64,000 nucleotides of DNA from a bacterium (lineage in GTDB: Bacteria > Eisenbacteria > RBG-16-71-46 > CAIMUX01): NCBI GenBank assembly GCA_030431975.1, contig JAUIHP010000006.1, positions 62,001 through 126,000 of the forward strand, written 5' to 3'. Position 1 is the stretch's first letter. Each line of letters begins with the position of its first letter. The position numbers and the translations under genes are program-made. Shown here in pieces: positions 1 to 64,000 of the stretch. A model generated the notes under the pieces. That model saw only the letters and a program-made list of their open reading frames with translations. It made no database searches and was not told the DNA's origin.

Positions 1-60
1 AGAATCAGAGTCACTCGCTAGCCCGTCCGGGCACTAGGAAGCGAGACGTGGAGGGCACCA

Positions 61-744
61 ATGGGCACGCGGACGATCATCCTGGTTCGTCACGGACAGT
101 ATGACCAGTCAAAGAACGGGACACCGGAAGAGCGCCTGACGAAGCTAGGCCGCCAGCAGGCTCGAAGTGCCGGACGCTACCTTCGTAAGCTGGAGATCGA
201 TTCCCTGTACGTCAGCGACATGCGGAGAGCCCGCGAGACCGCGCGTCTGATTTGCGAATCCCTGGACGGGATCGAACCCATCGTGAACCGCAGTCTCCGC
301 GAGTGTGTCCCCGCGCTACCGGCCGAGATCCTTTCTCCCAACAGTGACGCCGCCGATCTTCTGGACTTCGTGTTGCGGGCGCGACGGAGTCGAAAGTTTA
401 GACAGAAGGAACAGAAGGCGCTGGAAGAACAACCGTGGGTAGAGGCCGGCGCAGTGGAACGCGGAGCGGTACAGCTGGAGCGCGCCTGGAATCACTTCTT
501 TCGCCCCGCCAGTGGTCAGGACCGACTCGAGGTACTGGTCACCCACGGAAATCTCATTCGCGGTCTCCTGACCAAAGTCCTGGGCATTCCACCGGAGTTT
601 TGGCTCAACCGCATGCTGCCCTTTCATTGCGGGCTGACGACGATTCGGGTTCGGAAGCGCGGGCTCTGCTTTCTGCAGTCATACAATGAGCTTCAGCACC
701 TGCCCGCGGCGCAGCGGACGGGCCGGAACGTAAGCAGTTCCTAG
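61..744 (+). CDS. histidine phosphatase family (phosphoglycerate mutase-like) protein
   Basis: A 227-residue cytoplasmic protein of the histidine phosphatase superfamily, which hydrolyses phosphate esters through a phosphohistidine. The N-terminal signature VRHGQ (His11 is the nucleophile), the LRE segment near residue 80 and the second catalytic His in VTHGNLIRGLL (about residue 162) are all visible. A GGAGGG ribosome site lies just before the ATG. An insertion of charged residues around 100-125 separates the core halves, as in PGAM5/SixA-like members. The substrate cannot be told from sequence. It converges on the CHAT gene with a 14-bp gap. Confidence 0.9.
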   Translation: MGTRTIILVRHGQYDQSKNGTPEERLTKLGRQQARSAGRYLRKLEIDSLYVSDMRRARETARLICESLDGIEPIVNRSLRECVPALPAEILSPNSDAADLLDFVLRARRSRKFRQKEQKALEEQPWVEAGAVERGAVQLERAWNHFFRPASGQDRLEVLVTHGNLIRGLLTKVLGIPPEFWLNRMLPFHCGLTTIRVRKRGLCFLQSYNELQHLPAAQRTGRNVSSS

Positions 745-758
745 CTCATAAGCTGCGT

Positions 759-3329
759 TCACCCGCCGTAGAGGATGAACGCCGACCAGTAGCAAGGATG
801 GGAGTAGGGATGCCTGCCATCGCGTTCATACTCTACGAGCCGTCGGCGCGCCGACTGCAGAGCTGGAAGTAGATCCGGCGACTCATTTGGACGCAGAAAC
901 TCTCCGTAGAACGTCTCCATGAAGATCCGGGTCGCTTCATCGTCGACGTCCCAGCAGCTGACCAACAGATGGGTGGCCCCGGCGCGAAGAAAGGCCTGCG
1001 CGAACCCGACGACGCCTTCCCCGTGCACATGACGCCCCCGTCCGGTTTCGCAGGCGCTGAGAGTAACCACCAACGCATTGAGTTTCCAATTGCGGCTGAC
1101 CTCCCCCGCCGTGATCTCACCACTAAAGAACCGAGTCTCGTCCAATGCAGCATCGACGGGGTCGGGGAGATCCTGTTGGGAGAGAAGGAGAGCTGATCTT
1201 TCCGGCCGCTCGGGATCGGCGATGGCGTGCGTCGCGAAGTGGAGAACATCGAACTGTTCGAGTTCACCACCCGTCCGCATGTCTTCGATTCGAGCTTCGG
1301 CAGCGTCTTCACCCAATAGGACCCGGACATCGTCGAACAACGGCGTGATCATCTCGACTTCCCGGCGCGTTGCCGGCAGTTGGGGGACGGCTTCCCCAAA
1401 CGGAGGATCACCGAGAAGTAGCGCGCGGGACGGTTTCTTCGTGCGATTTCGTTCCGAAGCCAGCTTGGCGTACGTCGCCGCGGAAGGCATGTACGAGACC
1501 AGGCGTTTCAATCCGACAACAGATCCGCCACGGTCCGACAGGCACTCGACAGGGAATCCGGCCAGAACTCCACTGCTGACCACAACCCAGTGATCGGCAT
1601 CCTCCAGCCACGGTTCTAGAGGCTCGAACCACGTTCTCCAAACCTCTTCCGTTTGGGTGCGATGCGCATCGGGACGCGGCGCCCGCAAGCTCGATCGACC
1701 GGCCCGCGCCAATTCGTCCGCAAGCACCTCGACCGATTGTCTCGCTCTTTCCGGCTGAAAGTTGGGCAGTCGAACCCAACGAACGTCGTCAGAGTCGATG
1801 ACGTAGCCCCAGGCGGGGAAGGACTCGCCTCTTCTCGGTTCGATCCAGCCAACGACGACCGTCCTTGCATCGAGAGCGTCACGAATGCCGTCCATCGTGA
1901 CGACCGCATCGGGCTCAGCCTCATCGACTCGAAAGATTATTTCACGCAGGGCCCGCCCCTGGGCCTTGTCCACCTGAGCCCAGACATCTTCACGACCCAA
2001 CTCCAAGAGACTGATCGCAAGCGCGGAGTACGGCTCGGCCATGAAGGTCGTCCGCTCCGTTCCGTGACGGACCTTCCGGCGCGCAGCTTCGAAGCCCGAT
2101 GCGGCGTGCGACAGTCGCTTCTCCGCCAGTTCGAATTCACCGCACTCCATCCACATCAAACCGGCCAGAGTGCGGGATTCCACCGCCAAGGGATGATTGG
2201 CGCTCCACGCCTCGATGCGGGACGCAGCCGCTTCGAACAACCGGTCGGCCGTCTCTGTTTGTTTCTGCGCGGCATAGAGTCGCGCCATGGCTGCGTCGCA
2301 GTACGCGAGTTCGGCATGACCGGCTCCGAGCTTGGCCTCCCGAATTCGTCGCGATTCTGTCAACGACAACTCGGCATCCACAAGTCGACCGGCGAAGCGC
2401 TGCGCGTGACCCATCTGAAGAAGGAACGTCGCGACGTCTGGATGGTCCGGACCGAGCACCTTCCGGCACCGTTCCACGATCTGCTGATAGATGTCGATAG
2501 CCTCTTCGTACTGGAGCCCTTGGACCAGATGCGCGGCCAGGTTGCTCTTTGCGTGGAGCAGGACGAACGGATCTTCCTCTTCAAGCGGTTGGGCCAGGTT
2601 CACGGCTTTCCTTAGAAGCTCCGGAGCCTCCGGGTGACCGATGTCGAAAAGAACGCGACCCAGAAAACACGTGGTCCAGACGACCGGGGTTGCGTTCGGA
2701 CCCAGCTGCTGCGCCCGGATAGCGAGGGCACCGCGATAGAGTTGTTCGGCGTACCGATACGCGCCCAGGTCATGTTGGAGGCGGCCGAGGTTGTGCAACC
2801 CGGTGGCCGTACTCAGATGGTCTCCAAGCTGATCTCGCCAGATCCGAACAGCGCGTTGCAGGAACCCTCGTGCGGCTCCCAGTTCTCCCTTGAGCCAATG
2901 CAGACGTGCGGTGTCATTGAGGCTCTCCGCCGTGAGCACATGATCGGAACCCAATTGTTGCTCGCGAATCGAAAGGGCCCGGGACAGAGGCTCGGCGGCT
3001 GCCGTCAACTCACCCTGGTCCTGCAGAGCGAGGGAGAGTCCCTCCAATGCGGCCGCGACATCGAGGTGGTCGGGACCTTGCATCGACTCGCGAAGTTGGA
3101 TCTCTTCATTTCGCAGCGCAACCGCGGTGTCGAAACGACCGCTATCGTAAGCTTCCTGCGCCGCCTGAGCTGCGGCATCGGCTGCATCTGCGTTCGCGTC
3201 CACGTCTGCGTTCGTGTTCGCGACCACGCCGGCGTCCGCCGGGATTCGTGGGGTCTTGTCGTCGCTGTTGCCTTGCATCCGGACCATTATCGGGCCGGTC
3301 GTCGTCATGGGCAAACGGAAGGAACTCAC
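759..3329 (-). CDS. TPR-repeat CHAT-domain (caspase-like) protein
   Basis: An 856-residue protein with no signal peptide. Residues about 50-430 are tandem tetratricopeptide repeats of the kinesin-light-chain type (repeated A-x-x-L-x-R-A/L pattern). Residues about 540-856 form a CHAT domain, a clan CD cysteine protease related to caspases and separase. The catalytic pair is present: His701 in the FATHA motif and Cys760 in SACETG, followed by the typical GFAQAFLRAGA and SCWDVDD segments. It is the last gene of an operon behind an ECF sigma factor and a zinc-finger/TPR protein. The start is uncertain: GTG at 3329 has no good ribosome site, and ATG codons at 3308 and 3287 are alternatives. An intact dyad suggests an active peptidase; the target is unknown. 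Confidence 0.9.
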   Translation of the reverse strand: MSSFRLPMTTTGPIMVRMQGNSDDKTPRIPADAGVVANTNADVDANADAADAAAQAAQEAYDSGRFDTAVALRNEEIQLRESMQGPDHLDVAAALEGLSLALQDQGELTAAAEPLSRALSIREQQLGSDHVLTAESLNDTARLHWLKGELGAARGFLQRAVRIWRDQLGDHLSTATGLHNLGRLQHDLGAYRYAEQLYRGALAIRAQQLGPNATPVVWTTCFLGRVLFDIGHPEAPELLRKAVNLAQPLEEEDPFVLLHAKSNLAAHLVQGLQYEEAIDIYQQIVERCRKVLGPDHPDVATFLLQMGHAQRFAGRLVDAELSLTESRRIREAKLGAGHAELAYCDAAMARLYAAQKQTETADRLFEAAASRIEAWSANHPLAVESRTLAGLMWMECGEFELAEKRLSHAASGFEAARRKVRHGTERTTFMAEPYSALAISLLELGREDVWAQVDKAQGRALREIIFRVDEAEPDAVVTMDGIRDALDARTVVVGWIEPRRGESFPAWGYVIDSDDVRWVRLPNFQPERARQSVEVLADELARAGRSSLRAPRPDAHRTQTEEVWRTWFEPLEPWLEDADHWVVVSSGVLAGFPVECLSDRGGSVVGLKRLVSYMPSAATYAKLASERNRTKKPSRALLLGDPPFGEAVPQLPATRREVEMITPLFDDVRVLLGEDAAEARIEDMRTGGELEQFDVLHFATHAIADPERPERSALLLSQQDLPDPVDAALDETRFFSGEITAGEVSRNWKLNALVVTLSACETGRGRHVHGEGVVGFAQAFLRAGATHLLVSCWDVDDEATRIFMETFYGEFLRPNESPDLLPALQSARRRLVEYERDGRHPYSHPCYWSAFILYGG

Positions 3330-3373
3330 TCGACTGGGGTGTCACCGCGAGTCCGCTTGGGTCAACGCAGTTC

Positions 3374-4243
3374 CTACGCCGGCGGAAGTGTCTCGAGCCG
3401 TTTCAGCATCTCCCGGGCTCGCGAAGCGTTCTCACCGTCGTAGACGGTCACGGAATGAAGGACGGTCCGCGCTTCGTCGATGTCCCCGAGCCCGGCCGTG
3501 GCTTGCGCCAACTGCCAAAGGCTCTCTTCTTCGAGCTCTTCAGAGTCGGTCGACTCGAAGACCTGCCGGAAGATTTCGGATGCCTCCCGCGGCAGGCCAC
3601 TGAGGCAAACTGCCGAGCCGAAGTACAAAGCCGTTTCCGCGTCTTCGGGTCGGGCCTTGACGACGTCACCGAGACGCTCGGCGGCCGTTTCATACTCACC
3701 ATTCGTGTAGGCGGCAAGGCCCAGCATCCGCTGTTCGTCCACTTCGTTCCGCGGTACGCCTCGATGAACGGCGACCGGAAGCGGAGTCGGAACGAGTAAG
3801 GATGCCACTTGTCGCGCCAGCTCTCCAATACGCGCCCTCCAACGCTGCACGTCATCGGCCAGCTCCGGAAGGTCTATTGCCCGTTCCGCTTCCTGCGGAG
3901 CCTCGACCTTCGGTTCGAACCCGAGAAAGCGAAGCTCGCGGCAACACTGATCGCAATGATCCAGGTGGCGCGCCAGGGCTTCGCGCTCGATCACACCCAC
4001 CGATGCCCCGACCTCCTTCCAATTCACGAGCATACGGGGAGGGATGTGCGGAACTTGTTCATCCGAAGAATGAGCCTCCCGCTCCCGAATGAGTTCGTTC
4101 CACTCGTCTCGGCAGAAGGCACAGTCACTCCGGTGTTTCTCGTGCTCCGACAAGACCTCCTCGCCGATGAGCCCGGCAAGCCGAAGCAGCGAATTGCGTC
4201 GAAACGCAGCGTGAGGATCATTGGCCCTGGGTTCATTCGCCAT
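3374..4243 (-). CDS. zinc-finger anti-sigma-like protein with TPR region
   Basis: A 289-residue protein with two H-x3-C-x2-C zinc-binding motifs, HRSDCAFC (about residues 37-44) and HLDHCDQC (about 92-99). This is the fingerprint of ZAS-type (zf-HC2) anti-sigma factors, here duplicated. The C-terminal half (about 180-285) carries TPR-like helices (AAYTNGEYETAAERL, TALYFGSAVCLSG). No convincing transmembrane helix separates the parts, so it is probably a soluble anti-sigma factor. Its ATG overlaps the end of the sigma factor gene by 11 bp, a hallmark of sigma/anti-sigma pairs. The TPR part could bind the TPR-CHAT protein encoded downstream (inference). Confidence 0.8.
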   Translation of the reverse strand: MANEPRANDPHAAFRRNSLLRLAGLIGEEVLSEHEKHRSDCAFCRDEWNELIREREAHSSDEQVPHIPPRMLVNWKEVGASVGVIEREALARHLDHCDQCCRELRFLGFEPKVEAPQEAERAIDLPELADDVQRWRARIGELARQVASLLVPTPLPVAVHRGVPRNEVDEQRMLGLAAYTNGEYETAAERLGDVVKARPEDAETALYFGSAVCLSGLPREASEIFRQVFESTDSEELEEESLWQLAQATAGLGDIDEARTVLHSVTVYDGENASRAREMLKRLETLPPA

Positions 4244-4793
4244 GGATCGCGTCTCCGATCTCCCGCCAACGAGGATCCGTCGTGAGCGCCTGCTTCAGAC
4301 TTCCCAAACATCGGGACCATCGCTTACGAACGGTCGCGGCCTCGATACCGAGTTCGGTCGCCACGTCCTTCCACTCGCGTGACTTCAGGAAGGACCGGAG
4401 CAGCCCCCCGCACCCACCGTCTGCTTTCTCGACGAAGAACTCATTGGCAATCAAGGCCAACCGCTCGGTGAGGTCACCCCAGCTCGAGTCCGTCCATCCA
4501 CCCTGGATACTGGTCGCCGTCGCAGCCACTTTCTGTTCCTGTGTGAAAGCATCGTAGTAGCGGCGGGCGCGGGACTGAACCCGCAGGTGATCCATCCACG
4601 TTCGCTTGCAAACCGTCATGACCAGGGCGTCGACGTTCTGCGCAGAGTCGCGCTCGAAGGCGCACATCAGCCTCAACGAGACTTGCTGCGTCAGGTCTTC
4701 CACCAGGTCCTCCTCCTGTCGACAAAGTCGAACGAGGCGTTGTCGCGCCAGGCGACGAACGTGTTCCCAATCGATGCTTTCGGTGCTGGTCAA
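4233..4793 (-). CDS. ECF-type RNA polymerase sigma factor
   Basis: About 186 residues with region 2 (DLTQQVSLRLM through the DALVMTVCKRTWMDHLR helix) and region 4 ending in the helix-turn-helix EWKDVATELGIEAATVRKRWSRCLGSLKQAL. Region 1 and 3 are absent, so it is an extracytoplasmic-function sigma factor. I chose TTG at 4793 because GGAGAG lies 5 nt upstream; a GTG at 4823 in the same frame has no ribosome site. It is the first gene of the operon followed by the zinc-finger protein and the CHAT protein, so it probably directs transcription of its own operon under control of the downstream anti-sigma factor. Confidence 0.85.
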   Translation of the reverse strand: MTSTESIDWEHVRRLARQRLVRLCRQEEDLVEDLTQQVSLRLMCAFERDSAQNVDALVMTVCKRTWMDHLRVQSRARRYYDAFTQEQKVAATATSIQGGWTDSSWGDLTERLALIANEFFVEKADGGCGGLLRSFLKSREWKDVATELGIEAATVRKRWSRCLGSLKQALTTDPRWREIGDAIHGE

Positions 4794-4889
4794 ACGCGCT
4801 CTCCGGATTCCAAAGGGATGCACCGAATCGTAGCACTCTGACCACTGTCGTCCATGTCATCGACGGTGGGGGCTACGTGTGACCGAGGA

Positions 4890-4915
4890 AACGGGTCTTC
4901 CGCCTCCAGGTTTCC
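4890..4915 (-). promoter_or_regulatory. possible ECF-type autoregulatory promoter
   Basis: On the minus strand GGAAAC (4910-4915), 16 bases, then CGTT (4890-4893). This resembles the GGAAC-N16-CGTC/T pattern recognised by many ECF sigma factors and lies about 100 bp upstream of the sigma factor start. The same stretch reads GGAAAC...GTTTCC on the plus strand, so it is also an inverted repeat facing the divergent secreted-protein gene. Only motif resemblance supports it. Confidence 0.3.
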
Positions 4916-5101
4916 TCCGAAGACCAGTGGCGATCTTTTCGCCCCCCCCAACCACTTGTCAATTAGGCACTTAGCGGGCATGTGGCGATTTTCTCCGCCT
5001 TGTCGGTCACACCGCGACTCCTCTGTCGACGGACTCCACGAACGCAGCCGACAACACCACGGCCGGATTTGAACACCGACAAGACAGGAGATGATGTGAC
5101 C

Positions 5102-7954
5102 ATGAAGACGTTCCCCGTTCTCACCGCGGCCCTCGACACTCGACGGCCGTCTCAAAGGAAGCCACGCACAGGAAGAGTGCTCAACGCTCACGGCCAGACC
5201 TGGAAGCTCTGGCTCCTGTCCACCTGGACGATGCTGCTGGCGTTGGGCTTCGCTCACGAAGTCGCCGTCGCCCAGGGCGCAAGAGAGGTCGTTATCGACA
5301 CCGCCTACAAGTTCCGCAACGCGGACTGGGCGATCGACGAAAACGGCGCGTACTTCGCCGTGGCCCAAGTCGAGGACGGCTCGACCGGGCGGGAGGTTCG
5401 TGTCTACCGCTCCGACGATCACGGCGAGACCTGGCGCCAATGGGGCCGCTTCTGGGACACCGACAGCGAGTCCGAGTACCTGTACCCTTCCGTCACCTGT
5501 GCGCAGGGGCCGAGCGGCCGATTGCTCGTCGCGATGGTCGAGGATCCCAACGACGGTGTGACGCGGTCGAGACTTTGCGTCTATGCCGCGTCCACCGATG
5601 CTTCATTCCCGACCTGGTCACGGACGGTCGTCGGTGAGTCTTCCTCCGAAGACTATCGGAACCCCGACATCGAAACGGACGCCGCCTTCTACGACGACTA
5701 CAACGTCTATCTCGTCTACGAACGTTCCACCGGTTGGGGTGCGGGCGATATCCACTTCGCCCGATCGACGGACTTCGGATCCTTCTTCTCCCACAACTAT
5801 CCGATCATCGTCGAGTCGGAAGCCGGCTCCCTAACGAGTCCGGTTCTGAGCTACGGCTTCGGGGACCAACTGCACGTCATTGCCCGTCGGGTCGACATCA
5901 CCGACGGAACCGGAATCTCCATGCGGCGCGGCTTTGGCCGCGTCCCTACTGCATTCAACTGGTTCGGAACGGTGGAAGTCGAGGCCTCGGGCACGGGCGT
6001 CAGCCACAACCGACCGTGGATCGCCGCTTCCAAGACCACCAACGACGTCTATGCGTCCTATTCCAGAAACGAAGGAGAGCTTCACGGAGTCTTCCTTTCC
6101 AGCACCGACGGCGGTGTGACCTTCAGCGATCGCGAAGACTCACCCACCGTTCCCGGCTATTACTTCAGCAGCGGCGTCAATGCTCTCGGCGAGCCCGCAG
6201 TCGCCGGATGCATTTTCAACTTCGCCCGCCCGCTCGTCCCCGACTTCTCCGGTCCTTGGGAAACAACGCAGATGTTCGACGATCAGGGCTATGCACCCGG
6301 CCACCCTCCCGTCGTCCTGGCTGACCCCGCTCGCGACGATCAGTTCGGAATGGTCGGGATCGTCTGGCATCCGGATGAGGCCCAATCAAAACTCCGTTTC
6401 TACGGCGAGTGGCGGACGGAACCAGAGTGGCCGGTTTACCAGAGCACGATTCCGTTGGTCGCGAACAATCCGGTCGTGGCTCCGGCGGCGTTGATCGACG
6501 TCAACGGCGACATGCAGATGGAGTTCGTCCACGTTACCCAGTCCGGCCACGTTTGGATGGTCGAGAACGACGGGACTCCGCTCGCCGGATGGCCGGTCGA
6601 CATCGGCAACCCCGTCGCAGGAAGCCCGGTCGCCGTCGCGGACATCGATGGGGACGGCGAAGTGGAAGTCGTCATCGGTAACGACGCGGGGCAGGTCCAC
6701 GCCTTCGCTCTGGACGGAACGACGATGCCCGGTTTCCCGGTGACGGTCGGCTCGGATCCTGTCCACGTTTCCATTGGTGACTTCGCGCTTCGCGGGGATC
6801 TGACGATCGTGGCCGGGTCCGGCAGTCTGCTCAGTCTCGTCGGCCCCGATGGAAACCTCGCCACCGGATTCCCTGTAGCCATGCTGGGTGACATCGAACA
6901 CACCTGCGCCACCGGCGACTACGACAACGACGGAACGACAGAGATCGCCTGCGGCCACGGCAATCGCCTGAGCCTTCTCGACAGCAGCGGAAGCGTCGAG
7001 TGGACCGTCGCCTTTGCGGCCGACCTCAGCGACTCACCGACCATGGGTGACTTCGACTTCGGTTACAATTTCATGGAGATCGCCGTGCCGCTGGAGAACG
7101 GCGAGATGCATCTGCTACAGAACGACGGAACAAGCATGCCTGGATTCCCGTGGAACGAACCGAGCGGCCTGCCGAACACCAGCGCAACGTTTTCTGACGT
7201 CCTCGGAACCGGAAGCCATGAACTTCTTTGGGGGAACAAGTCGGGCGCAATCTACTCGACCAACTACGCTCGTCCCGATGAGCACGTATCAGGATTCCCG
7301 GCCCTCACCGAGGGTCCGGTGGTCGCAGCTCCGATCACGACGCATTCTGCGGTCGGCCCGTCGCACCTCTACTTCGGAGACCAGGCCGGACTGGCCTTCG
7401 GTTGGACCAACATTCTCGGCGCAGTGGACGGATGGCCGATCCCGTTGGACGGTCAGGTCATCGGCACACCGTTGAGTGCGGATCTCGATGACGACGGCTC
7501 CATCGAGGTCGTCTTCTACACACCAAGCGGCATCCAGATCCTCGACCTGCACTCACCGATCAACAACAGCTTCATCTGGCCGCTGGACATGGCCAACAAT
7601 CAGCGGACGGGGAGCGCGCCCGCGATTCCCGTCCCGGCTGACTCCCCCGATTTTGGAACTCTGCCTACCGCCTCGTTGCAACTTCGGTCGGCGAATCCGG
7701 TTCACGATACGGCTTCGTTGCGGCTTACCCTGGCCGAAGCTTCGAACGTCGACCTGGCGATCTTCGACAGCACAGGACGCCGCGTGGCGGATCTGGGTCG
7801 GGGGATTCGACCGGCGGGAGCGCATGACCTGACCTGGAACGGAAAAGACTCCATCGGTCGAATTGCGCCGTCCGGAATGTACTTCGTTCGTGCCCGGATC
7901 GAGACGGGTCGTTCCACCGATCGCATCGTGCAGAGGCTCGCCGTACTTCGGTAG
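5102..7954 (+). CDS. secreted BNR/FG-GAP propeller protein with FlgD-like C-terminal domain
   Basis: A 950-residue exported protein. An extended N-region precedes a hydrophobic signal (WLLSTWTMLLALGFAHEVAVA) near residues 38-57. The N-terminal half has sialidase/BNR-type repeats (YRSDDHGETWRQWG). The middle carries FG-GAP/VCBS calcium-loop repeats such as DIDGDGEVEVVIGND. The last about 85 residues are a FlgD-like Ig fold (LAIFDSTGRRVADL, then GMYFVRARIE...RLAVLR). The ATG at 5102 follows AGGAG; an in-frame ATG at 4982 would place 40 unlikely residues before it. Enzyme activity is not evident; an adhesive or surface-display role is likely. Confidence 0.8.
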   Translation: MKTFPVLTAALDTRRPSQRKPRTGRVLNAHGQTWKLWLLSTWTMLLALGFAHEVAVAQGAREVVIDTAYKFRNADWAIDENGAYFAVAQVEDGSTGREVRVYRSDDHGETWRQWGRFWDTDSESEYLYPSVTCAQGPSGRLLVAMVEDPNDGVTRSRLCVYAASTDASFPTWSRTVVGESSSEDYRNPDIETDAAFYDDYNVYLVYERSTGWGAGDIHFARSTDFGSFFSHNYPIIVESEAGSLTSPVLSYGFGDQLHVIARRVDITDGTGISMRRGFGRVPTAFNWFGTVEVEASGTGVSHNRPWIAASKTTNDVYASYSRNEGELHGVFLSSTDGGVTFSDREDSPTVPGYYFSSGVNALGEPAVAGCIFNFARPLVPDFSGPWETTQMFDDQGYAPGHPPVVLADPARDDQFGMVGIVWHPDEAQSKLRFYGEWRTEPEWPVYQSTIPLVANNPVVAPAALIDVNGDMQMEFVHVTQSGHVWMVENDGTPLAGWPVDIGNPVAGSPVAVADIDGDGEVEVVIGNDAGQVHAFALDGTTMPGFPVTVGSDPVHVSIGDFALRGDLTIVAGSGSLLSLVGPDGNLATGFPVAMLGDIEHTCATGDYDNDGTTEIACGHGNRLSLLDSSGSVEWTVAFAADLSDSPTMGDFDFGYNFMEIAVPLENGEMHLLQNDGTSMPGFPWNEPSGLPNTSATFSDVLGTGSHELLWGNKSGAIYSTNYARPDEHVSGFPALTEGPVVAAPITTHSAVGPSHLYFGDQAGLAFGWTNILGAVDGWPIPLDGQVIGTPLSADLDDDGSIEVVFYTPSGIQILDLHSPINNSFIWPLDMANNQRTGSAPAIPVPADSPDFGTLPTASLQLRSANPVHDTASLRLTLAEASNVDLAIFDSTGRRVADLGRGIRPAGAHDLTWNGKDSIGRIAPSGMYFVRARIETGRSTDRIVQRLAVLR

Positions 7955-8032
7955 CGGACTGACGGAGAGCGCCGGTCGGGGAGCGGGCGGGCGGGGAACG
8001 GCCGGACGGTAGCGGCCGCACTGTGCCGGCCG

Positions 8033-8050
8033 GTAAGTCCGGCGACTTAC
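8033..8050 (+). terminator. stem-loop after the secreted protein gene
   Basis: GTAAGTC-CGGC-GACTTAC, a perfect 7-bp stem with a 4-base loop, 79 bp downstream of the preceding stop codon. A second perfect 9-bp stem (AACCTCGCC...GGCGAGGTT, 8095-8124) follows, before the cyclase gene. No long T-run follows either, so they may be terminators or leader structures. The rest of 7955-8237 is GC-rich and shows no gene. Confidence 0.45.
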
Positions 8051-8237
8051 TCCCGGTTCTTTGACGTGAGCCGACCTTCTCACGACCATCGATCAACCTC
8101 GCCTCCGGCAACGGGGGCGAGGTTGGGTGCACCACTGGCAAGCAGCTTGAAATTCCGCAGGATCGGGTCCATGCAGTACCCTTCGGTTGCGAACGGATTG
8201 GCCGTTCGGCCCGAGACTCTGTTGGACACCGAATCGA

Positions 8238-9176
8238 ATGAGCATGTCGTCGACTCAATCCCTGGCCGTCCTCTTTGCCGATATCGCCGGCAGTACGCGC
8301 CTCTACGAGGAGTTGGGGGACGGACCGGCCAAGCACCTCATTGGCCGGGGGCTTGCGGCCATGTCTGAACGAGCCGCCGCGGCGGGCGGCCGGTTGGTCA
8401 AGACGATCGGCGACGAGATCCTCTGCACCTTCCCCGACGCCACAGCGGCAGCGAGAGCCGGGCTCGGAATGCACGAAGCCCTGTTCCGCGTCCATCCGGC
8501 GAAACCTCTGGTCGCGTATGTGGGCCTCCATTGGGGCGAAGTCATCCAAGAGAACGGCGACATCTTCGGTGATGCCGTCAACGTCGCGTCCCGCGTCGTC
8601 AACCTGCGCCGTCCTCGTGAGACGCTGACCACTGCATCGACACTCAATCAGCTCGAATCGGATCTCCGAACCCGTGCCCGGCGGATCGACCGCGTTCAAT
8701 TGAAGGGCAAGGAAGAAGCGTTCGAGATCTACGAGCTCGTGCTCGAGACAACGGATCTGACGATCATCGGCGCTTTCCGACTTCCGGAAGCGAACCCAGT
8801 CCTTTCACCGAACACTACACATCTGGACTTGAACGTCGGTGGAGAACCGCATCGACTCGATGCCCGGCGGTCTCCCGTCACCCTTGGCCGCCTCGACCAC
8901 TGCGACATCGTCGTCCCGTCGACCTGCACCTCGAGGACGCATGCCCGGATCGAATACCGCGGAAGCCGATTCGTCCTCATCGATCAAAGCTCCAACGGTA
9001 CCTTCATCCAACCGGACGGCGACGAGGGTTGCCACATCGTCCGAGACGAAATCGACCTTACCGGTTCCGGCAAGATCGGGTTCGGCGCACCAGTCGGAGA
9101 GAGCGGACTCACTCCCGTTTCCTACGTCGTCACTGAAGGTCGGAACAAAGAATTCCAAGGAGGAGGCGTCGAGTGA
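8238..9176 (+). CDS. class III adenylate cyclase with C-terminal FHA domain
   Basis: A 312-residue soluble protein. Residues 6-165 are a class III nucleotidyl cyclase: metal-binding Asp15 (FADIAGST) and Asp59 (IGDE), adenine-type selectors Lys55 and Asp112, and transition-state Asn115 and Arg119 (GDAVNVASR), so it looks active on ATP. Residues 195-290 are a forkhead-associated domain with the phosphothreonine-reading residues: Arg218 (LGR), SRTH (Ser232, His235) and SSNGTF. It should make cAMP under control of Ser/Thr phosphorylation signalling (inference). I chose ATG 8238; ATG 8244 is equally possible and an upstream in-frame start at 8187 adds non-conserved residues. The stop overlaps the phosphodiesterase start (GTGA). 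Confidence 0.9.
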   Translation: MSMSSTQSLAVLFADIAGSTRLYEELGDGPAKHLIGRGLAAMSERAAAAGGRLVKTIGDEILCTFPDATAAARAGLGMHEALFRVHPAKPLVAYVGLHWGEVIQENGDIFGDAVNVASRVVNLRRPRETLTTASTLNQLESDLRTRARRIDRVQLKGKEEAFEIYELVLETTDLTIIGAFRLPEANPVLSPNTTHLDLNVGGEPHRLDARRSPVTLGRLDHCDIVVPSTCTSRTHARIEYRGSRFVLIDQSSNGTFIQPDGDEGCHIVRDEIDLTGSGKIGFGAPVGESGLTPVSYVVTEGRNKEFQGGGVE

Positions 9177-9937
9177 AGCTACGAGTACTCGGCTGTTCGG
9201 GCAGCGAATCGCCGACCGGCCGGTCGCCGAGTTTTCTCGTCGGGGACCATGTGCTGTTGGAAGCCGGGTCGGTCGCTTCGACTTTGTCCTTGGAAGATCA
9301 GGCGAAGATCGACCACGTTCTTCTTTCGCACGCGCACCTCGACCACGTGAAGGACCTCGCCTTTCTGGCGGAGAATGTCATCCATAGGCGGGATCGGCCG
9401 GTTTGCATTCACGGTGACGCCGAATGTCTGTCGCAGATTCGGGCTCATCTCTTCAACGACATCATCTGGCCCGACTTCACCAAGGTCCCGAGCGAAGAGG
9501 ATCCCGTCTTGAAGTTCCAACCGCTTCCTAACGATGGACTCTTGGAGATCGGAGACTTGAAGGTCGAGACCCTGGCTGTCGAACACCCTGGGGGCTGCCT
9601 GGCCTTCTTCCTGCGGTCTCGGAACAGTACGCTCGTCTACAGTGGAGATACCGGGAACACGATCGCTTTGTGGGAAAAGGCACGCGAACTTTCCAACCTC
9701 TCCGGCTTCATCGTCGAGACATCGTTTTCCAACGAGATGGAAGAGCTTGCAGAAGTCAGCGGTCACCTCACACCACGGCGGCTCTCCTCCGGGCTGGAAC
9801 GACTGGGGCCGGTCGACATCCCGGTGTATGTCGTCCACATCAAGAACTCGGAAGAACGGAAGGTCGTTTCCGAACTGGACGCACTCGAGGATCCGCGAAT
9901 ACGGGTCCTCGAGGCCGGAACGGAGATCGACTTCTAG
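9173..9937 (+). CDS. class II 3',5'-cyclic-nucleotide phosphodiesterase-like metallo-beta-lactamase-fold protein
   Basis: A 254-residue metallo-hydrolase starting at GTG, which overlaps the cyclase stop by 4 bp. The zinc motif HAHLDH (residues 53-58) followed by V-K-D-L-A-F matches the class II cAMP phosphodiesterase signature (HxHLDHxxG/D) better than RNase Z. Further ligands are in VEHPGGCLAFFL (His near 142) and VYSGDTG (Asp near 159). Translational coupling to an adenylate cyclase supports cAMP as substrate. The general alternative is another MBL-fold hydrolase. Confidence 0.8.
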   Translation: MKLRVLGCSGSESPTGRSPSFLVGDHVLLEAGSVASTLSLEDQAKIDHVLLSHAHLDHVKDLAFLAENVIHRRDRPVCIHGDAECLSQIRAHLFNDIIWPDFTKVPSEEDPVLKFQPLPNDGLLEIGDLKVETLAVEHPGGCLAFFLRSRNSTLVYSGDTGNTIALWEKARELSNLSGFIVETSFSNEMEELAEVSGHLTPRRLSSGLERLGPVDIPVYVVHIKNSEERKVVSELDALEDPRIRVLEAGTEIDF

Positions 9938-9969
9938 ACCCGCCCCGTCCGTCCCTTCGGGTGAGAGCT

Positions 9970-10395
9970 CTAGTCCTCGTCGTCGTAGCCTTGGACGTTC
10001 ATGTCCATCTGCCGGAGTCGGCCCGCGAGAACGGTCATGATGTGGAGCGCGAATTCCGGCGCCTGGCGGGTCAACGAGACGAACCGGTTCACGTCCACGG
10101 GCACCAGCCGGCTGTCGGTTCGCGCAACAGCGGACGCGCTTCTCGGCTTCGCCTCAATGAGCGCCATCTCTCCGGCGATCTCACCCTTGCCCAAAGTGGC
10201 AATCAGCTCCCCGCGAACACTGATTTCCAGCTCGCCGTCGAGGACGACATACATGATGTCGCCGAGCGTGCCTTCCTCGAAGAGAATGGTGCCGGCGCCC
10301 ACGACCATGACGTCCTCAGAATCATCGAAGAACTTTACAAGATCCACGAGTCGTTTCCTCTCGGCAGGGTTTCTTAGCAAGCCCTCGCCCTTCAC
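9970..10395 (-). CDS. cyclic nucleotide-binding domain protein
   Basis: A 141-residue protein consisting almost only of a cNMP-binding domain. The beta-roll (VVGAGTILFEEGTLGDIMYVVLDG) and phosphate-binding cassette (GEIAGEMALIEAKPRSASAVA, with the Glu contacting ribose and the Arg contacting cyclic phosphate) are both intact. No HTH follows, so it is not a CRP-type regulator; it may be a free-standing cAMP receptor or interaction module. It converges on the cyclase/phosphodiesterase pair with a 32-bp gap. The GTG start has only a weak ribosome site; TTG five codons inside is an alternative. Confidence 0.85.
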   Translation of the reverse strand: MKGEGLLRNPAERKRLVDLVKFFDDSEDVMVVGAGTILFEEGTLGDIMYVVLDGELEISVRGELIATLGKGEIAGEMALIEAKPRSASAVARTDSRLVPVDVNRFVSLTRQAPEFALHIMTVLAGRLRQMDMNVQGYDDED

Positions 10396-10613
10396 GAATG
10401 GATTCTACCGTAGACGAACCCTTCCGTGCCGCATTCCCGGCGGTCGTCCTCATCAGAATGCAGTGGTAATCGAGTACAATCCGATCTCGTCGCTGCCGTA
10501 CCGCAGCAAGCAGTTCCGCGCATGTTCTGGGCCGAGTTCTGACCGGGTCTGGGTTCCGTGCTGGATCCCAAACATGCTGCGACCCTGAACCCATCCACGA
10601 AAGGTGGAACGAA

Positions 10614-11852
10614 CTGACGCCAATCCAGATCGACACGAGCTCGGCCCGCCGAATTGCCCTCATCGCCGCCGGACTGCTGACGCCTTCCTGGTCTCCCCTC
10701 CGACTGTCCGGGCGAGGCAAAGGAACGCGCGCCCGTGAATCCGCGTACCGACTGATCCGACACTTCGGCTATCTGCAGTTGGACACCGTTTCCGTCGCGG
10801 GTGCCCGTAGCCACTCGTTGGTTCTTCTCTCCCGCATGAAGGACGCGCACCGCGATCTGGGCGAAGAACTGCTCTCTCCCGGTCAACCGACGTTCGAGTT
10901 CTGGGGACACGAGGCCTGCTGGATTCCCATGGACCTCTACCCGTACTTCGGGTTCCGGCGAAAGGCCTTCCGGAAACGAGAGTGGGTTCGGGAACACCGC
11001 AACTGCGATCCGAAGACGCGGAACCGAATGCTGAAACAGATCCGCGACAACGGCGCGGTTCGTTCGCTCGAGCTGGAGGGCAAAGGATCGAGCGGATGGT
11101 GGCGTCACAAGACAGCCAAGAAGATTGCCGTGGCCATGTGGTTCGGGGGCGAGCTGGCGATTCGGGAACGGAAGAACTTCCAAAGAGCATTCGACCTACC
11201 GGAACGCGTGATTCCAGAGGAACATCGTAGGGACGCTTCGCTCCGAGAGAGTCTTCCCGTCCTTCTCGGTCTCGCTCTCCAGGGGCATGGTTGGGCCACA
11301 CTCGGTACGCTCGCCGACACTTGGCGAATGATCAACATGCGACCTGCACTGAAGGAGGCCATTCACACGCTGGAGGAAGACGGAACTGCCATTCCGTGTC
11401 GGCTCGTTCGCGATGGAGGGCGGCCTATCCACGGCTGGATTCACCGCAACTACGTGGAGCGTTTGGACAAGATTCGGCGTCTACGTCCACAGGAGCGCGA
11501 GCCCGTCCTGCTCTCTCCTTTTGATCCCGTCCTTTGGGACCGCAAGCGCGTGCAACTTCTCTTCGGTTTCGAGCAGGCCCTCGAGATTTTCAAGCCGGCG
11601 CCGCAACGCAAGTATGGGTATTTCTGCCTGCCAACCCTGGCCGGGGAGAGCCTGGTTGGACGAACCGATCTCAAGGCGAATCGGAAGGAAGGTCGCCTCT
11701 CGGTTCTTTCCGAACATGTCGAATCCACTGATCGAAAGGGGGCGGCCGCCGAGCTTTCTCTGATTCGAATGGCTCAGATGAGACTGGCACAACAGATCGA
11801 CCTCGAGATCGACCGGAAGCATACCCGGAGCGTCGGCGCACACCCCGGGTAG
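10614..11852 (+). CDS. ycaQ: YcaQ/AlkX-family winged-helix DNA glycosylase, probable CTG start
   Basis: A member of the HTH_42 (YcaQ/AlkX) family, glycosylases that unhook DNA interstrand crosslinks. The family N-terminus (ARRIALIAAGLL) and the following helix pair lie upstream of the first ATG, GTG or TTG in frame (TTG 10779). A CTG at 10614, preceded by AAAGGTGG, gives 412 residues, close to the 410 of E. coli YcaQ. Typical family segments are LSPFDPVLWDR (near 300), YCLP and WYAPEKR-like regions towards the end. If it starts at 10779 the protein would lack its first winged helix. Family assignment is firm; the start codon is inferred. Confidence 0.75.
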   Translation: MTPIQIDTSSARRIALIAAGLLTPSWSPLRLSGRGKGTRARESAYRLIRHFGYLQLDTVSVAGARSHSLVLLSRMKDAHRDLGEELLSPGQPTFEFWGHEACWIPMDLYPYFGFRRKAFRKREWVREHRNCDPKTRNRMLKQIRDNGAVRSLELEGKGSSGWWRHKTAKKIAVAMWFGGELAIRERKNFQRAFDLPERVIPEEHRRDASLRESLPVLLGLALQGHGWATLGTLADTWRMINMRPALKEAIHTLEEDGTAIPCRLVRDGGRPIHGWIHRNYVERLDKIRRLRPQEREPVLLSPFDPVLWDRKRVQLLFGFEQALEIFKPAPQRKYGYFCLPTLAGESLVGRTDLKANRKEGRLSVLSEHVESTDRKGAAAELSLIRMAQMRLAQQIDLEIDRKHTRSVGAHPG

Positions 11853-11877
11853 CTGTCTTCTCAGGTGGGAGCTTGGA

Positions 11878-12756
11878 CTATCGGTAAACGCCCTTGAGCT
11901 GCCCCCAACTCGCATCAACAGTCGGAACGATCACACACGGGTCCGGGTCGCACGGAATCTCAACTCCCTTGAAGTCGCCGCCGGCATCTTCGCAGTCACA
12001 AATGTTCAGGTACTGGCAACTCCCGTCATCGAAACAGCAGGCCCCAAGGAAGATCGCGCAGGGACTGGGATCACAAAGGGTGTCGTCACCGAGGTAGTCT
12101 GAACCCACGTCCTCACACTCATCACGCGTGACGATCGTGCACTCTCCACAGCGATCGCAACAAGCTCCGACGGTGTTGACGATGCAGGGAACGTCCCCGG
12201 GATTGCCGCCAAAACCAAAGCTGCCGAGGGCAACGGCCTGATCGACGTTGGACGGCACGTCATCGTCGGCAAACGCGGCTCCGCCTCCATTGGGGTGCAG
12301 GGTCAGATCGAAACTGATTGAGTTTCCGTAGTAGTTGTATCCTGCGAACCAATAGATCTGGGTAGCCAAGGTAGTCTGGGCAGTGCCCCAGGTTACCGCA
12401 GTGCCCTCGCCGGACGCCGGCCAGCCGTTGGTCGTCAGCTCGAAATCCCCGCAGGCGCCGAAATCGACGATGAAGAGATCCGTCTCCGGATACTCAATAC
12501 CAAAGATCGTTCCGGCCAGTCTGGGCGCGCCCACAAAGAAGGCGACCGTGTTCAGGACGATGGTATCGGTGCCGTTGTAGGACGACACGGCTTGTTCGCA
12601 AGACGGAAGAGAACTCGCGCCGCAGTAGTCGTCAATATCGCTGGTGTACACGACGCCCTCTGCCTGAATCACAGCCAAGATTCCCGTATTCGGACCGGCC
12701 ACGGCTGCGGACGAGACGCACATCAGCGCGCCGGCGCCCAGAAGCAACTTCTTCAT
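11878..12756 (-). CDS. secreted protein with GACC-type cysteine repeats
   Basis: A 292-residue exported protein: signal peptide MKKLLLGAGALMCVSSAAVAG, a central beta-rich domain (residues about 25-205), then two Cys-rich repeats at the C-terminus. Each begins GACC and continues C..G.C......C...G..Y.G....C.P.PC, a module frequent in Planctomycetes and candidate-phylum secreted proteins. The ATG at 12756 has GGAGG 6 nt upstream; an upstream in-frame start would destroy the signal peptide. Function is unknown. Six or more cysteines per repeat imply disulphide bonding outside the cell. Confidence 0.7.
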   Translation of the reverse strand: MKKLLLGAGALMCVSSAAVAGPNTGILAVIQAEGVVYTSDIDDYCGASSLPSCEQAVSSYNGTDTIVLNTVAFFVGAPRLAGTIFGIEYPETDLFIVDFGACGDFELTTNGWPASGEGTAVTWGTAQTTLATQIYWFAGYNYYGNSISFDLTLHPNGGGAAFADDDVPSNVDQAVALGSFGFGGNPGDVPCIVNTVGACCDRCGECTIVTRDECEDVGSDYLGDDTLCDPSPCAIFLGACCFDDGSCQYLNICDCEDAGGDFKGVEIPCDPDPCVIVPTVDASWGQLKGVYR

Positions 12757-12947
12757 GAGACCTCCAAGGTTTATACGCTGGCCAATCGAGAGGGCCTGTC
12801 TGAGAAGCCTAGCGAACGCGCCACCTGGAGGCCAGAGATATCCAGCTCCGTCCGATAAACCGTCCAAGAAGATGCCCGGTCGACCTCGTGTGGAATCTTG
12901 GTGCTGGATGTAGTCTTGCCCCTGACCTGCAAACTCGGAAGGAGATC

Positions 12948-14810
12948 TCAGCGCAACAGAAGCATCCTGCGGCCGGCCTCACCGTTGGACGGGTGGAAGC
13001 GCGCGAAGAAAATCCCCGGCGAGGCCGCCTGCCCTTGATCCGTTCGTCCATCCCAATAGACCTCGCGCACGGGACCAACGCCGGACGAAGTAGAAGCGCT
13101 GGGAACGATGAGTGTTCTCACGTGTCGCCCACTGACATCCAGGACATCGACACGTCGCACTTGGGAGTCGGCTGCCAGAACGATCCGCGTGCCCGACCGA
13201 AACGGATTGGGAACGATGCGCGCGCTCCTGTCGCCGTCGTCAAAGGTTTCACTTCCAGGCACCGACACGGTCCCGGTTTCGACGATCTTCATGTGTTGAT
13301 CCGCGGCAACATCGGTCATGACCTGCTGAACACCTGATGGCCAGTCCACGATCAACGAGTCGACCAGCCCCGCGCTGAGCAGACCGAAATGCTGACGCAG
13401 GTTTTGTGAACCGTAGCCATCGTGTCCGGCGACCCATCGCACCTGCCGAAGCGGCTCCCCGCCGGAGGACGTCACCACCGTCACTCGCGCCCCGATCGCA
13501 GAGCGGTTGCTTGAGGTTCCCTCCAGCTCGAGGGTGAGCCAGTGTCGGCCCAGAGCTTGAGCCTCATTCCTGTAGTAGGCGTTCTGCTCGTTGTTGCTCA
13601 TCCATTTCGCCACGTAGAGATCCAGGTCTCCGTCGCCGTCGGGGTCTGCGAACGCCGCACCGTAGGACCACCCGGTGTCGGTCACGGTCGGATCACTCGT
13701 CATGGCGGTAAACGATCCCTGACCGTCGTTCTCATAGAGCGCGTTGTTGCGCGGGATGACAGAGCCGCTGCTGAATCCGTTCGTCACGAAGAGATCCAGG
13801 TCTCCGTCGTTGTCGACGTCTCCGAAGGCGCAGGAGACTCCCCAATCCGTGTCCTGGGCTGGCGCTTCATCGAGGACGCGCGTGAACGTGGCCGTCCCCG
13901 TTTCAGCAAGCTCGTTTCGGTAGAGGAAGTCCGGCTGGCCCGACGAGTTCACGACAAAGAGATCGAGGTCCCCGTCGTTGTCGATGTCAGCCCAGGAGGC
14001 GCCGAACGAGGCGCCGCCGTCGGAGGTCAAGCTTCCGGCGTCGACGACCTCGACAAAGGTCGCAGAGCCCGTTTCCACGAGTTCGTTCCTATAGAGACGG
14101 TTGTCCTGATCGAGCTCATTGGCGACGAAGAGATCGAGATCACCGTCGTCATCATAGTCGCCCCACGCCGGGCAACGGGCATAGCGACCGTCGTTGGAAA
14201 GAGGACTCGAAGCCTGCTCGACAAAGCTTCCACTCTCGTTCAGGTAGAAGAGGTTGTCCTGGGCTGAAGCGTTTCCGGAGTTGGCGACGAAGGCGTCCAG
14301 GTCACCGTCGGCGTCCACGTCCACCCAGACCACATCCTCGGAGAATGTCCGGACGGTGTTGAGGATCGATTCGGACGGTCGGGTGAAGGTCCCGTCCCCA
14401 TTGTTGTCGAAGAAGTCGTTGAACTCGTTGTACCAGCTGACCACGAGGAGCTCGGGATCTCCGTCGTTGTCGTGGTCACCCCAGCTCGCACCGACCGCGC
14501 GGTGGCTGTCGTCGGCGATGGCGACATCGGTAACTCGAACGAAGTCGCCCTCATCGTTGCGGAAGTAGAGATTGTCTTCTCCGAACGATCCACCGCGAGT
14601 GACGTAGAGATCCAGATCGCCGTCTGCGTCCGCATCGATCCAGTTCACCGAGCGCGATCCGCCCGCGTCGGCAACCCAATCGCCGGTCAAGACCCTTGTG
14701 AATCCCTGTCCTTCTGCCGGGCCAGATCCGGCCGCCGTCAGAAGCAGGGCGAGGCTCAGGGCGGCGGCCAACGGTTCCCGGCGGAGCCGCGCGAAACATG
14801 GTGCTTTCAT
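12948..14810 (-). CDS. secreted CRTAC1-like FG-GAP/ASPIC-UnbV protein with FlgD-like tail
   Basis: A 620-residue exported protein. Signal peptide at residues about 12-34 (LAAALSLALLLTAAGSGPAEG), then seven or so VCBS/FG-GAP repeats with calcium-type loops (DADADGDLDLYV, DHDNDGDPELLV) to about residue 400. An ASPIC/UnbV domain follows (NRSAIGARVTV...LIVDWPSG, about 425-510), the arrangement of CRTAC1 proteins. The last 80 residues are a FlgD-like domain (VDVLDVSGRHVRTLI...ASPGIFFARF...LLLR). The ATG follows GGGAGGATGA. Probably a surface or secreted adhesive protein. Confidence 0.85.
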   Translation of the reverse strand: MKAPCFARLRREPLAAALSLALLLTAAGSGPAEGQGFTRVLTGDWVADAGGSRSVNWIDADADGDLDLYVTRGGSFGEDNLYFRNDEGDFVRVTDVAIADDSHRAVGASWGDHDNDGDPELLVVSWYNEFNDFFDNNGDGTFTRPSESILNTVRTFSEDVVWVDVDADGDLDAFVANSGNASAQDNLFYLNESGSFVEQASSPLSNDGRYARCPAWGDYDDDGDLDLFVANELDQDNRLYRNELVETGSATFVEVVDAGSLTSDGGASFGASWADIDNDGDLDLFVVNSSGQPDFLYRNELAETGTATFTRVLDEAPAQDTDWGVSCAFGDVDNDGDLDLFVTNGFSSGSVIPRNNALYENDGQGSFTAMTSDPTVTDTGWSYGAAFADPDGDGDLDLYVAKWMSNNEQNAYYRNEAQALGRHWLTLELEGTSSNRSAIGARVTVVTSSGGEPLRQVRWVAGHDGYGSQNLRQHFGLLSAGLVDSLIVDWPSGVQQVMTDVAADQHMKIVETGTVSVPGSETFDDGDRSARIVPNPFRSGTRIVLAADSQVRRVDVLDVSGRHVRTLIVPSASTSSGVGPVREVYWDGRTDQGQAASPGIFFARFHPSNGEAGRRMLLLR

Positions 14811-14857
14811 TCATCCTCCCGTTCTTCCAACCGGCAGGACTTGATCGTGGAGGAAGT

Positions 14858-14903
14858 TTGGCCCCATCAGTAGATCCAAGAATCGCTAAACTGATAGGGC
14901 CAA
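14858..14903. promoter_or_regulatory. inverted-repeat operator in the divergent MocR/FG-GAP promoter region
   Basis: TTGGCCCCATCAGT (14858-14871), 18 bases, then ACTGATAGGGCCAA (14890-14903): 14-bp arms with one mismatch. It sits between the divergently transcribed FG-GAP gene and the MocR-type regulator, where such regulators commonly bind and control themselves. It could instead be the site of another regulator. Confidence 0.55.
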
Positions 14904-14973
14904 GATTCACAAACGTAAACAACGGCACACGCTTTTTCCCGTGTCGACCCCGAGCCCTCGCCGCGGAGGACCG

Positions 14974-16527
14974 ATGTTCGTCCCCATCGACCGCAACGCA
15001 CCGCTCGCCGAACAGATCTATCAGCACATTCGCTCCGCGATCCTCGGCGGCACACTCACACCCGGGAAGAGGCTTCCACCGACGCGAGAACTCGCACGGG
15101 ACCTGTCGGTGTCACGAAACACCGTCCTGTCCGCCTATGAACGGCTCGGCGCCGAAGGTTACGTCGAGGGTGGAGGTTCATCCGGCACCTGGGTCTGCCA
15201 CGACCTTCCGGATCCGACACCAGTTCGCAAGCGCGCCCGCCCGTCAGGTCGGAGTCGGTCATCCGGTCGGTCGTCAGGTCCGTCATCCGGTCGGTCGTCA
15301 GGACGGACATCAGGCCCGTCATCACCTCGGTCGCGGTCCCGATCCCGAATACCGCGGCATCAACTGACACCCTACGCCCAGGCTGCCATGCGCCACCGGG
15401 ACCTCTTCTCGCCTCTTTCGAGCACTGATCGATCGCACTTGGAAGTCGACTTTCGGTTCAACGTCGCACTCGCAGACCTGCCGGCCCGAAGAGTCTGGAG
15501 TCAGCTGCAGCGGGAAGTCGCATCACGGCTAGCCGCTGCCCCGCCGCCGGTTCGCATGCTCAACCGGGAGGAGTCTCTACGAGCCACGGTAGCTCGCGAC
15601 CTCGCCGTGACCCGCGGCATTCGGGCGGAACCCGAGCAGGTGTTCCCAGTCGACACCGGCCTCCATGCCATTGGTCTGGTCGCTCGCGCACTCGTGCCTT
15701 CAGGCGCACGGGTCGCACTCGAGGACCCGCACTTCATGGGAGCCCGTCAGGTGTTCCGCTCGCTCGGCGCGAAGGTGACGACTGTTCCCGTCGACACAGA
15801 CGGTCTTCGTGTGGATCGCCTGCCCCGGGACGGAGATTCGGTCCGACTCGCCTACCTCTCACCATCGCTGCAATGGCCCACAGGAGGCGTACTCCCCCTC
15901 GCCCGCCGACTCCGTCTCCTCGAGTGGGCGCGCACGCAGGACGCATTCGTTCTCGAGAACGATCACAACACACACCTTCCCGATCGCGGGCGTCCGCTCG
16001 AATCACTGCAATCGATCGACGCAGACGGCCGCGTCCTCTACCTCGCGATGCCCTCCCATCTCTTCTCACCTCCCGTGTCACTGGCCTACCTCGTCGTCCC
16101 ACCGGGGCTCGTGGACACCTTCGAAGCACTCATCGCCCTCGAAGGTCGACGTCACCAACTGTTGGTCACAGAGGTCATGGAGGCCTTCCTTTCCGGCGGA
16201 CACATGGCTCGACTGCTGCGACGGATCAACACCCGCGTTCGGCCCGTGCGCCGGTATCTACGTGAGCGTCTTTCCCGAATCGAAGGGCTGTCGGTAGGTC
16301 CAGGCAACGGGGGGCTTCATGTGCATGCACAAGTGAGGGGATGGTCCCCACGGCAGATCGACGAGGTCGTGCGACGTGCCGAAGCGCGGGGCGTCGGTCT
16401 GTATCCCGACGCACCGTACTACTTTCGCCGGCCTGCAAACGGCGGGCTGATCTTTGGTTTCGGCGAGTTGGATGCTAAGCAGATCGATCGCGGGCTGAAG
16501 GTCCTCGCGGACGAACTGTCGAACTAG
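14974..16527 (+). CDS. MocR/GabR-type regulator with degenerate aminotransferase domain
   Basis: A 517-residue GntR-family winged helix (residues 1-75; TPGKRLPPTRELARDLSVSRNTVLSAYERL) fused to a fold-type I aminotransferase domain (about 125-517). Between them is a Ser/Gly/Arg-rich linker of about 40 residues. MocR proteins bind PLP on a lysine in a GTFSK motif; here the aligned stretch is LAMPSHLFSPPVSLAYLV, with His362 in place of Lys. The usual EDDYD motif is ENDHN, losing the Tyr near the PLP ring. The protein probably cannot form the internal aldimine. ATG 14974 follows GGAGG; a GTG at 14941 is an alternative. Confidence 0.85.
   Translation: MFVPIDRNAPLAEQIYQHIRSAILGGTLTPGKRLPPTRELARDLSVSRNTVLSAYERLGAEGYVEGGGSSGTWVCHDLPDPTPVRKRARPSGRSRSSGRSSGPSSGRSSGRTSGPSSPRSRSRSRIPRHQLTPYAQAAMRHRDLFSPLSSTDRSHLEVDFRFNVALADLPARRVWSQLQREVASRLAAAPPPVRMLNREESLRATVARDLAVTRGIRAEPEQVFPVDTGLHAIGLVARALVPSGARVALEDPHFMGARQVFRSLGAKVTTVPVDTDGLRVDRLPRDGDSVRLAYLSPSLQWPTGGVLPLARRLRLLEWARTQDAFVLENDHNTHLPDRGRPLESLQSIDADGRVLYLAMPSHLFSPPVSLAYLVVPPGLVDTFEALIALEGRRHQLLVTEVMEAFLSGGHMARLLRRINTRVRPVRRYLRERLSRIEGLSVGPGNGGLHVHAQVRGWSPRQIDEVVRRAEARGVGLYPDAPYYFRRPANGGLIFGFGELDAKQIDRGLKVLADELSN
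15259..15330 (+). repeat. 12-bp imperfect tandem repeat encoding the MocR interdomain linker
   Basis: Six diverged copies of a 12-bp unit (TCATCCGGTCGG, TCGTCAGGTCCG, and so on) encoding SSGR/SSGP tetrapeptides between the DNA-binding and aminotransferase domains. Copy number could vary without breaking the frame. Confidence 0.8.
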
Positions 16528-16567
16528 GACCAGGACGCGCGGCCAACTAAGGACCGAACGATTCTCG

Positions 16568-17392
16568 TCACGGCCAGCGAGTCTCCCCCGCATCTCTGGC
16601 CGCCTCGTACTCACTTAGAATCGCGTCCTGCAGCCAGTACCGAGCGTCCCGATTCAGCATCTTGCAGATGTCTCGGTAGGACGGCGACTCCGTCGTCGGA
16701 TCCGCCACGAACAATGAGCCCGATTGACGTTCGAGAACCGCGTATCCTCGGATCGTAAGGCAACCGTTGAAGACGACGGCCACATACGCTTTCAACTTTT
16801 TCTTGTCGACCAACCGGAGGTGAACCTCGGTCAGCACCAGGCCATTGTGTCGAGGTAACTCATGGAACGTACTAGATGGCGGGACCATCATCCGTGCGGC
16901 CAGCCGATCTGCGATGTCATCATGGAGACGATCCCATGATGTCTCGAACGACTCGACAAGCTCGCCCTCTTGCAGCGAGCGTTCTCCAAGACGACTGTTG
17001 ACGACTCGCAGGAAGCGAAGCACGCCCTCTTCGGAAAACTCCTCGGAAGGCAGGCGATCCAACGGACCAGGACACTGCTTCACCTCGAACCGGAGCAGGA
17101 AGACATTGTCTTCTCCCAACTGGTGAGCCAAGGCTCCGGCTTCGTAGAGCAGGTTCGGACACCGACACGCGGTTGGCGAGACACAGAACACGGCAAACTC
17201 CGCGCTCTCGATCGCAGCCTGTCTCTGTTCGCGACTTCCCGGATATGCGTGGCCGATTCGCGAATCAAAGAACAGTCGCAGACCTGGCAGAACCTCCGGC
17301 AACCATGTGTAGAGGGCGCTGCCGTGTATGTTGCTGGATACACCCGAGGCGCTGATGAAGAGATTCACATGACTCTCCTCTTCGATTGTCAT
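16568..17392 (-). CDS. TIR-like domain fused to a SpoVG domain
   Basis: A 274-residue soluble protein with two recognisable parts. Residues 8-165 resemble a bacterial TIR-like domain: beta-strand VNLFIS, a WLPEVLPGLRLFF segment, IESAEFAVFCVSP, and LLYEAGAL with Glu84 where TIR NADases have their catalytic glutamate. Residues 186-265 match the SpoVG family: LTEVHLRLVDKKKLKAYVAVVF, IRGYAVLE, GSLFVADP, YRDI, and LQDAILSEYE. SpoVG proteins bind DNA or RNA. A nucleic-acid-sensing NAD-consuming effector is possible, but unproven. ATG 17392 has its purine tract directly adjacent; GTG at 17368 has GAGGAG at ideal spacing and may be the real start. It has no operon partner. Confidence 0.75.
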   Translation of the reverse strand: MTIEEESHVNLFISASGVSSNIHGSALYTWLPEVLPGLRLFFDSRIGHAYPGSREQRQAAIESAEFAVFCVSPTACRCPNLLYEAGALAHQLGEDNVFLLRFEVKQCPGPLDRLPSEEFSEEGVLRFLRVVNSRLGERSLQEGELVESFETSWDRLHDDIADRLAARMMVPPSSTFHELPRHNGLVLTEVHLRLVDKKKLKAYVAVVFNGCLTIRGYAVLERQSGSLFVADPTTESPSYRDICKMLNRDARYWLQDAILSEYEAARDAGETRWP

Positions 17393-17407
17393 CCTCTCCC
17401 AGGCTTG

Positions 17408-17416
17408 AGTATATCA
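17408..17416 (-). promoter_or_regulatory. extended -10 promoter of the TIR-SpoVG gene
   Basis: Minus strand TGATATACT, an extended -10 element (TG-N-TATACT), with no good -35 box. Transcription would begin near 17401, leaving about 33 nt before the GTG start at 17368 and only about 9 nt before the ATG. Confidence 0.4.
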
Positions 17417-17447
17417 GACGGCGGCCGCCGACTCATCTCGGCGGCCC

Positions 17448-17502
17448 GGACTGGTGTGGACTGGATTGGACTGAACTGGACTGGACTGGACTGGATTAGA
17501 CT
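17448..17502. repeat. GGACT pentanucleotide tandem repeat
   Basis: Eleven consecutive 5-bp units, six exact GGACT and the rest one- or two-base variants (GGATT, GAACT, GGTGT, AGACT). It lies in the short space between the TIR-SpoVG promoter and the end of the NHL-repeat gene. A unit of five bases is not a codon multiple, and the tract is intergenic. Confidence 0.9.
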
Positions 17503-17530
17503 GAAGCCCTTTCGCAATCCGACTCATGGA

Positions 17531-18730
17531 TCAGCGCAACTTGACGAGCGTCCCCGAGGTACGAAGCCCATTCACCGTCAGCGCCGAAAAGTACGTCCCT
17601 CTGGGCATTGCCTGGCCTTGCTCATCCGATCCATCCCACTCCACTTCATGCGTCCCCGCACCTTGCGTCGTTGCGCCAAGAGACCGAACGACCTGCCCGG
17701 TCGCACTGTAGATCGTGAGTTCGACACGACTCTCAGCGGGCAGTTGATAGCGAATCCGCGTTGATCCGGGGAAGGGATTCGGCAGGGCCTGCAAACCAAA
17801 TCTCGGCCGTGTGCCTTCGACGACTTCGGAATCTTCGGCGCTGGCAGGCGCGTCCGGTGAGATGGTTCGAAAGGCGACGTTCTGAGTGTCACCCAGGTAG
17901 AGAACATCTCCGTCCTCCGTCGACTGTATCGCCAGTCCGAGGGGAGTATCGAACTGGGCAGTCTCCGCGGGCCCGTCGAGGTACCCCGGGACGCCGGTGC
18001 CCGCAAGGACCGTTGGAGCGCAGCCCGTATCCGGACAGAGAGAGTAGATTCGGTGGTCGCGAATTCCGGTGAGGTAGAGCTGTCCGTCTCCCCAACGAAT
18101 GAAGCCATACCCAGGAGATCCACCGCTGGCAAAGACGGAAGAGACGCCATCCGGGGTGACCCGGTAGATCGCCCCCTGCCGGTAGGCCGTGACGAAGACA
18201 TTGTCCTCGTCATCGATGGCGATGGCGCTGCCCTGCACAAGTCCCGTCACGAAGGCAAAGACCTCTGACACCCCGGCCGGACTCACCCGGTGAACGATCG
18301 GGGTATTGAAGTTCTGGATGTAAAGGTTCCCGGCCGAGTCGAAGTCCAGCCCGATGGGGCCGGCAAGGCCGGATGCGAACACACTTGCCGTACCGCCCGG
18401 GGTAACTCTGAGCACCGTGTTGCTGTTGTACTCGGCAACGTAAATGAATCCGTCCGGTCCAAGTACAACACCGGCAGCCCCCCGAACTCCACTCAGCCAC
18501 ACGCTGAGGTCACCATCCGGTGTGATCTTGTAGACGAACCCAGTACCTGGAAACGAATACTTGGTCGCCAGGAGGTTTCCGTCCGCGTCGAAAGCCAATC
18601 CATCGAACGCGTCGAGTCCGGTGAAGAAGGTCCCCACTTCCTGCGCTCGTGCGGCATCCGAGACCAAGAAAAGACTGAAGAAGATCACGACCGCGCTGCG
18701 GACACTCTGAGAAACGGAAGCAATTGGCAA
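17531..18730 (-). CDS. secreted NHL/SMP-30-type propeller protein with FlgD-like tail
   Basis: A 399-residue exported protein. Signal peptide VVIFFSLFLVSDAARAQE (about 14-31), then a six-bladed propeller of NHL/SMP-30 type (repeated VxPDG, GLDFDSAGNLYIQN, IAIDDEDNVFVT) to about residue 300. The FlgD-like C-terminal domain carries LTIYSATGQVVRSL and MPRGTYFSALTV...LVKLR. It starts at TTG with GGAGG 7 nt upstream; no better start retains the signal peptide. Ligand or enzyme activity is unknown. Confidence 0.8.
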   Translation of the reverse strand: MPIASVSQSVRSAVVIFFSLFLVSDAARAQEVGTFFTGLDAFDGLAFDADGNLLATKYSFPGTGFVYKITPDGDLSVWLSGVRGAAGVVLGPDGFIYVAEYNSNTVLRVTPGGTASVFASGLAGPIGLDFDSAGNLYIQNFNTPIVHRVSPAGVSEVFAFVTGLVQGSAIAIDDEDNVFVTAYRQGAIYRVTPDGVSSVFASGGSPGYGFIRWGDGQLYLTGIRDHRIYSLCPDTGCAPTVLAGTGVPGYLDGPAETAQFDTPLGLAIQSTEDGDVLYLGDTQNVAFRTISPDAPASAEDSEVVEGTRPRFGLQALPNPFPGSTRIRYQLPAESRVELTIYSATGQVVRSLGATTQGAGTHEVEWDGSDEQGQAMPRGTYFSALTVNGLRTSGTLVKLR

Positions 18731-18965
18731 GGTGAGTCCTCCAAGTGGGCGCGACCGAACCCTTGTCTCGGGCGCGAGTCGAGCCTCTGCCAGGCCGTCG
18801 GGTTGTTTCGTGTCGTCGATGGATCTGAGTCTGGTACGAAGGGAGTATCGGATGCGTGCAGGATCGTGCGAACTTGCCCAATTTTGAATGGCGGGCCGCC
18901 TATTCCCGAAGGTCTGCTTCGGCAGCGAATCTGGTCGCAGTGCCGACCTTCAGGAAGGTCCCGGG

Positions 18966-19916
18966 CTAGCGGAAAGCGTCTGGCAGGCCGGGCGGAATAG
19001 GGCTGAAACGAACCAGTTTGCGAAGCTTGGAAGGACTTGGGTCCTTGAAGAGCCGCCGGGCATCTGCGGGGGATAGTCCGAAGCGAGACGAGAACGTGCG
19101 ACTCAGGTGCGAGCGATTCGAGAACCCTGCATCGAGTGCAGCCTCGGAAAGATCCTTGCCCTCGATACAAATCGCGTCGTACGCCGCCCGAACGCGAAGG
19201 TCCGTAAGATGCGCGTGGATGGTCATCCCCGTCTGCCGACGAAAGACGCGGGTGAAGTGGAACGGTGAGAGCATGGCGGCACGTCCGATCTGTTCCAACG
19301 AAAGTGGCTCGTGAAGCCGTGACGCCATGAACTCCAAGGCTCGCTGCACGGCGTCCTCGTGCGCCTTGCGAGTCGACGACCGCCGAACGGATGAACGACG
19401 GGTCGTCGAGTTCGCGTAGGCCGCCTGAAGGGACTCCTGAACGATGGAGAGAGCCGTCTCTTCCACGAAGACCCTGTCGACGTTCGAGGCCGGCGTCGAC
19501 TCGAGATAGGCAAACAGAGTTCGTTGGCGCTGAAGGGCCGAAGCAGGAAGACGTCCCTGCGGATAGCGGAACGGGGTTCCCATCTTCTCGGCTTGCACCG
19601 GATCGACGGGAGCAAGCAGGTCCTGCCAAACCGTGGGCGGCAGGGCGAACCAATCGGTGAGCACGCCGCGCGGGTGGACCTGCTTCCGATAGAATCGGGT
19701 CTCTGCATTGTTGAAGTTGGCGGAGGTCGAGTCTCGAAGAACGGGACCATGGCCATCGACGACGTTGATGACCGGCAGATGTGGAAACGCGATCTCCGGA
19801 GCAGACTGGGTAGTGCCAGGGTTCACCCATTCCCGGCTACCCGGAGGCAGACGAACCTGCGATGCCTTCAGCACCGGGCTGTCGAACAGGGTACGGATCT
19901 GGATCGCTGGCTGCAC
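18966..19916 (-). CDS. AraC-family transcriptional regulator
   Basis: A 316-residue regulator. The C-terminal 105 residues hold the two helix-turn-helix motifs of the AraC/XylS family (LSLEQIGRAAMLSPFHFTRVFRRQTGMTIHAHLTDLR and LSEAALDAGFSNRSHLSRTFSSRFGLSPADAR). The N-terminal about 200 residues, with an LPPGSREWVNPG start and a Phe/Tyr-rich section, look like an effector-binding beta-barrel related to regulators that carry an AraC_binding cupin. It transcribes divergently from the BNR protein at 20242 and may control it. Effector unknown. Confidence 0.9.
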   Translation of the reverse strand: MQPAIQIRTLFDSPVLKASQVRLPPGSREWVNPGTTQSAPEIAFPHLPVINVVDGHGPVLRDSTSANFNNAETRFYRKQVHPRGVLTDWFALPPTVWQDLLAPVDPVQAEKMGTPFRYPQGRLPASALQRQRTLFAYLESTPASNVDRVFVEETALSIVQESLQAAYANSTTRRSSVRRSSTRKAHEDAVQRALEFMASRLHEPLSLEQIGRAAMLSPFHFTRVFRRQTGMTIHAHLTDLRVRAAYDAICIEGKDLSEAALDAGFSNRSHLSRTFSSRFGLSPADARRLFKDPSPSKLRKLVRFSPIPPGLPDAFR

Positions 19917-20241
19917 GGCCTGTGTTCTCCAATGATGCGGCGCCTCCTTTCATTCTACACGCGGAAAGGACTCCTTCCGCCCGGGATTCTTCCTGATTCC
20001 CGCATGACGAGTCGTGGCTGAAGACCGCCGGGAACGTCGACCGCTACGAACCGGAGGTCGCCCGTCTCGCCCAACCCCACCCGTTCGTGTTGCGCGATGC
20101 CGGTATGGTAGACTTCTCTCGTCGATTTCACTCTCCCTGGAAGCCGGTCGTGCGGACGCGAATCTCTCCAACTTCGTGGCACGACGTGCGGGAACGGCCT
20201 CTGCGGAGATTCACCGTGGTCCCAAAGAGAAGAGCCGTAAC
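19917..20241. other. divergent intergenic region, AraC regulator / BNR protein
   Basis: It holds no convincing gene. A short hairpin (GCGGAA at 19961-19966 with TTCCGC at 19975-19980) lies near the AraC gene start. No clear -35/-10 pair could be identified. The reading frame upstream of the BNR gene is open from 20014 but has no signal-peptide character and is treated as leader. Confidence 0.5.
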
Positions 20242-22767
20242 ATGAAATCTCTCCCACTCGTTTTCACCGCGTTGACCCTTCCGTTGTTGGCCTCCTCGAA
20301 CGTGGTCGGACAGTCATCCGATGCAGCCATCACCTTCTACGAGGTTCGGGAACGGTACTACCAGGGCATCGAAGGCCAGGACACCAACACCGTCAAAGGC
20401 TACAAGCAGTTCAAGCGCTGGGAATCGATGATGCTTCCCCGCGTCTACCCCACCGGACAGCTTCTCAATCCCGACATTCTCTGGACGGAGTTCCAAAGGG
20501 AGCAACAGAAGCGGGGCGCAGACTGGAACTCCAGATCGGGTGGAACCTGGAAGCACGTCGGGCCTCCGTACGTGCCCAGCAACAGTGGCGGCGCCGGACG
20601 CGTCAACAGCATCACCTTGGACCCGACCGATCCGAACATCATGTGGACTGGAACCCCGGACGGAGGTTTGTGGAAGACGACGGACGGCGGCGAGTCCTGG
20701 AGCAGCAATACCGATTGGCTCCCGAACCTGGGCGTCACCGAAGTCGCCATCAATCCGCAGAACACCGACATCATGTACATCGCAACCGGTGATGGGTTCG
20801 GGTACGCACTCAGTGGCGAGTTCTGGGGCGGCACCTACAGTAACGGCGTCATGAAATCCACGGACGGCGGAGACACCTGGTCCGACACGGGGCTCAATTG
20901 GAGTCTTGGCCAGTCAAACCAGATCAATGCGCTGCAGATCAATCCCGACAACCCCGACATCCTTCTTGCGGGAACGAACACCGGCGTTTGGAGATCGACC
21001 GACGCCGCCGCGAACTGGACGTTGATCCAGGCAGGAGACTTCCGCTCCGTTGAGTTGAAACCGGGAGATCCGAACACGGTCTACGCTGGCGACGGGGACA
21101 TCTGGAGATCACTCGATGGCGGGCAGTCCTTCAGTCTCGTCCAGTCGACGACCCACAGCGCATGCAACCTTGCGGTCACTCCTGCGAACCCCGACTACGT
21201 CTATGCCTACTGTTTGCAAGGCGGCCACAGCATCCGTCGTTCGACCAATTCCGGCGCGACGTTCACCAACCTTGGTGGAGTCTCCGGTTTGTCGACGTTC
21301 GGTTGGTGGACCTCGGCGTTCGGAGTCTCGCCGACAGACGAGAACGTTCTTTTTGTCGGAGGAGTCGATCTCCATCGCTCGACGAACGGCGGAAGCAGCT
21401 GGACGAAAGTGAGCGATTGGTTCGGCTGGCCCAACCCCAACTACTCCCACGCCGACCATCGTGAGATCAAGTTCCACCCGACGGAGGAGAACACCGTCTT
21501 CAACGGCAACGATGGAGGAGTCTTCAAGTCGACGAATCTCGGAACGTCCTGGACTGACCTCAGCGACGACCTCCACATCATGCAGCTCTACCGGTTCGGA
21601 AACTCAGTTTCCAATTCGGACATTCTCTACGCCGGATCACAGGACAACGGCGTCAACCGCAAGGTCGGTCTGGCCTGGACCCAGGTCTTCCTCGCTGACG
21701 GGATGGAATGCGCAGTCCATCCGAACGACCCGAACATCGTCTACTCGAGTTGGCAGAACGGCAACATGATCAAGTCCACCAACGGCGGCAACTCGTTCTT
21801 CAACGTCAATCCAGGGACGAGTTCCGATTGGATCACGACCTTCGAGCTGGATCCGTCCGATCCGAACACGATCTACTATGGCGGCGGTGAGCTCTTCCGC
21901 TCCACGAACGCCGCAGGAAGCTGGTCCCCGATCACCTCCGGTCAGTCCGGCGGTGAAAACATCACCTGGATTACCGTCGCCGAGTCCGATCCCGACGTCA
22001 TCTACTGGTCACATGGTTCCAAGGTTTACGGAGGCTCGGTCGGCATCTTCAACACAACCAACGGCGGCTCGAGCTGGAACGACATCACCGGCAGCCTCCC
22101 GGTCTCCGACGGCTGGATCACTTACATCGAGGTCGACAACACAGACCCGATGACCGCCTGGGCCACCTTCTCCGGCTACCAACCTGTCGACAAGGTGTGG
22201 GAGACGACCGACGGCGGCCAGTCCTGGTCCAGTATCGCGGGAACACTGCCCAACATTCCGATCAACACGATCGTCCATGACCGCAGTTTGAACGACGGGC
22301 TCTACATCGGGACCGACTTCGGGGTCTACTACCGCGACGACTCGATGAACGACTGGATCCCGTTCATGAACGGTCTACCCAACGTCATCGTGACCGAACT
22401 CGAGATTCAGGAGCGAAGCCAGAAGCTGAGAGCCGCAACCTACGGTCGCGGTATCTGGGAGGCCGACATCGCCGGCGTCACGTCCGTGGACGACGCCTCT
22501 GTCACGTCACTGGCGTCGACCCTGATGGTGTTCCCCAACCCCAACCCGGGCGAGTTTACCCTGCAGATGAACGTCCCCGGCCAACAGGAGATCGGGATCT
22601 CCGTCGTCAATGCCGAGGGCCGGGTGGTCCACCGGGAATCGTTGGGTAGCTACAACGGGACCTACAGCAAGCCGATCCAGTTGGATGGGTTCGCGAACGG
22701 TGTCTACCAGCTGCAGGTTCAGGTCGGTGACCAGGTGCTGAACGAGAAGATCATTCTTCGGAAGTAG
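20242..22767 (+). CDS. secreted BNR/VPS10-like propeller protein with type IX secretion-type sorting domain
   Basis: An 841-residue exported protein. Signal peptide MKSLPLVFTALTLPLLASSNVVGQ, then many BNR/sialidase-like blades with the Asp-box pattern STDGGDTWSD, STNGGSSWT, TTDGGQSWS, as in VPS10-type and xyloglucanase-type propellers. Its last about 75 residues (VFPNPNPGEFTLQM...ISVVNAEGRVV...FANGVYQLQVQVGDQVLNEKIILRK) follow the type-A sorting domain of type IX secretion closely, more so than the FlgD-like tails elsewhere here. ATG 20242 directly precedes the signal peptide. Hydrolase residues were not identified. Confidence 0.85.
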   Translation: MKSLPLVFTALTLPLLASSNVVGQSSDAAITFYEVRERYYQGIEGQDTNTVKGYKQFKRWESMMLPRVYPTGQLLNPDILWTEFQREQQKRGADWNSRSGGTWKHVGPPYVPSNSGGAGRVNSITLDPTDPNIMWTGTPDGGLWKTTDGGESWSSNTDWLPNLGVTEVAINPQNTDIMYIATGDGFGYALSGEFWGGTYSNGVMKSTDGGDTWSDTGLNWSLGQSNQINALQINPDNPDILLAGTNTGVWRSTDAAANWTLIQAGDFRSVELKPGDPNTVYAGDGDIWRSLDGGQSFSLVQSTTHSACNLAVTPANPDYVYAYCLQGGHSIRRSTNSGATFTNLGGVSGLSTFGWWTSAFGVSPTDENVLFVGGVDLHRSTNGGSSWTKVSDWFGWPNPNYSHADHREIKFHPTEENTVFNGNDGGVFKSTNLGTSWTDLSDDLHIMQLYRFGNSVSNSDILYAGSQDNGVNRKVGLAWTQVFLADGMECAVHPNDPNIVYSSWQNGNMIKSTNGGNSFFNVNPGTSSDWITTFELDPSDPNTIYYGGGELFRSTNAAGSWSPITSGQSGGENITWITVAESDPDVIYWSHGSKVYGGSVGIFNTTNGGSSWNDITGSLPVSDGWITYIEVDNTDPMTAWATFSGYQPVDKVWETTDGGQSWSSIAGTLPNIPINTIVHDRSLNDGLYIGTDFGVYYRDDSMNDWIPFMNGLPNVIVTELEIQERSQKLRAATYGRGIWEADIAGVTSVDDASVTSLASTLMVFPNPNPGEFTLQMNVPGQQEIGISVVNAEGRVVHRESLGSYNGTYSKPIQLDGFANGVYQLQVQVGDQVLNEKIILRK

Positions 22768-22783
22768 ACGTTTCCACATGGCT

Positions 22784-22807
22784 GACCGGGCGACGCTGCG
22801 CCCGGTC
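22784..22807. terminator. bidirectional stem-loop between convergent genes
   Basis: GACCGGGCG-ACGCTG-CGCCCGGTC, a perfect 9-bp GC-rich stem in the 49-bp gap between two convergent genes. No T-run is present. Confidence 0.6.
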
Positions 22808-22816
22808 GCCATCCCA

Positions 22817-24271
22817 CTACCGGCCGTTGTAGTAGGGATTGCCTCCCCAGTTGCGGTACTCGCTCCACATGGTTTCCCGCGGAGAGTTGGCCTCTCCCAG
22901 ACCGCCCGGGAGGTTGTTGTAGACGTAGTGCTGAACCGACTTACCCACCGAGTTCATCACGTCCGCATCCGACTTGCCGAGCAGTTCATCGAGTTTGGTG
23001 TTGGCCGCCTTCTCCACGCTCTTCGGGAGGTTGCCTCCGCCATCGAGCAGCGGCAGAACGGGCAGCTTGGCCTTGGCCGCATCGTGCGCCATCGAGACGG
23101 CGAAGTTCACGAAGTTCTTCCGGCCGGAGGTCTTGTCCTGCTTGAGCGCATCGCGCGCACCGATGTCGACGGCAGCCATGAGACGCCCGAGGCGGGCCGA
23201 CTCATAAGCGACGTCGCGGGGGTTCTTGGCCGACCGGACCCGGCGCACCGAGTCCATGACGTGCCGCGTCGTGTTCTGCCGGAGACCTTCCTGACCCTGG
23301 AATCCCTCGCCGAGAACGACGTTACCCATGAACTTGTTCATTCGCGCCTGATCGTCCGGACTTCCCTTGGCCCAGCGCGTGATCGGGTCCCGTCCCTTAC
23401 GGTCATGGATGCTCGAGTTGAAGAACTTGGTCAACCCTTCCTTCAGGACGACGTTGTCCGGAGTACCTGAGAGGCGGGTACCGTTCTTCCACTCCACCTT
23501 GTCGACGCCGGCATCGAAGAGAGCATTGGTGGCAGGTGTGGGCGTCATGGTGGACGCCGCCTTGAGCATCGATCCGATCGCGGGAGGTCCTGTCCTCTTC
23601 AGGTATCCGTCCAGCTTTCGTTCCTTCTTCAGATCGCCGAGAAAGTCCTGCGTGGCCTTTCCGCTGCCGGAGGCCGCCGTTCCGGCCGAGTTGTTGTAGA
23701 TCAGCGCCTCCCGCTCACCCGCGGATCCCTTGACCTCTTTCCTTCGGCTCTCTGCCCTGTCTGCGAGAAGCCGTGCCGCATCAGACTGCAGGGACGGAGA
23801 CCCGCTTCGCTTGACCACCTCTCCCAATCCGACGGAGCTGGCGGCGTCCTGGTTGTCGACCAGGCGGGACAAGTCTTTCGAGTTGATCGTGTCCGGGCTG
23901 TTGGACGGCCCATTGGGCTTGTAGATTCGGGCAAGGGAGTTCGAGATATGAACGGATCGGCGATTGTTTTCGTAGTCGCTGTTGCCGATGCGGGTGACGT
24001 GCCCAAGCATCCGGGCATAGTCGGGGTCTTCGCCGCCCTTGCGGACGAGATGGGTCAGCACCTCGTCCTGTTCCTTGTGGCCGAGTCCGGCGAAGCGGTC
24101 CACCAGTGCGTCCGCGGCCTTCATTTGGCTGCCCTGGGTGGCGAGATCGGATCCGAACGCCTTGTCCCACTCGTAGAACGAGCCGTTCAGCTTGTTGTCG
24201 ACGCTTTCGAGAGCCTGGTTGGCCCTTGGCGTACTGACTGCAGCGGATGATGAAATTCCAAGCTCGCCCAT
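22817..24271 (-). CDS. hypothetical alanine/lysine-rich, cysteine-free protein
   Basis: I do not recognise this 484-residue protein. It has no signal peptide, no transmembrane helix and no cysteine. The middle (about 50-430) is mostly predicted amphipathic helices with phrases such as KAADALVDRFAGLGHKEQDEVLTHLVRKGG and IGARDALKQDKTSG. The C-terminus is Asn/Tyr/Gly-rich (WSEYRNWGGNPYYNGR). A good ribosome site (AAAGGGGG) precedes the ATG. It stands alone between a convergent gene and the ABC operon. The N-terminal SSSAAVSTPRANQA stretch looks disordered, as in secreted effectors, but nothing more can be claimed. Confidence 0.6.
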   Translation of the reverse strand: MGELGISSSAAVSTPRANQALESVDNKLNGSFYEWDKAFGSDLATQGSQMKAADALVDRFAGLGHKEQDEVLTHLVRKGGEDPDYARMLGHVTRIGNSDYENNRRSVHISNSLARIYKPNGPSNSPDTINSKDLSRLVDNQDAASSVGLGEVVKRSGSPSLQSDAARLLADRAESRRKEVKGSAGEREALIYNNSAGTAASGSGKATQDFLGDLKKERKLDGYLKRTGPPAIGSMLKAASTMTPTPATNALFDAGVDKVEWKNGTRLSGTPDNVVLKEGLTKFFNSSIHDRKGRDPITRWAKGSPDDQARMNKFMGNVVLGEGFQGQEGLRQNTTRHVMDSVRRVRSAKNPRDVAYESARLGRLMAAVDIGARDALKQDKTSGRKNFVNFAVSMAHDAAKAKLPVLPLLDGGGNLPKSVEKAANTKLDELLGKSDADVMNSVGKSVQHYVYNNLPGGLGEANSPRETMWSEYRNWGGNPYYNGR

Positions 24272-24442
24272 GCGGAGCCCCCTTTGTTTCTGCTTTGTTC
24301 GTTGGTGTTACGAACAGACTTATCCCAGGGAGGTCCGCGTTGGTTGCGTTCTGGATTGAAAATCAACGACAAAACTCATGCGCCACCGAGGCCAGGGAGC
24401 CGACATATTGCTGCTGGATAATGATTTAGCTCATTTTGGCAG

Positions 24443-27400
24443 TTAGAGTTCCCGCTGAGCCCGGCTCCTCTCCAACATCAGCAACTTCGCATCCGGATCG
24501 ACGATCAGGAGCATCGGCTCAAAATCGGACTCGAGATGGATCGTTCTCGTTTGGCCGCTGGGAATCACAATCTCCGAAGCCGTTTCCTGTGGAGGGACCT
24601 CTTCGTCTGACGCATCCTCCGAAAACGGATCACGGGAGAGAGCGGCCACTTTGACCGCAAAGTCGCCGGACCCAGCATTCTCGAGCTCGGCCGTGACCAT
24701 CCATCGTCCACCAGACTCCTCCTTCTCGACCTCGCCGAAGCGGTACTCCGGAACCAGGACCTGGTAGAACCACTGGTCGACAAACGTGTCGAATGCTTCC
24801 ACGTCGGGTGCAAACTCACGCAGGACGCGAACGAAATCCTGGAGCAACGGGTAGTCGTCGTGACCGTGATACCGGCGGACGAACTCCTGAATCCCCGCGA
24901 GGTTGGCTTCCTTCCCCATCAGATCGTGAAGCATCCAGAAGACCCAACCGCCCTTGTCATACATGACGGTCGTGTCTCCGCCCTTGGATCCATCCGTCCA
25001 AACCAAAGGACGCTCGGAATCGATCCGGCGGGAATCCCCGTAGCTGTCTTCGATCCTCTCGCAGAACTCGATCCTCTCGCGGTCTCCCTTTATCTCCTCG
25101 AAAAGCAGAATCGTCGAGAAGTGGGCCATTCCTTCGGAGAGTATGTTGCCGCCGGGCCCGTCCCCGGGAAGGATGAGGTTGCCCCACCACTGGTGCGCAG
25201 CCTCGTGCGCGGTCACGAGAAACGCGGCCTGCGTTTCCGGCGTACTCCGAGTGAGAAAGCCAATGTTCTCGGAGAAGGTGATGTTGGTGGGAAAACCCTG
25301 CGCGTACGCTGCGAGGCCCGGAAACTCGTTGAGACGCAGATCCTGCCACGGATACTCGTAGAACCACTCTGAGTAGTAGCGACGGGAGCCTTCAAGAGCT
25401 TCGCCCATCTCCTCGATGTTGTAGGCATGCTTCTGGTGATGGTAGATCTCGACACCGTCGCCTTCCCAACGGTCCCATTGGCCGGCCACGACGTTGAAGA
25501 AGTTGACCGGGACATCGGTTTCCCAAACGACCGTGCGCAGACCGTCGGTCGTCACATCCTTCCTGCGCACACCAACCCCGTGATAGTCGAGGTGGGCGGG
25601 ACCTGTGATTCGTGTTCGGACCGGATAAAGAGCACCGGCGGAAAAGAGCGGTTTCGTCGTTCCTTCCCAGTATCCGTCCTCATAGTCCTTCGGATCCGTC
25701 TGGTTGTCCCCGTCCTGCCCCCGGTCTTCTTCGAAGTAAGGCACAGGAAGAAAGCTCGTCGTGAACGAAGTGAGGACAACGCCGGAACCGGTGATGAACT
25801 CACCCATCCCTCCGCCGTTGCGGGTGAGGCCGCGAGGGTAGAAACCCTCATGGGAGAACCCAACGCTTACCGTATCGCCCGGGGCGAGAGCCGAGTCCGG
25901 CTCAAAGACGTAAAGTCGAGCTCGATGCTCAGGCTCATGTTCGTCGCCGTTCAGGGTCCAGGAAATGTTCTCGAAGTGATCCCCAACGGACATGGGAAAG
26001 CGACGAATCGACTCCAGACTATGATTGCTCAGCTTGTACACGCCCCGAACCGCGAAGTGTCCGGCCTCCGGATCGAGTTCCAGATCCACGTCGACACCCG
26101 CGAGCCGGGGAAGAATGACGTCGTCTCCGCCCCAGGTGTGAAGATTTCGACCCCAGTACTCCTTCTCCCGCTTCTCGACCGCAGGTCCCTGGGCACCGTC
26201 TCCGACCCGAATCCACAGAAAGCTACCCGCAATGATCGCGGGAATGGCGAATGGGGAGAGACGGAGGGCGGTAACGAGCAGCCGGCTGGGCCGCAAGCGA
26301 TCCAGGACGAGTGCGGAGTCATGTTCACGCCGAGGAAAGATCCGCACGGTCAAAGCGACGATGAACACCGTGACCAGGATCCAGAAGACGCGATTGAGGA
26401 GAAATCCCATGCCATTCGGCTCGAGCGCACCAAAGTCCGTCCACGTAAGCGTCCCCTGCAGATTCCAGTTCCCGACCCAGTTGACCTCGTTCCGAAAGGC
26501 TTTCCACGCGGTGAAGATCATCGTCCCGAGCCCGATGGCATAGGTCGCGTAGCGGCTCCCGGTGACGGCAACCGCCAACGTGACGTACGCCGACCAGGCG
26601 AGGAACGTCGGGAGAAGCAACGCTCCCCAGAGCAGCAGGTAGGGCGTCAGCTCTGGCGTTACCGTTCCCTGAAAGAGGATGACGAGCGTGGAACCCAGCG
26701 CAGCTACAACCACGATGACGAACCCGACGATACCGTTGGCCAGGGCTTTTCCAAGAAGAACGCCCGCCGTCCGAGCCGGTGTCGCCCAGAAAATCGGAGC
26801 CAGTCCGACCTGCTGCTCGCGGAGAACGGATTCCACCGTATAGAAAAGGAGAAGCAGACAGACCAGCACCTGAAGCATTCCGAAACTGAGAACGGCCGCC
26901 GACCCGGATGTCAGGAGAATCGGCGTGTCGAAGGCGCCGACCTCGAACTGCGAAGAGAAGATGACCTGAATGAGAATGAGCGGGACAAAGATGTAGAGCC
27001 CCGGTTGGCTGGCGAGATTGCGTGCCTCGAAACGAGAAACGTCGATGATTGTGCGCAGGAAACCCGGAATCCGTTGATTCATCCCCAACGATGCCAGCGC
27101 CGGCGACGCTCCCGGGTGAAGCAGTGACTTCGCCTTCGTTGACTCATCTGAGGGCGCCTCCGCGCCACTTCCCCGGCGCCGCAGCCGGGACCACAGACTC
27201 TGCCTCGTTGACTGGGAAGCCCGAACCGTTGCCGCAAAGTGACGATGAGCCACCGCAACGAGAAGCAGTCCTGTACCCGCCCAAAGCAAACGACTGACAA
27301 GGAAGGGTAGGTCGTAGCCAACGGGCGTTTGATTGTAGAAATCGACTCCTCGGTCCAGCTTGATCCAGGTCTCATTGATCCAACGGAATCCCGCGGGCTC

Positions 27401-28072
27401 CAGCCACATCAGTAGTCGGTTGATCTGCGGATCGAGATCCGAGGGCGCCCAGTCCCAGAGGAAGAATGCGCTCGTGAGGAAGAGCACGGTGGGCGCAACG
27501 AAGACAAGGATCGGGCTTCGCGTGATCGCGCCGATGGCAAACGAACTGCCGCAAACGAAGATGATGAACGGCAACGACATGAAGAGCGCGGGACGCAGGT
27601 AGTTCATGAGTTCGAATGGGCCACGGATGCGCTCCGCGTCTTCGTTCGGCCAAGCGTGATTGAAGAAGATGGCCAAGCCCAGATGAACGATGAGAACAAC
27701 GAGGAACATGAGCGCGACGGAGCCGAACTTTCCCCAGATGTACTGCCCCGGAGTCAGACTCGTCGAGTGCAGGATCGGCCCGACCTTGAGTTCCTCATCC
27801 CGAATGATGGCCATGCCCGCAGCGACCGCGGCAAAGAAGGTGTAGAAGATGAACGACACCATCGGGAAGATGAGCCCGTTCGAGAACTCCGAGGTCAGCC
27901 AGGCCTGCTGATCTCCTCCGACAGACGTGTCACCGGATTGGATACGAACGTCACCGCCCGACAAACCGAAGCAGACCAAGCCGAGCAGAAGGAGCAAGAC
28001 CCAGAAGACCGGTCGGCGGTAGTGGAAGCGTGAGTCGAGACCAAAGACGAGAGAGAAGTTGCGCGTGCTCAC
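24443..28072 (-). CDS. ABC-2 type permease fused to M1-family aminopeptidase
   Basis: A 1209-residue membrane protein. Residues 1-620 hold about 12 hydrophobic helices arranged as two ABC-2 permease modules. Residues about 660-1209 are an M1 gluzincin peptidase, with the zinc motif HEAAHQWWG (His956, His960) and the third ligand Glu980 in LSEGMAHF. The one-residue longer HEXXH-E spacing is the usual form in this permease-peptidase family. The peptidase should face the periplasm. It starts at GTG, overlapping the stop of the ATPase gene by 4 bp, so the two form a transporter. The substrate is unknown; peptides are plausible. Confidence 0.9.
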   Translation of the reverse strand: MSTRNFSLVFGLDSRFHYRRPVFWVLLLLLGLVCFGLSGGDVRIQSGDTSVGGDQQAWLTSEFSNGLIFPMVSFIFYTFFAAVAAGMAIIRDEELKVGPILHSTSLTPGQYIWGKFGSVALMFLVVLIVHLGLAIFFNHAWPNEDAERIRGPFELMNYLRPALFMSLPFIIFVCGSSFAIGAITRSPILVFVAPTVLFLTSAFFLWDWAPSDLDPQINRLLMWLEPAGFRWINETWIKLDRGVDFYNQTPVGYDLPFLVSRLLWAGTGLLLVAVAHRHFAATVRASQSTRQSLWSRLRRRGSGAEAPSDESTKAKSLLHPGASPALASLGMNQRIPGFLRTIIDVSRFEARNLASQPGLYIFVPLILIQVIFSSQFEVGAFDTPILLTSGSAAVLSFGMLQVLVCLLLLFYTVESVLREQQVGLAPIFWATPARTAGVLLGKALANGIVGFVIVVVAALGSTLVILFQGTVTPELTPYLLLWGALLLPTFLAWSAYVTLAVAVTGSRYATYAIGLGTMIFTAWKAFRNEVNWVGNWNLQGTLTWTDFGALEPNGMGFLLNRVFWILVTVFIVALTVRIFPRREHDSALVLDRLRPSRLLVTALRLSPFAIPAIIAGSFLWIRVGDGAQGPAVEKREKEYWGRNLHTWGGDDVILPRLAGVDVDLELDPEAGHFAVRGVYKLSNHSLESIRRFPMSVGDHFENISWTLNGDEHEPEHRARLYVFEPDSALAPGDTVSVGFSHEGFYPRGLTRNGGGMGEFITGSGVVLTSFTTSFLPVPYFEEDRGQDGDNQTDPKDYEDGYWEGTTKPLFSAGALYPVRTRITGPAHLDYHGVGVRRKDVTTDGLRTVVWETDVPVNFFNVVAGQWDRWEGDGVEIYHHQKHAYNIEEMGEALEGSRRYYSEWFYEYPWQDLRLNEFPGLAAYAQGFPTNITFSENIGFLTRSTPETQAAFLVTAHEAAHQWWGNLILPGDGPGGNILSEGMAHFSTILLFEEIKGDRERIEFCERIEDSYGDSRRIDSERPLVWTDGSKGGDTTVMYDKGGWVFWMLHDLMGKEANLAGIQEFVRRYHGHDDYPLLQDFVRVLREFAPDVEAFDTFVDQWFYQVLVPEYRFGEVEKEESGGRWMVTAELENAGSGDFAVKVAALSRDPFSEDASDEEVPPQETASEIVIPSGQTRTIHLESDFEPMLLIVDPDAKLLMLERSRAQREL

Positions 28073-29016
28073 GACAGATCACCTGTTTGCGCCGTGGAGA
28101 TGAGGTCCTGCGAGTTGTCGCCGACCTTCCCGGCACCATTCGGCGACTCCGCCTTGCGAACGAGCGCCATGTAGGCGTCTTCCAACGTCGGATCCGCGGC
28201 CTCGAATCCTGGAGGCGGAGAACCGCTTTCCACATAGACCCGAAACCTGTTCTCTCCGGCAACGAGCACGGCCTGCGTGACGAGGAAGTCGCTCTTCAAC
28301 CGATCGAGCGCGTCGTTGGGGCCGGTCCCCTCGAAGATCTTCCCCTGAAGAGAGGCCCGGGCACCTTCCGGAGTGGTCTCCGCGACAAGACGGCCCTGCG
28401 AGATCACGGCAAAGCGGGGACAAAGAACGGCAACGTCTTCAACGATGTGAGTGGAAAGGAGAACGGTTCGACTCTCCGCCAGCTCGGCAAGAATGCGGTA
28501 GAAACGGTGACGTTCCTCCGGGTCGAGCCCCGCCGTTGGCTCATCCACAATGACGAGCGCTGGGTTCCCGGCGATGGCCTGCGCAATGCCAAGCCGCTGC
28601 CTCATTCCGCCGGAGTAACCCTTGACCTTCCGCTTCGCCGCGAAGCTCAGGTTGACCCGTTCGAGCAGCTCGGCGACCAGATTCTTCATGCCGCCGGGAG
28701 CTTCCACTCCCTTGAGTCGCAGCAGGTAGGTCAGCATCTTCTCCCCACTCAGGTTTGGATAGAAACCGAACTCCTGAGGGAGGTATCCGAGGCGGGATCG
28801 GACCGCCATCGGGTCGGCCAACGTATCGGTGCCTTCGAGCTCGACAGAGCCCGAAGTCGGTTCAAGCACACCGGATACGATCTTCATGAAGGTGGATTTG
28901 CCTGCACCGTTAGGGCCGAGGAGACCAAACATCCCGCGGGGCACGTCGAGGTCGACGCCTTGAAGTGCCGCCACCGGTCCGGGATACACTTTCACCAGCT
29001 TCCTTACGCTCAGCAT
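28069..29016 (-). CDS. ABC transporter ATP-binding protein
   Basis: A 315-residue ATPase of the CcmA/drug-export type. Walker A LLGPNGAGKST, Q-loop YLPQEFG, signature YSGGMRQRLGIAQ, Walker B LVIVDEP and H-loop STHI are all intact. The C-terminal about 90 residues form the accessory domain common in ABC-2 exporters. ATG 29016 is preceded by GGAGGACGGAG; an in-frame TTG at 29034 overlaps that ribosome site and is rejected. Translation is coupled to the permease-peptidase gene. Confidence 0.95.
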   Translation of the reverse strand: MLSVRKLVKVYPGPVAALQGVDLDVPRGMFGLLGPNGAGKSTFMKIVSGVLEPTSGSVELEGTDTLADPMAVRSRLGYLPQEFGFYPNLSGEKMLTYLLRLKGVEAPGGMKNLVAELLERVNLSFAAKRKVKGYSGGMRQRLGIAQAIAGNPALVIVDEPTAGLDPEERHRFYRILAELAESRTVLLSTHIVEDVAVLCPRFAVISQGRLVAETTPEGARASLQGKIFEGTGPNDALDRLKSDFLVTQAVLVAGENRFRVYVESGSPPPGFEAADPTLEDAYMALVRKAESPNGAGKVGDNSQDLISTAQTGDLS

Positions 29017-29225
29017 TCTCCGTCCTCCAGACAAGGTGAGATGGGACGAATGGGTTACGGGCGGAGACGGCCTTCTGTTTCACCCATGTCTACTGGATCC
29101 CGGTGTATGACGTGCCTTGGAGGGATCCGGCTCCGACGACATTCCACTACGAAGACTTGCGCCTGTTTGCGCTAGAATCCTTATTGTTGCTTCCTCACGA
29201 GAATCCCCTCTCGAACGGAGAAACC

Positions 29226-31382
29226 ATGTTTGCACTGCATCGCATCGCACTCTTCACTCTCTGCTCAGGACTCTTCATTTGTTCGGATTCCTTTGCCGGA
29301 GACTGTATCGACTACGGCAACTACATCAACTGGATCGACTCGTTGTATTCGGGCCAGATCGCATCGCGCCTGGAATCCACGGACGAGTATCTCTACATGA
29401 CGCGGGACAATCATCTCGACATCCTCGATCTGGCTGACCCCGACGCGCCGACGGTGATTGGGTCGGTGGACCTGCCGAACGAGTGCAACAGCATCGCAGT
29501 CGGCGGAGACTACCTCTACCTCTCGACGGACCATCAACCTTCGTTCGTGGTTGTGGACATTTCCGATCCGACGACCCCAACGATCAGCACGGAGGTTTGG
29601 CTCACTGGAACGACCTGGGATCTGGCCTTCTTCGAGGATCATCTCTATCTGGTCAACTCGTCGGGACACCTGTACGTCTTTGATGTGACGGACCCGACAG
29701 ATCCTGAGGAGATCGCGGACATCGATGCGTTCGTGAACCCCACCGACATCGCCGTCGATGAGAACTACGTCTACGTATCCAGCCGATCGGAAGGCTTCTT
29801 CGTCCTGGAGCTGGACGAGTTCTGGACTCCCACCATCATCGGCTTCGCGCCGGTCTGGGGCCTGGACTTGGCCGTCGCCGACGGCTATGCGTACATGCCT
29901 TGGGACTACGAGGTCAAAGTCGTCGACGTAACGTCGCCGCAGTCGCCGCAGGAAGTCGCCACCGAGTTTCTCGACGAGCGCGTCTACGCCGTCGCGGCCG
30001 TCGGTTCCCGCATCTTCGTCTCCGGATGGAATCTGGATGTCATCGACGTCTCCGACCCGACGGATCCTGTCGCCATCGGAAAGATGCACGGCTTCGAGGA
30101 CAACACATCGCACGCCCTGGTCGTTCTCGGTGACCGAATCTATGTGAACGCCGGAGGGATCCTCTCGATCTTCGACGCCTCAACGGTCTACAGCCCGGAC
30201 CCCGTGGCCAATCTCGTTCTGGGAAACGGCACCTCCTACATGGAGGTTCGGGACGACTACGCCTACATCGTCGACTTCGGGGACGGCGTCTATGTCATCG
30301 ACATCTCCGACCCGCTACAGCCCTTCATCGTCGGGTATGTGGAGACTCCAAACACGACCGCAGAGATCGAACTCCACGGTGACCATCTCTACGTCTCCGA
30401 CCTCGTCTGGGGGATCCGTGTCATCGATATCTCGGATCCCACAAACCCATTCATTGCCGGCGAACTGAACCTCGGACGCCGAGTTCGAGGATTCCATGCA
30501 GAGGGCGACATTCTCTATGCAACCATCGAGATACTCGGCCTTCAGACCTATGACATCTCGACGCCAACCGCTCCTGCCTTTCTGGGAAGGGCCGACATCG
30601 GAAACAACGCATGGGACGTGAAGGTCACCGGGTCGACCGCCTACGTTACAGATGTCGATGACGGTCTCTTCGTCGTCGATGTCAGCGACCCGGTGAATCC
30701 CGTGATCAAAGGCAGCGTCGACGTAGGAGCCGGGCAGAGTTCGAGACTCAACCAACAGGGTGATGTCCTCTACTACACCAGAGGGCGGGAACTCTTCGCT
30801 CTCGACGTGTCGAACCCAATCGTGCCGACAGTCCTTTCCAGCGTGGAGGCCAGCGATGCACTCGGGCGCATCGCCATCGGCAACGACTTCGTCTACCTGG
30901 GCGCAGGCGCGTCCGGACTCTTCGTCGTCAACAGCGCCAACTCTGCAGCCCTTGCGCCAGTCGGTTACGCGCTACCAGGGAACTACGCCAGTTCCGTCGC
31001 GGTGACGGACACGCATGTCCTTTTGACCAACGGCCCTGGCGGCCTGTACGTCTACCCTCTCCAGTGTGGGGCTGCCGCGTCGGCTCCGGTCACCGGATTC
31101 AGCCCAACCACGCGCTACTTGTCGGCTCACCCCACCCCGAGTCGCGGAGCTGTCACGCTGAACCTGGACTTGGCGGAGCCCGCTGTTGTGGATCTGGAGG
31201 TCTTCGACACCAGTGGACGGCGAGTGTGGAGCGCACCGTCCGTGTTCATGGGTAACGGCCAGTCGGCTGTTACATGGAGTGGAACGGATTCGCGTGGAGT
31301 GCCGCTTCCGTCCGGGATCTACGTGGTTCGTGCGCGGACAGCGGAGCGGACGTTCACGACGACGGCGGTTCTGACGCGATAG
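29226..31382 (+). CDS. secreted LVIVD-repeat propeller protein with FlgD-like tail
   Basis: A 718-residue exported protein. Signal peptide MFALHRIALFTLCSGLFICSDSFAGD is followed by about twelve LVIVD-type repeats of about 42 residues (VVVDISDPTTPTI, VYVIDISDPLQPFIVG, LFVVDVSDPVNPVIKG), a predicted beta-propeller found in surface proteins. The C-terminus is a FlgD-like domain (VDLEVFDTSGRRVWSAP...LPSGIYVVRART...VLTR). ATG 29226 has CGGAGAA upstream. The region 29017-29225, divergent from the ABC operon, holds no other gene. Confidence 0.85.
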   Translation: MFALHRIALFTLCSGLFICSDSFAGDCIDYGNYINWIDSLYSGQIASRLESTDEYLYMTRDNHLDILDLADPDAPTVIGSVDLPNECNSIAVGGDYLYLSTDHQPSFVVVDISDPTTPTISTEVWLTGTTWDLAFFEDHLYLVNSSGHLYVFDVTDPTDPEEIADIDAFVNPTDIAVDENYVYVSSRSEGFFVLELDEFWTPTIIGFAPVWGLDLAVADGYAYMPWDYEVKVVDVTSPQSPQEVATEFLDERVYAVAAVGSRIFVSGWNLDVIDVSDPTDPVAIGKMHGFEDNTSHALVVLGDRIYVNAGGILSIFDASTVYSPDPVANLVLGNGTSYMEVRDDYAYIVDFGDGVYVIDISDPLQPFIVGYVETPNTTAEIELHGDHLYVSDLVWGIRVIDISDPTNPFIAGELNLGRRVRGFHAEGDILYATIEILGLQTYDISTPTAPAFLGRADIGNNAWDVKVTGSTAYVTDVDDGLFVVDVSDPVNPVIKGSVDVGAGQSSRLNQQGDVLYYTRGRELFALDVSNPIVPTVLSSVEASDALGRIAIGNDFVYLGAGASGLFVVNSANSAALAPVGYALPGNYASSVAVTDTHVLLTNGPGGLYVYPLQCGAAASAPVTGFSPTTRYLSAHPTPSRGAVTLNLDLAEPAVVDLEVFDTSGRRVWSAPSVFMGNGQSAVTWSGTDSRGVPLPSGIYVVRARTAERTFTTTAVLTR

Positions 31383-31816
31383 CGGGGGTTTGGCCGCACG
31401 ATCCGTGATCTCGACAGCCGTATCTGGAAGGCGAACCGACAACCGGCAAAATCGACAAAAAAGAAAGACCCCTCCACGAGTCAGGGCGCAGACGGGGCAT
31501 GGTATCTTCGCGTCCTTCCCGGGAGAGGTCTATCTTTCCACGAAGCTCAGTAGCAGGTCCGGCCCTTCGCTTCGTGGGAAGTTGTCGAGAGATCTTCAGG
31601 AGCTGGGTGGGGGGCGGAGAATGCGCCCGATGAAAGCTCGCAAGGTCCGGTCCACCGTGGGCGATTGAATGGCATCCCCCGCACCCGACCTAGCTCCTGT
31701 ATCTCTCCGTCCGGCTCGCAGCCGGACTCAAATCTTCTATCGCATCCCTTTCGTTTTCGCCGCGGCTCCGTGCCAGGGCTTGTCGCCTTCCCGGCGACTG
31801 CAGGACCAGCGAAGTC
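31383..31816. other. gene-free region
   Basis: Between the convergent LVIVD and OmpA genes. A 92-codon plus-strand frame (31390-31668) is open but lacks a ribosome site and any domain pattern, so I do not call it. An AAAAAAGAAAGA tract near 31460 is the only low-GC patch. Confidence 0.4.
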
Positions 31817-32464
31817 CTACTTGGTGTTGAGCGTGATTTCGCCTTCGGAATCGTCCGTTGAGTTCTGATCGAGACGGTCGCCGCTGTTCGGCGTCCTGGC
31901 GATCACACTGACCACGACCCGCCGGTTGTCGGCCGGGTTGCTGGAAACTGGCTTGTCCTCTCCGTAGCTGACGGCGGCAAAGCGCTGCAGCGAAGTGGAG
32001 GACCGCTCCATGAGGTAACGCAGCACCGATTCGGCGCGCTTCTGCCCCAGAAGCATGTTGTACGAGGCCTGACCGGATGAATCGGTGAAGCCGTAGATGT
32101 CGACGACGTAGTTCGGGTTGCCGCGAATGAGTCCGGCGGCGTTCTCGAGGGACATCAACGCGTCTCCACCGAGTTCGAAGCTGTCGTAACCGAACTTGAT
32201 GGTGTAGCTCTCGACTTCCGAGTAGCCGACTTCGCCGAGTGCCAGGTCGCGCGCCTCGCCGGCGTGCTCCAGTGCGAGTTCGGCCCGGGCCATGGCCTCG
32301 GACGCCGAGTTGGCGACGACAGCGAGCTCAGCCCGCAGGTCATCGTCTCCAGCCACCATCTGCTGGCGGAGCGCATCCATCTCGGTCTGGACAAAGCCTT
32401 TCGTGGCACATCCGGTGCCGGCGACCAGGCTCGCCATGGCCATCATGATCCACATCTTGGACAC
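31817..32464 (-). CDS. OmpA-family peptidoglycan-binding lipoprotein
   Basis: A 215-residue exported protein. Its signal ends in SLVAGTGC, a lipobox-like site with Cys19, so it is probably an outer-membrane lipoprotein. Residues about 25-70 are an Ala/Glu-rich coiled-coil region like Lpp/OprI. Residues 85-200 are an OmpA-like domain (IKFGYDSFEL, VDIYGFTDSSGQASYNMLLGQKRAESVLRYL, NRRVVVSV), which holds peptidoglycan. It starts at GTG behind GGGAG. It transcribes divergently from the sigma-54 regulator operon. Confidence 0.9.
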   Translation of the reverse strand: MSKMWIMMAMASLVAGTGCATKGFVQTEMDALRQQMVAGDDDLRAELAVVANSASEAMARAELALEHAGEARDLALGEVGYSEVESYTIKFGYDSFELGGDALMSLENAAGLIRGNPNYVVDIYGFTDSSGQASYNMLLGQKRAESVLRYLMERSSTSLQRFAAVSYGEDKPVSSNPADNRRVVVSVIARTPNSGDRLDQNSTDDSEGEITLNTK

Positions 32465-32783
32465 TGAGCTTCTCCCACCCGTCCGGGTCGAACGACGAGG
32501 ACATCCTGCCGTCCGTATTGGTATAGAAATTGGCGTGCCATCCTTCGACGGCCTTCCGTCGACGCCACCAAGCAGCTACAGGACAAACACTTACGATATT
32601 TCCGACTTTTTCGGAGGCGAATCTTCGACAGATTCCCGAAGAAAAGGGCGTAGAAGAAGTATACGGTGTTACCTTTCTTCACGGTTGGCAAAAGAAAATC
32701 GCGAGACCGGGGAGTTTCTTCCCAAGTCGTCGGCCTCCGCGACCAGACATCTTTGGACAGGGGCGCTCAGGAGTTTCGAACCC
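32465..32783. other. divergent intergenic region, OmpA lipoprotein / sigma-54 regulator operon
   Basis: The region is noticeably richer in A/T than its surroundings (32575-32710). It contains a TATACG/TATACT-like hexamer at about 32677 usable on either strand, and an AATCT-TCGAC-AGATT hairpin near 32620. No well-spaced -35 was found. The regulator frame is open upstream to 32292 but that stretch overlaps the OmpA gene antisense and is not conserved-looking. Confidence 0.4.
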
Positions 32784-34172
32784 ATGGATCGTGTGCACCG
32801 GGTTCTCGTCGTCGACGACGAGGAGCCGATTCGAAAGGGATTGTCCCGCATGGCAAGCGGGCTGGGTCACGACGTAGACGTGGCCCCGAGCGCGGAGGAA
32901 GCGCTCCAGCGGGCGCTCACGCTCACGCCGGACCTCATCATTACCGACCTTCACATGCCCGGCCGCTCCGGCCTCGAACTGATCGAGGACCTGAAAGACC
33001 GGGGGATCGAGTCCACGGTCATCGTTCTGACGGCCCACGGCTCGATCGACAGCGCGATCGAAGCGACGCGCAAGGGCGTCTACGACTATCTGGTCAAACC
33101 GATCGAGCCCGAACGGATGCAGACCGTCATCGTCAAAGCTCTCGACCATGCGGCCATGAAGCAGGAGGTCCAGCATCTGCGGCGTGAGCTGCAACGGCAG
33201 GGACGTTTTCAGCAACTGGTCGGCGAGTCGGGCGGCATGCAGGAACTTTACAGACTTATCGACCAGGTCGCTCCGTCCAACGCCTCGGTCCTCATTACGG
33301 GCGAGAGCGGAACGGGCAAGGAGGTCGTCGCCCGAACGATCCACAACCTCTCCCCTCGCCGCGGCGGACGGTTCGTCGCCATCAACTGCGCGGCGATTCC
33401 GGAGAACCTGCTGGAAAGTGAAATCTTCGGCCACGAAAAGGGCGCGTTCACGGGTGCGACGGCCTCGCGGTCTGGTTGCTTCGAGCATGCCCACGAAGGA
33501 ACGCTCTTCCTCGACGAGATCGGGGACATGCCGGCCGGGCTGCAAACCAAACTGCTTCGCGTCCTCGAGGACGGGAGGGTCCGCCGGGTCGGTGGTTCGC
33601 GTGAGATTCCCGTCGATGTTCGCGTCCTCGCGGCGACCAACGTCGACATCGAGGACCGGCTGGAAAGCGGACAGCTCCGGGAGGACCTCTACTTCCGATT
33701 GAACGTCTTCACCCTGGCTCTTCCGCCTCTACGGGATCGCACCCAGGACATTCCCATCCTCGCCCAGCACTTCCTCCAATCGTTCGGTGAGGAGAACGGC
33801 AAACGCATCATCGGCATCTCGGCGGAAGCGATGGCGCTGATGACCCGCTATGACTGGCCGGGCAACGTCCGAGAACTGCGGAACGTCATGCAGAGGGCCG
33901 CGATTCTCTGCGATCAGGACGAAGTGCTTCCGCACCATCTGCCGACGTCAGTCCGCCCGACCGTTCGCCGCGAACTCGGAACGCGGGACTCCCTGGCCGT
34001 CAAGGTCGGGACTCCGCTCGAAGAGGTCGAGAAGGCGGTCATCCTGGAAACACTGGAAGCCTGTAGCGGAAACAAGACGAAAGCCGCTGCAACTCTGGGT
34101 ATCACAACCAAGACTCTCTATGCGAAGCTCAAGCGCTACGGGAAGCTTCAGGCAACGGAGGTCCTGCGTTGA
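32784..34172 (+). CDS. NtrC-family sigma-54-dependent response regulator
   Basis: A 462-residue regulator with three domains: a receiver (1-120) with acidic pocket VVDDEE and phosphoacceptor Asp55 (LIITDLHMPG); a sigma-54 AAA+ activator (about 145-385) with Walker A GESGTGKE, the sigma-54-contacting GAFTGA loop and an intact arginine region; and a Fis-type HTH (NKTKAAATLGITTKTLYAKLKRYG). It is the first gene of an operon in which the kinase start overlaps its stop by 4 bp. The ATG at 32784 begins directly at the receiver domain. Confidence 0.95.
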   Translation: MDRVHRVLVVDDEEPIRKGLSRMASGLGHDVDVAPSAEEALQRALTLTPDLIITDLHMPGRSGLELIEDLKDRGIESTVIVLTAHGSIDSAIEATRKGVYDYLVKPIEPERMQTVIVKALDHAAMKQEVQHLRRELQRQGRFQQLVGESGGMQELYRLIDQVAPSNASVLITGESGTGKEVVARTIHNLSPRRGGRFVAINCAAIPENLLESEIFGHEKGAFTGATASRSGCFEHAHEGTLFLDEIGDMPAGLQTKLLRVLEDGRVRRVGGSREIPVDVRVLAATNVDIEDRLESGQLREDLYFRLNVFTLALPPLRDRTQDIPILAQHFLQSFGEENGKRIIGISAEAMALMTRYDWPGNVRELRNVMQRAAILCDQDEVLPHHLPTSVRPTVRRELGTRDSLAVKVGTPLEEVEKAVILETLEACSGNKTKAAATLGITTKTLYAKLKRYGKLQATEVLR

Positions 34173-35767
34173 GATTGGGCTGGGGATCACGCCAGTTCCT
34201 CGCACTTCTGCTACTGGCCGTGGTCCTCGCATTCACTTCCGGACTCTTCGAAGTTCGCAACGTCACGCGCCTCTCCGCCCAATCGGCCCGGAGCGAGGCG
34301 AGGTTTTACGTCGACTCCATCCAAAAGCTGATCTTCGCCGAACACGCGGCGAAGCCGGACGCTCCCCTGGCCGACATCGTCGAGAACAAACAGATCCGCG
34401 GGCTCATGGAATCGGCCATGGCCATGACGTCTTCTTTGACCGGACTGGCCGTCATCGATCAGTTCGGAACCGCGGTGGCTCACGCCATTCCGGAAAGAAA
34501 AGGACAGGTAGCGCCGCCGCTCCCGGAAATGCCGTCGCCGGAAGGCTTCGGCGAGGCCGTCAGCCTCCTCAACGACATCCGTGCCGACCGCACCTTCGGA
34601 CACACGAAGTCGTTGATGCAGGGGGACGTTCCGTTTGCGTCGATTCAGGCGGAAATCTCCGGCGGTCTCATCTGGGAAGAAGCGAGCACCGTCCTCGTTC
34701 GTGGCCTGATCACGGGAATGATCGTCATCGCGCTCGCGCTCATTCTGGGCATGCTTCTGGGAAGAGCGGCCCAGGGACGCGTCCGTGTGCTCGAGCGCGG
34801 TGTGGCCGCCATCCGCGAAGGCCGTTCCGAACCCATCCCGGAGACGGGGGTCGATATGTTCGGCCACCTGGCCCGCGAGCTCAACATCCTGCGCGACCGC
34901 GTGCAGATGGAGCCTCGTGTTCTCGCCAACATGGAGCAGGTGGCTGCGGGAATGGCGCACGAAGTTCAGCAGCCGATCCAGGCGTTGCAGTTCTCTCTCG
35001 ACGCCTTTCGCGATCCGCAGAGCATGCCGCCCGATGAACTCAACTCGCTGATCGATAGTGCGAAGTCGGCCGTCGAGCGCATGAAGCGATCGGTCGAGGG
35101 CTACCTGACCGTCGTTCGCATCAAGCCAATGCACGTCGAGTCGCTGGACGTGAATCCTATCCTCGAGGATGTTCAGCAGAGTCTCATCACACGCGCCAAT
35201 CTTGCCGGTCTGGAAATCGATCTCGACCTGGGAGACGACTTACCCGAGACCTATGCCGACGGGCAGGTCTTGCTGCAGGCTCTGGAAAACCTGGTCAAGA
35301 ATGCGATCGATGCACTCCCTTCCCGGGAAGGGCGCGTGATCATCCGTAGTCGTCATGAAGACGACTTCATCTATCTGTCTGTGGAAGATACCGGGCCTGG
35401 AGTGCCCGCAGAGATTCGTGACAAGATCTTCAAGCTTTACTTCACGACGAAGGGAGCCGGAACCGGTGTCGGACTCGCCCTGATTCGACAAGCAGCAGAG
35501 ATCCACGGCGGTGAGATCCTGATGGAAACCGAGACCGGTGTGGGAACCACGTTCACGCTGAAACTCCCGCTGCGTCCATCGTCGTCACGCCGCTCGAAGA
35601 AGACGTCGAAGTCCGGGGCCGGACAGGGGGCGACACAAGGCGTGGACGACGATCCCAGTGGCGGCGAAACGGAAGACGCGTCGAACATTCAGAATCCCGT
35701 TCCGGAAACCGTTCCCCGAGCGGTGGGCAGTGAAGCGCGGCGGATTGCCGAAGGCGGAGCTTCATGA
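34169..35767 (+). CDS. sensor histidine kinase
   Basis: A 532-residue membrane kinase that should phosphorylate the co-transcribed NtrC-type regulator. TM1 lies at residues 8-27, an about 150-residue extracytoplasmic sensor follows, TM2 at about 179-199, then HAMP, then HisKA with phospho-acceptor His264 (MAHEVQQP). The HATPase has N-box LVKNAIDAL, G1 DTGPGVP, F-box FKLYFTTK and G2 GTGVGLAL. A Ser/Lys-rich acidic tail of about 75 residues follows. It starts at TTG within the regulator stop. Its signal is unknown but the downstream transporter and EgtD suggest a betaine-like compound or oxidative stress. Confidence 0.95.
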   Translation: MRLGWGSRQFLALLLLAVVLAFTSGLFEVRNVTRLSAQSARSEARFYVDSIQKLIFAEHAAKPDAPLADIVENKQIRGLMESAMAMTSSLTGLAVIDQFGTAVAHAIPERKGQVAPPLPEMPSPEGFGEAVSLLNDIRADRTFGHTKSLMQGDVPFASIQAEISGGLIWEEASTVLVRGLITGMIVIALALILGMLLGRAAQGRVRVLERGVAAIREGRSEPIPETGVDMFGHLARELNILRDRVQMEPRVLANMEQVAAGMAHEVQQPIQALQFSLDAFRDPQSMPPDELNSLIDSAKSAVERMKRSVEGYLTVVRIKPMHVESLDVNPILEDVQQSLITRANLAGLEIDLDLGDDLPETYADGQVLLQALENLVKNAIDALPSREGRVIIRSRHEDDFIYLSVEDTGPGVPAEIRDKIFKLYFTTKGAGTGVGLALIRQAAEIHGGEILMETETGVGTTFTLKLPLRPSSSRRSKKTSKSGAGQGATQGVDDDPSGGETEDASNIQNPVPETVPRAVGSEARRIAEGGAS

Positions 35768-36375
35768 ATCGCCCACGCCGCAGTGACGTTCTGAGCCGTG
35801 TCGTTCTGAGCCCTTACGTTCCGAGCCGTGTTCTTCTTGTCGTGACGCTTCTCCTCATGGGCACAGGCTGCGCCGTCATTCCGCAGTTCGGCCCGCCGGA
35901 CATCGCAGGCCCTCCCGTCCCGGCATCCGACACGACGCGGGTTGAAATCCCGGATCCCGAAACCTGGGACAAGGTCGAGCAGGAACCCGAGGTCACTCCT
36001 CGCCAGACTCCGAAGAGAGAGCCGACCCGAACGGTGGAGAACACGGCGCCGGCCACGGAAGATCTCGTTCCGGTCGATCAGGATCTACCCAAGGTTCCCA
36101 CCGAAACCGAAACGCCCCCCAGTTTGACGGTGCTTCCTCCCAGTGATGAACTGGAGCGAATCGAAACAGAGACGATTTCCGGAATCGCCGAGGCCAAACA
36201 GTTGCTTGAATCGGTCGATTCGGAGAAGCTCGGCGCCGATGATCACGACAAGTACCTGACGATCCGGGGACTCATCGAACAGGCGAACCAAGCCTATGAG
36301 CGACAGGATCTCGATGCGGCGGCACGACTGGCCAAAAAGGCCCGACTGCTTGCGGTGGAACTGACGTCTCGATAG
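35764..36375 (+). CDS. putative lipoprotein with Pro-rich spacer and helical C-terminus
   Basis: A 203-residue protein with a hydrophobic N-terminus (VLLVVTLLLMGTGC) ending in a weak lipobox. A Pro/Thr/Glu-rich spacer (about 45-125) precedes a helical C-terminus (ETISGIAEAKQLLESVD...NQAYERQDLDAAARLAKKARLLAVEL) that resembles TPR-like or DUF4398-like helices. It overlaps the kinase gene by 4 bp and lies 4 bp before the ABC ATPase, so it belongs to the same operon. It may be a periplasmic accessory of the kinase or transporter; this is inference from position. Confidence 0.65.
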   Translation: MNRPRRSDVLSRVVLSPYVPSRVLLVVTLLLMGTGCAVIPQFGPPDIAGPPVPASDTTRVEIPDPETWDKVEQEPEVTPRQTPKREPTRTVENTAPATEDLVPVDQDLPKVPTETETPPSLTVLPPSDELERIETETISGIAEAKQLLESVDSEKLGADDHDKYLTIRGLIEQANQAYERQDLDAAARLAKKARLLAVELTSR

Positions 36376-36379
36376 CAAT

Positions 36380-37138
36380 TTGACTTCCTCCAAACCTGCA
36401 CCCGTCGTCGAGCTGGACGAGGTCTGTAAGCAGTTCCCGGACGGAACGCAGGCCCTGGGTGGAGTGACTCTGCACGTCTCTCACGGGGAGACCGTCGCTC
36501 TGGTCGGCGAGAGCGGTTCCGGCAAGACCACCCTACTGCGCAGCATCAATCGACTCGTGGACCCGACCTCCGGGCAGGTTCGCGTTCAGGGCAATCGCGT
36601 CGACGCCGGCGATCCCATCGAGCTCCGGCGCCACATCGGATACGTCCCGCAAAATGGTGGGCTGCTCCCGCACTGGACCGTCGAAGACAACGTCGGCCTC
36701 GTCCCGAAGCTTCTCGGATGGAAGTCGGACAAGCGCAACGCACGCACGAGAGAACTGCTGGAGTTGGTCGGACTCGCTCCCGCGACCTACGCCGCCCGCT
36801 ATCCGAAAACGTTGTCGGGCGGGCAGCGTCAGCGCGTGGCTTTGGCCCGAGCCCTGGCTTCAGATCCGGAGCTCGTCCTTCTCGACGAGCCGTTCGGTGC
36901 ATTGGATCCGCTGACCCGACGCGGGATTCACGATGAGTTTCTGAACTGGAAGAGTCAGCTCGACAAGACTCTGATCCTCGTCACCCATGACATGGAAGAG
37001 GCTCTGCGACTGAGCGACCGCGTCGCGGTGTTGCGAACGGGAAAGTTGGAGCAGGTGGCGACGACCGACGAGCTTTGTTCGCGTCCGGCCAACGAGTACG
37101 TGCGCGGCATTCTCGGACGGCATTGGGTGGGCGCGTGA
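36380..37138 (+). CDS. OpuC/EgtV-like ABC transporter ATPase for quaternary amines or ergothioneine
   Basis: A 252-residue ATPase with Walker A GESGSGKTT, Q-loop YVPQNGGLLPHWTV, signature LSGGQRQRVALARAL, Walker B LVLLDEPFGALD and H-loop VTHD. The Q-loop and family resemblance place it with OpuCA/OsmV/EgtV importers of quaternary ammonium compounds. No CBS domains follow, so there is no built-in ionic-strength sensor of the OpuA type. It starts at TTG and its stop overlaps the next start (TGATG). Confidence 0.85.
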   Translation: MTSSKPAPVVELDEVCKQFPDGTQALGGVTLHVSHGETVALVGESGSGKTTLLRSINRLVDPTSGQVRVQGNRVDAGDPIELRRHIGYVPQNGGLLPHWTVEDNVGLVPKLLGWKSDKRNARTRELLELVGLAPATYAARYPKTLSGGQRQRVALARALASDPELVLLDEPFGALDPLTRRGIHDEFLNWKSQLDKTLILVTHDMEEALRLSDRVAVLRTGKLEQVATTDELCSRPANEYVRGILGRHWVGA

Positions 37139-38802
37139 TGACGGCTCGACATGGCACGCGTCCTCTGCCGAACGTGGCTCGGGAAAACGGGGAAAGACGC
37201 GCTGGGATCGCACCGCGCGGCGAAAGCCATGCCAGGATCCTGCAGGCGATCGTCTTTACTCTCTTCTGCATCACTCTTGCAGACCTCAGCCTCTTGGCCA
37301 CGGCCGCTCACGCGGAAAAGCTCGCCGTTGCATCGAAGAACTTCGAAGAGAACCGCCTACTTGCCGAGATGTTCGCGCGCATCATCGAAGACCGGACCGA
37401 ACACACCGTCGAGCGAAACTTCGACATGGCCGGCACACAACTCTGCTTCGAAGCACTTCGCACCGGCGCCGTCGATGTCTACCCGGAGTACACCGGCACC
37501 GGACTGGTGTCCATTCTCGGACTGCCGTCGGCGACGGACCCGGCCCAGGTTCTCTCCACCGTTCGTCGTGAATTCTCGCGGCAATGGGATCTCATCTGGA
37601 TGGCGCCGCTGGGTTTCGAAAACTCCTATGAGATCGGGCTGCGTAAGGATTTGGTCGAAGAGCACAGCATTCGTAGCATCTCGGACCTCGCTCCTTTCGC
37701 GGGAGAGTTTCGCGCGGCGCTGGGGGCGGAGTTCATCGGGCGACCGGACGGTCTTCCCGGCCTCGAGTCGACCTATGGTCTGAAGTTCGGCGACGTCCGG
37801 TCCCTGCAACAAAACCTGAAGTACGAAGCGGCCGGTCAGGGTGAAGTCGACGTCATCGATGTCTACACCACGGATGGGCACATTCTGAAGTACGGCCTCG
37901 TCGTTCTCGACGATGACAGAAGTTTCTTTCCTCCCTATCAGGCCGCCGCACTCGTTCGCGGCGAGACTCTGAGACGACTTCCGGAAGTCGGACTTGCGCT
38001 CAACGAACTGACCGACCTCATCAACGAGGACCGGATGCGTTCGTGGAACCTACGGCTACAGGAGGAAGACGTTACGGTCGAGGTTGTAGCTGTCGACGCG
38101 CTCAACGAACTCGGACTCATCACCAGCGCCGATGCGCCGCGCAGCACCTCGACGAAGGATCGGTCGGTGTGGAGCTACATGTGGGAAGAACGGGGTCCTC
38201 TGTTTCAGCGGGTTCTCGAACACCTCGGAATGGTCGGACTTTCGCTGCTCGCGGCCGTGGCCTTGGCTGTGCCGTTGGGGCTCTTTCTGGAACGGCAACG
38301 GGGCGCAGCGGAGTGGGTCATTCGCGCCGTCGGTGTGCTCCAGACGATTCCGTCGATCGCCCTGCTCGCCTTCATGATTCCGGCATTGGGAGTCGGAGCC
38401 AAGCCGGCCGTCGCGGCTCTCTTCCTCTACGCGCTTCTTCCGATTGTTCGTAACACCTTCACCGGAGTCCGCGACGCAGATCCGGAGGCGGTGGAGGCCG
38501 CCTGGGCGTTGGGAATGACTCCGGCTCAGGTCCTGCAACAGGTGCGGCTGCCGTTGGCCATGCCGTTTATTCTGGCCGGCGTCCGGACCGCGGCCGTGAT
38601 CAACGTCGGTACGGCGACGTTGGCCGCGTTCATCGGGGCCGGCGGCCTTGGCGAACCGATCGTCACCGGGCTGCAACTTGCCAACAACAAGATCATCCTG
38701 TCCGGTGCCATTCCGGCAGCCCTCCTCGCTCTGCTCGTGGACGGCCTCCTTGGTGTCATCGAACACTGGACACAACCGAAGGGACTCGCACTCGACCGAT
38801 GA
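37138..38802 (+). CDS. substrate-binding protein-permease fusion of an OpuC/EgtU-like importer
   Basis: A 554-residue protein. A signal/anchor (ILQAIVFTLFCITLADLSLLATAAHA, about 35-60) leads into an OpuAC-type binding domain (about 62-335; ASKNFEENRLLAEM, GAVDVYPEYTGTGL). The C-terminal 200 residues are a five-helix permease with the EAA loop EAAWALGMTPAQVLQQVRLPLA. In the known fusions (EgtU, OpuABC, ProWX) the permease comes first; here the order is reversed. The topology still works, because a five-helix permease has its N-terminus outside. The conserved ends of both domains are present. Confidence 0.85.
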   Translation: MTARHGTRPLPNVARENGERRAGIAPRGESHARILQAIVFTLFCITLADLSLLATAAHAEKLAVASKNFEENRLLAEMFARIIEDRTEHTVERNFDMAGTQLCFEALRTGAVDVYPEYTGTGLVSILGLPSATDPAQVLSTVRREFSRQWDLIWMAPLGFENSYEIGLRKDLVEEHSIRSISDLAPFAGEFRAALGAEFIGRPDGLPGLESTYGLKFGDVRSLQQNLKYEAAGQGEVDVIDVYTTDGHILKYGLVVLDDDRSFFPPYQAAALVRGETLRRLPEVGLALNELTDLINEDRMRSWNLRLQEEDVTVEVVAVDALNELGLITSADAPRSTSTKDRSVWSYMWEERGPLFQRVLEHLGMVGLSLLAAVALAVPLGLFLERQRGAAEWVIRAVGVLQTIPSIALLAFMIPALGVGAKPAVAALFLYALLPIVRNTFTGVRDADPEAVEAAWALGMTPAQVLQQVRLPLAMPFILAGVRTAAVINVGTATLAAFIGAGGLGEPIVTGLQLANNKIILSGAIPAALLALLVDGLLGVIEHWTQPKGLALDR

Positions 38803-39779
38803 ATACTCAAGAGCACGAAATCCACGTTTACGTCGACGAGGCTGACCTCTTCGAGTTTTCGAAGTCAGAGGTTCGCGAGGGACTTCTTCGCTCGCCAAAG
38901 GAACTCGCACCCTATCTGTTGTACGACGAGAAGGGCTCCGAACTCTTCGAAGAGATCACGGAGCTTCCGGAGTACTACCAGACCCGCACCGAGAAGAAGA
39001 TCCTCGGCGAGATCGCGCCCATCATCGAAGAGCGATACGAATTTCGAGAGCTGTTGGAACTCGGTTCCGGGTCTTCCTACAAGACGCGCGTACTGCTGGA
39101 TGAGATGCACCAGTCGGGACAGCTGGAACTCTACCTTCCATTCGACGTCAGCGAGTCGATGGTGCGCCAAACCGCCGAAGAACTTTCCCGGGAGTATCCG
39201 GAGATGGGGATCTACGCCATTGTCGGCGACTTCAATCGGCACCTCGGAAAGATTCCTTCGGGGAACCACCGACTACTCGTCTTTCTCGGAGGCACGATCG
39301 GAAACTTCAAGCCGCAAACCGCGGAGACGTTCCTACGCAATGTTGCCCGCACGATGGACCCGTCCGACCGATTGCTACTCGGTACCGACCTGGTCAAGGA
39401 TACTGCCGTGATCGAAGCGGCCTACAACGACAGTCGCGGAGTGACGGCGGCGTTCAACAGAAACTCGCTGAAGGTGGTCAATGATCGCCTGGGCGCAAAC
39501 TTCAAGCCGGACGCCTATGAACATCGGGCCATCTTTGACACCGAGAAGGCTCAGATCGAAATGCATCTGATTGCCACGTCGCGCCAGGATGTGCGAATCG
39601 AAGCCATCGATCTGGATGTCCGAGTCGAGGAAGGCGAGTACGTTCTAAGCGAGATCTCCCGCAAGTTCACTCGCAGTACGGTGGAATCTCTCCTGGCCTC
39701 GGCGGGCCTGGAGATGACCGATTGGTTCACCGACCCGGAAGAGAAGTTCGCACTCAGCTTGGGCGCCGTTCGAGGTTGA
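38799..39779 (+). CDS. egtD: L-histidine N-alpha-methyltransferase (EgtD family)
   Basis: A 326-residue cytoplasmic SAM-dependent methyltransferase that converts histidine to hercynine, the first step of ergothioneine synthesis. Family signatures: LLYDEKGSELFEEITELPEYY with the substrate Tyr, SAM-binding LELGSGSSYKT, FLGGTIGNFKP, and the EISRKF motif whose Glu and Ser bind the histidine amino group. Its ATG overlaps the transporter stop (ATGA). No EgtB, EgtC or EgtE gene is in the window. Methylation of another amino acid is a possible alternative. Confidence 0.9.
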   Translation: MNTQEHEIHVYVDEADLFEFSKSEVREGLLRSPKELAPYLLYDEKGSELFEEITELPEYYQTRTEKKILGEIAPIIEERYEFRELLELGSGSSYKTRVLLDEMHQSGQLELYLPFDVSESMVRQTAEELSREYPEMGIYAIVGDFNRHLGKIPSGNHRLLVFLGGTIGNFKPQTAETFLRNVARTMDPSDRLLLGTDLVKDTAVIEAAYNDSRGVTAAFNRNSLKVVNDRLGANFKPDAYEHRAIFDTEKAQIEMHLIATSRQDVRIEAIDLDVRVEEGEYVLSEISRKFTRSTVESLLASAGLEMTDWFTDPEEKFALSLGAVRG

Positions 39780-39783
39780 ACGG

Positions 39784-40689
39784 TTAGCGCAAACTCAGGA
39801 TGGAGTTCTTGACGAGGTAGGCACCCTCGTAGCGAACGAAGACCGAAGACGATGACGGCCCGGGCTCCGACGACGCAGGTGCTGACGACGCGTGCACAGG
39901 CGTCGACGCCGACGCCGACCCCGACGCCGACGCCGATGCCGATGCCGATGCCGATGGTGCCGCGGTGTCCCCCGCAACTTGCGATACGTCCACGACCAAC
40001 CGGCCGGATGTTCCCAGAACATCTCCCGGCCGCACCACCGAGCCGTGTTGCACGCCCCCGCGTATCCCGTTCATGAGGACGACAAGACTGTCCCCCTGAA
40101 TGAGAAGCGTTTCCGTCCCAACCTCCGCTAGGTTCGACTTCAACGCCCCGGTGTGTGACTCGGCCCCCGTCGCCCCGGCCACGAGGGCGCGAACGACCCG
40201 GCCGTCGATAGGACTGACTACAGTCATCTCCTTGTCCGACACGTGGCCCCATCCATTCAGCGGCAGAAACTCCGTTGCTGTCCGAGACGGATTCTGGCGT
40301 ACGAATCGGTTGAGGAGAGGATGGCGCCCGCCTTCGGACACACCGATCGTCGTCCCGCGGACGGGAGCCGGAAGATCCACCGTCGGTTCTCCCGGATTCA
40401 TGCCGAGTGTGATCTGAAGACACTGGAAGGTGAGGAAGGCAACCAGGCACCATGCCAGCACGCGCCGAATCCGATCGGGCGATGGCGGGAAGCCGCCACG
40501 CAACGTCATGCGCTTGCGGGCGCGAAGCCCCAGGAGGACGGCGACGATCAAAGCGACGGGCAGCAGATAGCGGCCTCCGTAAGAGAGGCTCGTCCACTGT
40601 CCGACGAAGAAGAGCAGGAAGGAATACGAGGCCAAAACGAAAACCTCGGCCAGCCAATCAACCTGCTTTTCGCTTCCTCCCCCTGCCAC
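39784..40689 (-). CDS. membrane protein with degenerate M23-like extracellular domain
   Basis: About 301 residues. Three hydrophobic helices (about 14-32, 40-56, 80-97) are followed by an outer domain with a lysostaphin/lipoyl-like pattern (VVSPIDGRVVRALV...GTETLLIQGDSLVVLMNG...VVRPGDVLGTSG). The M23 zinc ligands (HxxxD and HxH) are not present, so peptidase activity is unlikely. A (Ser-Ala)n tract at about 240-262 is encoded by a GC hexamer repeat. The first usable start is GTG 40689 without a ribosome site; the frame stays open back to the stop of the PEP-CTERM gene and encodes another hydrophobic stretch, so the true N-terminus is uncertain. Confidence 0.65.
   Translation of the reverse strand: MAGGGSEKQVDWLAEVFVLASYSFLLFFVGQWTSLSYGGRYLLPVALIVAVLLGLRARKRMTLRGGFPPSPDRIRRVLAWCLVAFLTFQCLQITLGMNPGEPTVDLPAPVRGTTIGVSEGGRHPLLNRFVRQNPSRTATEFLPLNGWGHVSDKEMTVVSPIDGRVVRALVAGATGAESHTGALKSNLAEVGTETLLIQGDSLVVLMNGIRGGVQHGSVVRPGDVLGTSGRLVVDVSQVAGDTAAPSASASASASASGSASASTPVHASSAPASSEPGPSSSSVFVRYEGAYLVKNSILSLR
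39898..39960. repeat. GC-rich 6-bp tandem repeat encoding Ser-Ala
   Basis: About ten copies of GACGCC/GATGCC type hexamers, read on the minus strand as alternating Ser and Ala with one Gly, near the C-terminus of the M23-like membrane protein. Confidence 0.85.
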
Positions 40690-40767
40690 GCGAATCGCGA
40701 TAAGGATCGGAAGAAACAGGTGGAAGGCTACGAGACCGAGGCCCTCGATGATGTCCTCACAGACGGC

Positions 40768-41067
40768 TTAGCCGTCGATATCGTCCTTGCGGCCACGACG
40801 GACGACGGCGGCGCCGATCAATCCAGCACTGACCAAAAGAAGGGTGGCCGGCTCCGGAACCGGGTTGACCGTACCGGCGGCCGACTTCGCATCGGAGTTC
40901 GGAGTCTGGGTAACGCTCAACAGCGGTCCGTCCTCAGTGATGAATCCAGATGGCTCGCTGTCGTTGGTTACGCCATCAGGCGACTCAAGAAGGATAGGAC
41001 CCGCGAGGGCTGCCGTCGCGAGTGTTACGATGCCCAATACTCCAGAAAAAAGGGCAAGCTTTCGCAT
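40768..41067 (-). CDS. small PEP-CTERM sorting-domain protein
   Basis: A 99-residue exported protein. Signal peptide MRKLALFSGVLGIVTLATAALA, an about 45-residue acidic mature part, and at the C-terminus a complete PEP-CTERM signal: VPEPATLLL, hydrophobic helix VSAGLIGAAVV, then RRGRK. Exosortases recognise this tripartite tail; no exosortase is in the window. AGGAG lies 9 nt before the ATG. Its TAA is immediately followed, in the same frame, by the open frame of the downstream membrane protein. Confidence 0.85.
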   Translation of the reverse strand: MRKLALFSGVLGIVTLATAALAGPILLESPDGVTNDSEPSGFITEDGPLLSVTQTPNSDAKSAAGTVNPVPEPATLLLVSAGLIGAAVVRRGRKDDIDG

Positions 41068-41140
41068 GAGGATGTTCTCCTAGACGTCAATTCTAAGCAA
41101 AAGTGGCCCTCGCGGCAGTTGGGCCGGACCTGAAGCTGTT

Positions 41141-41157
41141 ACTGTGACACTCACAGT
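41141..41157. promoter_or_regulatory. perfect inverted repeat upstream of the PEP-CTERM gene
   Basis: ACTGTGA-CAC-TCACAGT, 74 bp upstream of the PEP-CTERM start. It is a candidate operator or hairpin. The remaining part of 41068-41394 shows no gene; TTGACT-N17-TAATAG at 41220-41248 on the plus strand is a further promoter-like match. Confidence 0.4.
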
Positions 41158-41394
41158 GTCGCCTAGTCAATAGACCATTACGCAAAAACCCGCAAACGGT
41201 CCGACACAGGCCACATCTGTTGACTCGGATGGAAACCATGGCTAATAGCTGCCCGGACTTAGCTTTGCCCTGGTCAGCAGGATGCCGTTCCCACTGCTTC
41301 CGACCCGAAACGACGCCCGAAGGTCACAAGCTAGGACACCGTTTCCGCTCGATGTGTTGAAGTGGCCCCCGGGAAGCCACCCGCCTGAGATTTC

Positions 41395-41424
41395 TTGGAT
41401 CGCAGACATCCCATCCCGTATACT
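41395..41424 (+). promoter_or_regulatory. promoter of the 36-residue basic protein gene
   Basis: TTGGAT, 18 bases, TATACT. The start point would be near 41431, about 40 nt before the ATG, with AGGAG in between. Confidence 0.5.
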
Positions 41425-41471
41425 TTGGCCTCGTTTGACCTAAATCCACAGGAACAGGAGTCCAGATCACC

Positions 41472-41582
41472 ATGGCAACAGAAAGACGACGGGAACTGCG
41501 TCGGCGCCGCCAACGGAAGAAGAAGCGTCAGAAGGAAAAGATTCGCGAGGCGATCGCGGAGGCTGCAAAGAGCAAGGGATAG
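41472..41582 (+). CDS. 36-residue highly basic helical protein
   Basis: A short gene, ATG to TAG, encoding an extremely charged peptide: it begins MATERRRELRRRRQRKKKR and ends KIREAIAEAAKSKG. Twenty of 36 residues are Arg, Lys or Glu-flanked basics and it should be one long helix that binds RNA or the ribosome. Support comes from a promoter-like element (41395-41424), AGGAG upstream, and a nested hairpin right after the stop. I know no family it fits; it differs from bTHX and bL36 ribosomal proteins. Confidence 0.55.
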   Translation: MATERRRELRRRRQRKKKRQKEKIREAIAEAAKSKG

Positions 41583-41636
41583 CCCGATCGGTACCCGCAG
41601 TCGCTGCGGTGACGAACCTCACGCGTAAGTCGGGCT
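41581..41636. terminator. nested stem-loop after the small basic gene
   Basis: Outer arms AGCCCGA (41581-41587) and TCGGGCT (41630-41636), inner hairpin CCGCAG-TCG-CTGCGG (41595-41609). It sits between convergent genes and overlaps both stop codons. Confidence 0.5.
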
Positions 41637-42339
41637 AGGGACAGGCGCTCGCCTTCGTGTAGTCCGCATTGACCGTCACTCGACGCCTACCGCCTTCTTC
41701 TCTTCTGACGACGACAGACGGCACGTTCGGGAGAAGTCCGAAACGCGCGAACTCGGCGTCCTGTTCTTCCAAATCGAGAAGACACGTCGTTCCCTGCGCC
41801 AATCCCGTGTGAGAAAAACGAGTGCCCGGAACCCGGGCGGGCGGTTTGTCGACCGGTCCGGATCCGGGCGCAAAGTTGGCTACGAGAAGACGCCCTCCGG
41901 GGCGAAGAACTCGAGCTGTCTCCCGAAGAGCAAGATCCCACTCTTCGTCGCTCGCCGCCTGGTGATAGACACCGAGAGCCACGACCCAGTCCAAAGACCC
42001 CGTCTCCACGAAGCCCAGGTCGGTCATGGAAGACCGCTGCACCCGGCGCTCCAGTTCGTGCGGATCGATGTGCCCCGATAGACGGTCCCGGGTCCGATCG
42101 ACCATAGCCTGCGCCAGGTCACAGGCGAGAAGATCGAACCCATTCTCTGCGAGAAACACGCTGTTTCTGCCGGCCGCGCATCCCAGATCGAGAACTCTCG
42201 TCGTCGCCCGGTCGCCCTCGAAGTTCTCGACCCATGTCTGCAGGCGGTGATCCGGTTCCCGGTCTTCGAACCGCTGAACGTTGTCGGGATCGTTCCAAAA
42301 CGCGTCCCGCTCCGCCGTCCATCCCTTCGGAACTTTCAT
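41635..42339 (-). CDS. class I SAM-dependent methyltransferase
   Basis: A 234-residue cytoplasmic enzyme. Motif I VLDLGCAAGRNSVFLAENG (about 49-67), the acidic end of strand 2 LLACDLA, and a post-motif segment VVALGVYHQAASDEEWDLALRETARVLRPGG typical of methyltransferase_11/TehB-like enzymes. The substrate cannot be told. It lies 17 bp downstream of the bacilliredoxin stop in the same direction and could be co-transcribed. Confidence 0.85.
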   Translation of the reverse strand: MKVPKGWTAERDAFWNDPDNVQRFEDREPDHRLQTWVENFEGDRATTRVLDLGCAAGRNSVFLAENGFDLLACDLAQAMVDRTRDRLSGHIDPHELERRVQRSSMTDLGFVETGSLDWVVALGVYHQAASDEEWDLALRETARVLRPGGRLLVANFAPGSGPVDKPPARVPGTRFSHTGLAQGTTCLLDLEEQDAEFARFGLLPNVPSVVVRREEGGRRRVTVNADYTKASACP

Positions 42340-42356
42340 CCGTCAGGGGCGCTTCG

Positions 42357-42779
42357 TCAGGACGCGCAGTGTTCGTCGTAGGCTTGAATCAACTTCGCGG
42401 CGACATCCTGCGCCGAGGTGCCTTCGATCTGATGCCGGTGCACCATCTCCACGACCTCGCCATTCTTGATGAGTGCGGCACTGGGCGAGCTGGGCTGGTA
42501 GTCGGAGAAGTAGCTGCGGGCCTGGGCAGTGGCTTCACCGTCGACGCCGGCAAACACCGTCACGACCTTGTCCGGGGTCACTCCGTGGGTCAGCGACAGG
42601 GCCAAACCCGGGCGAGCCATTCCGGCCGCACATCCGCAGACGGAGTTGACGAAGACAAGAACGGTCCCCTCTTTGGATCCGAGGGTGGCGTCGACGTCTT
42701 CCGGACTTCGCAACTCCTGAATCCCCATCCGAACCAGCTCCTGGCGCATCGGATCGGTGAGTTCTGCTGGGTAAGGCAT
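42357..42779 (-). CDS. brxA: bacilliredoxin, BrxA/BrxB family
   Basis: A 140-residue thioredoxin-fold protein with the family N-terminus (MPYPAELTDPMRQELVRMG), the CGC active site (Cys48-Gly-Cys50 in NSVCGCAAG) and PSSPSAALIKNG. Bacilliredoxins remove bacillithiol from mixed disulphides. The start is set by GAAGGAGATACC before ATG 42779; upstream the frame runs into a low-complexity Ser-Pro tract derived from the GGCTCG repeat. Whether this lineage makes bacillithiol is unknown; another low-molecular-weight thiol is possible. Confidence 0.9.
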   Translation of the reverse strand: MPYPAELTDPMRQELVRMGIQELRSPEDVDATLGSKEGTVLVFVNSVCGCAAGMARPGLALSLTHGVTPDKVVTVFAGVDGEATAQARSYFSDYQPSSPSAALIKNGEVVEMVHRHQIEGTSAQDVAAKLIQAYDEHCAS

Positions 42780-42821
42780 TTGTGGTATCTCCTTCTTCCA
42801 AACGATGGAACGGCGCAACAG

Positions 42822-42918
42822 TCGGGCTCGGGCTCGACTTGAGTAGTTCAGGCTCGGACTCAAGCTCGGGCTCGGGCTCGGGCTCGGGCTCAAGCTCGGC
42901 TCGAGTAACTCGGTCTCG
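42822..42918. repeat. GGGCTC hexanucleotide repeat
   Basis: An interrupted array of GGGCTC/AAGCTC/GGACTC hexamers, with four exact units in a row near 42866-42889. It lies in the 215-bp spacer between the bacilliredoxin gene and the flavoprotein gene. Confidence 0.85.
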
Positions 42919-42994
42919 GCCCAGGGCTGGTGTCTCAATGACTCGGCTCAGGATGGGGCTTTGCCCCGACCCTATTGGATCCCGGGATCGCCGG

Positions 42995-45331
42995 TCACGT
43001 TTCAAAGGAAGAAGTGTCTGTGGACATCCCGGTTCCGTCCAGAGAAGAAATCGCCGCCTTCTCGCGAATCAGAACGGGCGAAGCCGCAAGAGAGTCGTAG
43101 ATCGGGGTGCCGTCCGTGTCCAACCGGCCGAACTGAAGAACGCCTGTCGGGCAGCTCTGGACGCAGGCGGAACAGCGCACGCACTCCGGGTCCTCCATCG
43201 GCAAACCCTTGTTCGCAAAGCTCATGATGTCGATGCCCTGGTGGCAGACAGAAGTGCACACATTGCAGGAGATGCACTTCTTCTTGTCCGCAAAGATCCG
43301 AAACCGCGTGAAGCGGGCGTAGATGTGCATGAGGGCGGCCAAGGGACAGGCGAATCGACACCAAACTCGCCCCGAGAACCAAAAGTAGAACCCGACACCG
43401 ATGGCCCCGCCGATGAGGATGTCGACGATCAGCTTGTAGTTCTTCTCGGCGGACTTGGCGAGAGGACCGAGCGTATCGGCCAGCGCCGGGTGCCAGCTGA
43501 GCATGAACACGATCGTCACCAGTGTTCCGGCAACCAGAATGACCTGGCCGAGCATGTTCCACCGGTTGGCGGTGGGGCCATGCCACATCTTGTGCCGATG
43601 GCCATCTCCCATCGTCTCGGCCAACGCGCCGCAGGAACAAATCCAACCGCAGTAGGCTCCCTTTCCCCATCGCCAAACCATGAACGGAATGAGAACGAAG
43701 GTCTGAAACAAACCGATCACCAACCACCAGACCATCGGCTGGGGCGAAGCCAGATTCACAAGGAAGAGAGGCCAGGCCAGAATGAAACCCAGTGCCCTCC
43801 AGTACTGACCATTCGGAAAGAGAGCTTGTTCGATTGCCCCCGGAATCCAGCCGTTGGCGCCCATCCATGGCAGAACGATCTCGGGAAGAATGAACAGCGG
43901 AATGACCTGAATGGCCATCAACGTCAGCGTTTGCTTCTTCACATACGGCGTGCGGCGTCTTCGAATGCGTGCGATACCAAACCCGACGATGCATGCGGTG
44001 TAGAGGGAAGTGAACCAGAAGCTCGGCGACTTCGTCGGGTTGGTCAGCGCACCGAGCAGGGTCGATGCATCCAATCCCCACGACTTTCCGATGGCGAAAG
44101 CGTCGGTGTAACCGATGAGCCATCCCTTCCACAGGTAGATGAAGAGGATGGCCAAAGTGAACGCACCCAGCGCGACCCAGTTCCCCGGGGACATCTCGCC
44201 GATGAGGCGAACTCCGCTGCGTCGAAAGAAGTCGAGAGGAGCTTCACGCCCAATCAGCGTGAACACGGCATCGTTGGGTAGGACTTCCCGGCCGTCCGTG
44301 GATCGCGCTTCCTCTTTTTCGTTGGATGTCTGACTGCCTTTGCCGTGCTCGAGAATCACCGAATCGTCGGTGATCTCCTTGACTGTCGAAGGTAGAGCGA
44401 GGCGCAGAGTGCCCCTGGCAACACCCTGCTTCGAAAGGGCCTCGATCGCTGCGATGTTGTCGGGCTTCGGCCTCGAAAAGGAGGCCTTGCGGTAGCTCAA
44501 AACGACACGAGCCCCGGCCTCTGCAAGCGAGATCGCGCTTTCGAGCGCAGAGTCCCCGCCGCCCACCACCAACACGTCTTTATCGGCGAAGTCCGCCGGA
44601 TCGTGCAAACGGTTGGAGACCTTTTCCCTCTCTTCGCCGGGGACACCGAGTTTGCGGTAGTTTCCCGTTCGGCCAATGGCCAGGATGACGCGCTTCGCTT
44701 CCTGTTGACCGCCGTCCTGCAGGTGAACGATGAAACCGTCACCGCTCTTTTGCACTCTCTGGACGCTGGCTTTGGTGACTTCGATTTCGTGTTCTTGTCG
44801 CTGCCGTTCCAGTTCCTCTAGCAGATCCTCTTTGACCCCGGCCGAAACCTCGAGTTCGCCTTCGGGTGTCATTTCCGTGGGATAGGTGTAGATCGGTTTC
44901 CCTTTGGGGAAGTTGACGATCGTAGAGAACGGCTCGGCCGCGTCGTAGAGCCGGAAGCCGACGCCGTGTCGCTTGGCTTCGATGGCGGCGGCCACTCCGG
45001 AAGCACCAGCTCCGACGATAACAAGGTCGACGGGCCCTGCAGAGTTGGGCAGCGCGGAGGTTGGCACCGCAGTGTCGGGCACCGCAGAGTTGGACCCCGC
45101 GGGGTTGGGTCCCGACGGATTGAAATCCGACTCTTCGAGAAGGGAACGAACCGCGCGCGTCCCGGTGTCGAGCGAGAACTTCAACAGCGGAATGCCGGTG
45201 AGATCTCCGACGATACGCAGTCCGGAAACGGAGGTGCGACCGTCTTCACCAACCTCGGGAAGTTTCTCCACGGACCCGGCCGGCCACTTCGTGTGAAGCC
45301 AGTGGGTGTATCGGCGAATGGCACCGAGCAT
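42995..45331 (-). CDS. flavoprotein-polyferredoxin fusion (thioredoxin-reductase-like plus NapH/NosR-like membrane domain)
   Basis: A 778-residue protein. Residues about 100-440 are an FAD/NAD(P)-binding reductase (VIVGAGASGVAAAIEA for FAD, VLVVGGGDSALESAISLAEAG for NAD(P)H), but without the CxxC of thioredoxin reductase. Residues about 450-680 hold five or six transmembrane helices with the CGWICSCG motif of NapH/CcoG-type proteins. Residues about 690-740 carry two [4Fe-4S] clusters (CISCNVCTSVCHQG and CVRCSACVQSCPTG). It could move electrons from NAD(P)H to a membrane acceptor. A Pro/Ser/Asn/Ala-rich repeat linker lies near residues 70-100. Confidence 0.85.
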   Translation of the reverse strand: MLGAIRRYTHWLHTKWPAGSVEKLPEVGEDGRTSVSGLRIVGDLTGIPLLKFSLDTGTRAVRSLLEESDFNPSGPNPAGSNSAVPDTAVPTSALPNSAGPVDLVIVGAGASGVAAAIEAKRHGVGFRLYDAAEPFSTIVNFPKGKPIYTYPTEMTPEGELEVSAGVKEDLLEELERQRQEHEIEVTKASVQRVQKSGDGFIVHLQDGGQQEAKRVILAIGRTGNYRKLGVPGEEREKVSNRLHDPADFADKDVLVVGGGDSALESAISLAEAGARVVLSYRKASFSRPKPDNIAAIEALSKQGVARGTLRLALPSTVKEITDDSVILEHGKGSQTSNEKEEARSTDGREVLPNDAVFTLIGREAPLDFFRRSGVRLIGEMSPGNWVALGAFTLAILFIYLWKGWLIGYTDAFAIGKSWGLDASTLLGALTNPTKSPSFWFTSLYTACIVGFGIARIRRRRTPYVKKQTLTLMAIQVIPLFILPEIVLPWMGANGWIPGAIEQALFPNGQYWRALGFILAWPLFLVNLASPQPMVWWLVIGLFQTFVLIPFMVWRWGKGAYCGWICSCGALAETMGDGHRHKMWHGPTANRWNMLGQVILVAGTLVTIVFMLSWHPALADTLGPLAKSAEKNYKLIVDILIGGAIGVGFYFWFSGRVWCRFACPLAALMHIYARFTRFRIFADKKKCISCNVCTSVCHQGIDIMSFANKGLPMEDPECVRCSACVQSCPTGVLQFGRLDTDGTPIYDSLAASPVLIREKAAISSLDGTGMSTDTSSFET

Positions 45332-45600
45332 TGGGGTCTCCCTTCGAACGCCGGGCGAAACGACTCGGCGAAATCGTAGCGAATCGTGTGAGACTTCGGA
45401 ATCTCTTACCGGTTGGCAAGTCCGGCTGTGACCTGCGAGCGCGCGGTCAATGAGTCGTTGGGTAGGGGCGGGATGGGGGACGACCGGTCAGGGGCTTGGT
45501 CTTGAATCGACGCGAAAGCATCGAGGCGGACCCGAAAGCCCGCCTCGTGATTCTGAAGGTGAACCCGCTACTCTGCACAGGTCTGCAGGGACCCGTCGGG

Positions 45601-46671
45601 TTACACCACGATCTGGATCCAGTTGTAGGGATCTTCCTTTCGGCCCCACTGAATGTCCGTAAGCGTCTTGTAGATCGTCTCGGCGACAGGTCCCGGCTTG
45701 TCTCCGGTCGTGACGTAGTCCTCACCCTTGTATCCGATGGCGCCGATCGGCGTCACCACCGCAGCGGTTCCGACACCGAAAGCCTCGCTGAGCTTCCCGC
45801 TCTGGATTCCCTTGATGATCTCGTCGATGGCCAGGCGCCGCTCCTCGAACTCATAGCCGAGATCCTCCGCGATGTGGCCGACGGAGTCGCGCGTAATGCC
45901 GGGGAGAATCGATCCGGTAAGGGGAGAGGTCACGATCTTGCCGTCCAGGACGACCATGAAGTTCATCGCGCCGATCTCTTCTACGTAACGATGCTCCTGC
46001 GCGTCGAGCCAAAGGATGCCTGCGTAACCGGCGTCTCTGGCTTCGGCCTGAGCCAGAAGACCGGCCGCATAGTTGCCGCCCGTCTTGGCTCCGCCCGTTC
46101 CGCCGACACAGGCGCGGATGTAGTGGTCCTCGACACGCACTTTGACCGGGTTGAATCCGGTCGGATAGTACGGACCGACCGGAGAACAGATGACAAAGTA
46201 GAGGTACTCCTGGGCCGGCCGCACACCGAGCCCCTTCTCCGTCGCGATCATCGTCGGACGGAGATAGAGCGAAGCTCCCGGCTGGGTCGGAACCCAGTCC
46301 TTGAGGCGTCCCACGAGACGATGGGCGACATCGACCTGAAGGTCGACCGGGATGGTCGGCATCTTCATACGCTCGGCGGAGCGATTCAGACGACGCGCAT
46401 TCTCCTCAGGCCGGAACATCGCAATGTGGCCGTCTGCCCAACGGTAGGCCTTATGTCCTTCGAAGATCTCCTGCCCGTAGTGAAAAACCATGGCGGATGG
46501 TTCGAGCTGAAGTGGGCCGTATGGAACGATGGCTGCGTCCTGCCAACCGGAGCCTTCCCGGTAGGTCATGGTGAACATCTCGTCTGCGAAGATCTTGCCG
46601 AAGCCGAGATCGCTGGGCAGATTGTCCGCCGCCGTCTGACTCTCTGTGGACGGTACGAGAATCTCCATCAT
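45601..46671 (-). CDS. ilvE: branched-chain amino acid aminotransferase
   Basis: A 356-residue fold-type IV PLP enzyme that makes or degrades Leu, Ile and Val. It belongs to the eukaryote-like/BCAT2 subgroup (FHYGQEIFEGHKAYR, SLYLRPTMIATE, GGAKTGGNYAAGL with the PLP lysine, EEIGAMNFMVV, LPGITRDSV). The ATG follows GGAAAGGG. It is a single gene with its own promoter and operator-like palindrome. Length and motifs are complete. Confidence 0.95.
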   Translation of the reverse strand: MMEILVPSTESQTAADNLPSDLGFGKIFADEMFTMTYREGSGWQDAAIVPYGPLQLEPSAMVFHYGQEIFEGHKAYRWADGHIAMFRPEENARRLNRSAERMKMPTIPVDLQVDVAHRLVGRLKDWVPTQPGASLYLRPTMIATEKGLGVRPAQEYLYFVICSPVGPYYPTGFNPVKVRVEDHYIRACVGGTGGAKTGGNYAAGLLAQAEARDAGYAGILWLDAQEHRYVEEIGAMNFMVVLDGKIVTSPLTGSILPGITRDSVGHIAEDLGYEFEERRLAIDEIIKGIQSGKLSEAFGVGTAAVVTPIGAIGYKGEDYVTTGDKPGPVAETIYKTLTDIQWGRKEDPYNWIQIVV

Positions 46672-46893
46672 TCATCCCTTTCCTTGAACCGCGTCTCGAA
46701 CGGATGCGGCGTGAGACCGAGGGCACATGACTGCACCCCACTCGGCGCGGCGTCGGCCGGCGCAACCCCTGCGACCCCGACGGTGGGGTCAGTCTGCGGC
46801 GCGGAGAATTGGAGGGATCATCTCCGCGTCCGGGATAGATACGGTGTGTGTTGGAAGCCGGTTCCGTGGTACTGGTTTCCTGGAACTGCTCCC

Positions 46894-46930
46894 TCTGAGA
46901 ATGTATATCTCAGATTCGGCCCCCGCGCAA
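46894..46930 (-). promoter_or_regulatory. ilvE promoter overlapped by a palindromic operator
   Basis: On the minus strand TTGCGC (46925-46930), 17 bases, TATACA (46902-46907). The -10 box lies inside a perfect inverted repeat TCTGAGA-ATGTATA-TCTCAGA (46894-46914), an ideal position for a repressor. The leader of about 220 nt down to the ilvE start shows no leader peptide rich in branched-chain residues. No other gene is seen in 46672-46989. Confidence 0.55.
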
Positions 46931-46989
46931 GTTAATGTGAGCGTTTGTTTTCGCGGATCCGACTTCGTCCGAATGGACCCCACGAGACG

Positions 46990-47862
46990 TCACGGGTGGT
47001 CTTGGCCGAGGTCATTTCCTGACCGCTGCTTCCGCATGGATCCAAGTTCCGAAACGATCATTCCCACCAGGACCAGTCCTCCTCCCAGCCACCCCATCAG
47101 AGTCAGGCGCTCCCCGAAGAGAGCGACCGAAAACGCTGCCGCGAAAAGGGGTTCCGTAGCGAAAACCAGAGCCGTGCGGATCGGAGTAACGAACGGTTGG
47201 AAACGAAGCTGAAGTGCGGTCGTCGCCAACGTCGCAAGTAGGCCGGTCAGGACCAACGCCCCGATGAGTCCGGAGGTCCATTGGACCGGTCGAGTCTCGA
47301 ACATCGCGGATGCGCCAAAGCCCATCACCGCAATGATGGCCAACTGGGAGCTGAGAAGCCCGGCTCGGTCATGGGAGCGTCCGAATCGTGTCAACAGAAC
47401 GACATGAAGCGCAAAGAGAACGGCACAGACCAGGGTCAGGGTATCTCCCAGGACCCAACTGCCGGTCCCGGGATCGGCCAGAAACCAAAGTCCCACAACC
47501 GCAATGAGCAGGCCCACCAGAGGAATCCAGCCCGGAGGCCGCCGAAGAAGCCATGCACCCCACAGGGGAATCAACAGAACGTTGATTCCGGTCAGGAATC
47601 CGGAGCGGGCCGGGGTCGTCGTCACCAATCCGATGGTTTGGGCGGCGTAGGCCCCGCCGAAAACCAGCCCGACCGGTAGTCCCCAGGCCAGAGCCGAACG
47701 AAGATGGGGTCTGGGCCTGAGAAAAAGGAGAGATCCGGCGAACGCGACACTGAACCGCAGGGCAAGGAACATGAGTGGCGGAGCGTCATCCAGAGCCCCC
47801 TTCACCGCGACGAAGGTCGAGCCCCAGATCAGCGAGACTGCAAGCAGTGCCAGGGTCGGCAT
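46990..47862 (-). CDS. EamA/DMT-family transporter
   Basis: A 290-residue inner-membrane protein with ten predicted helices in two EamA repeats (start LLAVSLIWGSTFVAVKGAL; second repeat from about residue 150). The family exports metabolites such as amino acids and their analogues. The end is a short basic tail. It is divergent from efp and upstream of ilvE in the same direction, but ilvE has its own promoter. Substrate unknown. Confidence 0.9.
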   Translation of the reverse strand: MPTLALLAVSLIWGSTFVAVKGALDDAPPLMFLALRFSVAFAGSLLFLRPRPHLRSALAWGLPVGLVFGGAYAAQTIGLVTTTPARSGFLTGINVLLIPLWGAWLLRRPPGWIPLVGLLIAVVGLWFLADPGTGSWVLGDTLTLVCAVLFALHVVLLTRFGRSHDRAGLLSSQLAIIAVMGFGASAMFETRPVQWTSGLIGALVLTGLLATLATTALQLRFQPFVTPIRTALVFATEPLFAAAFSVALFGERLTLMGWLGGGLVLVGMIVSELGSMRKQRSGNDLGQDHP

Positions 47863-48044
47863 CGGGCGGCTCCCTCACGCGAACGAAGCGTTCCGTTCAG
47901 TTGACAATTCCATTTGAGAGGTGGGATCCTTATCGTTCGTGCCAAGTACGTCAATCACTGCTTATGGAGCCTCCGACCCCGACTCGACGGCGGAGGCTTC
48001 TGACGGGCCGCAAGACCGCGCCCGTATCGACGGAGGACTGCCAG

Positions 48045-48611
48045 GTGGCCAACACTGCCGACATTCGCAACGGACTCGTGATCGAGTTCAAGAACGATCT
48101 GTACAAGATCGTCGAGTTCCAACACGTGAAGCCAGGTAAGGGCGGCGCCTTCGTGCGGGCCAAGCTCAAGAACATCAAGACCGGCCGCGTCATCGACAAC
48201 ACCTGGAACGCGGGCGCCTCGATCGAGCCCGTCGCCATGCGCCACAAGCAGATCCAGTATCTCTATTCCAACGGCGACGAGTACGTCTTCATGGACAACG
48301 ACACCTACGAGCAGCTCGAGCTCACCAAAGAGATGGTCGAGCCGTACCTGCCGTACCTCCTCGAGAACATGGAGATGCAGGTCCTTTGTCGGGAGGAGGA
48401 CGGCATCCCGGTCGATCTCGACTTTCCGGGTACGGTCATTCTCGAAGTCACGGAAGCCTATGACGCCGCGCGTGGGGACACTGCCGGGGCGGTAACCAAG
48501 GAAGTGACGATGGAGACGGGACTGCAGATCCAGGTTCCGCCGTTCATCAAGCAGGGCGAGAAGCTGAAGATCGATACGAAGACCGGGAAGTATCTGGAGC
48601 GGGCCAACTAG
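48045..48611 (+). CDS. efp: elongation factor P
   Basis: A 188-residue translation factor that rescues ribosomes at polyproline stretches. KOW-like domain I has the tip loop KPGKGGAF with Lys32, the residue that is lysylated or otherwise modified in many bacteria; domains II and III (VELxxEEDGIPVDLDFPGTVILEV, ETGLQIQVPPFIKQGEKLKIDTKTGKYLERA) are complete. The start is GTG 48045 with GGAGG 8 nt upstream. TTGACA at 47901-47906 may be a -35 box, although the -10 is poor. Confidence 0.95.
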   Translation: MANTADIRNGLVIEFKNDLYKIVEFQHVKPGKGGAFVRAKLKNIKTGRVIDNTWNAGASIEPVAMRHKQIQYLYSNGDEYVFMDNDTYEQLELTKEMVEPYLPYLLENMEMQVLCREEDGIPVDLDFPGTVILEVTEAYDAARGDTAGAVTKEVTMETGLQIQVPPFIKQGEKLKIDTKTGKYLERAN

Positions 48612-48676
48612 ACTTCCAGAATGGTTCCTGCGGGTGCGACGGTCCGCCGAAGGCTACGCCCGCAGTTTCGGGAATG

Positions 48677-48715
48677 ACGGGAGCCACTTGTCAACGCAAG
48701 ACGAGTGGCTCCCGT
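48677..48715. terminator. strong stem-loop terminator after efp
   Basis: ACGGGAGCCACT and AGTGGCTCCCGT, perfect 12-bp arms around a 15-base loop, followed on the plus strand by TTCGTTTCGT. It can also serve the minus-strand fragment beyond it. Confidence 0.85.
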
Positions 48716-48769
48716 TTCGTTTCGTAACTTCCGGTTTGAGAAGCTCGATCGAACGATGGTGAGAGAGCG

Positions 48770-48850
48770 CTACTTCAAACGCACGACGCGGGCGGCGTGG
48801 TCGAAGCCGTCGGTGCGGAGTTTCATCCAATAGATTCCAGGATCGCCGGA
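48770..48850 (-). pseudogene. orphan FlgD-like C-terminal tail (gene fragment)
   Basis: Minus-strand codons ending in TAG at 48770 read SILESGDPGIYWMKLRTDGF and then end in RVVRLK, the typical last strand of the FlgD-like sorting domains in this window. Upstream the frame loses all similarity and no start or signal peptide follows, so this is the remnant of a deleted secreted-protein gene. Nothing else is seen in 48851-49047. Confidence 0.6.
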
Positions 48851-49047
48851 CTCCAGAATCGAGGAAAGAGGGGCGGTACGATTCCTAAGCCTTGAGAGGG
48901 CTGGGGAAAGTATGCCACGTGGGAATCATGCGCAGCAACGACCGGAGTGTGACGAACTCACACGCCTCCCGCTTCAGCCCGCGGGGGGGCCAGAATTCAA
49001 CCCACGCAATGCGCGGGCGGGGCGAAGAACAGGCTGTCCTCGGGAAC

Positions 49048-51351
49048 TTACCCTTTTCTCGAGCGTCGGACCGACGATTGCCGGTGAGGCCGGTAACCGC
49101 CCTTTCCCGGGCCATTCTTGGAGGAAGAGGATCCGGACCCTGCCCGTCTGGGGTTCCCCCGAATGTGGTCACCCTCACGATGCTCCGTTAAAGCATCATT
49201 CGCTCGCTTTCGACGCTGGTCGAGAGCCGCTCGCGGCGGTCGCGATGGAATCAGGCAGTCACACCCCTCTCCGATCAGGTCGCTACGCCCGGCCTTCTTC
49301 AGGGCCTCGCGCACTTCGAAGTAGTTCTCCGGCTTGAAGAACTGCAGCAGCGCACGCTGAAACTTCCGGTCCCTCATCTTCTTGGCAATGTAGACCGGCT
49401 TCATCGTCATCGGATCGAGTCCGGTGTGGTACATGCACGCGGCGATATCGAAGGGACTGGGAATGAAGTCCTGAACCTGATCCGGCTTGTAGCCGTTGCG
49501 CTTCAGGAAGAGAGCGAGATGGATCATGGCTTCGAGGTCGCTGCCCGGGTGGCTCGAGATGTAGTAGGGGATCAGGTACTGGTCCTTCCCCACGGACTTC
49601 GAAGCCTTCTTGAACTCCCTACCGAACTCGACGAAGTCGTCTCCGTCCGGTTTCTTCATCAGATCCAGAACGCGCGGGTGGGTGTGTTCAGGCGCGACCT
49701 TGAGGTAGCCGCCGACGTGATGTTGGGCGAGTTCTTTCATGTACTTGGGATCGCGCCGGGCCAGGTCCATGCGGATGCCGGACGCGACGAAGACTTTCTT
49801 CACTCCGGGAATCTCGCGGGCGTCCTTCATCAGGTCGAGAAGCGGACCGTGATCGGTACCGAGAAGCTTGCAGATCTTCGGATGAACGCAACTCTGTCGC
49901 CGGCAGATGGCTTCGACCTCGGGCTTGGTGCAACGCATCTCGTACATGTTAGCCGTAGGACCACCGATGTCGCTGACCGTTCCCTTGAAGTCCTCGTCCC
50001 GGGTCATTGCCTTGACCTCGGCGAGGACCGACTCTTTGCTGCGGCTCTGAATGATCCGGCCTTCGTGTGCGGTGATCGAGCAGAAGGTGCAGCCGCCGAA
50101 GCAGCCGCGCATGATCTGGACTGAAGTTTTCACCACCTGAAAGGCGGGGATCTTTTGATCTCCGTAGGACGGGTGCGGACGCCGGGTGAACGGAAGCCCG
50201 TAGACAAGATCCATCTCAGGCTGAGACAGCGGAAGGTTCGGCGGGTTGACGACAATCGTTTCCGCTGCATGTTTCTGCACGAGGCGGCGCGCATTGAGCG
50301 GGTTGGTTTCATGGTGCGCCATCCGCGTCATGTGGGCGAACTGAACGGTATCGGAGGCGGTTTCCTCGTAGCTCGGAAGGACGATCACGTCGTCCGGATA
50401 GTCGGTCGCGGCGTCACCGAATTCCTGCTCGGACTTCTCGCTTCGCTCGTTCCAATAGGCGTTCGAAGACTCCCCGGCTTCCGCGCCACGATCGCCTGAA
50501 CCTGAAGGTCGTTTCGGCGACAGCCCGTGTTTGCGACGAAAGGACTCCACGGACCACGGCGCGTCCTCCGGAATCGACTCCTTCGCTCCGAGTCGGTAGG
50601 CAACTCCGCGCAGGGATCGCAACTCTTCGAGCGGTGTTCCCCTGTCGAGTTCCTTCGCGATCGTAAGAATCGTTCGTTCGCCCATCCCGAAGCACAGGAG
50701 ATCGGCCTTGCAGTCCATGAGGATCGAGCGGCGGACCTTGTCACTCCAGTAGTCGTAGTGCGCAACGCGACGAAGACTCGCTTCGACACCTCCCGCGATG
50801 ACGGGAACACCTTTGTAAGCTTCGCGAGCCCGTTGGCAGTAGGCGAGTGTTGCCCGATCCGGCCGCTTCCCGATGACCCCGCCTGGCGAGTAGGCGTCAT
50901 CGTTGCGAACCTTCTTGTTCGCCGTGTAGTGGTTGACCATCGAATCCATGTTGCCGGCAGAGATGGCGTAGAAGAGGCGCGGACGACCGAAGGTGCGCCA
51001 CGGATCCGCCGAGCGCCAGTCCGGCTGGCTCAGCATGGCAACGCGGAACCCGGCCGCTTCCAGAAGTCGGCCGAGCAGAGCCATCGCAAAGCTGGGGTGG
51101 TCGACGTAGGCATCACCGGTGACGAAGACGACGTCGACCTCGGCCCAACCTCGGGCTTCCATCTCAGAGCGGGTCATGGGAAGCGGGGGCGGAAGCTCCG
51201 ACGCTTCGTCACGGCGCGGGGCCGGCCCCCGGTTCCCAGCCAGACGCTCGGCAGGATCTCCGGGCGTTTGGCGGAGTTGGGGAAACTTCATCCCGTCGAA
51301 TGGCCGGGAGGTCTTGGGCGGACTGCTCTTTTTCGTCTTCGTAGGCTCCAT
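49048..51351 (-). CDS. ygiQ: YgiQ-family radical SAM protein
   Basis: A 767-residue cytoplasmic protein of the large YgiQ/UPF0313 family. The N-terminal cobalamin-like domain ([39 protein letters not shown]) is followed by a radical SAM core with CFGGCTFC (three Cys for the [4Fe-4S] cluster) and the family C-terminal DUF3362 with Arg/Gly-rich tail. The physiological reaction is not established. ATG 51351 is preceded by TATACT six bases away and no ribosome site, so the mRNA could be leaderless. Earlier in-frame starts overlap the neighbouring gene and are rejected. Confidence 0.9.
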
Positions 51352-51380
51352 CGGCCGAGTATAGCGTGTGTCCTCGAGGT

Positions 51381-52883
51381 CTACCGAACAACAACCAACC
51401 GCTTCGAAACGTTCCTGTCCCCGGCAGTCACCCGGAGCCAGTAGGTCCCGGCTGCCACGGCACGACCCGAGTGATCCCGCCCGTTCCAGGTCCACTCTAG
51501 ACGGCCGCTTTGGGTTGTCGCCGTCTCGAACGTAAGGAGTTGGCGCCCCCGCGCGTCGTAGACGGCCGCCAAGACCGGCGCGGCGGTACGATCCGCAACC
51601 GGCAGTTCGCAACTCAACCTCGTCGTACCAGAGAACACGCTTGGCGCAGCACGAAGTATCATGCGTGACGCATCCATGAGCGATCCGGACTCGATCGACG
51701 CAGAACTGTCCAACTCGTAGCGTTGAATGAAACACTCGTCGTCGCCCTCACGGGAAGACCAGGCGACCGTGACGTCACCCGAGTTGTCGAGACACACAGA
51801 ACCCAGCGTCTGATAATCAGAGGTCGTCGTGTTCACGAGTTGCTCCGTACCGACCGGATTCTCGTCGTCCAGACATTGGATGTAGATCTCATCGAGTACT
51901 CCACCGCCCGCCCAAACGACCACACCCTGACCCAGTTCATCGTGAGAAACATCGAGATCGGTCGTTACGACAGGACTCAGAGCTACGGCGGTCTCCGGAG
52001 CCATCGGCGCTCCAGTGGCGTCTATCGGGCGCGTAAACACCGTCGTCGTATTGTCGGCATTCGTACGGAGCCAACTCAGGTACATCTTCCCAAGGGAGCT
52101 CGACGCCTTCGGGCCGTAGGAAAAGAGAGCTGTCGATTGGCTAACGAGTGTCGGATTCGAAAGCCAGGCGCCGGAGGAATCCAAGACACGGCAGTACATT
52201 CCCTCGTCCACTCCCGAAGAGACTCTCCATCCGACCAGGCAATAGTCGTTCGGGCCGGCCGACACGTGCGGGGCCGCCTGGTTTGCCAATACAGAAGCCG
52301 TCAACCCGCTGGTGAGGGGGATGCCACCTGCGGTGAAGACACTGACCTTCGTCGACAGATTGGGTACATCGAGCCAGGACACGACGAAGTTCCCATTGGG
52401 GAAGTGGTCCACGAACGGAAACTTCTGATCGCCCGAAAGTCCCTCGACCAGGAACTCCGGTGTCACCGGACCGCCCGCATTGTCGAAGACGCGGGCGTAG
52501 ACCGAAACATCTCCCGCAGCATCCTCTCCCTGCCAGACGAAAACGACACTGCCGGCGTCGGAAATGGAGACGTCGGCGTACACTTGGTCCCCCAGGGTTG
52601 TTTCGTTGATAGGGATTTCGAGCGGAAGGCCGTCGAACCGCGCAAAGACTCCGGATCCGTCGCCGTCCTGACCCAGGCTTGTCCAAACGGCCACCCGCAC
52701 GTCACCGGAACTCGAATGAGCGTAGGTGGGCTGAAACTGCGTATCGGCCGTGGTGATGTTGATCTGGGTCTCACCCCCGACCGGAATGAGGTCCGCGGCC
52801 GCAGAGTCCGCAGCCAGACCAATAGAGACCATCGCCATCCCGCAGGCGGCCAATTTCCAGAGCTGGGTAAAGTTCGATTGCAT
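51381..52883 (-). CDS. secreted propeller-like protein with FlgD-like tail
   Basis: A 500-residue exported protein. Signal peptide ([20 protein letters not shown], about 11-30), then about 370 residues of repeated blades ([41 protein letters not shown]) of the kind seen in hypothetical propellers. The C-terminal FlgD-like domain is complete ([14 protein letters not shown]...[21 protein letters not shown]...LVVVR). ATG follows GGAGGAGCCCC. No activity can be assigned. Confidence 0.8.
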
Positions 52884-53020
52884 GGGGCTCCTCCTGACAC
52901 ATACGCCATCAAGTTCCGCATGCCCATGCGTATGCAGCCGCCATCTGCGCCAAAGAAAAACGGGGGTGCCTTACGCACTCCCCGCATCGATTGGTGCCTT
53001 CCCGCCGCAGCGAGCGAGAC

Positions 53021-54397
53021 TTAGAAACGCGCGTTCACGATCGGCAGCAGCTTGGCGCCCGTCGGATTGTCCCCGACATAGTTGATGAGCCCGATCTGCA
53101 CACCGCGCAGCGAGTCCGTCCAGTTGACGAGCCCGATCATGAGACCGTCGGCAACATCGACTCGGTTGTAGGCCGAAACGGCCGCACCATACATGCGCTC
53201 TGCGCGGATGTGTCCGGCGGCCATGGCCAGTCCGTCGACCCGGAGTCCACCGACGACGAGTCCACCGACGCTCCAACCGGTCAAACGACGGCCGACAACC
53301 CCACCACCAGCTACGTTCAAGCCTTTGGCTTCGTGGCTCGCGAGCAGCCCGATCCCGGCGACTTGAAGTCCTGTCAGTTGGGAGGAACCCATTCCGACTC
53401 CAGCCACGCTGATTCCGGCGATCCGCTCGTCCGAGCCGATTCCGATTCCGGCCACGTTGATTCCGTCGAGCTTGCCGTCAACGCCCATCCCGACTCCGGC
53501 AAGGTTCAGTCCCTTGGCGTCTCCGTCGACTCCAAAGCCGACTCCTGCGGCCCGGATTCCAACAGCGTCACCGTCCACACCGAACCCGGCGCCGGCCACG
53601 TGAATTCCGTTGGCGTCTCCGTCCACTCCGAAACCAAGGCCGGCGACGTGAATGCCTCGGGCGTTCCCGCCGACACCGTACCCGAGGCCGCTGACGACAA
53701 CACCGTTGGCGTCGCCTCCCACACCCAGGCCGAGTCCGGAAACGGCAAAGCCGGTCAGGTCACGATCGATTCCCATTCCGAGGCCGCTGGCGAAGATGCC
53801 CGAAGCGTCCCCATCGATGCCCATTCCCAGACCCGCAATGCCGAGTCCCTTCGCGCGACTGGATGCGAGGCCCAGACCCGCCACGGAGATTCCTTCGAGC
53901 GGACCGTCCGCGGCCAGACCCAAACCAGCCGCCTGGATTCCGCGGATCGGACCGTCGGACGCCAGGCCAAGCCCCGCCACTTGGATACCACTCATTCGCT
54001 CGGCTGCAACACCCAGTCCACCGATCATGATTCCCTGCGTGTCCCGGGCATGGATTCCGAAGCCACCGATGCCGATCCCGTCGATGGACCTCGCGGACGG
54101 CGCAATCACGCCGACGGCCAGGCCTCTCATTTGGAAGCGGCGATTGTGGCCGGGCTTCCACAAGGTGAGATTGATCCCGTCGACTTCCGACACGTACTCG
54201 TCCGACCAGTTGAGGCGTATCCCTCTGAAGTACTCCGAGTTACCGATGCTGATCCCGTAACCGTCGTAGCCCAGATCCACCGAGTTGGCGGATGACGGCG
54301 CGGCACCGAAGCCTAGAGCGAAAGCGCCGGCCAAAGCGCCCGCGGCGGAGAGCCAGCCACGGTTGCGACGATCGTTTCCGAATCCGAAACCCAACAT
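53021..54397 (-). CDS. surface solenoid protein of about twenty 16-residue repeats
   Basis: A 458-residue exported protein. Signal-like segment (LSAAGALAGAFALGFGAAPSSA, about 17-38), then a beta-rich entry region, then about 22 tandem repeats of 14-16 residues with consensus GIxVAGLGxGxDGDAx (107-450). The end (GLMIGLVNWTDSLRGVQIGLINY) resembles the LA_2272-type surface repeats of Leptospira. The regular Gly/Ile/Val spacing suggests a right-handed beta-solenoid. ATG 54397 follows AAGGGGG; a GTG/TTG further upstream is less likely. Function unknown; surface structure or barrier is plausible. Confidence 0.75.
   Translation of the reverse strand: MLGFGFGNDRRNRGWLSAAGALAGAFALGFGAAPSSANSVDLGYDGYGISIGNSEYFRGIRLNWSDEYVSEVDGINLTLWKPGHNRRFQMRGLAVGVIAPSARSIDGIGIGGFGIHARDTQGIMIGGLGVAAERMSGIQVAGLGLASDGPIRGIQAAGLGLAADGPLEGISVAGLGLASSRAKGLGIAGLGMGIDGDASGIFASGLGMGIDRDLTGFAVSGLGLGVGGDANGVVVSGLGYGVGGNARGIHVAGLGFGVDGDANGIHVAGAGFGVDGDAVGIRAAGVGFGVDGDAKGLNLAGVGMGVDGKLDGINVAGIGIGSDERIAGISVAGVGMGSSQLTGLQVAGIGLLASHEAKGLNVAGGGVVGRRLTGWSVGGLVVGGLRVDGLAMAAGHIRAERMYGAAVSAYNRVDVADGLMIGLVNWTDSLRGVQIGLINYVGDNPTGAKLLPIVNARF
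53047..54079. repeat. 48-bp tandem repeat array within the solenoid gene
   Basis: About 22 units of 45-48 bp. The middle units (53520-53760) are nearly identical at the protein level (GVDGDA-x-GIxVAG) and still similar in DNA, suggesting recent duplication. Confidence 0.8.
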
Positions 54398-54619
54398 TGA
54401 AGACACCCCCTTCTCGAGAACGACGCACACGGACGGACGGAGAGAGGAGCCGAGCCCGCGATGAAGTCTCTCGCAATCCCGAGGGACATCAGAGGCCGTC
54501 AGGCGGGGCCTCCTGGAAAAGCGAACGCGGAATCACAGCTCCTGAGGGATGTACGGGACTTGACCGTCTACGGTTGCAAACTCTGGCCGACGGCGGGTTA
54601 GAGGCGGGGTCATCAAAGA

Positions 54620-54642
54620 GCCCGAGTCGTCGCGACCCGGGC
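54620..54642 (-). terminator. gap terminator
   Basis: On the minus strand GCCCGGGTCG-CGA-CGACTCGGGC, 10-bp arms with one mismatch, followed by TCTTTGAT, 74 bp after the GAPDH stop codon. The remainder of 54398-54715 shows no gene. Confidence 0.55.
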
Positions 54643-54715
54643 CCGTCGGTTGAGTCTACCTGGTGTTCAGCAAGCGAGGATTCCGCGCCATTGTCATAGG
54701 CGCCCCGCTCGTCCA

Positions 54716-55711
54716 TCAACCGGCGATCATGCGAGAGAAGTCAGCCAGTCGGGACGAGTACCCCCACTCGTTGTCATACCAGGACACGACCTTGGCGACC
54801 TTGCCCATCAGCACGTCCGTGAGTTCGGAGTCGACGATCGAGGAGTGCGGATCCCCGAGGATGTCGCGGGAGACCAGGGCTTCGTCCGTCACCCGAAGGA
54901 TCCCGCGGAATCGATCCGACTCAGCAGCCGCGGACAAGGCGTCGTTGATGGCCCCGGCCGTTGTTTCCTTCGAAAGGTGGAAGGTCATGTCCGTGACGGA
55001 ACCATCTGGGACCGGCACGCGCATAGCGGCGCCGGACATCTTCCCGTCGAGCTCAGGAATCACGACTCCGGCTGCTGCGGCCGCGCCGGTCGAGGTTGGA
55101 ATGATCGAGGTCGCGGCGGCTCGACCACGACGGCGCTTCCGAACCGGGGTGTCCATGAGTGCCTGGCTGGAGGTGTAGGCATGCACGGTCGTGAAGACCA
55201 GCGACTCGACGCCGAAGTTCTCGTGAACCACTTTGGCGACCGGCGCCAGGCAGTTCGTCGTACAGGACGCCATGGAAACGACGTGGTGCTTCTCGGGATC
55301 GTACTGATCGGAGTTCACACCGAGGACGAACATTCCATCGGCATCTTCGGAAGGAGCGGAGATGACGACCTTGCGCGCCCCGGCTTCGAGATGACGCGCG
55401 GCCTCGACCCGCTTGCGAAAGGCTCCGGTAGCTTCGAGCACGACGTCGACGCCGAGTTCCTTCCACGGAAGCTCTTCAGGGTTTCGCGCCGAGTAGAAGT
55501 GCACCTTGTGACCGTCGACCACGAAGTTGTCTCCATCGACATCGACCTTCGGCCGGTACCAGCCGTGAACAGAGTCGTACTTCAGGAGGTACGCGAGATC
55601 GCCAAGGTCGGCGAGATCGTTCACGGCCACGATCTCCACGTCCTTCAGGTCTTGCATGATCTTGAAAACGCAGCGGCCGATGCGGCCGAATCCGTTGATG
55701 GCAACTCGCAC
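54716..55711 (-). CDS. gap: glyceraldehyde-3-phosphate dehydrogenase, type I
   Basis: A 331-residue glycolytic enzyme. Rossmann start INGFGRIGR, Asp32 at the end of strand 2 (VND) indicating NAD preference, the catalytic Cys150 in SMASCTTNCLAP, the His in TTVHAYT, and WYDNEWGYSSR at the C-terminus. It begins at GTG with GAGGAG 6 nt upstream. It is a single-gene unit. Confidence 0.97.
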   Translation of the reverse strand: MRVAINGFGRIGRCVFKIMQDLKDVEIVAVNDLADLGDLAYLLKYDSVHGWYRPKVDVDGDNFVVDGHKVHFYSARNPEELPWKELGVDVVLEATGAFRKRVEAARHLEAGARKVVISAPSEDADGMFVLGVNSDQYDPEKHHVVSMASCTTNCLAPVAKVVHENFGVESLVFTTVHAYTSSQALMDTPVRKRRRGRAAATSIIPTSTGAAAAAGVVIPELDGKMSGAAMRVPVPDGSVTDMTFHLSKETTAGAINDALSAAAESDRFRGILRVTDEALVSRDILGDPHSSIVDSELTDVLMGKVAKVVSWYDNEWGYSSRLADFSRMIAG

Positions 55712-56018
55712 GATTCACTCCTCTGGTCAGTTGGTCGGTCAGACGTAGGGCGGTCAGACCGTCGGCCTCAAAAAGTCCCCTCAGCTCTTCGCCGGGAGTC
55801 CTTGCAAGCTATCGGTCGAATCGGAGAAGAACGAAGACCGGATTTCTACGTACCGGAATCAAACTCGGGGATTTGTCGTCCCAGTCGAAGCATCGAAGAG
55901 GTCCGTTATCCCTGGATCCGTCGAATGCCTGATTCTCTCCGTTCGCCCATTCCTTTGTAACAGGCTAACCGAAGTTCTTCTCGCGTTTCCTTTTCTGAGG
56001 ATCTGACAGGAGGAGGGG
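55712..56018. other. upstream region of gap
   Basis: It contains a direct repeat GGTCAGAC (about 55735 and 55753) near the gap start and a 14-codon minus-strand frame (55906-55950) after AAAGGA that might be a leader peptide but has no attenuator-like structure. No other gene. Confidence 0.35.
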
Positions 56019-56228
56019 TTATCCGAGAGGCGGGTTGGTGAGGCTTCCGAGAAGGAGAATGACGCCGAGAAGGAAGAGGGTGACCCAGGCGAGGCCAAGG
56101 CCGGCCGCGCGGGCCGTCTGTCGGAGAGAGGGTCGCTCGGACGGACGAAACCGGTAATCCGAGCCCCCGAGGCGACTATAAGGAAGGGGATTCAGGATTG
56201 GAGCCGGGGAGTAGCCTGCATATCTCAT
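56019..56228 (-). CDS. small single-pass membrane protein
   Basis: A 69-residue protein with a Pro/Tyr/Arg-rich N-terminal half and one strong hydrophobic helix (GLGLAWVTLFLLGVILLLGSL) before a short tail. The basic stretch RPSERPSLRQTAR precedes the helix, giving N-in topology. It starts at ATG 56228 with a weak AGAAAG site. I recognise no family. It could be co-transcribed with gap but 300 bp separate them. Confidence 0.4.
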   Translation of the reverse strand: MRYAGYSPAPILNPLPYSRLGGSDYRFRPSERPSLRQTARAAGLGLAWVTLFLLGVILLLGSLTNPPLG

Positions 56229-56488
56229 TCTGCTTTCTACCTTTCCGAGCTCTTCGGCTCTTTCCGGGGCGGTGACCGCCACCGGGCTCCATCTTCGTGG
56301 CCGGATGCGGCAGTCGTTCCTATGCGGGACTACCGGCGAGTTCGACGACGATTCACGCAGAAAGACCGGACTGTGTCGGAAGGCCTGGTTCCCTCATACT
56401 TGCGGCGCGCCGCAACCAGGCAGACATCGGCAGATCGGTCCGCCGTCCGTGATCAACGAACACAGGGTCGAACAAGGAGAATCTCAGG

Positions 56489-58177
56489 ATGCATACCCAC
56501 TCTGTCCGCTCCACAAATGACACCACTCGAAGAAACGGGCTTTTCGTCGACAGGGGACTCGTCGGCATCGGACTCGTCGGCATCGGACTATTCGGCGCGC
56601 TCGTCGCCGGCACCGCGCAGGCTCAATGGACGGGGCAACAGGCGGATCAGCAAATCGGTTTCGACGATGACGAGTACAGCTACGGCGTTCAGCTGATCGT
56701 CGACGAACCTACCCTGACTCTCCACGCGTTTTGGCAGGAGGACAGTCCGACCGATCGCGAGATTCTCTACGGAGTGTCGACGGACGGTGGCGTGGTTTGG
56801 TCGAGCGCCAACGCCGACCGTGTCATCAGTTTCCCGGACGGAAACGACAGTTATCAGGAAGTGGCCGCGGCCATCGGAATCGACGGCACCCTACTCGTTG
56901 CCTGGAGCGAGGACCTCAACGCCACGCGCGAGGTTCACTACGGAGTTTCGTTCGACGGCGGAGCCACTTTCGACAGTGAAACGCAGGACCTTGTCCTCAG
57001 CGACCCGGCGACTGCGGTCAACACACTCATCCCGAGCGTCGCCATCGACACCGAAGGAAACATGCATGCGGTGTGGGGTCAGTCCAATGGAAACACCGCG
57101 GAGGTGCACTACTCCAGGTCGACCGATGACGGAGCGACCTGGAGTGGAACGAGCGGCGACCGTTACATCAGCTTCGACGATGGAAACGGCGCCATTGATC
57201 CCAAGATTGTCGTCGGTGACGAGGACCGGCTCATCGTCATCTGGAAGGAGAACGTCGACGGCGGCGGACGTTCCCTTCATGTCGGCATCTCTGACGACGG
57301 CGGGGACACCTGGACGTCGGAAACGGCCGATCGGGAGATTTCGCAGCCCGTCAATCTGATGACGGCCATCGACGTCGCCGGCCCGACCTTCGAAACCGGA
57401 GGCGCTGATGTTTATGCTGTGTATGGCGGAAGTTTCGATGAGTCCAGTCCGTTCCACTACGAGACCTATGTGACCTCGAGCGATGACAACGGCGACACCT
57501 GGACCGGTGAGTCCGCAACGATCGCGGTTTCCTTCGACGAGGATCACACCCGGAGCGCAAGCAATTGCGATGTCTACCAAAGCTGCCTCGGCCCCGTCGT
57601 GGCCTGGAACGAAGAGGAAGACGTAGCCGAAACTTCGGAGATTCACTTCTCCAGGTTCACCGGTAGCGGATGGACCGGAGCCACCGAAGACATCGTCATC
57701 AGCTTTCCGGACGGTGAGAACGGATACCGTCCGTCGATCGCCAGCTTTCCGGCAATGGTTATCCTTCCGGGCGGAGGAACGGCCGAGAACGGACTCTTCG
57801 TCGCGTGGACGGAGTTCTCCGGAAGCAGCACCGACAACTACGACGTTCACCTGTCCGCACATCCGTCCTGCGCGGTGGTCTCTGTTGAATCCGAGATCCC
57901 GGCTTCGAGCCTGACAATGACAGCCGGCCCAAACCCGGCATACGGCGCCGTTCGCTTCGATCTGGCCGCGCCCTCGAATCATGGTGGCGTTCTGCAGTTC
58001 GAAGTCTTCGACAGCAGCGGACGACGGCACTCCGTGTCGAACATCGTTCGTGAAGGTGACGTGCCCTTTTCGTGGGAATGGCAGGCTGGTGAGACGGATT
58101 CGCGCGGTGTCTACTACGCACGCGCTCGAATCGGTGGCGAGGTCGTGACGAAGACGATCGTCATTGCGGATCGATAG
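56489..58177 (+). CDS. secreted sialidase-like BNR protein with FlgD-like tail
   Basis: A 562-residue exported protein. The signal region contains a 15-bp tandem duplication (GLVGIGLVGIGLFGALVAGTAQAQ). The body is a sialidase-like propeller of BNR blades (GVSTDGGVVWSS, SFDGGATFDSE, RSTDDGATWSG, DDGGDTWTSE) and the last 80 residues are a FlgD-like domain (FEVFDSSGRRHSV...DSRGVYYARARIGGEVVTKTIVI). AGGAG lies 9 nt before the ATG. Sialidase catalytic residues (FRIP, Arg triad) were not found, so enzyme activity is doubtful. The 260 bp upstream contain no gene. Confidence 0.8.
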   Translation: MHTHSVRSTNDTTRRNGLFVDRGLVGIGLVGIGLFGALVAGTAQAQWTGQQADQQIGFDDDEYSYGVQLIVDEPTLTLHAFWQEDSPTDREILYGVSTDGGVVWSSANADRVISFPDGNDSYQEVAAAIGIDGTLLVAWSEDLNATREVHYGVSFDGGATFDSETQDLVLSDPATAVNTLIPSVAIDTEGNMHAVWGQSNGNTAEVHYSRSTDDGATWSGTSGDRYISFDDGNGAIDPKIVVGDEDRLIVIWKENVDGGGRSLHVGISDDGGDTWTSETADREISQPVNLMTAIDVAGPTFETGGADVYAVYGGSFDESSPFHYETYVTSSDDNGDTWTGESATIAVSFDEDHTRSASNCDVYQSCLGPVVAWNEEEDVAETSEIHFSRFTGSGWTGATEDIVISFPDGENGYRPSIASFPAMVILPGGGTAENGLFVAWTEFSGSSTDNYDVHLSAHPSCAVVSVESEIPASSLTMTAGPNPAYGAVRFDLAAPSNHGGVLQFEVFDSSGRRHSVSNIVREGDVPFSWEWQAGETDSRGVYYARARIGGEVVTKTIVIADR

Positions 58178-58207
58178 CCGGATCTTCGGATAGATAGCCG
58201 GATCTAT

Positions 58208-58259
58208 TCATGAACGTCTATTGCGGCGGAGCGTCTGCCCGCCGCTACGACCTTCATGA
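58208..58259. terminator. large bidirectional stem-loop
   Basis: Outer arms TCATGAA/TTCATGA and inner arms GCGGCGG/CCGCCGC form a nested stem-loop between two convergent genes; it overlaps the methyltransferase stop. Confidence 0.65.
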
Positions 58260-58964
58260 TTGGATTGACTCCGAACGGACTCCGTCTCCGTAGACAAAGA
58301 ACCGGTCGGTTGCATGCAAGTCCGTTTGCCATCCGATGGGCTCCAACCGCTTCGCAAGATCCTCCGGAGTGTAGAACACTTTGACGATCTCGAAACTGCG
58401 TCCGTCGTTCAGCCGCCGCTCCTGCACGTCCGAATCGCGATCGCGAAGTTCGTGGTCGCGAGCGGTCGACTCTTGCGCATAGAGCGAGTCGACGAGGAAG
58501 AACCGCCCACCGGGATTGAGCGACCGTTCGACGAGGGTGAAGAACTCCTCGACTCGCTCTCGTGGAACGTGCGAGAGCCAGAACCCAAAGAAGACCGCAT
58601 CGAAACGTTGCGGTGGTTCCCAATCGAACAGATCAGCCTCGATCCGGTCCACTCGGGGGTTGGGCACCTTGGCTCGATGGACGTCGAGCATGGCCGACGA
58701 TCCGTCGACCACGGTCACGGAGTCGAACTGCTCCAACAGTTGTGGAGTCCAGTTCCCGGTCCCCGCGGCGAACTCCACGACGGCCGAGCCATGTAGCCGT
58801 TCCCGGATTCGCGACCGGACCTGGTCGACCTCGTCGAACCAGGCCTGGGTGGCTTCGGGTCCCCGGTCGTACCGCCCCTTGCGCAGAAACCACTCGTCGT
58901 ACTCCCTTGCCCTAGCCTCATAGTAGGCCAATTGTTGTGTGAGATCCGGACCTCGATGCACCAT
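58254..58964 (-). CDS. class I SAM-dependent methyltransferase
   Basis: A 236-residue enzyme. Motif I is VVEFAAGTGNWTPQLL (about 56-71), strand 2 ends VVDGSSAML, strand 4 reads FDAVFFGFWLSHVP and the post-motif is LNPGGRFFLVDSL. These resemble the UbiE/methyltransferase_12 group. The start at 58964 follows AAAGGAG. The N-terminal ARAREYDEWFLRKGRYDRG occurs in this subfamily. Substrate unknown. Confidence 0.85.
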   Translation of the reverse strand: MVHRGPDLTQQLAYYEARAREYDEWFLRKGRYDRGPEATQAWFDEVDQVRSRIRERLHGSAVVEFAAGTGNWTPQLLEQFDSVTVVDGSSAMLDVHRAKVPNPRVDRIEADLFDWEPPQRFDAVFFGFWLSHVPRERVEEFFTLVERSLNPGGRFFLVDSLYAQESTARDHELRDRDSDVQERRLNDGRSFEIVKVFYTPEDLAKRLEPIGWQTDLHATDRFFVYGDGVRSESIQS

Positions 58965-59271
58965 GCCTGGTCTCCTTTCCCACGGACTTATCCACAAACG
59001 GTTCTCGTCGGATGGAAAGCTCAAGTGACGCCAAGGGACTGTCGGACAAGACACTACGTCAACTCGCCTTCACACGGTTGACCTCAGTTGCCAGTTTTCG
59101 CCCGGCGTTCCCCACATCGGGTGGCCAGATCGGGGCGGAAGGTTTTGCCGGGCAAATGCTTACGTTAAAAATCGATGTTTCGGGATCCAAGGACACAAAC
59201 TCGGCGGCGGCCCCAGTCGGCCCGAAGTCTGAAATCCCGGGGACCTGACCCAACGAAAATCCATCATCTCG
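58965..59271. other. divergent region upstream of the BlaI-type operon
   Basis: No gene is seen. The stretch up to 59271 has no clear repeats; all recognisable signals lie in 59272-59319. Confidence 0.5.
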
Positions 59272-59319
59272 TTGACAACCTGTGACAGTTGTCGCACTAT
59301 GAATGCGACATGTGTCGCA
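59272..59319 (+). promoter_or_regulatory. BlaI-type promoter with two operators
   Basis: TTGACA (59272-59277), 17 bases, CACTAT (59295-59300). One operator, TGTGACAGTTGTCGCA (59281-59296), fills the spacer; the second, TGCGACATGTGTCGCA (59304-59319, perfect 7-bp arms), covers the start region. The two sites are near-identical in sequence and lie about 23 bp apart, so two dimers could bind side by side, as BlaI/MecI repressors do. Confidence 0.75.
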
Positions 59320-59380
59320 TATCTGCCGAACCTGGGGACAGGTGGCAATCTGAGCTCCCTCCCTGGAGAAAGGAAAATCG

Positions 59381-59785
59381 ATGGCGCTTCCCGACCTTAG
59401 CCGCTTCGAGCTTCAATGCCTGCGTCAGCTCTGGCAGCTGCGTGAGGGCTCGGTCCGGGAAGTCCACGCAGCTTTGGACGAGGCTCCGAGTTACTCGACC
59501 GTGCGAAAGATCATCGAGCGCCTGGAGGAGAAGGGCGCGGTCGAACGCGTCCGCCTGGACGGGAAGGCCTGGATCTACCGATCGAAGGTTTCCGCCGGCC
59601 GAATGATCCACAAAGAGATTCGTCGCTTTCTCGACACGCTTTTCGACGGTTCTGCAGGAAGCCTGGTCGCGCACCTCGCCGACATGGATGCCGTGAGTCT
59701 CGACGACCTTCGCCACGCCGAAGAGCGCCTCGAAGAGGAAGGCGCATCCAAGAAAACCAAAGCGAAAGAGAAACAGGATGACTAG
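59381..59785 (+). CDS. BlaI/MecI/CopY-family transcriptional repressor
   Basis: A 134-residue winged-helix repressor (SRFELQCLRQLWQLREGSVREVHAAL, PSYSTVRKIIERLEEKGAVER...AWIYRSKVS) followed by a dimerisation helix and a Lys/Glu-rich tail. It is co-transcribed with the M56 peptidase, whose ATG overlaps its stop by 8 bp. It should bind the two palindromes upstream, repress its own operon, and be inactivated by the neighbouring peptidase. No beta-lactamase lies nearby. Confidence 0.9.
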   Translation: MALPDLSRFELQCLRQLWQLREGSVREVHAALDEAPSYSTVRKIIERLEEKGAVERVRLDGKAWIYRSKVSAGRMIHKEIRRFLDTLFDGSAGSLVAHLADMDAVSLDDLRHAEERLEEEGASKKTKAKEKQDD

Positions 59786-61241
59786 CGAAGCTGCGTCTGG
59801 CGAAGCCATGACCAACGCGTCGGACCCAAACCTTGCCGCAACGCTCGAACGCGTTTGGGAGCAGCTTTCCGCACTTCCCTTTTCCGAATTATGGGGACAG
59901 ACCGCGACGCACCTCTGGCAGTCCGCGCTCTTCATAGGTGTTGTCTATCTGCTGGCGACGACGATGCGCCGAGCCCCGGCCGCACTCCGGCATCAGCTCT
60001 GGACACTGGCACTGCTCAAGCTCTTCCTACCGGTCTCCTTGTTTTCGGGTTGGGCGCTCGGCCTCAGGGGGAAAGTGTTCGGCGCTGCGGGCGTCGCAGA
60101 GGGTTCCGGTTGGACGGATGGTCTGACGACGGTCCTGGATCCGATGTCACTCGTCAGCGCCGATGCCTCATCGTCCCACTCGGGATGGATCGTCGTCACC
60201 GCGCTCTGGTTGCTTGCTGCCGGTTCCATTCTCGGATGGACGCACCTTCGTTCCCGCACCCCACGAAAAGTCGGGATGGACGCGCTCACATCCACAGACC
60301 GCGAGAGGCTCTCGACGCTTGTCGCTGAGGCCGGCCTCGATCTCAGGCGCATCGTCCTGAGCCCGGATTCGGTGATGCCCTCTGTTCGCGGTGTGTTTCG
60401 TCCGCGAGTTTGGATTCCGTTGTCTCTCTTCAGCGCATTGGACGATCGCCACTTCAAAGCCGTCCTTGCCCACGAAGCCGCGCACGTCCGGCGCCGCGAG
60501 CCGCTTCGTCTATGGATTCAAAGCGTCGCTCTCGCTTTCTTTTTCTTTTTCCCTCCGCTTTGGTTGGTTCTCAGGCGACTACACGCTACGGCGGAAGTTG
60601 CCTGCGACGAAGCCACCATCGCGAAGGGTGTCGAGCCACGCGATTTGGCCCGGGCTCTGGCCCGGACTCTCCGCCTTGGTCTGAGCTGTCCGGCTCCGGC
60701 TGCTGCGTTCGGCTCACGCCGGAGGTCGCTCTTGGTTGAGCGGCTCGAACGACTGCAACGACACAGGAGGAGTGAATCCATGCGTCATCATCGACTGGCT
60801 TTGATCCTGGCGGGGGCCGCGCTCGTCGCGACCTTCTTCTTCCCCGAAGCGCACGCGGAGAAGAGCCCGAAGGCGGACGCCATCGGGGCTCTCAATGGAA
60901 ACAGCAAGAGTGTGAGCGAAGAGAGTGTCGCGGAGTCGGAGAAGACCTACCCGCGACCGATTCCAGAGAGCATGACCCCGCCGGTCTATCCGAAGGACCT
61001 CGAAGACGCTCGGGTCGAGGGCAAGGTTCTTCTGAAGGTTGCGATCGACGAGAGCGGCCGCGTCACGGGAACGGAAGAGCTTCAGGGAATCGACGGTTAC
61101 CCGCAGTTCACGGAGTCGGCGCAGACGGCTGTTTTGACCTGGCGGTTCGAACCCGCGACCGAGGGCGGCGAAGCGGTCAGTTCCGCGGTGGTCCTGCCCG
61201 TTCTATTCAAGCCGAGCGAGGAAGCAAAGAAGCAGGGGTAG
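59778..61241 (+). CDS. M56-family (BlaR1-like) membrane metallopeptidase with C-terminal TonB domain
   Basis: A 487-residue inner-membrane protein. Four helices surround a zinc-peptidase domain with HEAAH (232-236) and CDEA further down (about 274), the BlaR1/MecR1 type that cleaves BlaI repressors. After a last helix (ALILAGAALVATFFF, about 336-350) a periplasmic TonB C-terminal domain follows (PESMTPPVYPKDLEDARVEGKVLLKVAIDESGRV..., about 395-480) in place of a penicillin-binding sensor. The fusion is known from FCB-group genomes; the signal is unknown. Confidence 0.9.
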   Translation: MTSEAASGEAMTNASDPNLAATLERVWEQLSALPFSELWGQTATHLWQSALFIGVVYLLATTMRRAPAALRHQLWTLALLKLFLPVSLFSGWALGLRGKVFGAAGVAEGSGWTDGLTTVLDPMSLVSADASSSHSGWIVVTALWLLAAGSILGWTHLRSRTPRKVGMDALTSTDRERLSTLVAEAGLDLRRIVLSPDSVMPSVRGVFRPRVWIPLSLFSALDDRHFKAVLAHEAAHVRRREPLRLWIQSVALAFFFFFPPLWLVLRRLHATAEVACDEATIAKGVEPRDLARALARTLRLGLSCPAPAAAFGSRRRSLLVERLERLQRHRRSESMRHHRLALILAGAALVATFFFPEAHAEKSPKADAIGALNGNSKSVSEESVAESEKTYPRPIPESMTPPVYPKDLEDARVEGKVLLKVAIDESGRVTGTEELQGIDGYPQFTESAQTAVLTWRFEPATEGGEAVSSAVVLPVLFKPSEEAKKQG

Positions 61242-61345
61242 CCAGAGCCTACCCTAGAGATCATGAAGGTCCACGGCGGTGACGAGTCCATTCACAGCTG
61301 CGACCTTTGTGGAACAGGACGGGCTGCACGATCGAATGGACCAGG

Positions 61346-61373
61346 AGAGGGTTGGCCGCAGGGCCGACCCTCT
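61346..61373. terminator. stem-loop between convergent genes
   Basis: AGAGGGTTGGCC and GGCCGACCCTCT form a 12-bp stem with one G-T wobble and a 4-base loop, between the M56 gene and the convergent DUF1579-like gene. Confidence 0.65.
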
Positions 61374-61394
61374 TCCATTCGTAAATGGCCAGAG

Positions 61395-62036
61395 TTACGT
61401 GTTCCGTCGTTCGTAGTGAATCTGCCAACGCGTCAGCCAAGTCTCTCCACCGTCCGTCGAGACTTCCCAATCCCAGTCGAAGGATGAGTCTTTGATGTTG
61501 AAGAAGACCATTCGCTGCTTCACGTTCTTGCCGCCAACGACCGCGTCGCGACCCAAGATCATGCGGTCACCTTCCATGCCGCCGGTGAAATCCAGATAGC
61601 CGCCGGAGTCGTCGACCCAGGTTTGCTTCCAGACACCGGCGTTCGCGTCATAGACGGATAGCGACCGACCGTGGAAGGGCAGTTCGGGCGCGGCGAAGTT
61701 CTCTTCGACGACGCACCCGCCGAGTTCCGACGTGATCGTGTTCCGTCCCTTTCCGGCGCTGATTCCGGCCCCGTCCGGCCAGGTCAGATCCCACTCCCCG
61801 ATCCAAAAGTCGAACTGACTCGACTCCGGAGAGGAACAGGGAGCGGGCGGCGCATTCGTATCCGCGCCCGCTGCGTCCTGCGAGCCTTCGGCGAACGCCG
61901 ACGGTCCACTGCATAGAAAGACGAGCGAGGAAAGCCCGGCGAAGAGGGCGCTCCGCCCAAAGGCCAAGTGGGAAAGCCGACCTTGGGAGTCGCCCCAACT
62001 CGACCCCAAGCTCGACGACATTGTTGCTGAGTACAT
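61395..62036 (-). CDS. secreted DUF1579-like protein
   Basis: A 213-residue exported protein. The hydrophobic signal is SALFAGLSSLVFLCSGPSAFAEG (about 29-51). The mature part is beta-rich with the family-like opening SQFDFWIGEWDLTW and later WVDDSGGYLDFTGGMEGDRMIL and WEVSTDGGETWLTRWQIHYER. Proteins of this type appear as small lipocalin-like barrels; no activity is established. I chose ATG 62036 (AGGAAGG upstream) over the first in-frame start. Confidence 0.65.
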   Translation of the reverse strand: MYSATMSSSLGSSWGDSQGRLSHLAFGRSALFAGLSSLVFLCSGPSAFAEGSQDAAGADTNAPPAPCSSPESSQFDFWIGEWDLTWPDGAGISAGKGRNTITSELGGCVVEENFAAPELPFHGRSLSVYDANAGVWKQTWVDDSGGYLDFTGGMEGDRMILGRDAVVGGKNVKQRMVFFNIKDSSFDWDWEVSTDGGETWLTRWQIHYERRNT

Positions 62037-62203
62037 TCGCAACCTTCCTGTGACGAAGAACTCCGTCACGGCCCGGCGGTGAATCTCCCTGGATGGTGGC
62101 TGAAGCGGTACCGTTCAGGCAAGAACCGCGAACCCGGCGGTGCGAAGGACAGATGAAGGAGAATGCGGCGATCGCGAGGGTGCGACCGCCGCCGAGATCA
62201 TGA

Positions 62204-62767
62204 CTACCAGCCCGCTCGGCCCGGACGGTAGCGGGAGAAATGCTCCAGTTCGGTCGACAGCATGTTGCTGTCCGGATCCCAGGTACCGCCGACGTCCACC
62301 CACTCCTCGGCGTCCTCATCCCACCAGTAGAGCGTGATGTCGTCGTACCGAGCGAGGCCAGTGCCGGAGAGGTCCACGTTCAGCGTGACCGGAGCGTCGA
62401 ACTCTGCGCCGTGCGGACCCAAGTCGACCTGAACGTAGCCGAAACGAGTGTGGCTCATCTCATAGTCTGCCACGTAGTCGAGCGCGCCCGGCGGAACGAT
62501 CAGCTCGAATGGCCCGCTCTCCAGGACGCCGCCGTCCCCGGGGATGATCTCAACCACCAGATGAATCAGGCTGTTGGTGATCGACCGAATCCGATCGAAC
62601 AATCCTGTCGATGCATCACCACTTTCCGGGAACTCCGCCCACTGTGAGTCGGACGAGCTCGTACTGGGCGCGGTCGGATCCGAGTCCGTTGAGCAACCGA
62701 CCATCCCGGAACCCAGGATGATGGCGGTGCCAACGACGGCGGTCAGGATGCGCTTACTTTTGAGCAT
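62204..62767 (-). CDS. lipoprotein with ZU5-like domain
   Basis: A 187-residue lipoprotein: MLKSKRILTAVVGTAIILGSGMVGC with lipobox Cys25, a Ser/Asp/Thr-rich spacer, then a domain of ZU5/GBD-like pattern (GGVLESGPFELIVPPGALDY ... VTLNVDLSGTGLARYDDITLYWWDEDAEEWVDVGG), also found in extracellular domains of candidate-phylum proteins. The ATG follows AAGGGAG. It may be an outer-membrane surface protein; function unknown. Confidence 0.75.
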   Translation of the reverse strand: MLKSKRILTAVVGTAIILGSGMVGCSTDSDPTAPSTSSSDSQWAEFPESGDASTGLFDRIRSITNSLIHLVVEIIPGDGGVLESGPFELIVPPGALDYVADYEMSHTRFGYVQVDLGPHGAEFDAPVTLNVDLSGTGLARYDDITLYWWDEDAEEWVDVGGTWDPDSNMLSTELEHFSRYRPGRAGW

Positions 62768-63003
62768 TTCGCTCCCTTCTTGGTGCGACCTGGTTCTGGT
62801 TACTATTCTCTCCGGTTGAATAGGGCAAGACCCGTGCCAGCACCGAATAGCAACGAGTTGCGTACGTGATAGCACCGACGCCCGGGCGCGATCACACGCT
62901 CATTGCCAGCATCGTGGCCGGAAGGCGGACTTTTCTCCGTGAACGGCAACAGCTTGGAAGGAAGTGGCCGGGCCAGGCCACTTCGGGTGGGAATAGCTCC
63001 GAG

Positions 63004-64000
63004 CTAGAACGCTTCTCCGAGGGAGAAGTAGTAGCGAATGACCTCGCCACCCAGACCGACATCGAACCGTGCGTACAGCTGCTTCGTTGCATCGCCCAAC
63101 CGCAGGCGAGGGCCGCCACCGTAGCTCGGATGAACGTTGTCGAGGCGGAGATCCGAAGCCGTATCCGACACTCCGGCCAACCCGACGAATCCCGCCCAAC
63201 CGACACGCCAGAAGAGATGCTGCCGCCACTCGACCTGCCCGGAGGCTAGAACTCGGTCGCGGTAGCGACCTCGCCGGTACCCGCGCGTGTGGGCACGTCC
63301 ACCCAGCTCTGCCATGTGCCAGAACGGAGGTCGTCCCTTGGCCGCATAGAGGAACCCCTGGACCGCAACCTGTCGTTCAGTCCCGGCAGGAATGTAGCCT
63401 CGAACGTCCAGGTGGTAATTGTTGAAGTCGAAGTCACTACCGAAGAGTTCGTCGAAGAAGAGGCCAAAGCCCTGAACGTAGACCCCGCTCATCGCATGAG
63501 CGTTTCCTTTACGCCGATCCCAGTCGAAGATCCATCCCGCTCCGGAAGTCACTCCCTTCGTGGCGCCCCGAGGCGCCGCGTTGACCAATGCGCCGTCATC
63601 TTCGCGGTCGAGCAAAAGGAATCGCCGCACCTCCGCACGTGCGCCGAAGCGGAGTCGACCGACGACGGTGCGGAAGCATTCGAGATAGGCCCGTGTATCC
63701 TGCGGTTTGTACTTCTCTTCCGCAGAGTCCGGCGTGTCGGGACCGATGCCGAAGTACCGCTCGACGAGAGCATCGTGTTCGATCTTTGCTTTGAAGTGGA
63801 ACTTGGGCGACGTGTGGAAGGTCGCGCCGAGCGCGAGTTCGCCTTGACGTTTGAACGTCAGACGTCCGTCGAGTTCGATCTCACTGACCGGCGTGGAACG
63901 ATCGCAATCAGGCCAGGTGAAGTAGTAGCGGAGATCCCCCCCGAATCCCAAACCGCGGCTGTCCGAGTATGACGCTCTGGGTACCGCGAAGATTCCACCG
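63004..64000 (-). CDS. Omp85/BamA-type outer-membrane barrel, 5' part beyond window
   Basis: The frame is open to the window end (at least 331 codons); residues before FGGDLRYYF continue as GGIFAVPRASYSDSRG. Alternating aromatic strands, the segment AHTRGYRRGRYRDR (the VRGY-type L6 loop motif of Omp85 barrels) and the terminal strand YFSLGEAF, ending in Phe, identify a surface-antigen/BamA-TamA-like barrel. POTRA domains, if any, would be outside the window. It could be a BamA paralogue or patatin-like barrel; partner genes are not visible. Confidence 0.8.
   Translation of the reverse strand, partial: GGIFAVPRASYSDSRGLGFGGDLRYYFTWPDCDRSTPVSEIELDGRLTFKRQGELALGATFHTSPKFHFKAKIEHDALVERYFGIGPDTPDSAEEKYKPQDTRAYLECFRTVVGRLRFGARAEVRRFLLLDREDDGALVNAAPRGATKGVTSGAGWIFDWDRRKGNAHAMSGVYVQGFGLFFDELFGSDFDFNNYHLDVRGYIPAGTERQVAVQGFLYAAKGRPPFWHMAELGGRAHTRGYRRGRYRDRVLASGQVEWRQHLFWRVGWAGFVGLAGVSDTASDLRLDNVHPSYGGGPRLRLGDATKQLYARFDVGLGGEVIRYYFSLGEAF

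Follow-up and report, generated by a model that had tools for sequence, protein, structure and literature searches.

The window analysed here is a stretch of 64,000 nucleotides from a draft genome of 6.19 Mb in 59 contigs, and it carries three tightly packed genes on the minus strand. In the order of transcription, these encode a predicted ECF sigma factor (positions 4233 to 4823), a soluble anti-sigma-like protein with two ZAS motifs and C-terminal TPRs (3374 to 4243, 289 amino acids) and a TPR-CHAT protein lacking a signal peptide (759 to 3329, 856 amino acids). The sigma factor has 196 amino acids when read from a GTG at 4823, and an in-frame TTG at 4793, preceded by GGAGAG, is also a possible start. 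As the preliminary description of this DNA had noted, the first two genes overlap: the anti-sigma-like gene begins inside the sigma gene, sharing 11 nt with it (ATGGCGAATGA). Between the stop of the anti-sigma-like gene and the start of the TPR-CHAT gene there are 44 nt. The G+C content at the first, second and third codon positions is 0.71/0.47/0.68 for the sigma gene, 0.73/0.44/0.68 for the anti-sigma-like gene and 0.63/0.48/0.72 for the TPR-CHAT gene, a coding-type composition in three open frames which indicates that all three genes are coding.

The operon is flanked by genes for a histidine phosphatase and an FG-GAP protein, and no special fold that could act as a terminator was found after the CHAT gene (z -1.07). 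A mobile origin was considered and rejected: base composition shows no shift along the operon, the sigma factor has no plasmid match, and what the CHAT protein matches on plasmids and in phages is distantly related CHAT or TPR proteins. The promoter-like string GGAAAC-N16-CGTT at 4890 to 4915 (minus strand), proposed earlier as a candidate for the operon promoter, was not borne out. It occurs twice in the window against 0.5 expected, 9 of 100 shuffled versions reach that count, and the genome has 93. Moreover, related ECF genes have no similar string at the corresponding upstream positions, and the motif is thus near chance frequency and not conserved.

Products of the three genes

Taken as a single sequence, the first gene product falls narrowly below the cut-offs of two models, scoring 23.9 against 24 for Sigma70_r2 and 39 against 42.9 for TIGR02937. 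A profile built from ten of its relatives matches solved ECF sigma structures over nearly the full length (E 4e-12), and by this comparison with known ECFs, together with its place in the ECF tree, the protein is predicted to be an ECF sigma factor.

The middle protein has the features of a class I ZAS anti-sigma factor, with HxxxCxxC motifs and a gene that overlaps the ECF gene, and it is accordingly described here as a putative anti-sigma factor. The first motif (H37, C41 and C44, positions 4112 to 4135) and the second (H93, C97 and C100, positions 3944 to 3967) are invariant in seven aligned sequences. Residues 169 to 265 (3449 to 3739) form a TPR region, with Pfam TPR_19 and TPR_14 above cut-off, that can be aligned with the TPR tail of a paralogue at locus L011 of the same genome; the anti-sigma factors of L065 and L018 also carry TPRs. 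The earlier reading of two ZAS motifs plus TPRs in this protein therefore stands. The stretch that matches the transmembrane helix of its relatives (3764 to 3850) has a hydropathy of at most 1.05 here, and no helix is predicted. A profile of seven relatives matches the ZAS anti-sigma factor RslA (E 3e-4), with RsiW, ChrR and DdvA below significance, and Csx30 is not among its PDB matches. When the profile is built from single-ZAS membrane relatives, RslA is matched at E 7e-9, and a ZAS profile from exported relatives gives a weak match to the DdvS-DdvA structure 8rlz (E 0.019). A single-sequence structural model of the window protein (pLDDT 42) is too poor for reading an interface or a cleavage site.

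The third protein is a putative CHAT protease, having both the domain and the His/Cys dyad. The Pfam CHAT model (PF12770) scores 190.6 bits (cut-off 24) over residues 561 to 855 (765 to 1649), and there are five TPR_12 stretches. Pfam, an AlphaFold2 model and structure matches place an array of kinesin-light-chain-type TPRs at about residues 45 to 465 (1935 to 3197). The dyad that had been reported as intact is confirmed on the DNA, with the codon of the predicted catalytic His701 (CAC) at 1227 to 1229 and that of Cys760 (TGC) at 1050 to 1052, both on the minus strand. These residues are kept in every complete aligned CHAT domain of the phylum and in 31 further relatives from other collections. 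The AlphaFold2 model (pLDDT 86.4, pTM 0.82) has as its best fold matches in the PDB Csx29 (8eey_B, E 4e-16), separase and DdvA (8rw5/8rot, E 1e-13). The link to Csx29 of type III-E CRISPR, raised in the preliminary description, is thus a genuine fold relation. For the CHAT-domain profile the best PDB sequence match is DdvA (8rot, E 2e-14), and the nearest named CHAT relatives come from Candidatus Eisenbacteria and Krumholzibacteriota.

Recurrence and inheritance of the association

A survey of gene order supports a real and conserved association of sigma factor, anti-sigma factor and CHAT protein, beyond chance. In the genome that holds the window, which has 72 ECF matches, each of the ten CHAT genes lies at most 2.6 kb from an ECF gene; if ECF genes were placed randomly, the probability of this would be about 6e-11, a figure that serves as a guide only, as the paralogues are not independent. 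When other genomes of the phylum were searched starting from CHAT, an ECF gene was found within 2.6 kb at 14 of 28 loci, and at most of these a ZAS gene lies between the two or next to them. With the sigma factor alone as query, relatives came up in 9 of 59 genomes, counting its own. Among their loci, ECF, double-ZAS and CHAT genes stand in a row at L090, L094, L095 and L096, which belong to four other genomes of the phylum, and random co-occurrence was not what the survey found. In a wide sample of other bacteria an ECF gene was near 11 of 80 CHAT loci, which is not clearly above chance, and five of the 11 are full ECF-ZAS-CHAT sets (L114, L124 and L166 in Acidobacteriota, L154 in Aminicenantes and L134 in an uncultured bacterium). 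The association is thus strong within this phylum and sporadic outside it. Some of these results count against the explanation that we favour below, namely the 69 of 80 CHAT genes in the wide sample that have no ECF neighbour, the ECF and double-ZAS pair at L091 that has no CHAT gene, and the search of the other 46 genomes of the phylum, in which no orthologue of the exact soluble trio was found.

The arrangement of the three genes varies among loci. The CHAT gene is not always downstream, being divergent at L011 and L070 and lying on the strand opposite the anti-sigma gene at L018, L019, L087 and L088. In three modules of the window's own genome (L013, L015 and L017) a gene for a secreted subtilase adjoins the CHAT gene. 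No fusion of an anti-sigma factor with a TPR-CHAT protein was seen in any sampled locus.

Trees of the ECF and CHAT proteins correspond in several clades (L065, L068, L069 and L072 to L075; L087 and L088; L018 and L019; L013 to L017 with L020; L134 and L154; L090 with L094 to L096), and this clade-by-clade match indicates that the partners were inherited together. The window departs from this pattern and joins partners from different clades. Its ECF factor groups with the double-ZAS set L090 to L099 (SH-aLRT 100), and its CHAT protein is sister to that of L011, in the same genome, within the clade of L064, L065 and L069 (supports 96/86 and 97/88). At least one re-pairing of a sigma/anti-sigma pair with a new CHAT partner has therefore probably taken place, which argues that the partnership is useful, beyond mere inherited linkage.

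The predicted locations of the two proteins tend to agree as well. In the relatives, one transmembrane helix usually follows the ZAS domain of the anti-sigma factor, and the CHAT protein in that case bears a signal peptide or a lipobox. In the window, at L013 to L017 and at L020, there is neither a helix on the anti-sigma factor nor an export signal on the CHAT protein, and both proteins of the window are predicted to be soluble. By hydropathy and inspection by eye, and not by a trained predictor, 31 of 32 modules have either both a helix on the anti-sigma factor and an exported CHAT protein or neither (Fisher p 2e-6). The exception is L011, where the anti-sigma factor has a helix and the CHAT protein has neither a signal peptide nor room for one. 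The agreement of 31 modules speaks for the explanation favoured below. The small number of independent contrasts on the tree, just two, and the L011 exception speak against it, and we rejected the rule as strong statistics. The pattern is suggestive of two proteins that need to meet, which falls short of proof of contact.

Relation to known systems

Besides type III-E CRISPR, the closest characterised relative of the trio, and the closest known fused system, is DdvS-DdvA of Myxococcus xanthus. DdvA is the anti-sigma factor of the ECF sigma factor DdvS, and its inactivating signal was still not known in 2015 (PMC4374960). According to PMC12288465, which cites Bernal-Bernal et al. 2018 and 2024 on this pair, DdvS controls an island with CBASS and type III-B CRISPR; the PDB entries for DdvS-DdvA are 8rot, 8rw5 and 8rlz. 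As in the window, an ECF sigma factor and its anti-sigma factor are tied to a TPR-CHAT protein, and both the fold and the CHAT profile of the window protein match DdvA. However, DdvA is one transmembrane polypeptide, whereas the window has a separate soluble anti-sigma factor and TPR-CHAT protein; a single chain in DdvA thus unites what the second and third genes of the operon encode apart. Moreover, nothing like the CBASS/CRISPR island of DdvS was found in the tested part of the window.

In type III-E CRISPR, Csx29 cleaves Csx30, an inhibitor of an ECF sigma factor (PMC10028731). This Craspase (CASP) module resembles the operon in having a soluble TPR-CHAT protein (a protease in CASP), a soluble sigma inhibitor (putative in the window) and an ECF sigma factor. 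The differences are that the inhibitor in the window is a ZAS/TPR protein whose profile has no Csx30 match, that the sigma factor scores 20.8 bits with the CASP-sigma family model NF041236 (cut-off 100) and so falls outside that family, and that no Cas7-11 was seen among 13 window proteins and no CRISPR-type repeat or array in positions 1 to 30000. The trio is a member of neither the DdvS-DdvA system nor the type III-E CASP module.

Two further systems share features with the operon. In the ECF54 group, ECF factors have CHAT, subtilase and carboxypeptidase neighbours, and regulation by proteolysis has been proposed (PMC8999054). There too a CHAT gene adjoins the ECF gene, and the subtilase-bearing modules of the window's own genome are similar; yet the trio has a double-ZAS anti-sigma factor and no subtilase, and its ECF factor lies in another clade. 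In the CalpL/CalpT/CalpS system of type III CRISPR, a protease cuts an anti-sigma factor and frees an ECF sigma factor (PMC11417357), which is the kind of action that may be proposed for the window. CalpL, however, is a Lon-SAVED protein with a cyclic-nucleotide trigger, and the window protein is a TPR-CHAT protein.

The preliminary description had also given the operon the shape of an abortive-infection module, for which the neighbourhood gives no support: a PADLOC search of 13 window proteins returned no convincing defence gene, no Cas model match of note and no defence island near the operon. DdvS and CASP make an anti-phage role conceivable by analogy, but the genes around the operon do not back it.

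A proposed protease-gated switch and its alternatives

We propose that the operon encodes a protease-gated sigma-factor switch of the same kind as DdvA and CASP, in a variant that is split and soluble, and we give this reading a probability of roughly 55%. The double-ZAS protein would keep the ECF sigma factor inactive, and the TPR array of the caspase-like TPR-CHAT protease would sense a partner or a signal. Once triggered, the CHAT protein would cut the anti-sigma factor, or start a cleavage that other proteases complete, and the freed sigma factor would transcribe its regulon. Such a switch would operate like Csx29/Csx30/CASP-sigma minus the CRISPR trigger, and as a cytoplasmic split version of DdvS-DdvA. 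Conservation of the catalytic residues, the fusion in DdvA and the demonstrated reaction of Csx29 point to proteolysis of the anti-sigma factor. The gene order, the domains, the conserved dyad, the recurrence of the association, the fold relations and, by sequence, the solubility of both proteins are what the analysis establishes, whereas binding of sigma by anti-sigma, cleavage, a trigger and a regulon are inferred.

The alternative that survives best, although we think it unlikely, is that the TPR-CHAT protein controls the anti-sigma factor by binding, as part of a sensor complex or as a non-proteolytic regulator, with the dyad acting elsewhere or on the CHAT protein itself. This would agree with DdvA, which has TPR-CHAT within the anti-sigma factor itself, and with the TPRs present on both the anti-sigma factor and the CHAT protein here, as well as on the anti-sigma factors of two other loci mentioned above. 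However, a purely structural role would need neither His nor Cys, and both residues are kept in all complete aligned relatives, including those from split modules.

The position of the CHAT gene, last in the operon, could instead mean that the protease is an output. The released sigma factor would boost its own operon and the protease would be a stress or abortive-infection effector with other substrates. Autoregulation is common among ECF operons, and elsewhere proteases of the CHAT type serve as effectors. We nevertheless regard this as less likely than control by binding, for the known substrate of Csx29 is itself a sigma inhibitor (PMC10028731) and in DdvA the CHAT domain belongs to the anti-sigma factor. 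Moreover, an output gene carried along in the operon fits poorly with the loci where the CHAT gene is divergent or on the strand opposite the anti-sigma gene, and no conserved autoregulatory promoter was seen upstream of related ECF genes. A redox-type switch, with the sigma factor freed by oxidation of the zinc sites and the CHAT gene nearby for unrelated reasons, is highly improbable: soluble ZAS anti-sigma factors are often redox sensors (PMC8999054) and two ZAS motifs are present, but ECF genes beside all ten CHAT genes and the fusion in DdvA make an unrelated neighbour unlikely.

Beyond the protease-gated switch itself, we would tentatively suggest, as a much less certain extension, that the soluble trio may be a free-standing, CRISPR-independent CASP switch, with a cytoplasmic TPR-CHAT protein cutting a cytoplasmic anti-sigma factor on a TPR-sensed signal. 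In that case a single recurrent sigma/anti-sigma/CHAT partnership would have given rise to both the membrane DdvA-type modules and the type III-E modules, and could be the source of the CRISPR protease arm. Apart from this extension, the operon links the ECF54 neighbourhoods, the DdvA fusion and Csx29-Csx30-CASP-sigma, so far separate, to a single recurrent partnership of ECF factors and caspase-like proteases. A small soluble version in three genes would let cleavage and signal be probed without CRISPR parts or membranes. One genome has ten CHAT genes from several lineages, each of them with an ECF gene close by, which suggests that this way of regulation is a major one in the phylum.

Variants of the ECF-CHAT arrangement

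Among the other ECF-CHAT loci of the same genome, L011 encodes a CHAT protein that is sister to that of the window, and there the ECF/double-ZAS pair and the CHAT gene are divergently oriented. Its anti-sigma factor has a transmembrane helix, yet the CHAT protein lacks a signal peptide, which makes L011 the sole exception to the pairing of membrane anti-sigma factors with exported CHAT proteins and of helix-free ones with soluble CHAT proteins. At L018 and L019, the CHAT proteins have lipobox-type N-termini, and each locus also encodes an ECF together with a transmembrane anti-sigma factor of the ZAS type, which carries a TPR tail in L018; at both loci the anti-sigma and CHAT genes lie on opposite strands.

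A soluble protein is encoded between ECF and CHAT in L013, L014, L015, L016, L017 and L020. Of these middle proteins, those of L016 and L017 contain a ZAS motif; those of L013, L014, L015 and L020 have none. In three of these loci (L013, L015 and L017), ECF-CHAT is followed by secreted subtilases whose C-terminal domains are FlgD-like or of the type IX kind, a gene context resembling that of the ECF54 group (PMC8999054).

In L091, a locus found by searching with the window sigma factor, an ECF and a double-ZAS transmembrane anti-sigma factor (2198-3755) belong to the clade of the window sigma factor. Downstream of this pair, the place of CHAT is taken by a secreted protein, probably an outer-membrane protein.

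Upstream region of the window operon

Facing GGAAAC and GTTTCC motifs, about 17 nt apart (4887-4916), lie in the intergenic stretch that separates the operon from a divergent gene for a secreted FG-GAP/FlgD-type protein, starting near 5102. The pair could be an operator, or else have arisen by chance.

Other features of the window

The segment 8187-9176 encodes an FHA domain together with a class III adenylate/guanylate cyclase domain. The product gives a weak PADLOC match to PycC (26.6 bits) and is most likely an ordinary cyclase. A short tandem repeat with a 12-base unit (GTCGGTCATCCG and variants) occupies 15254-15313. The TPR array of the window CHAT protein (1935-3197) is of the kinesin-light-chain type, with about 27-33% identity to KLC1 structures.
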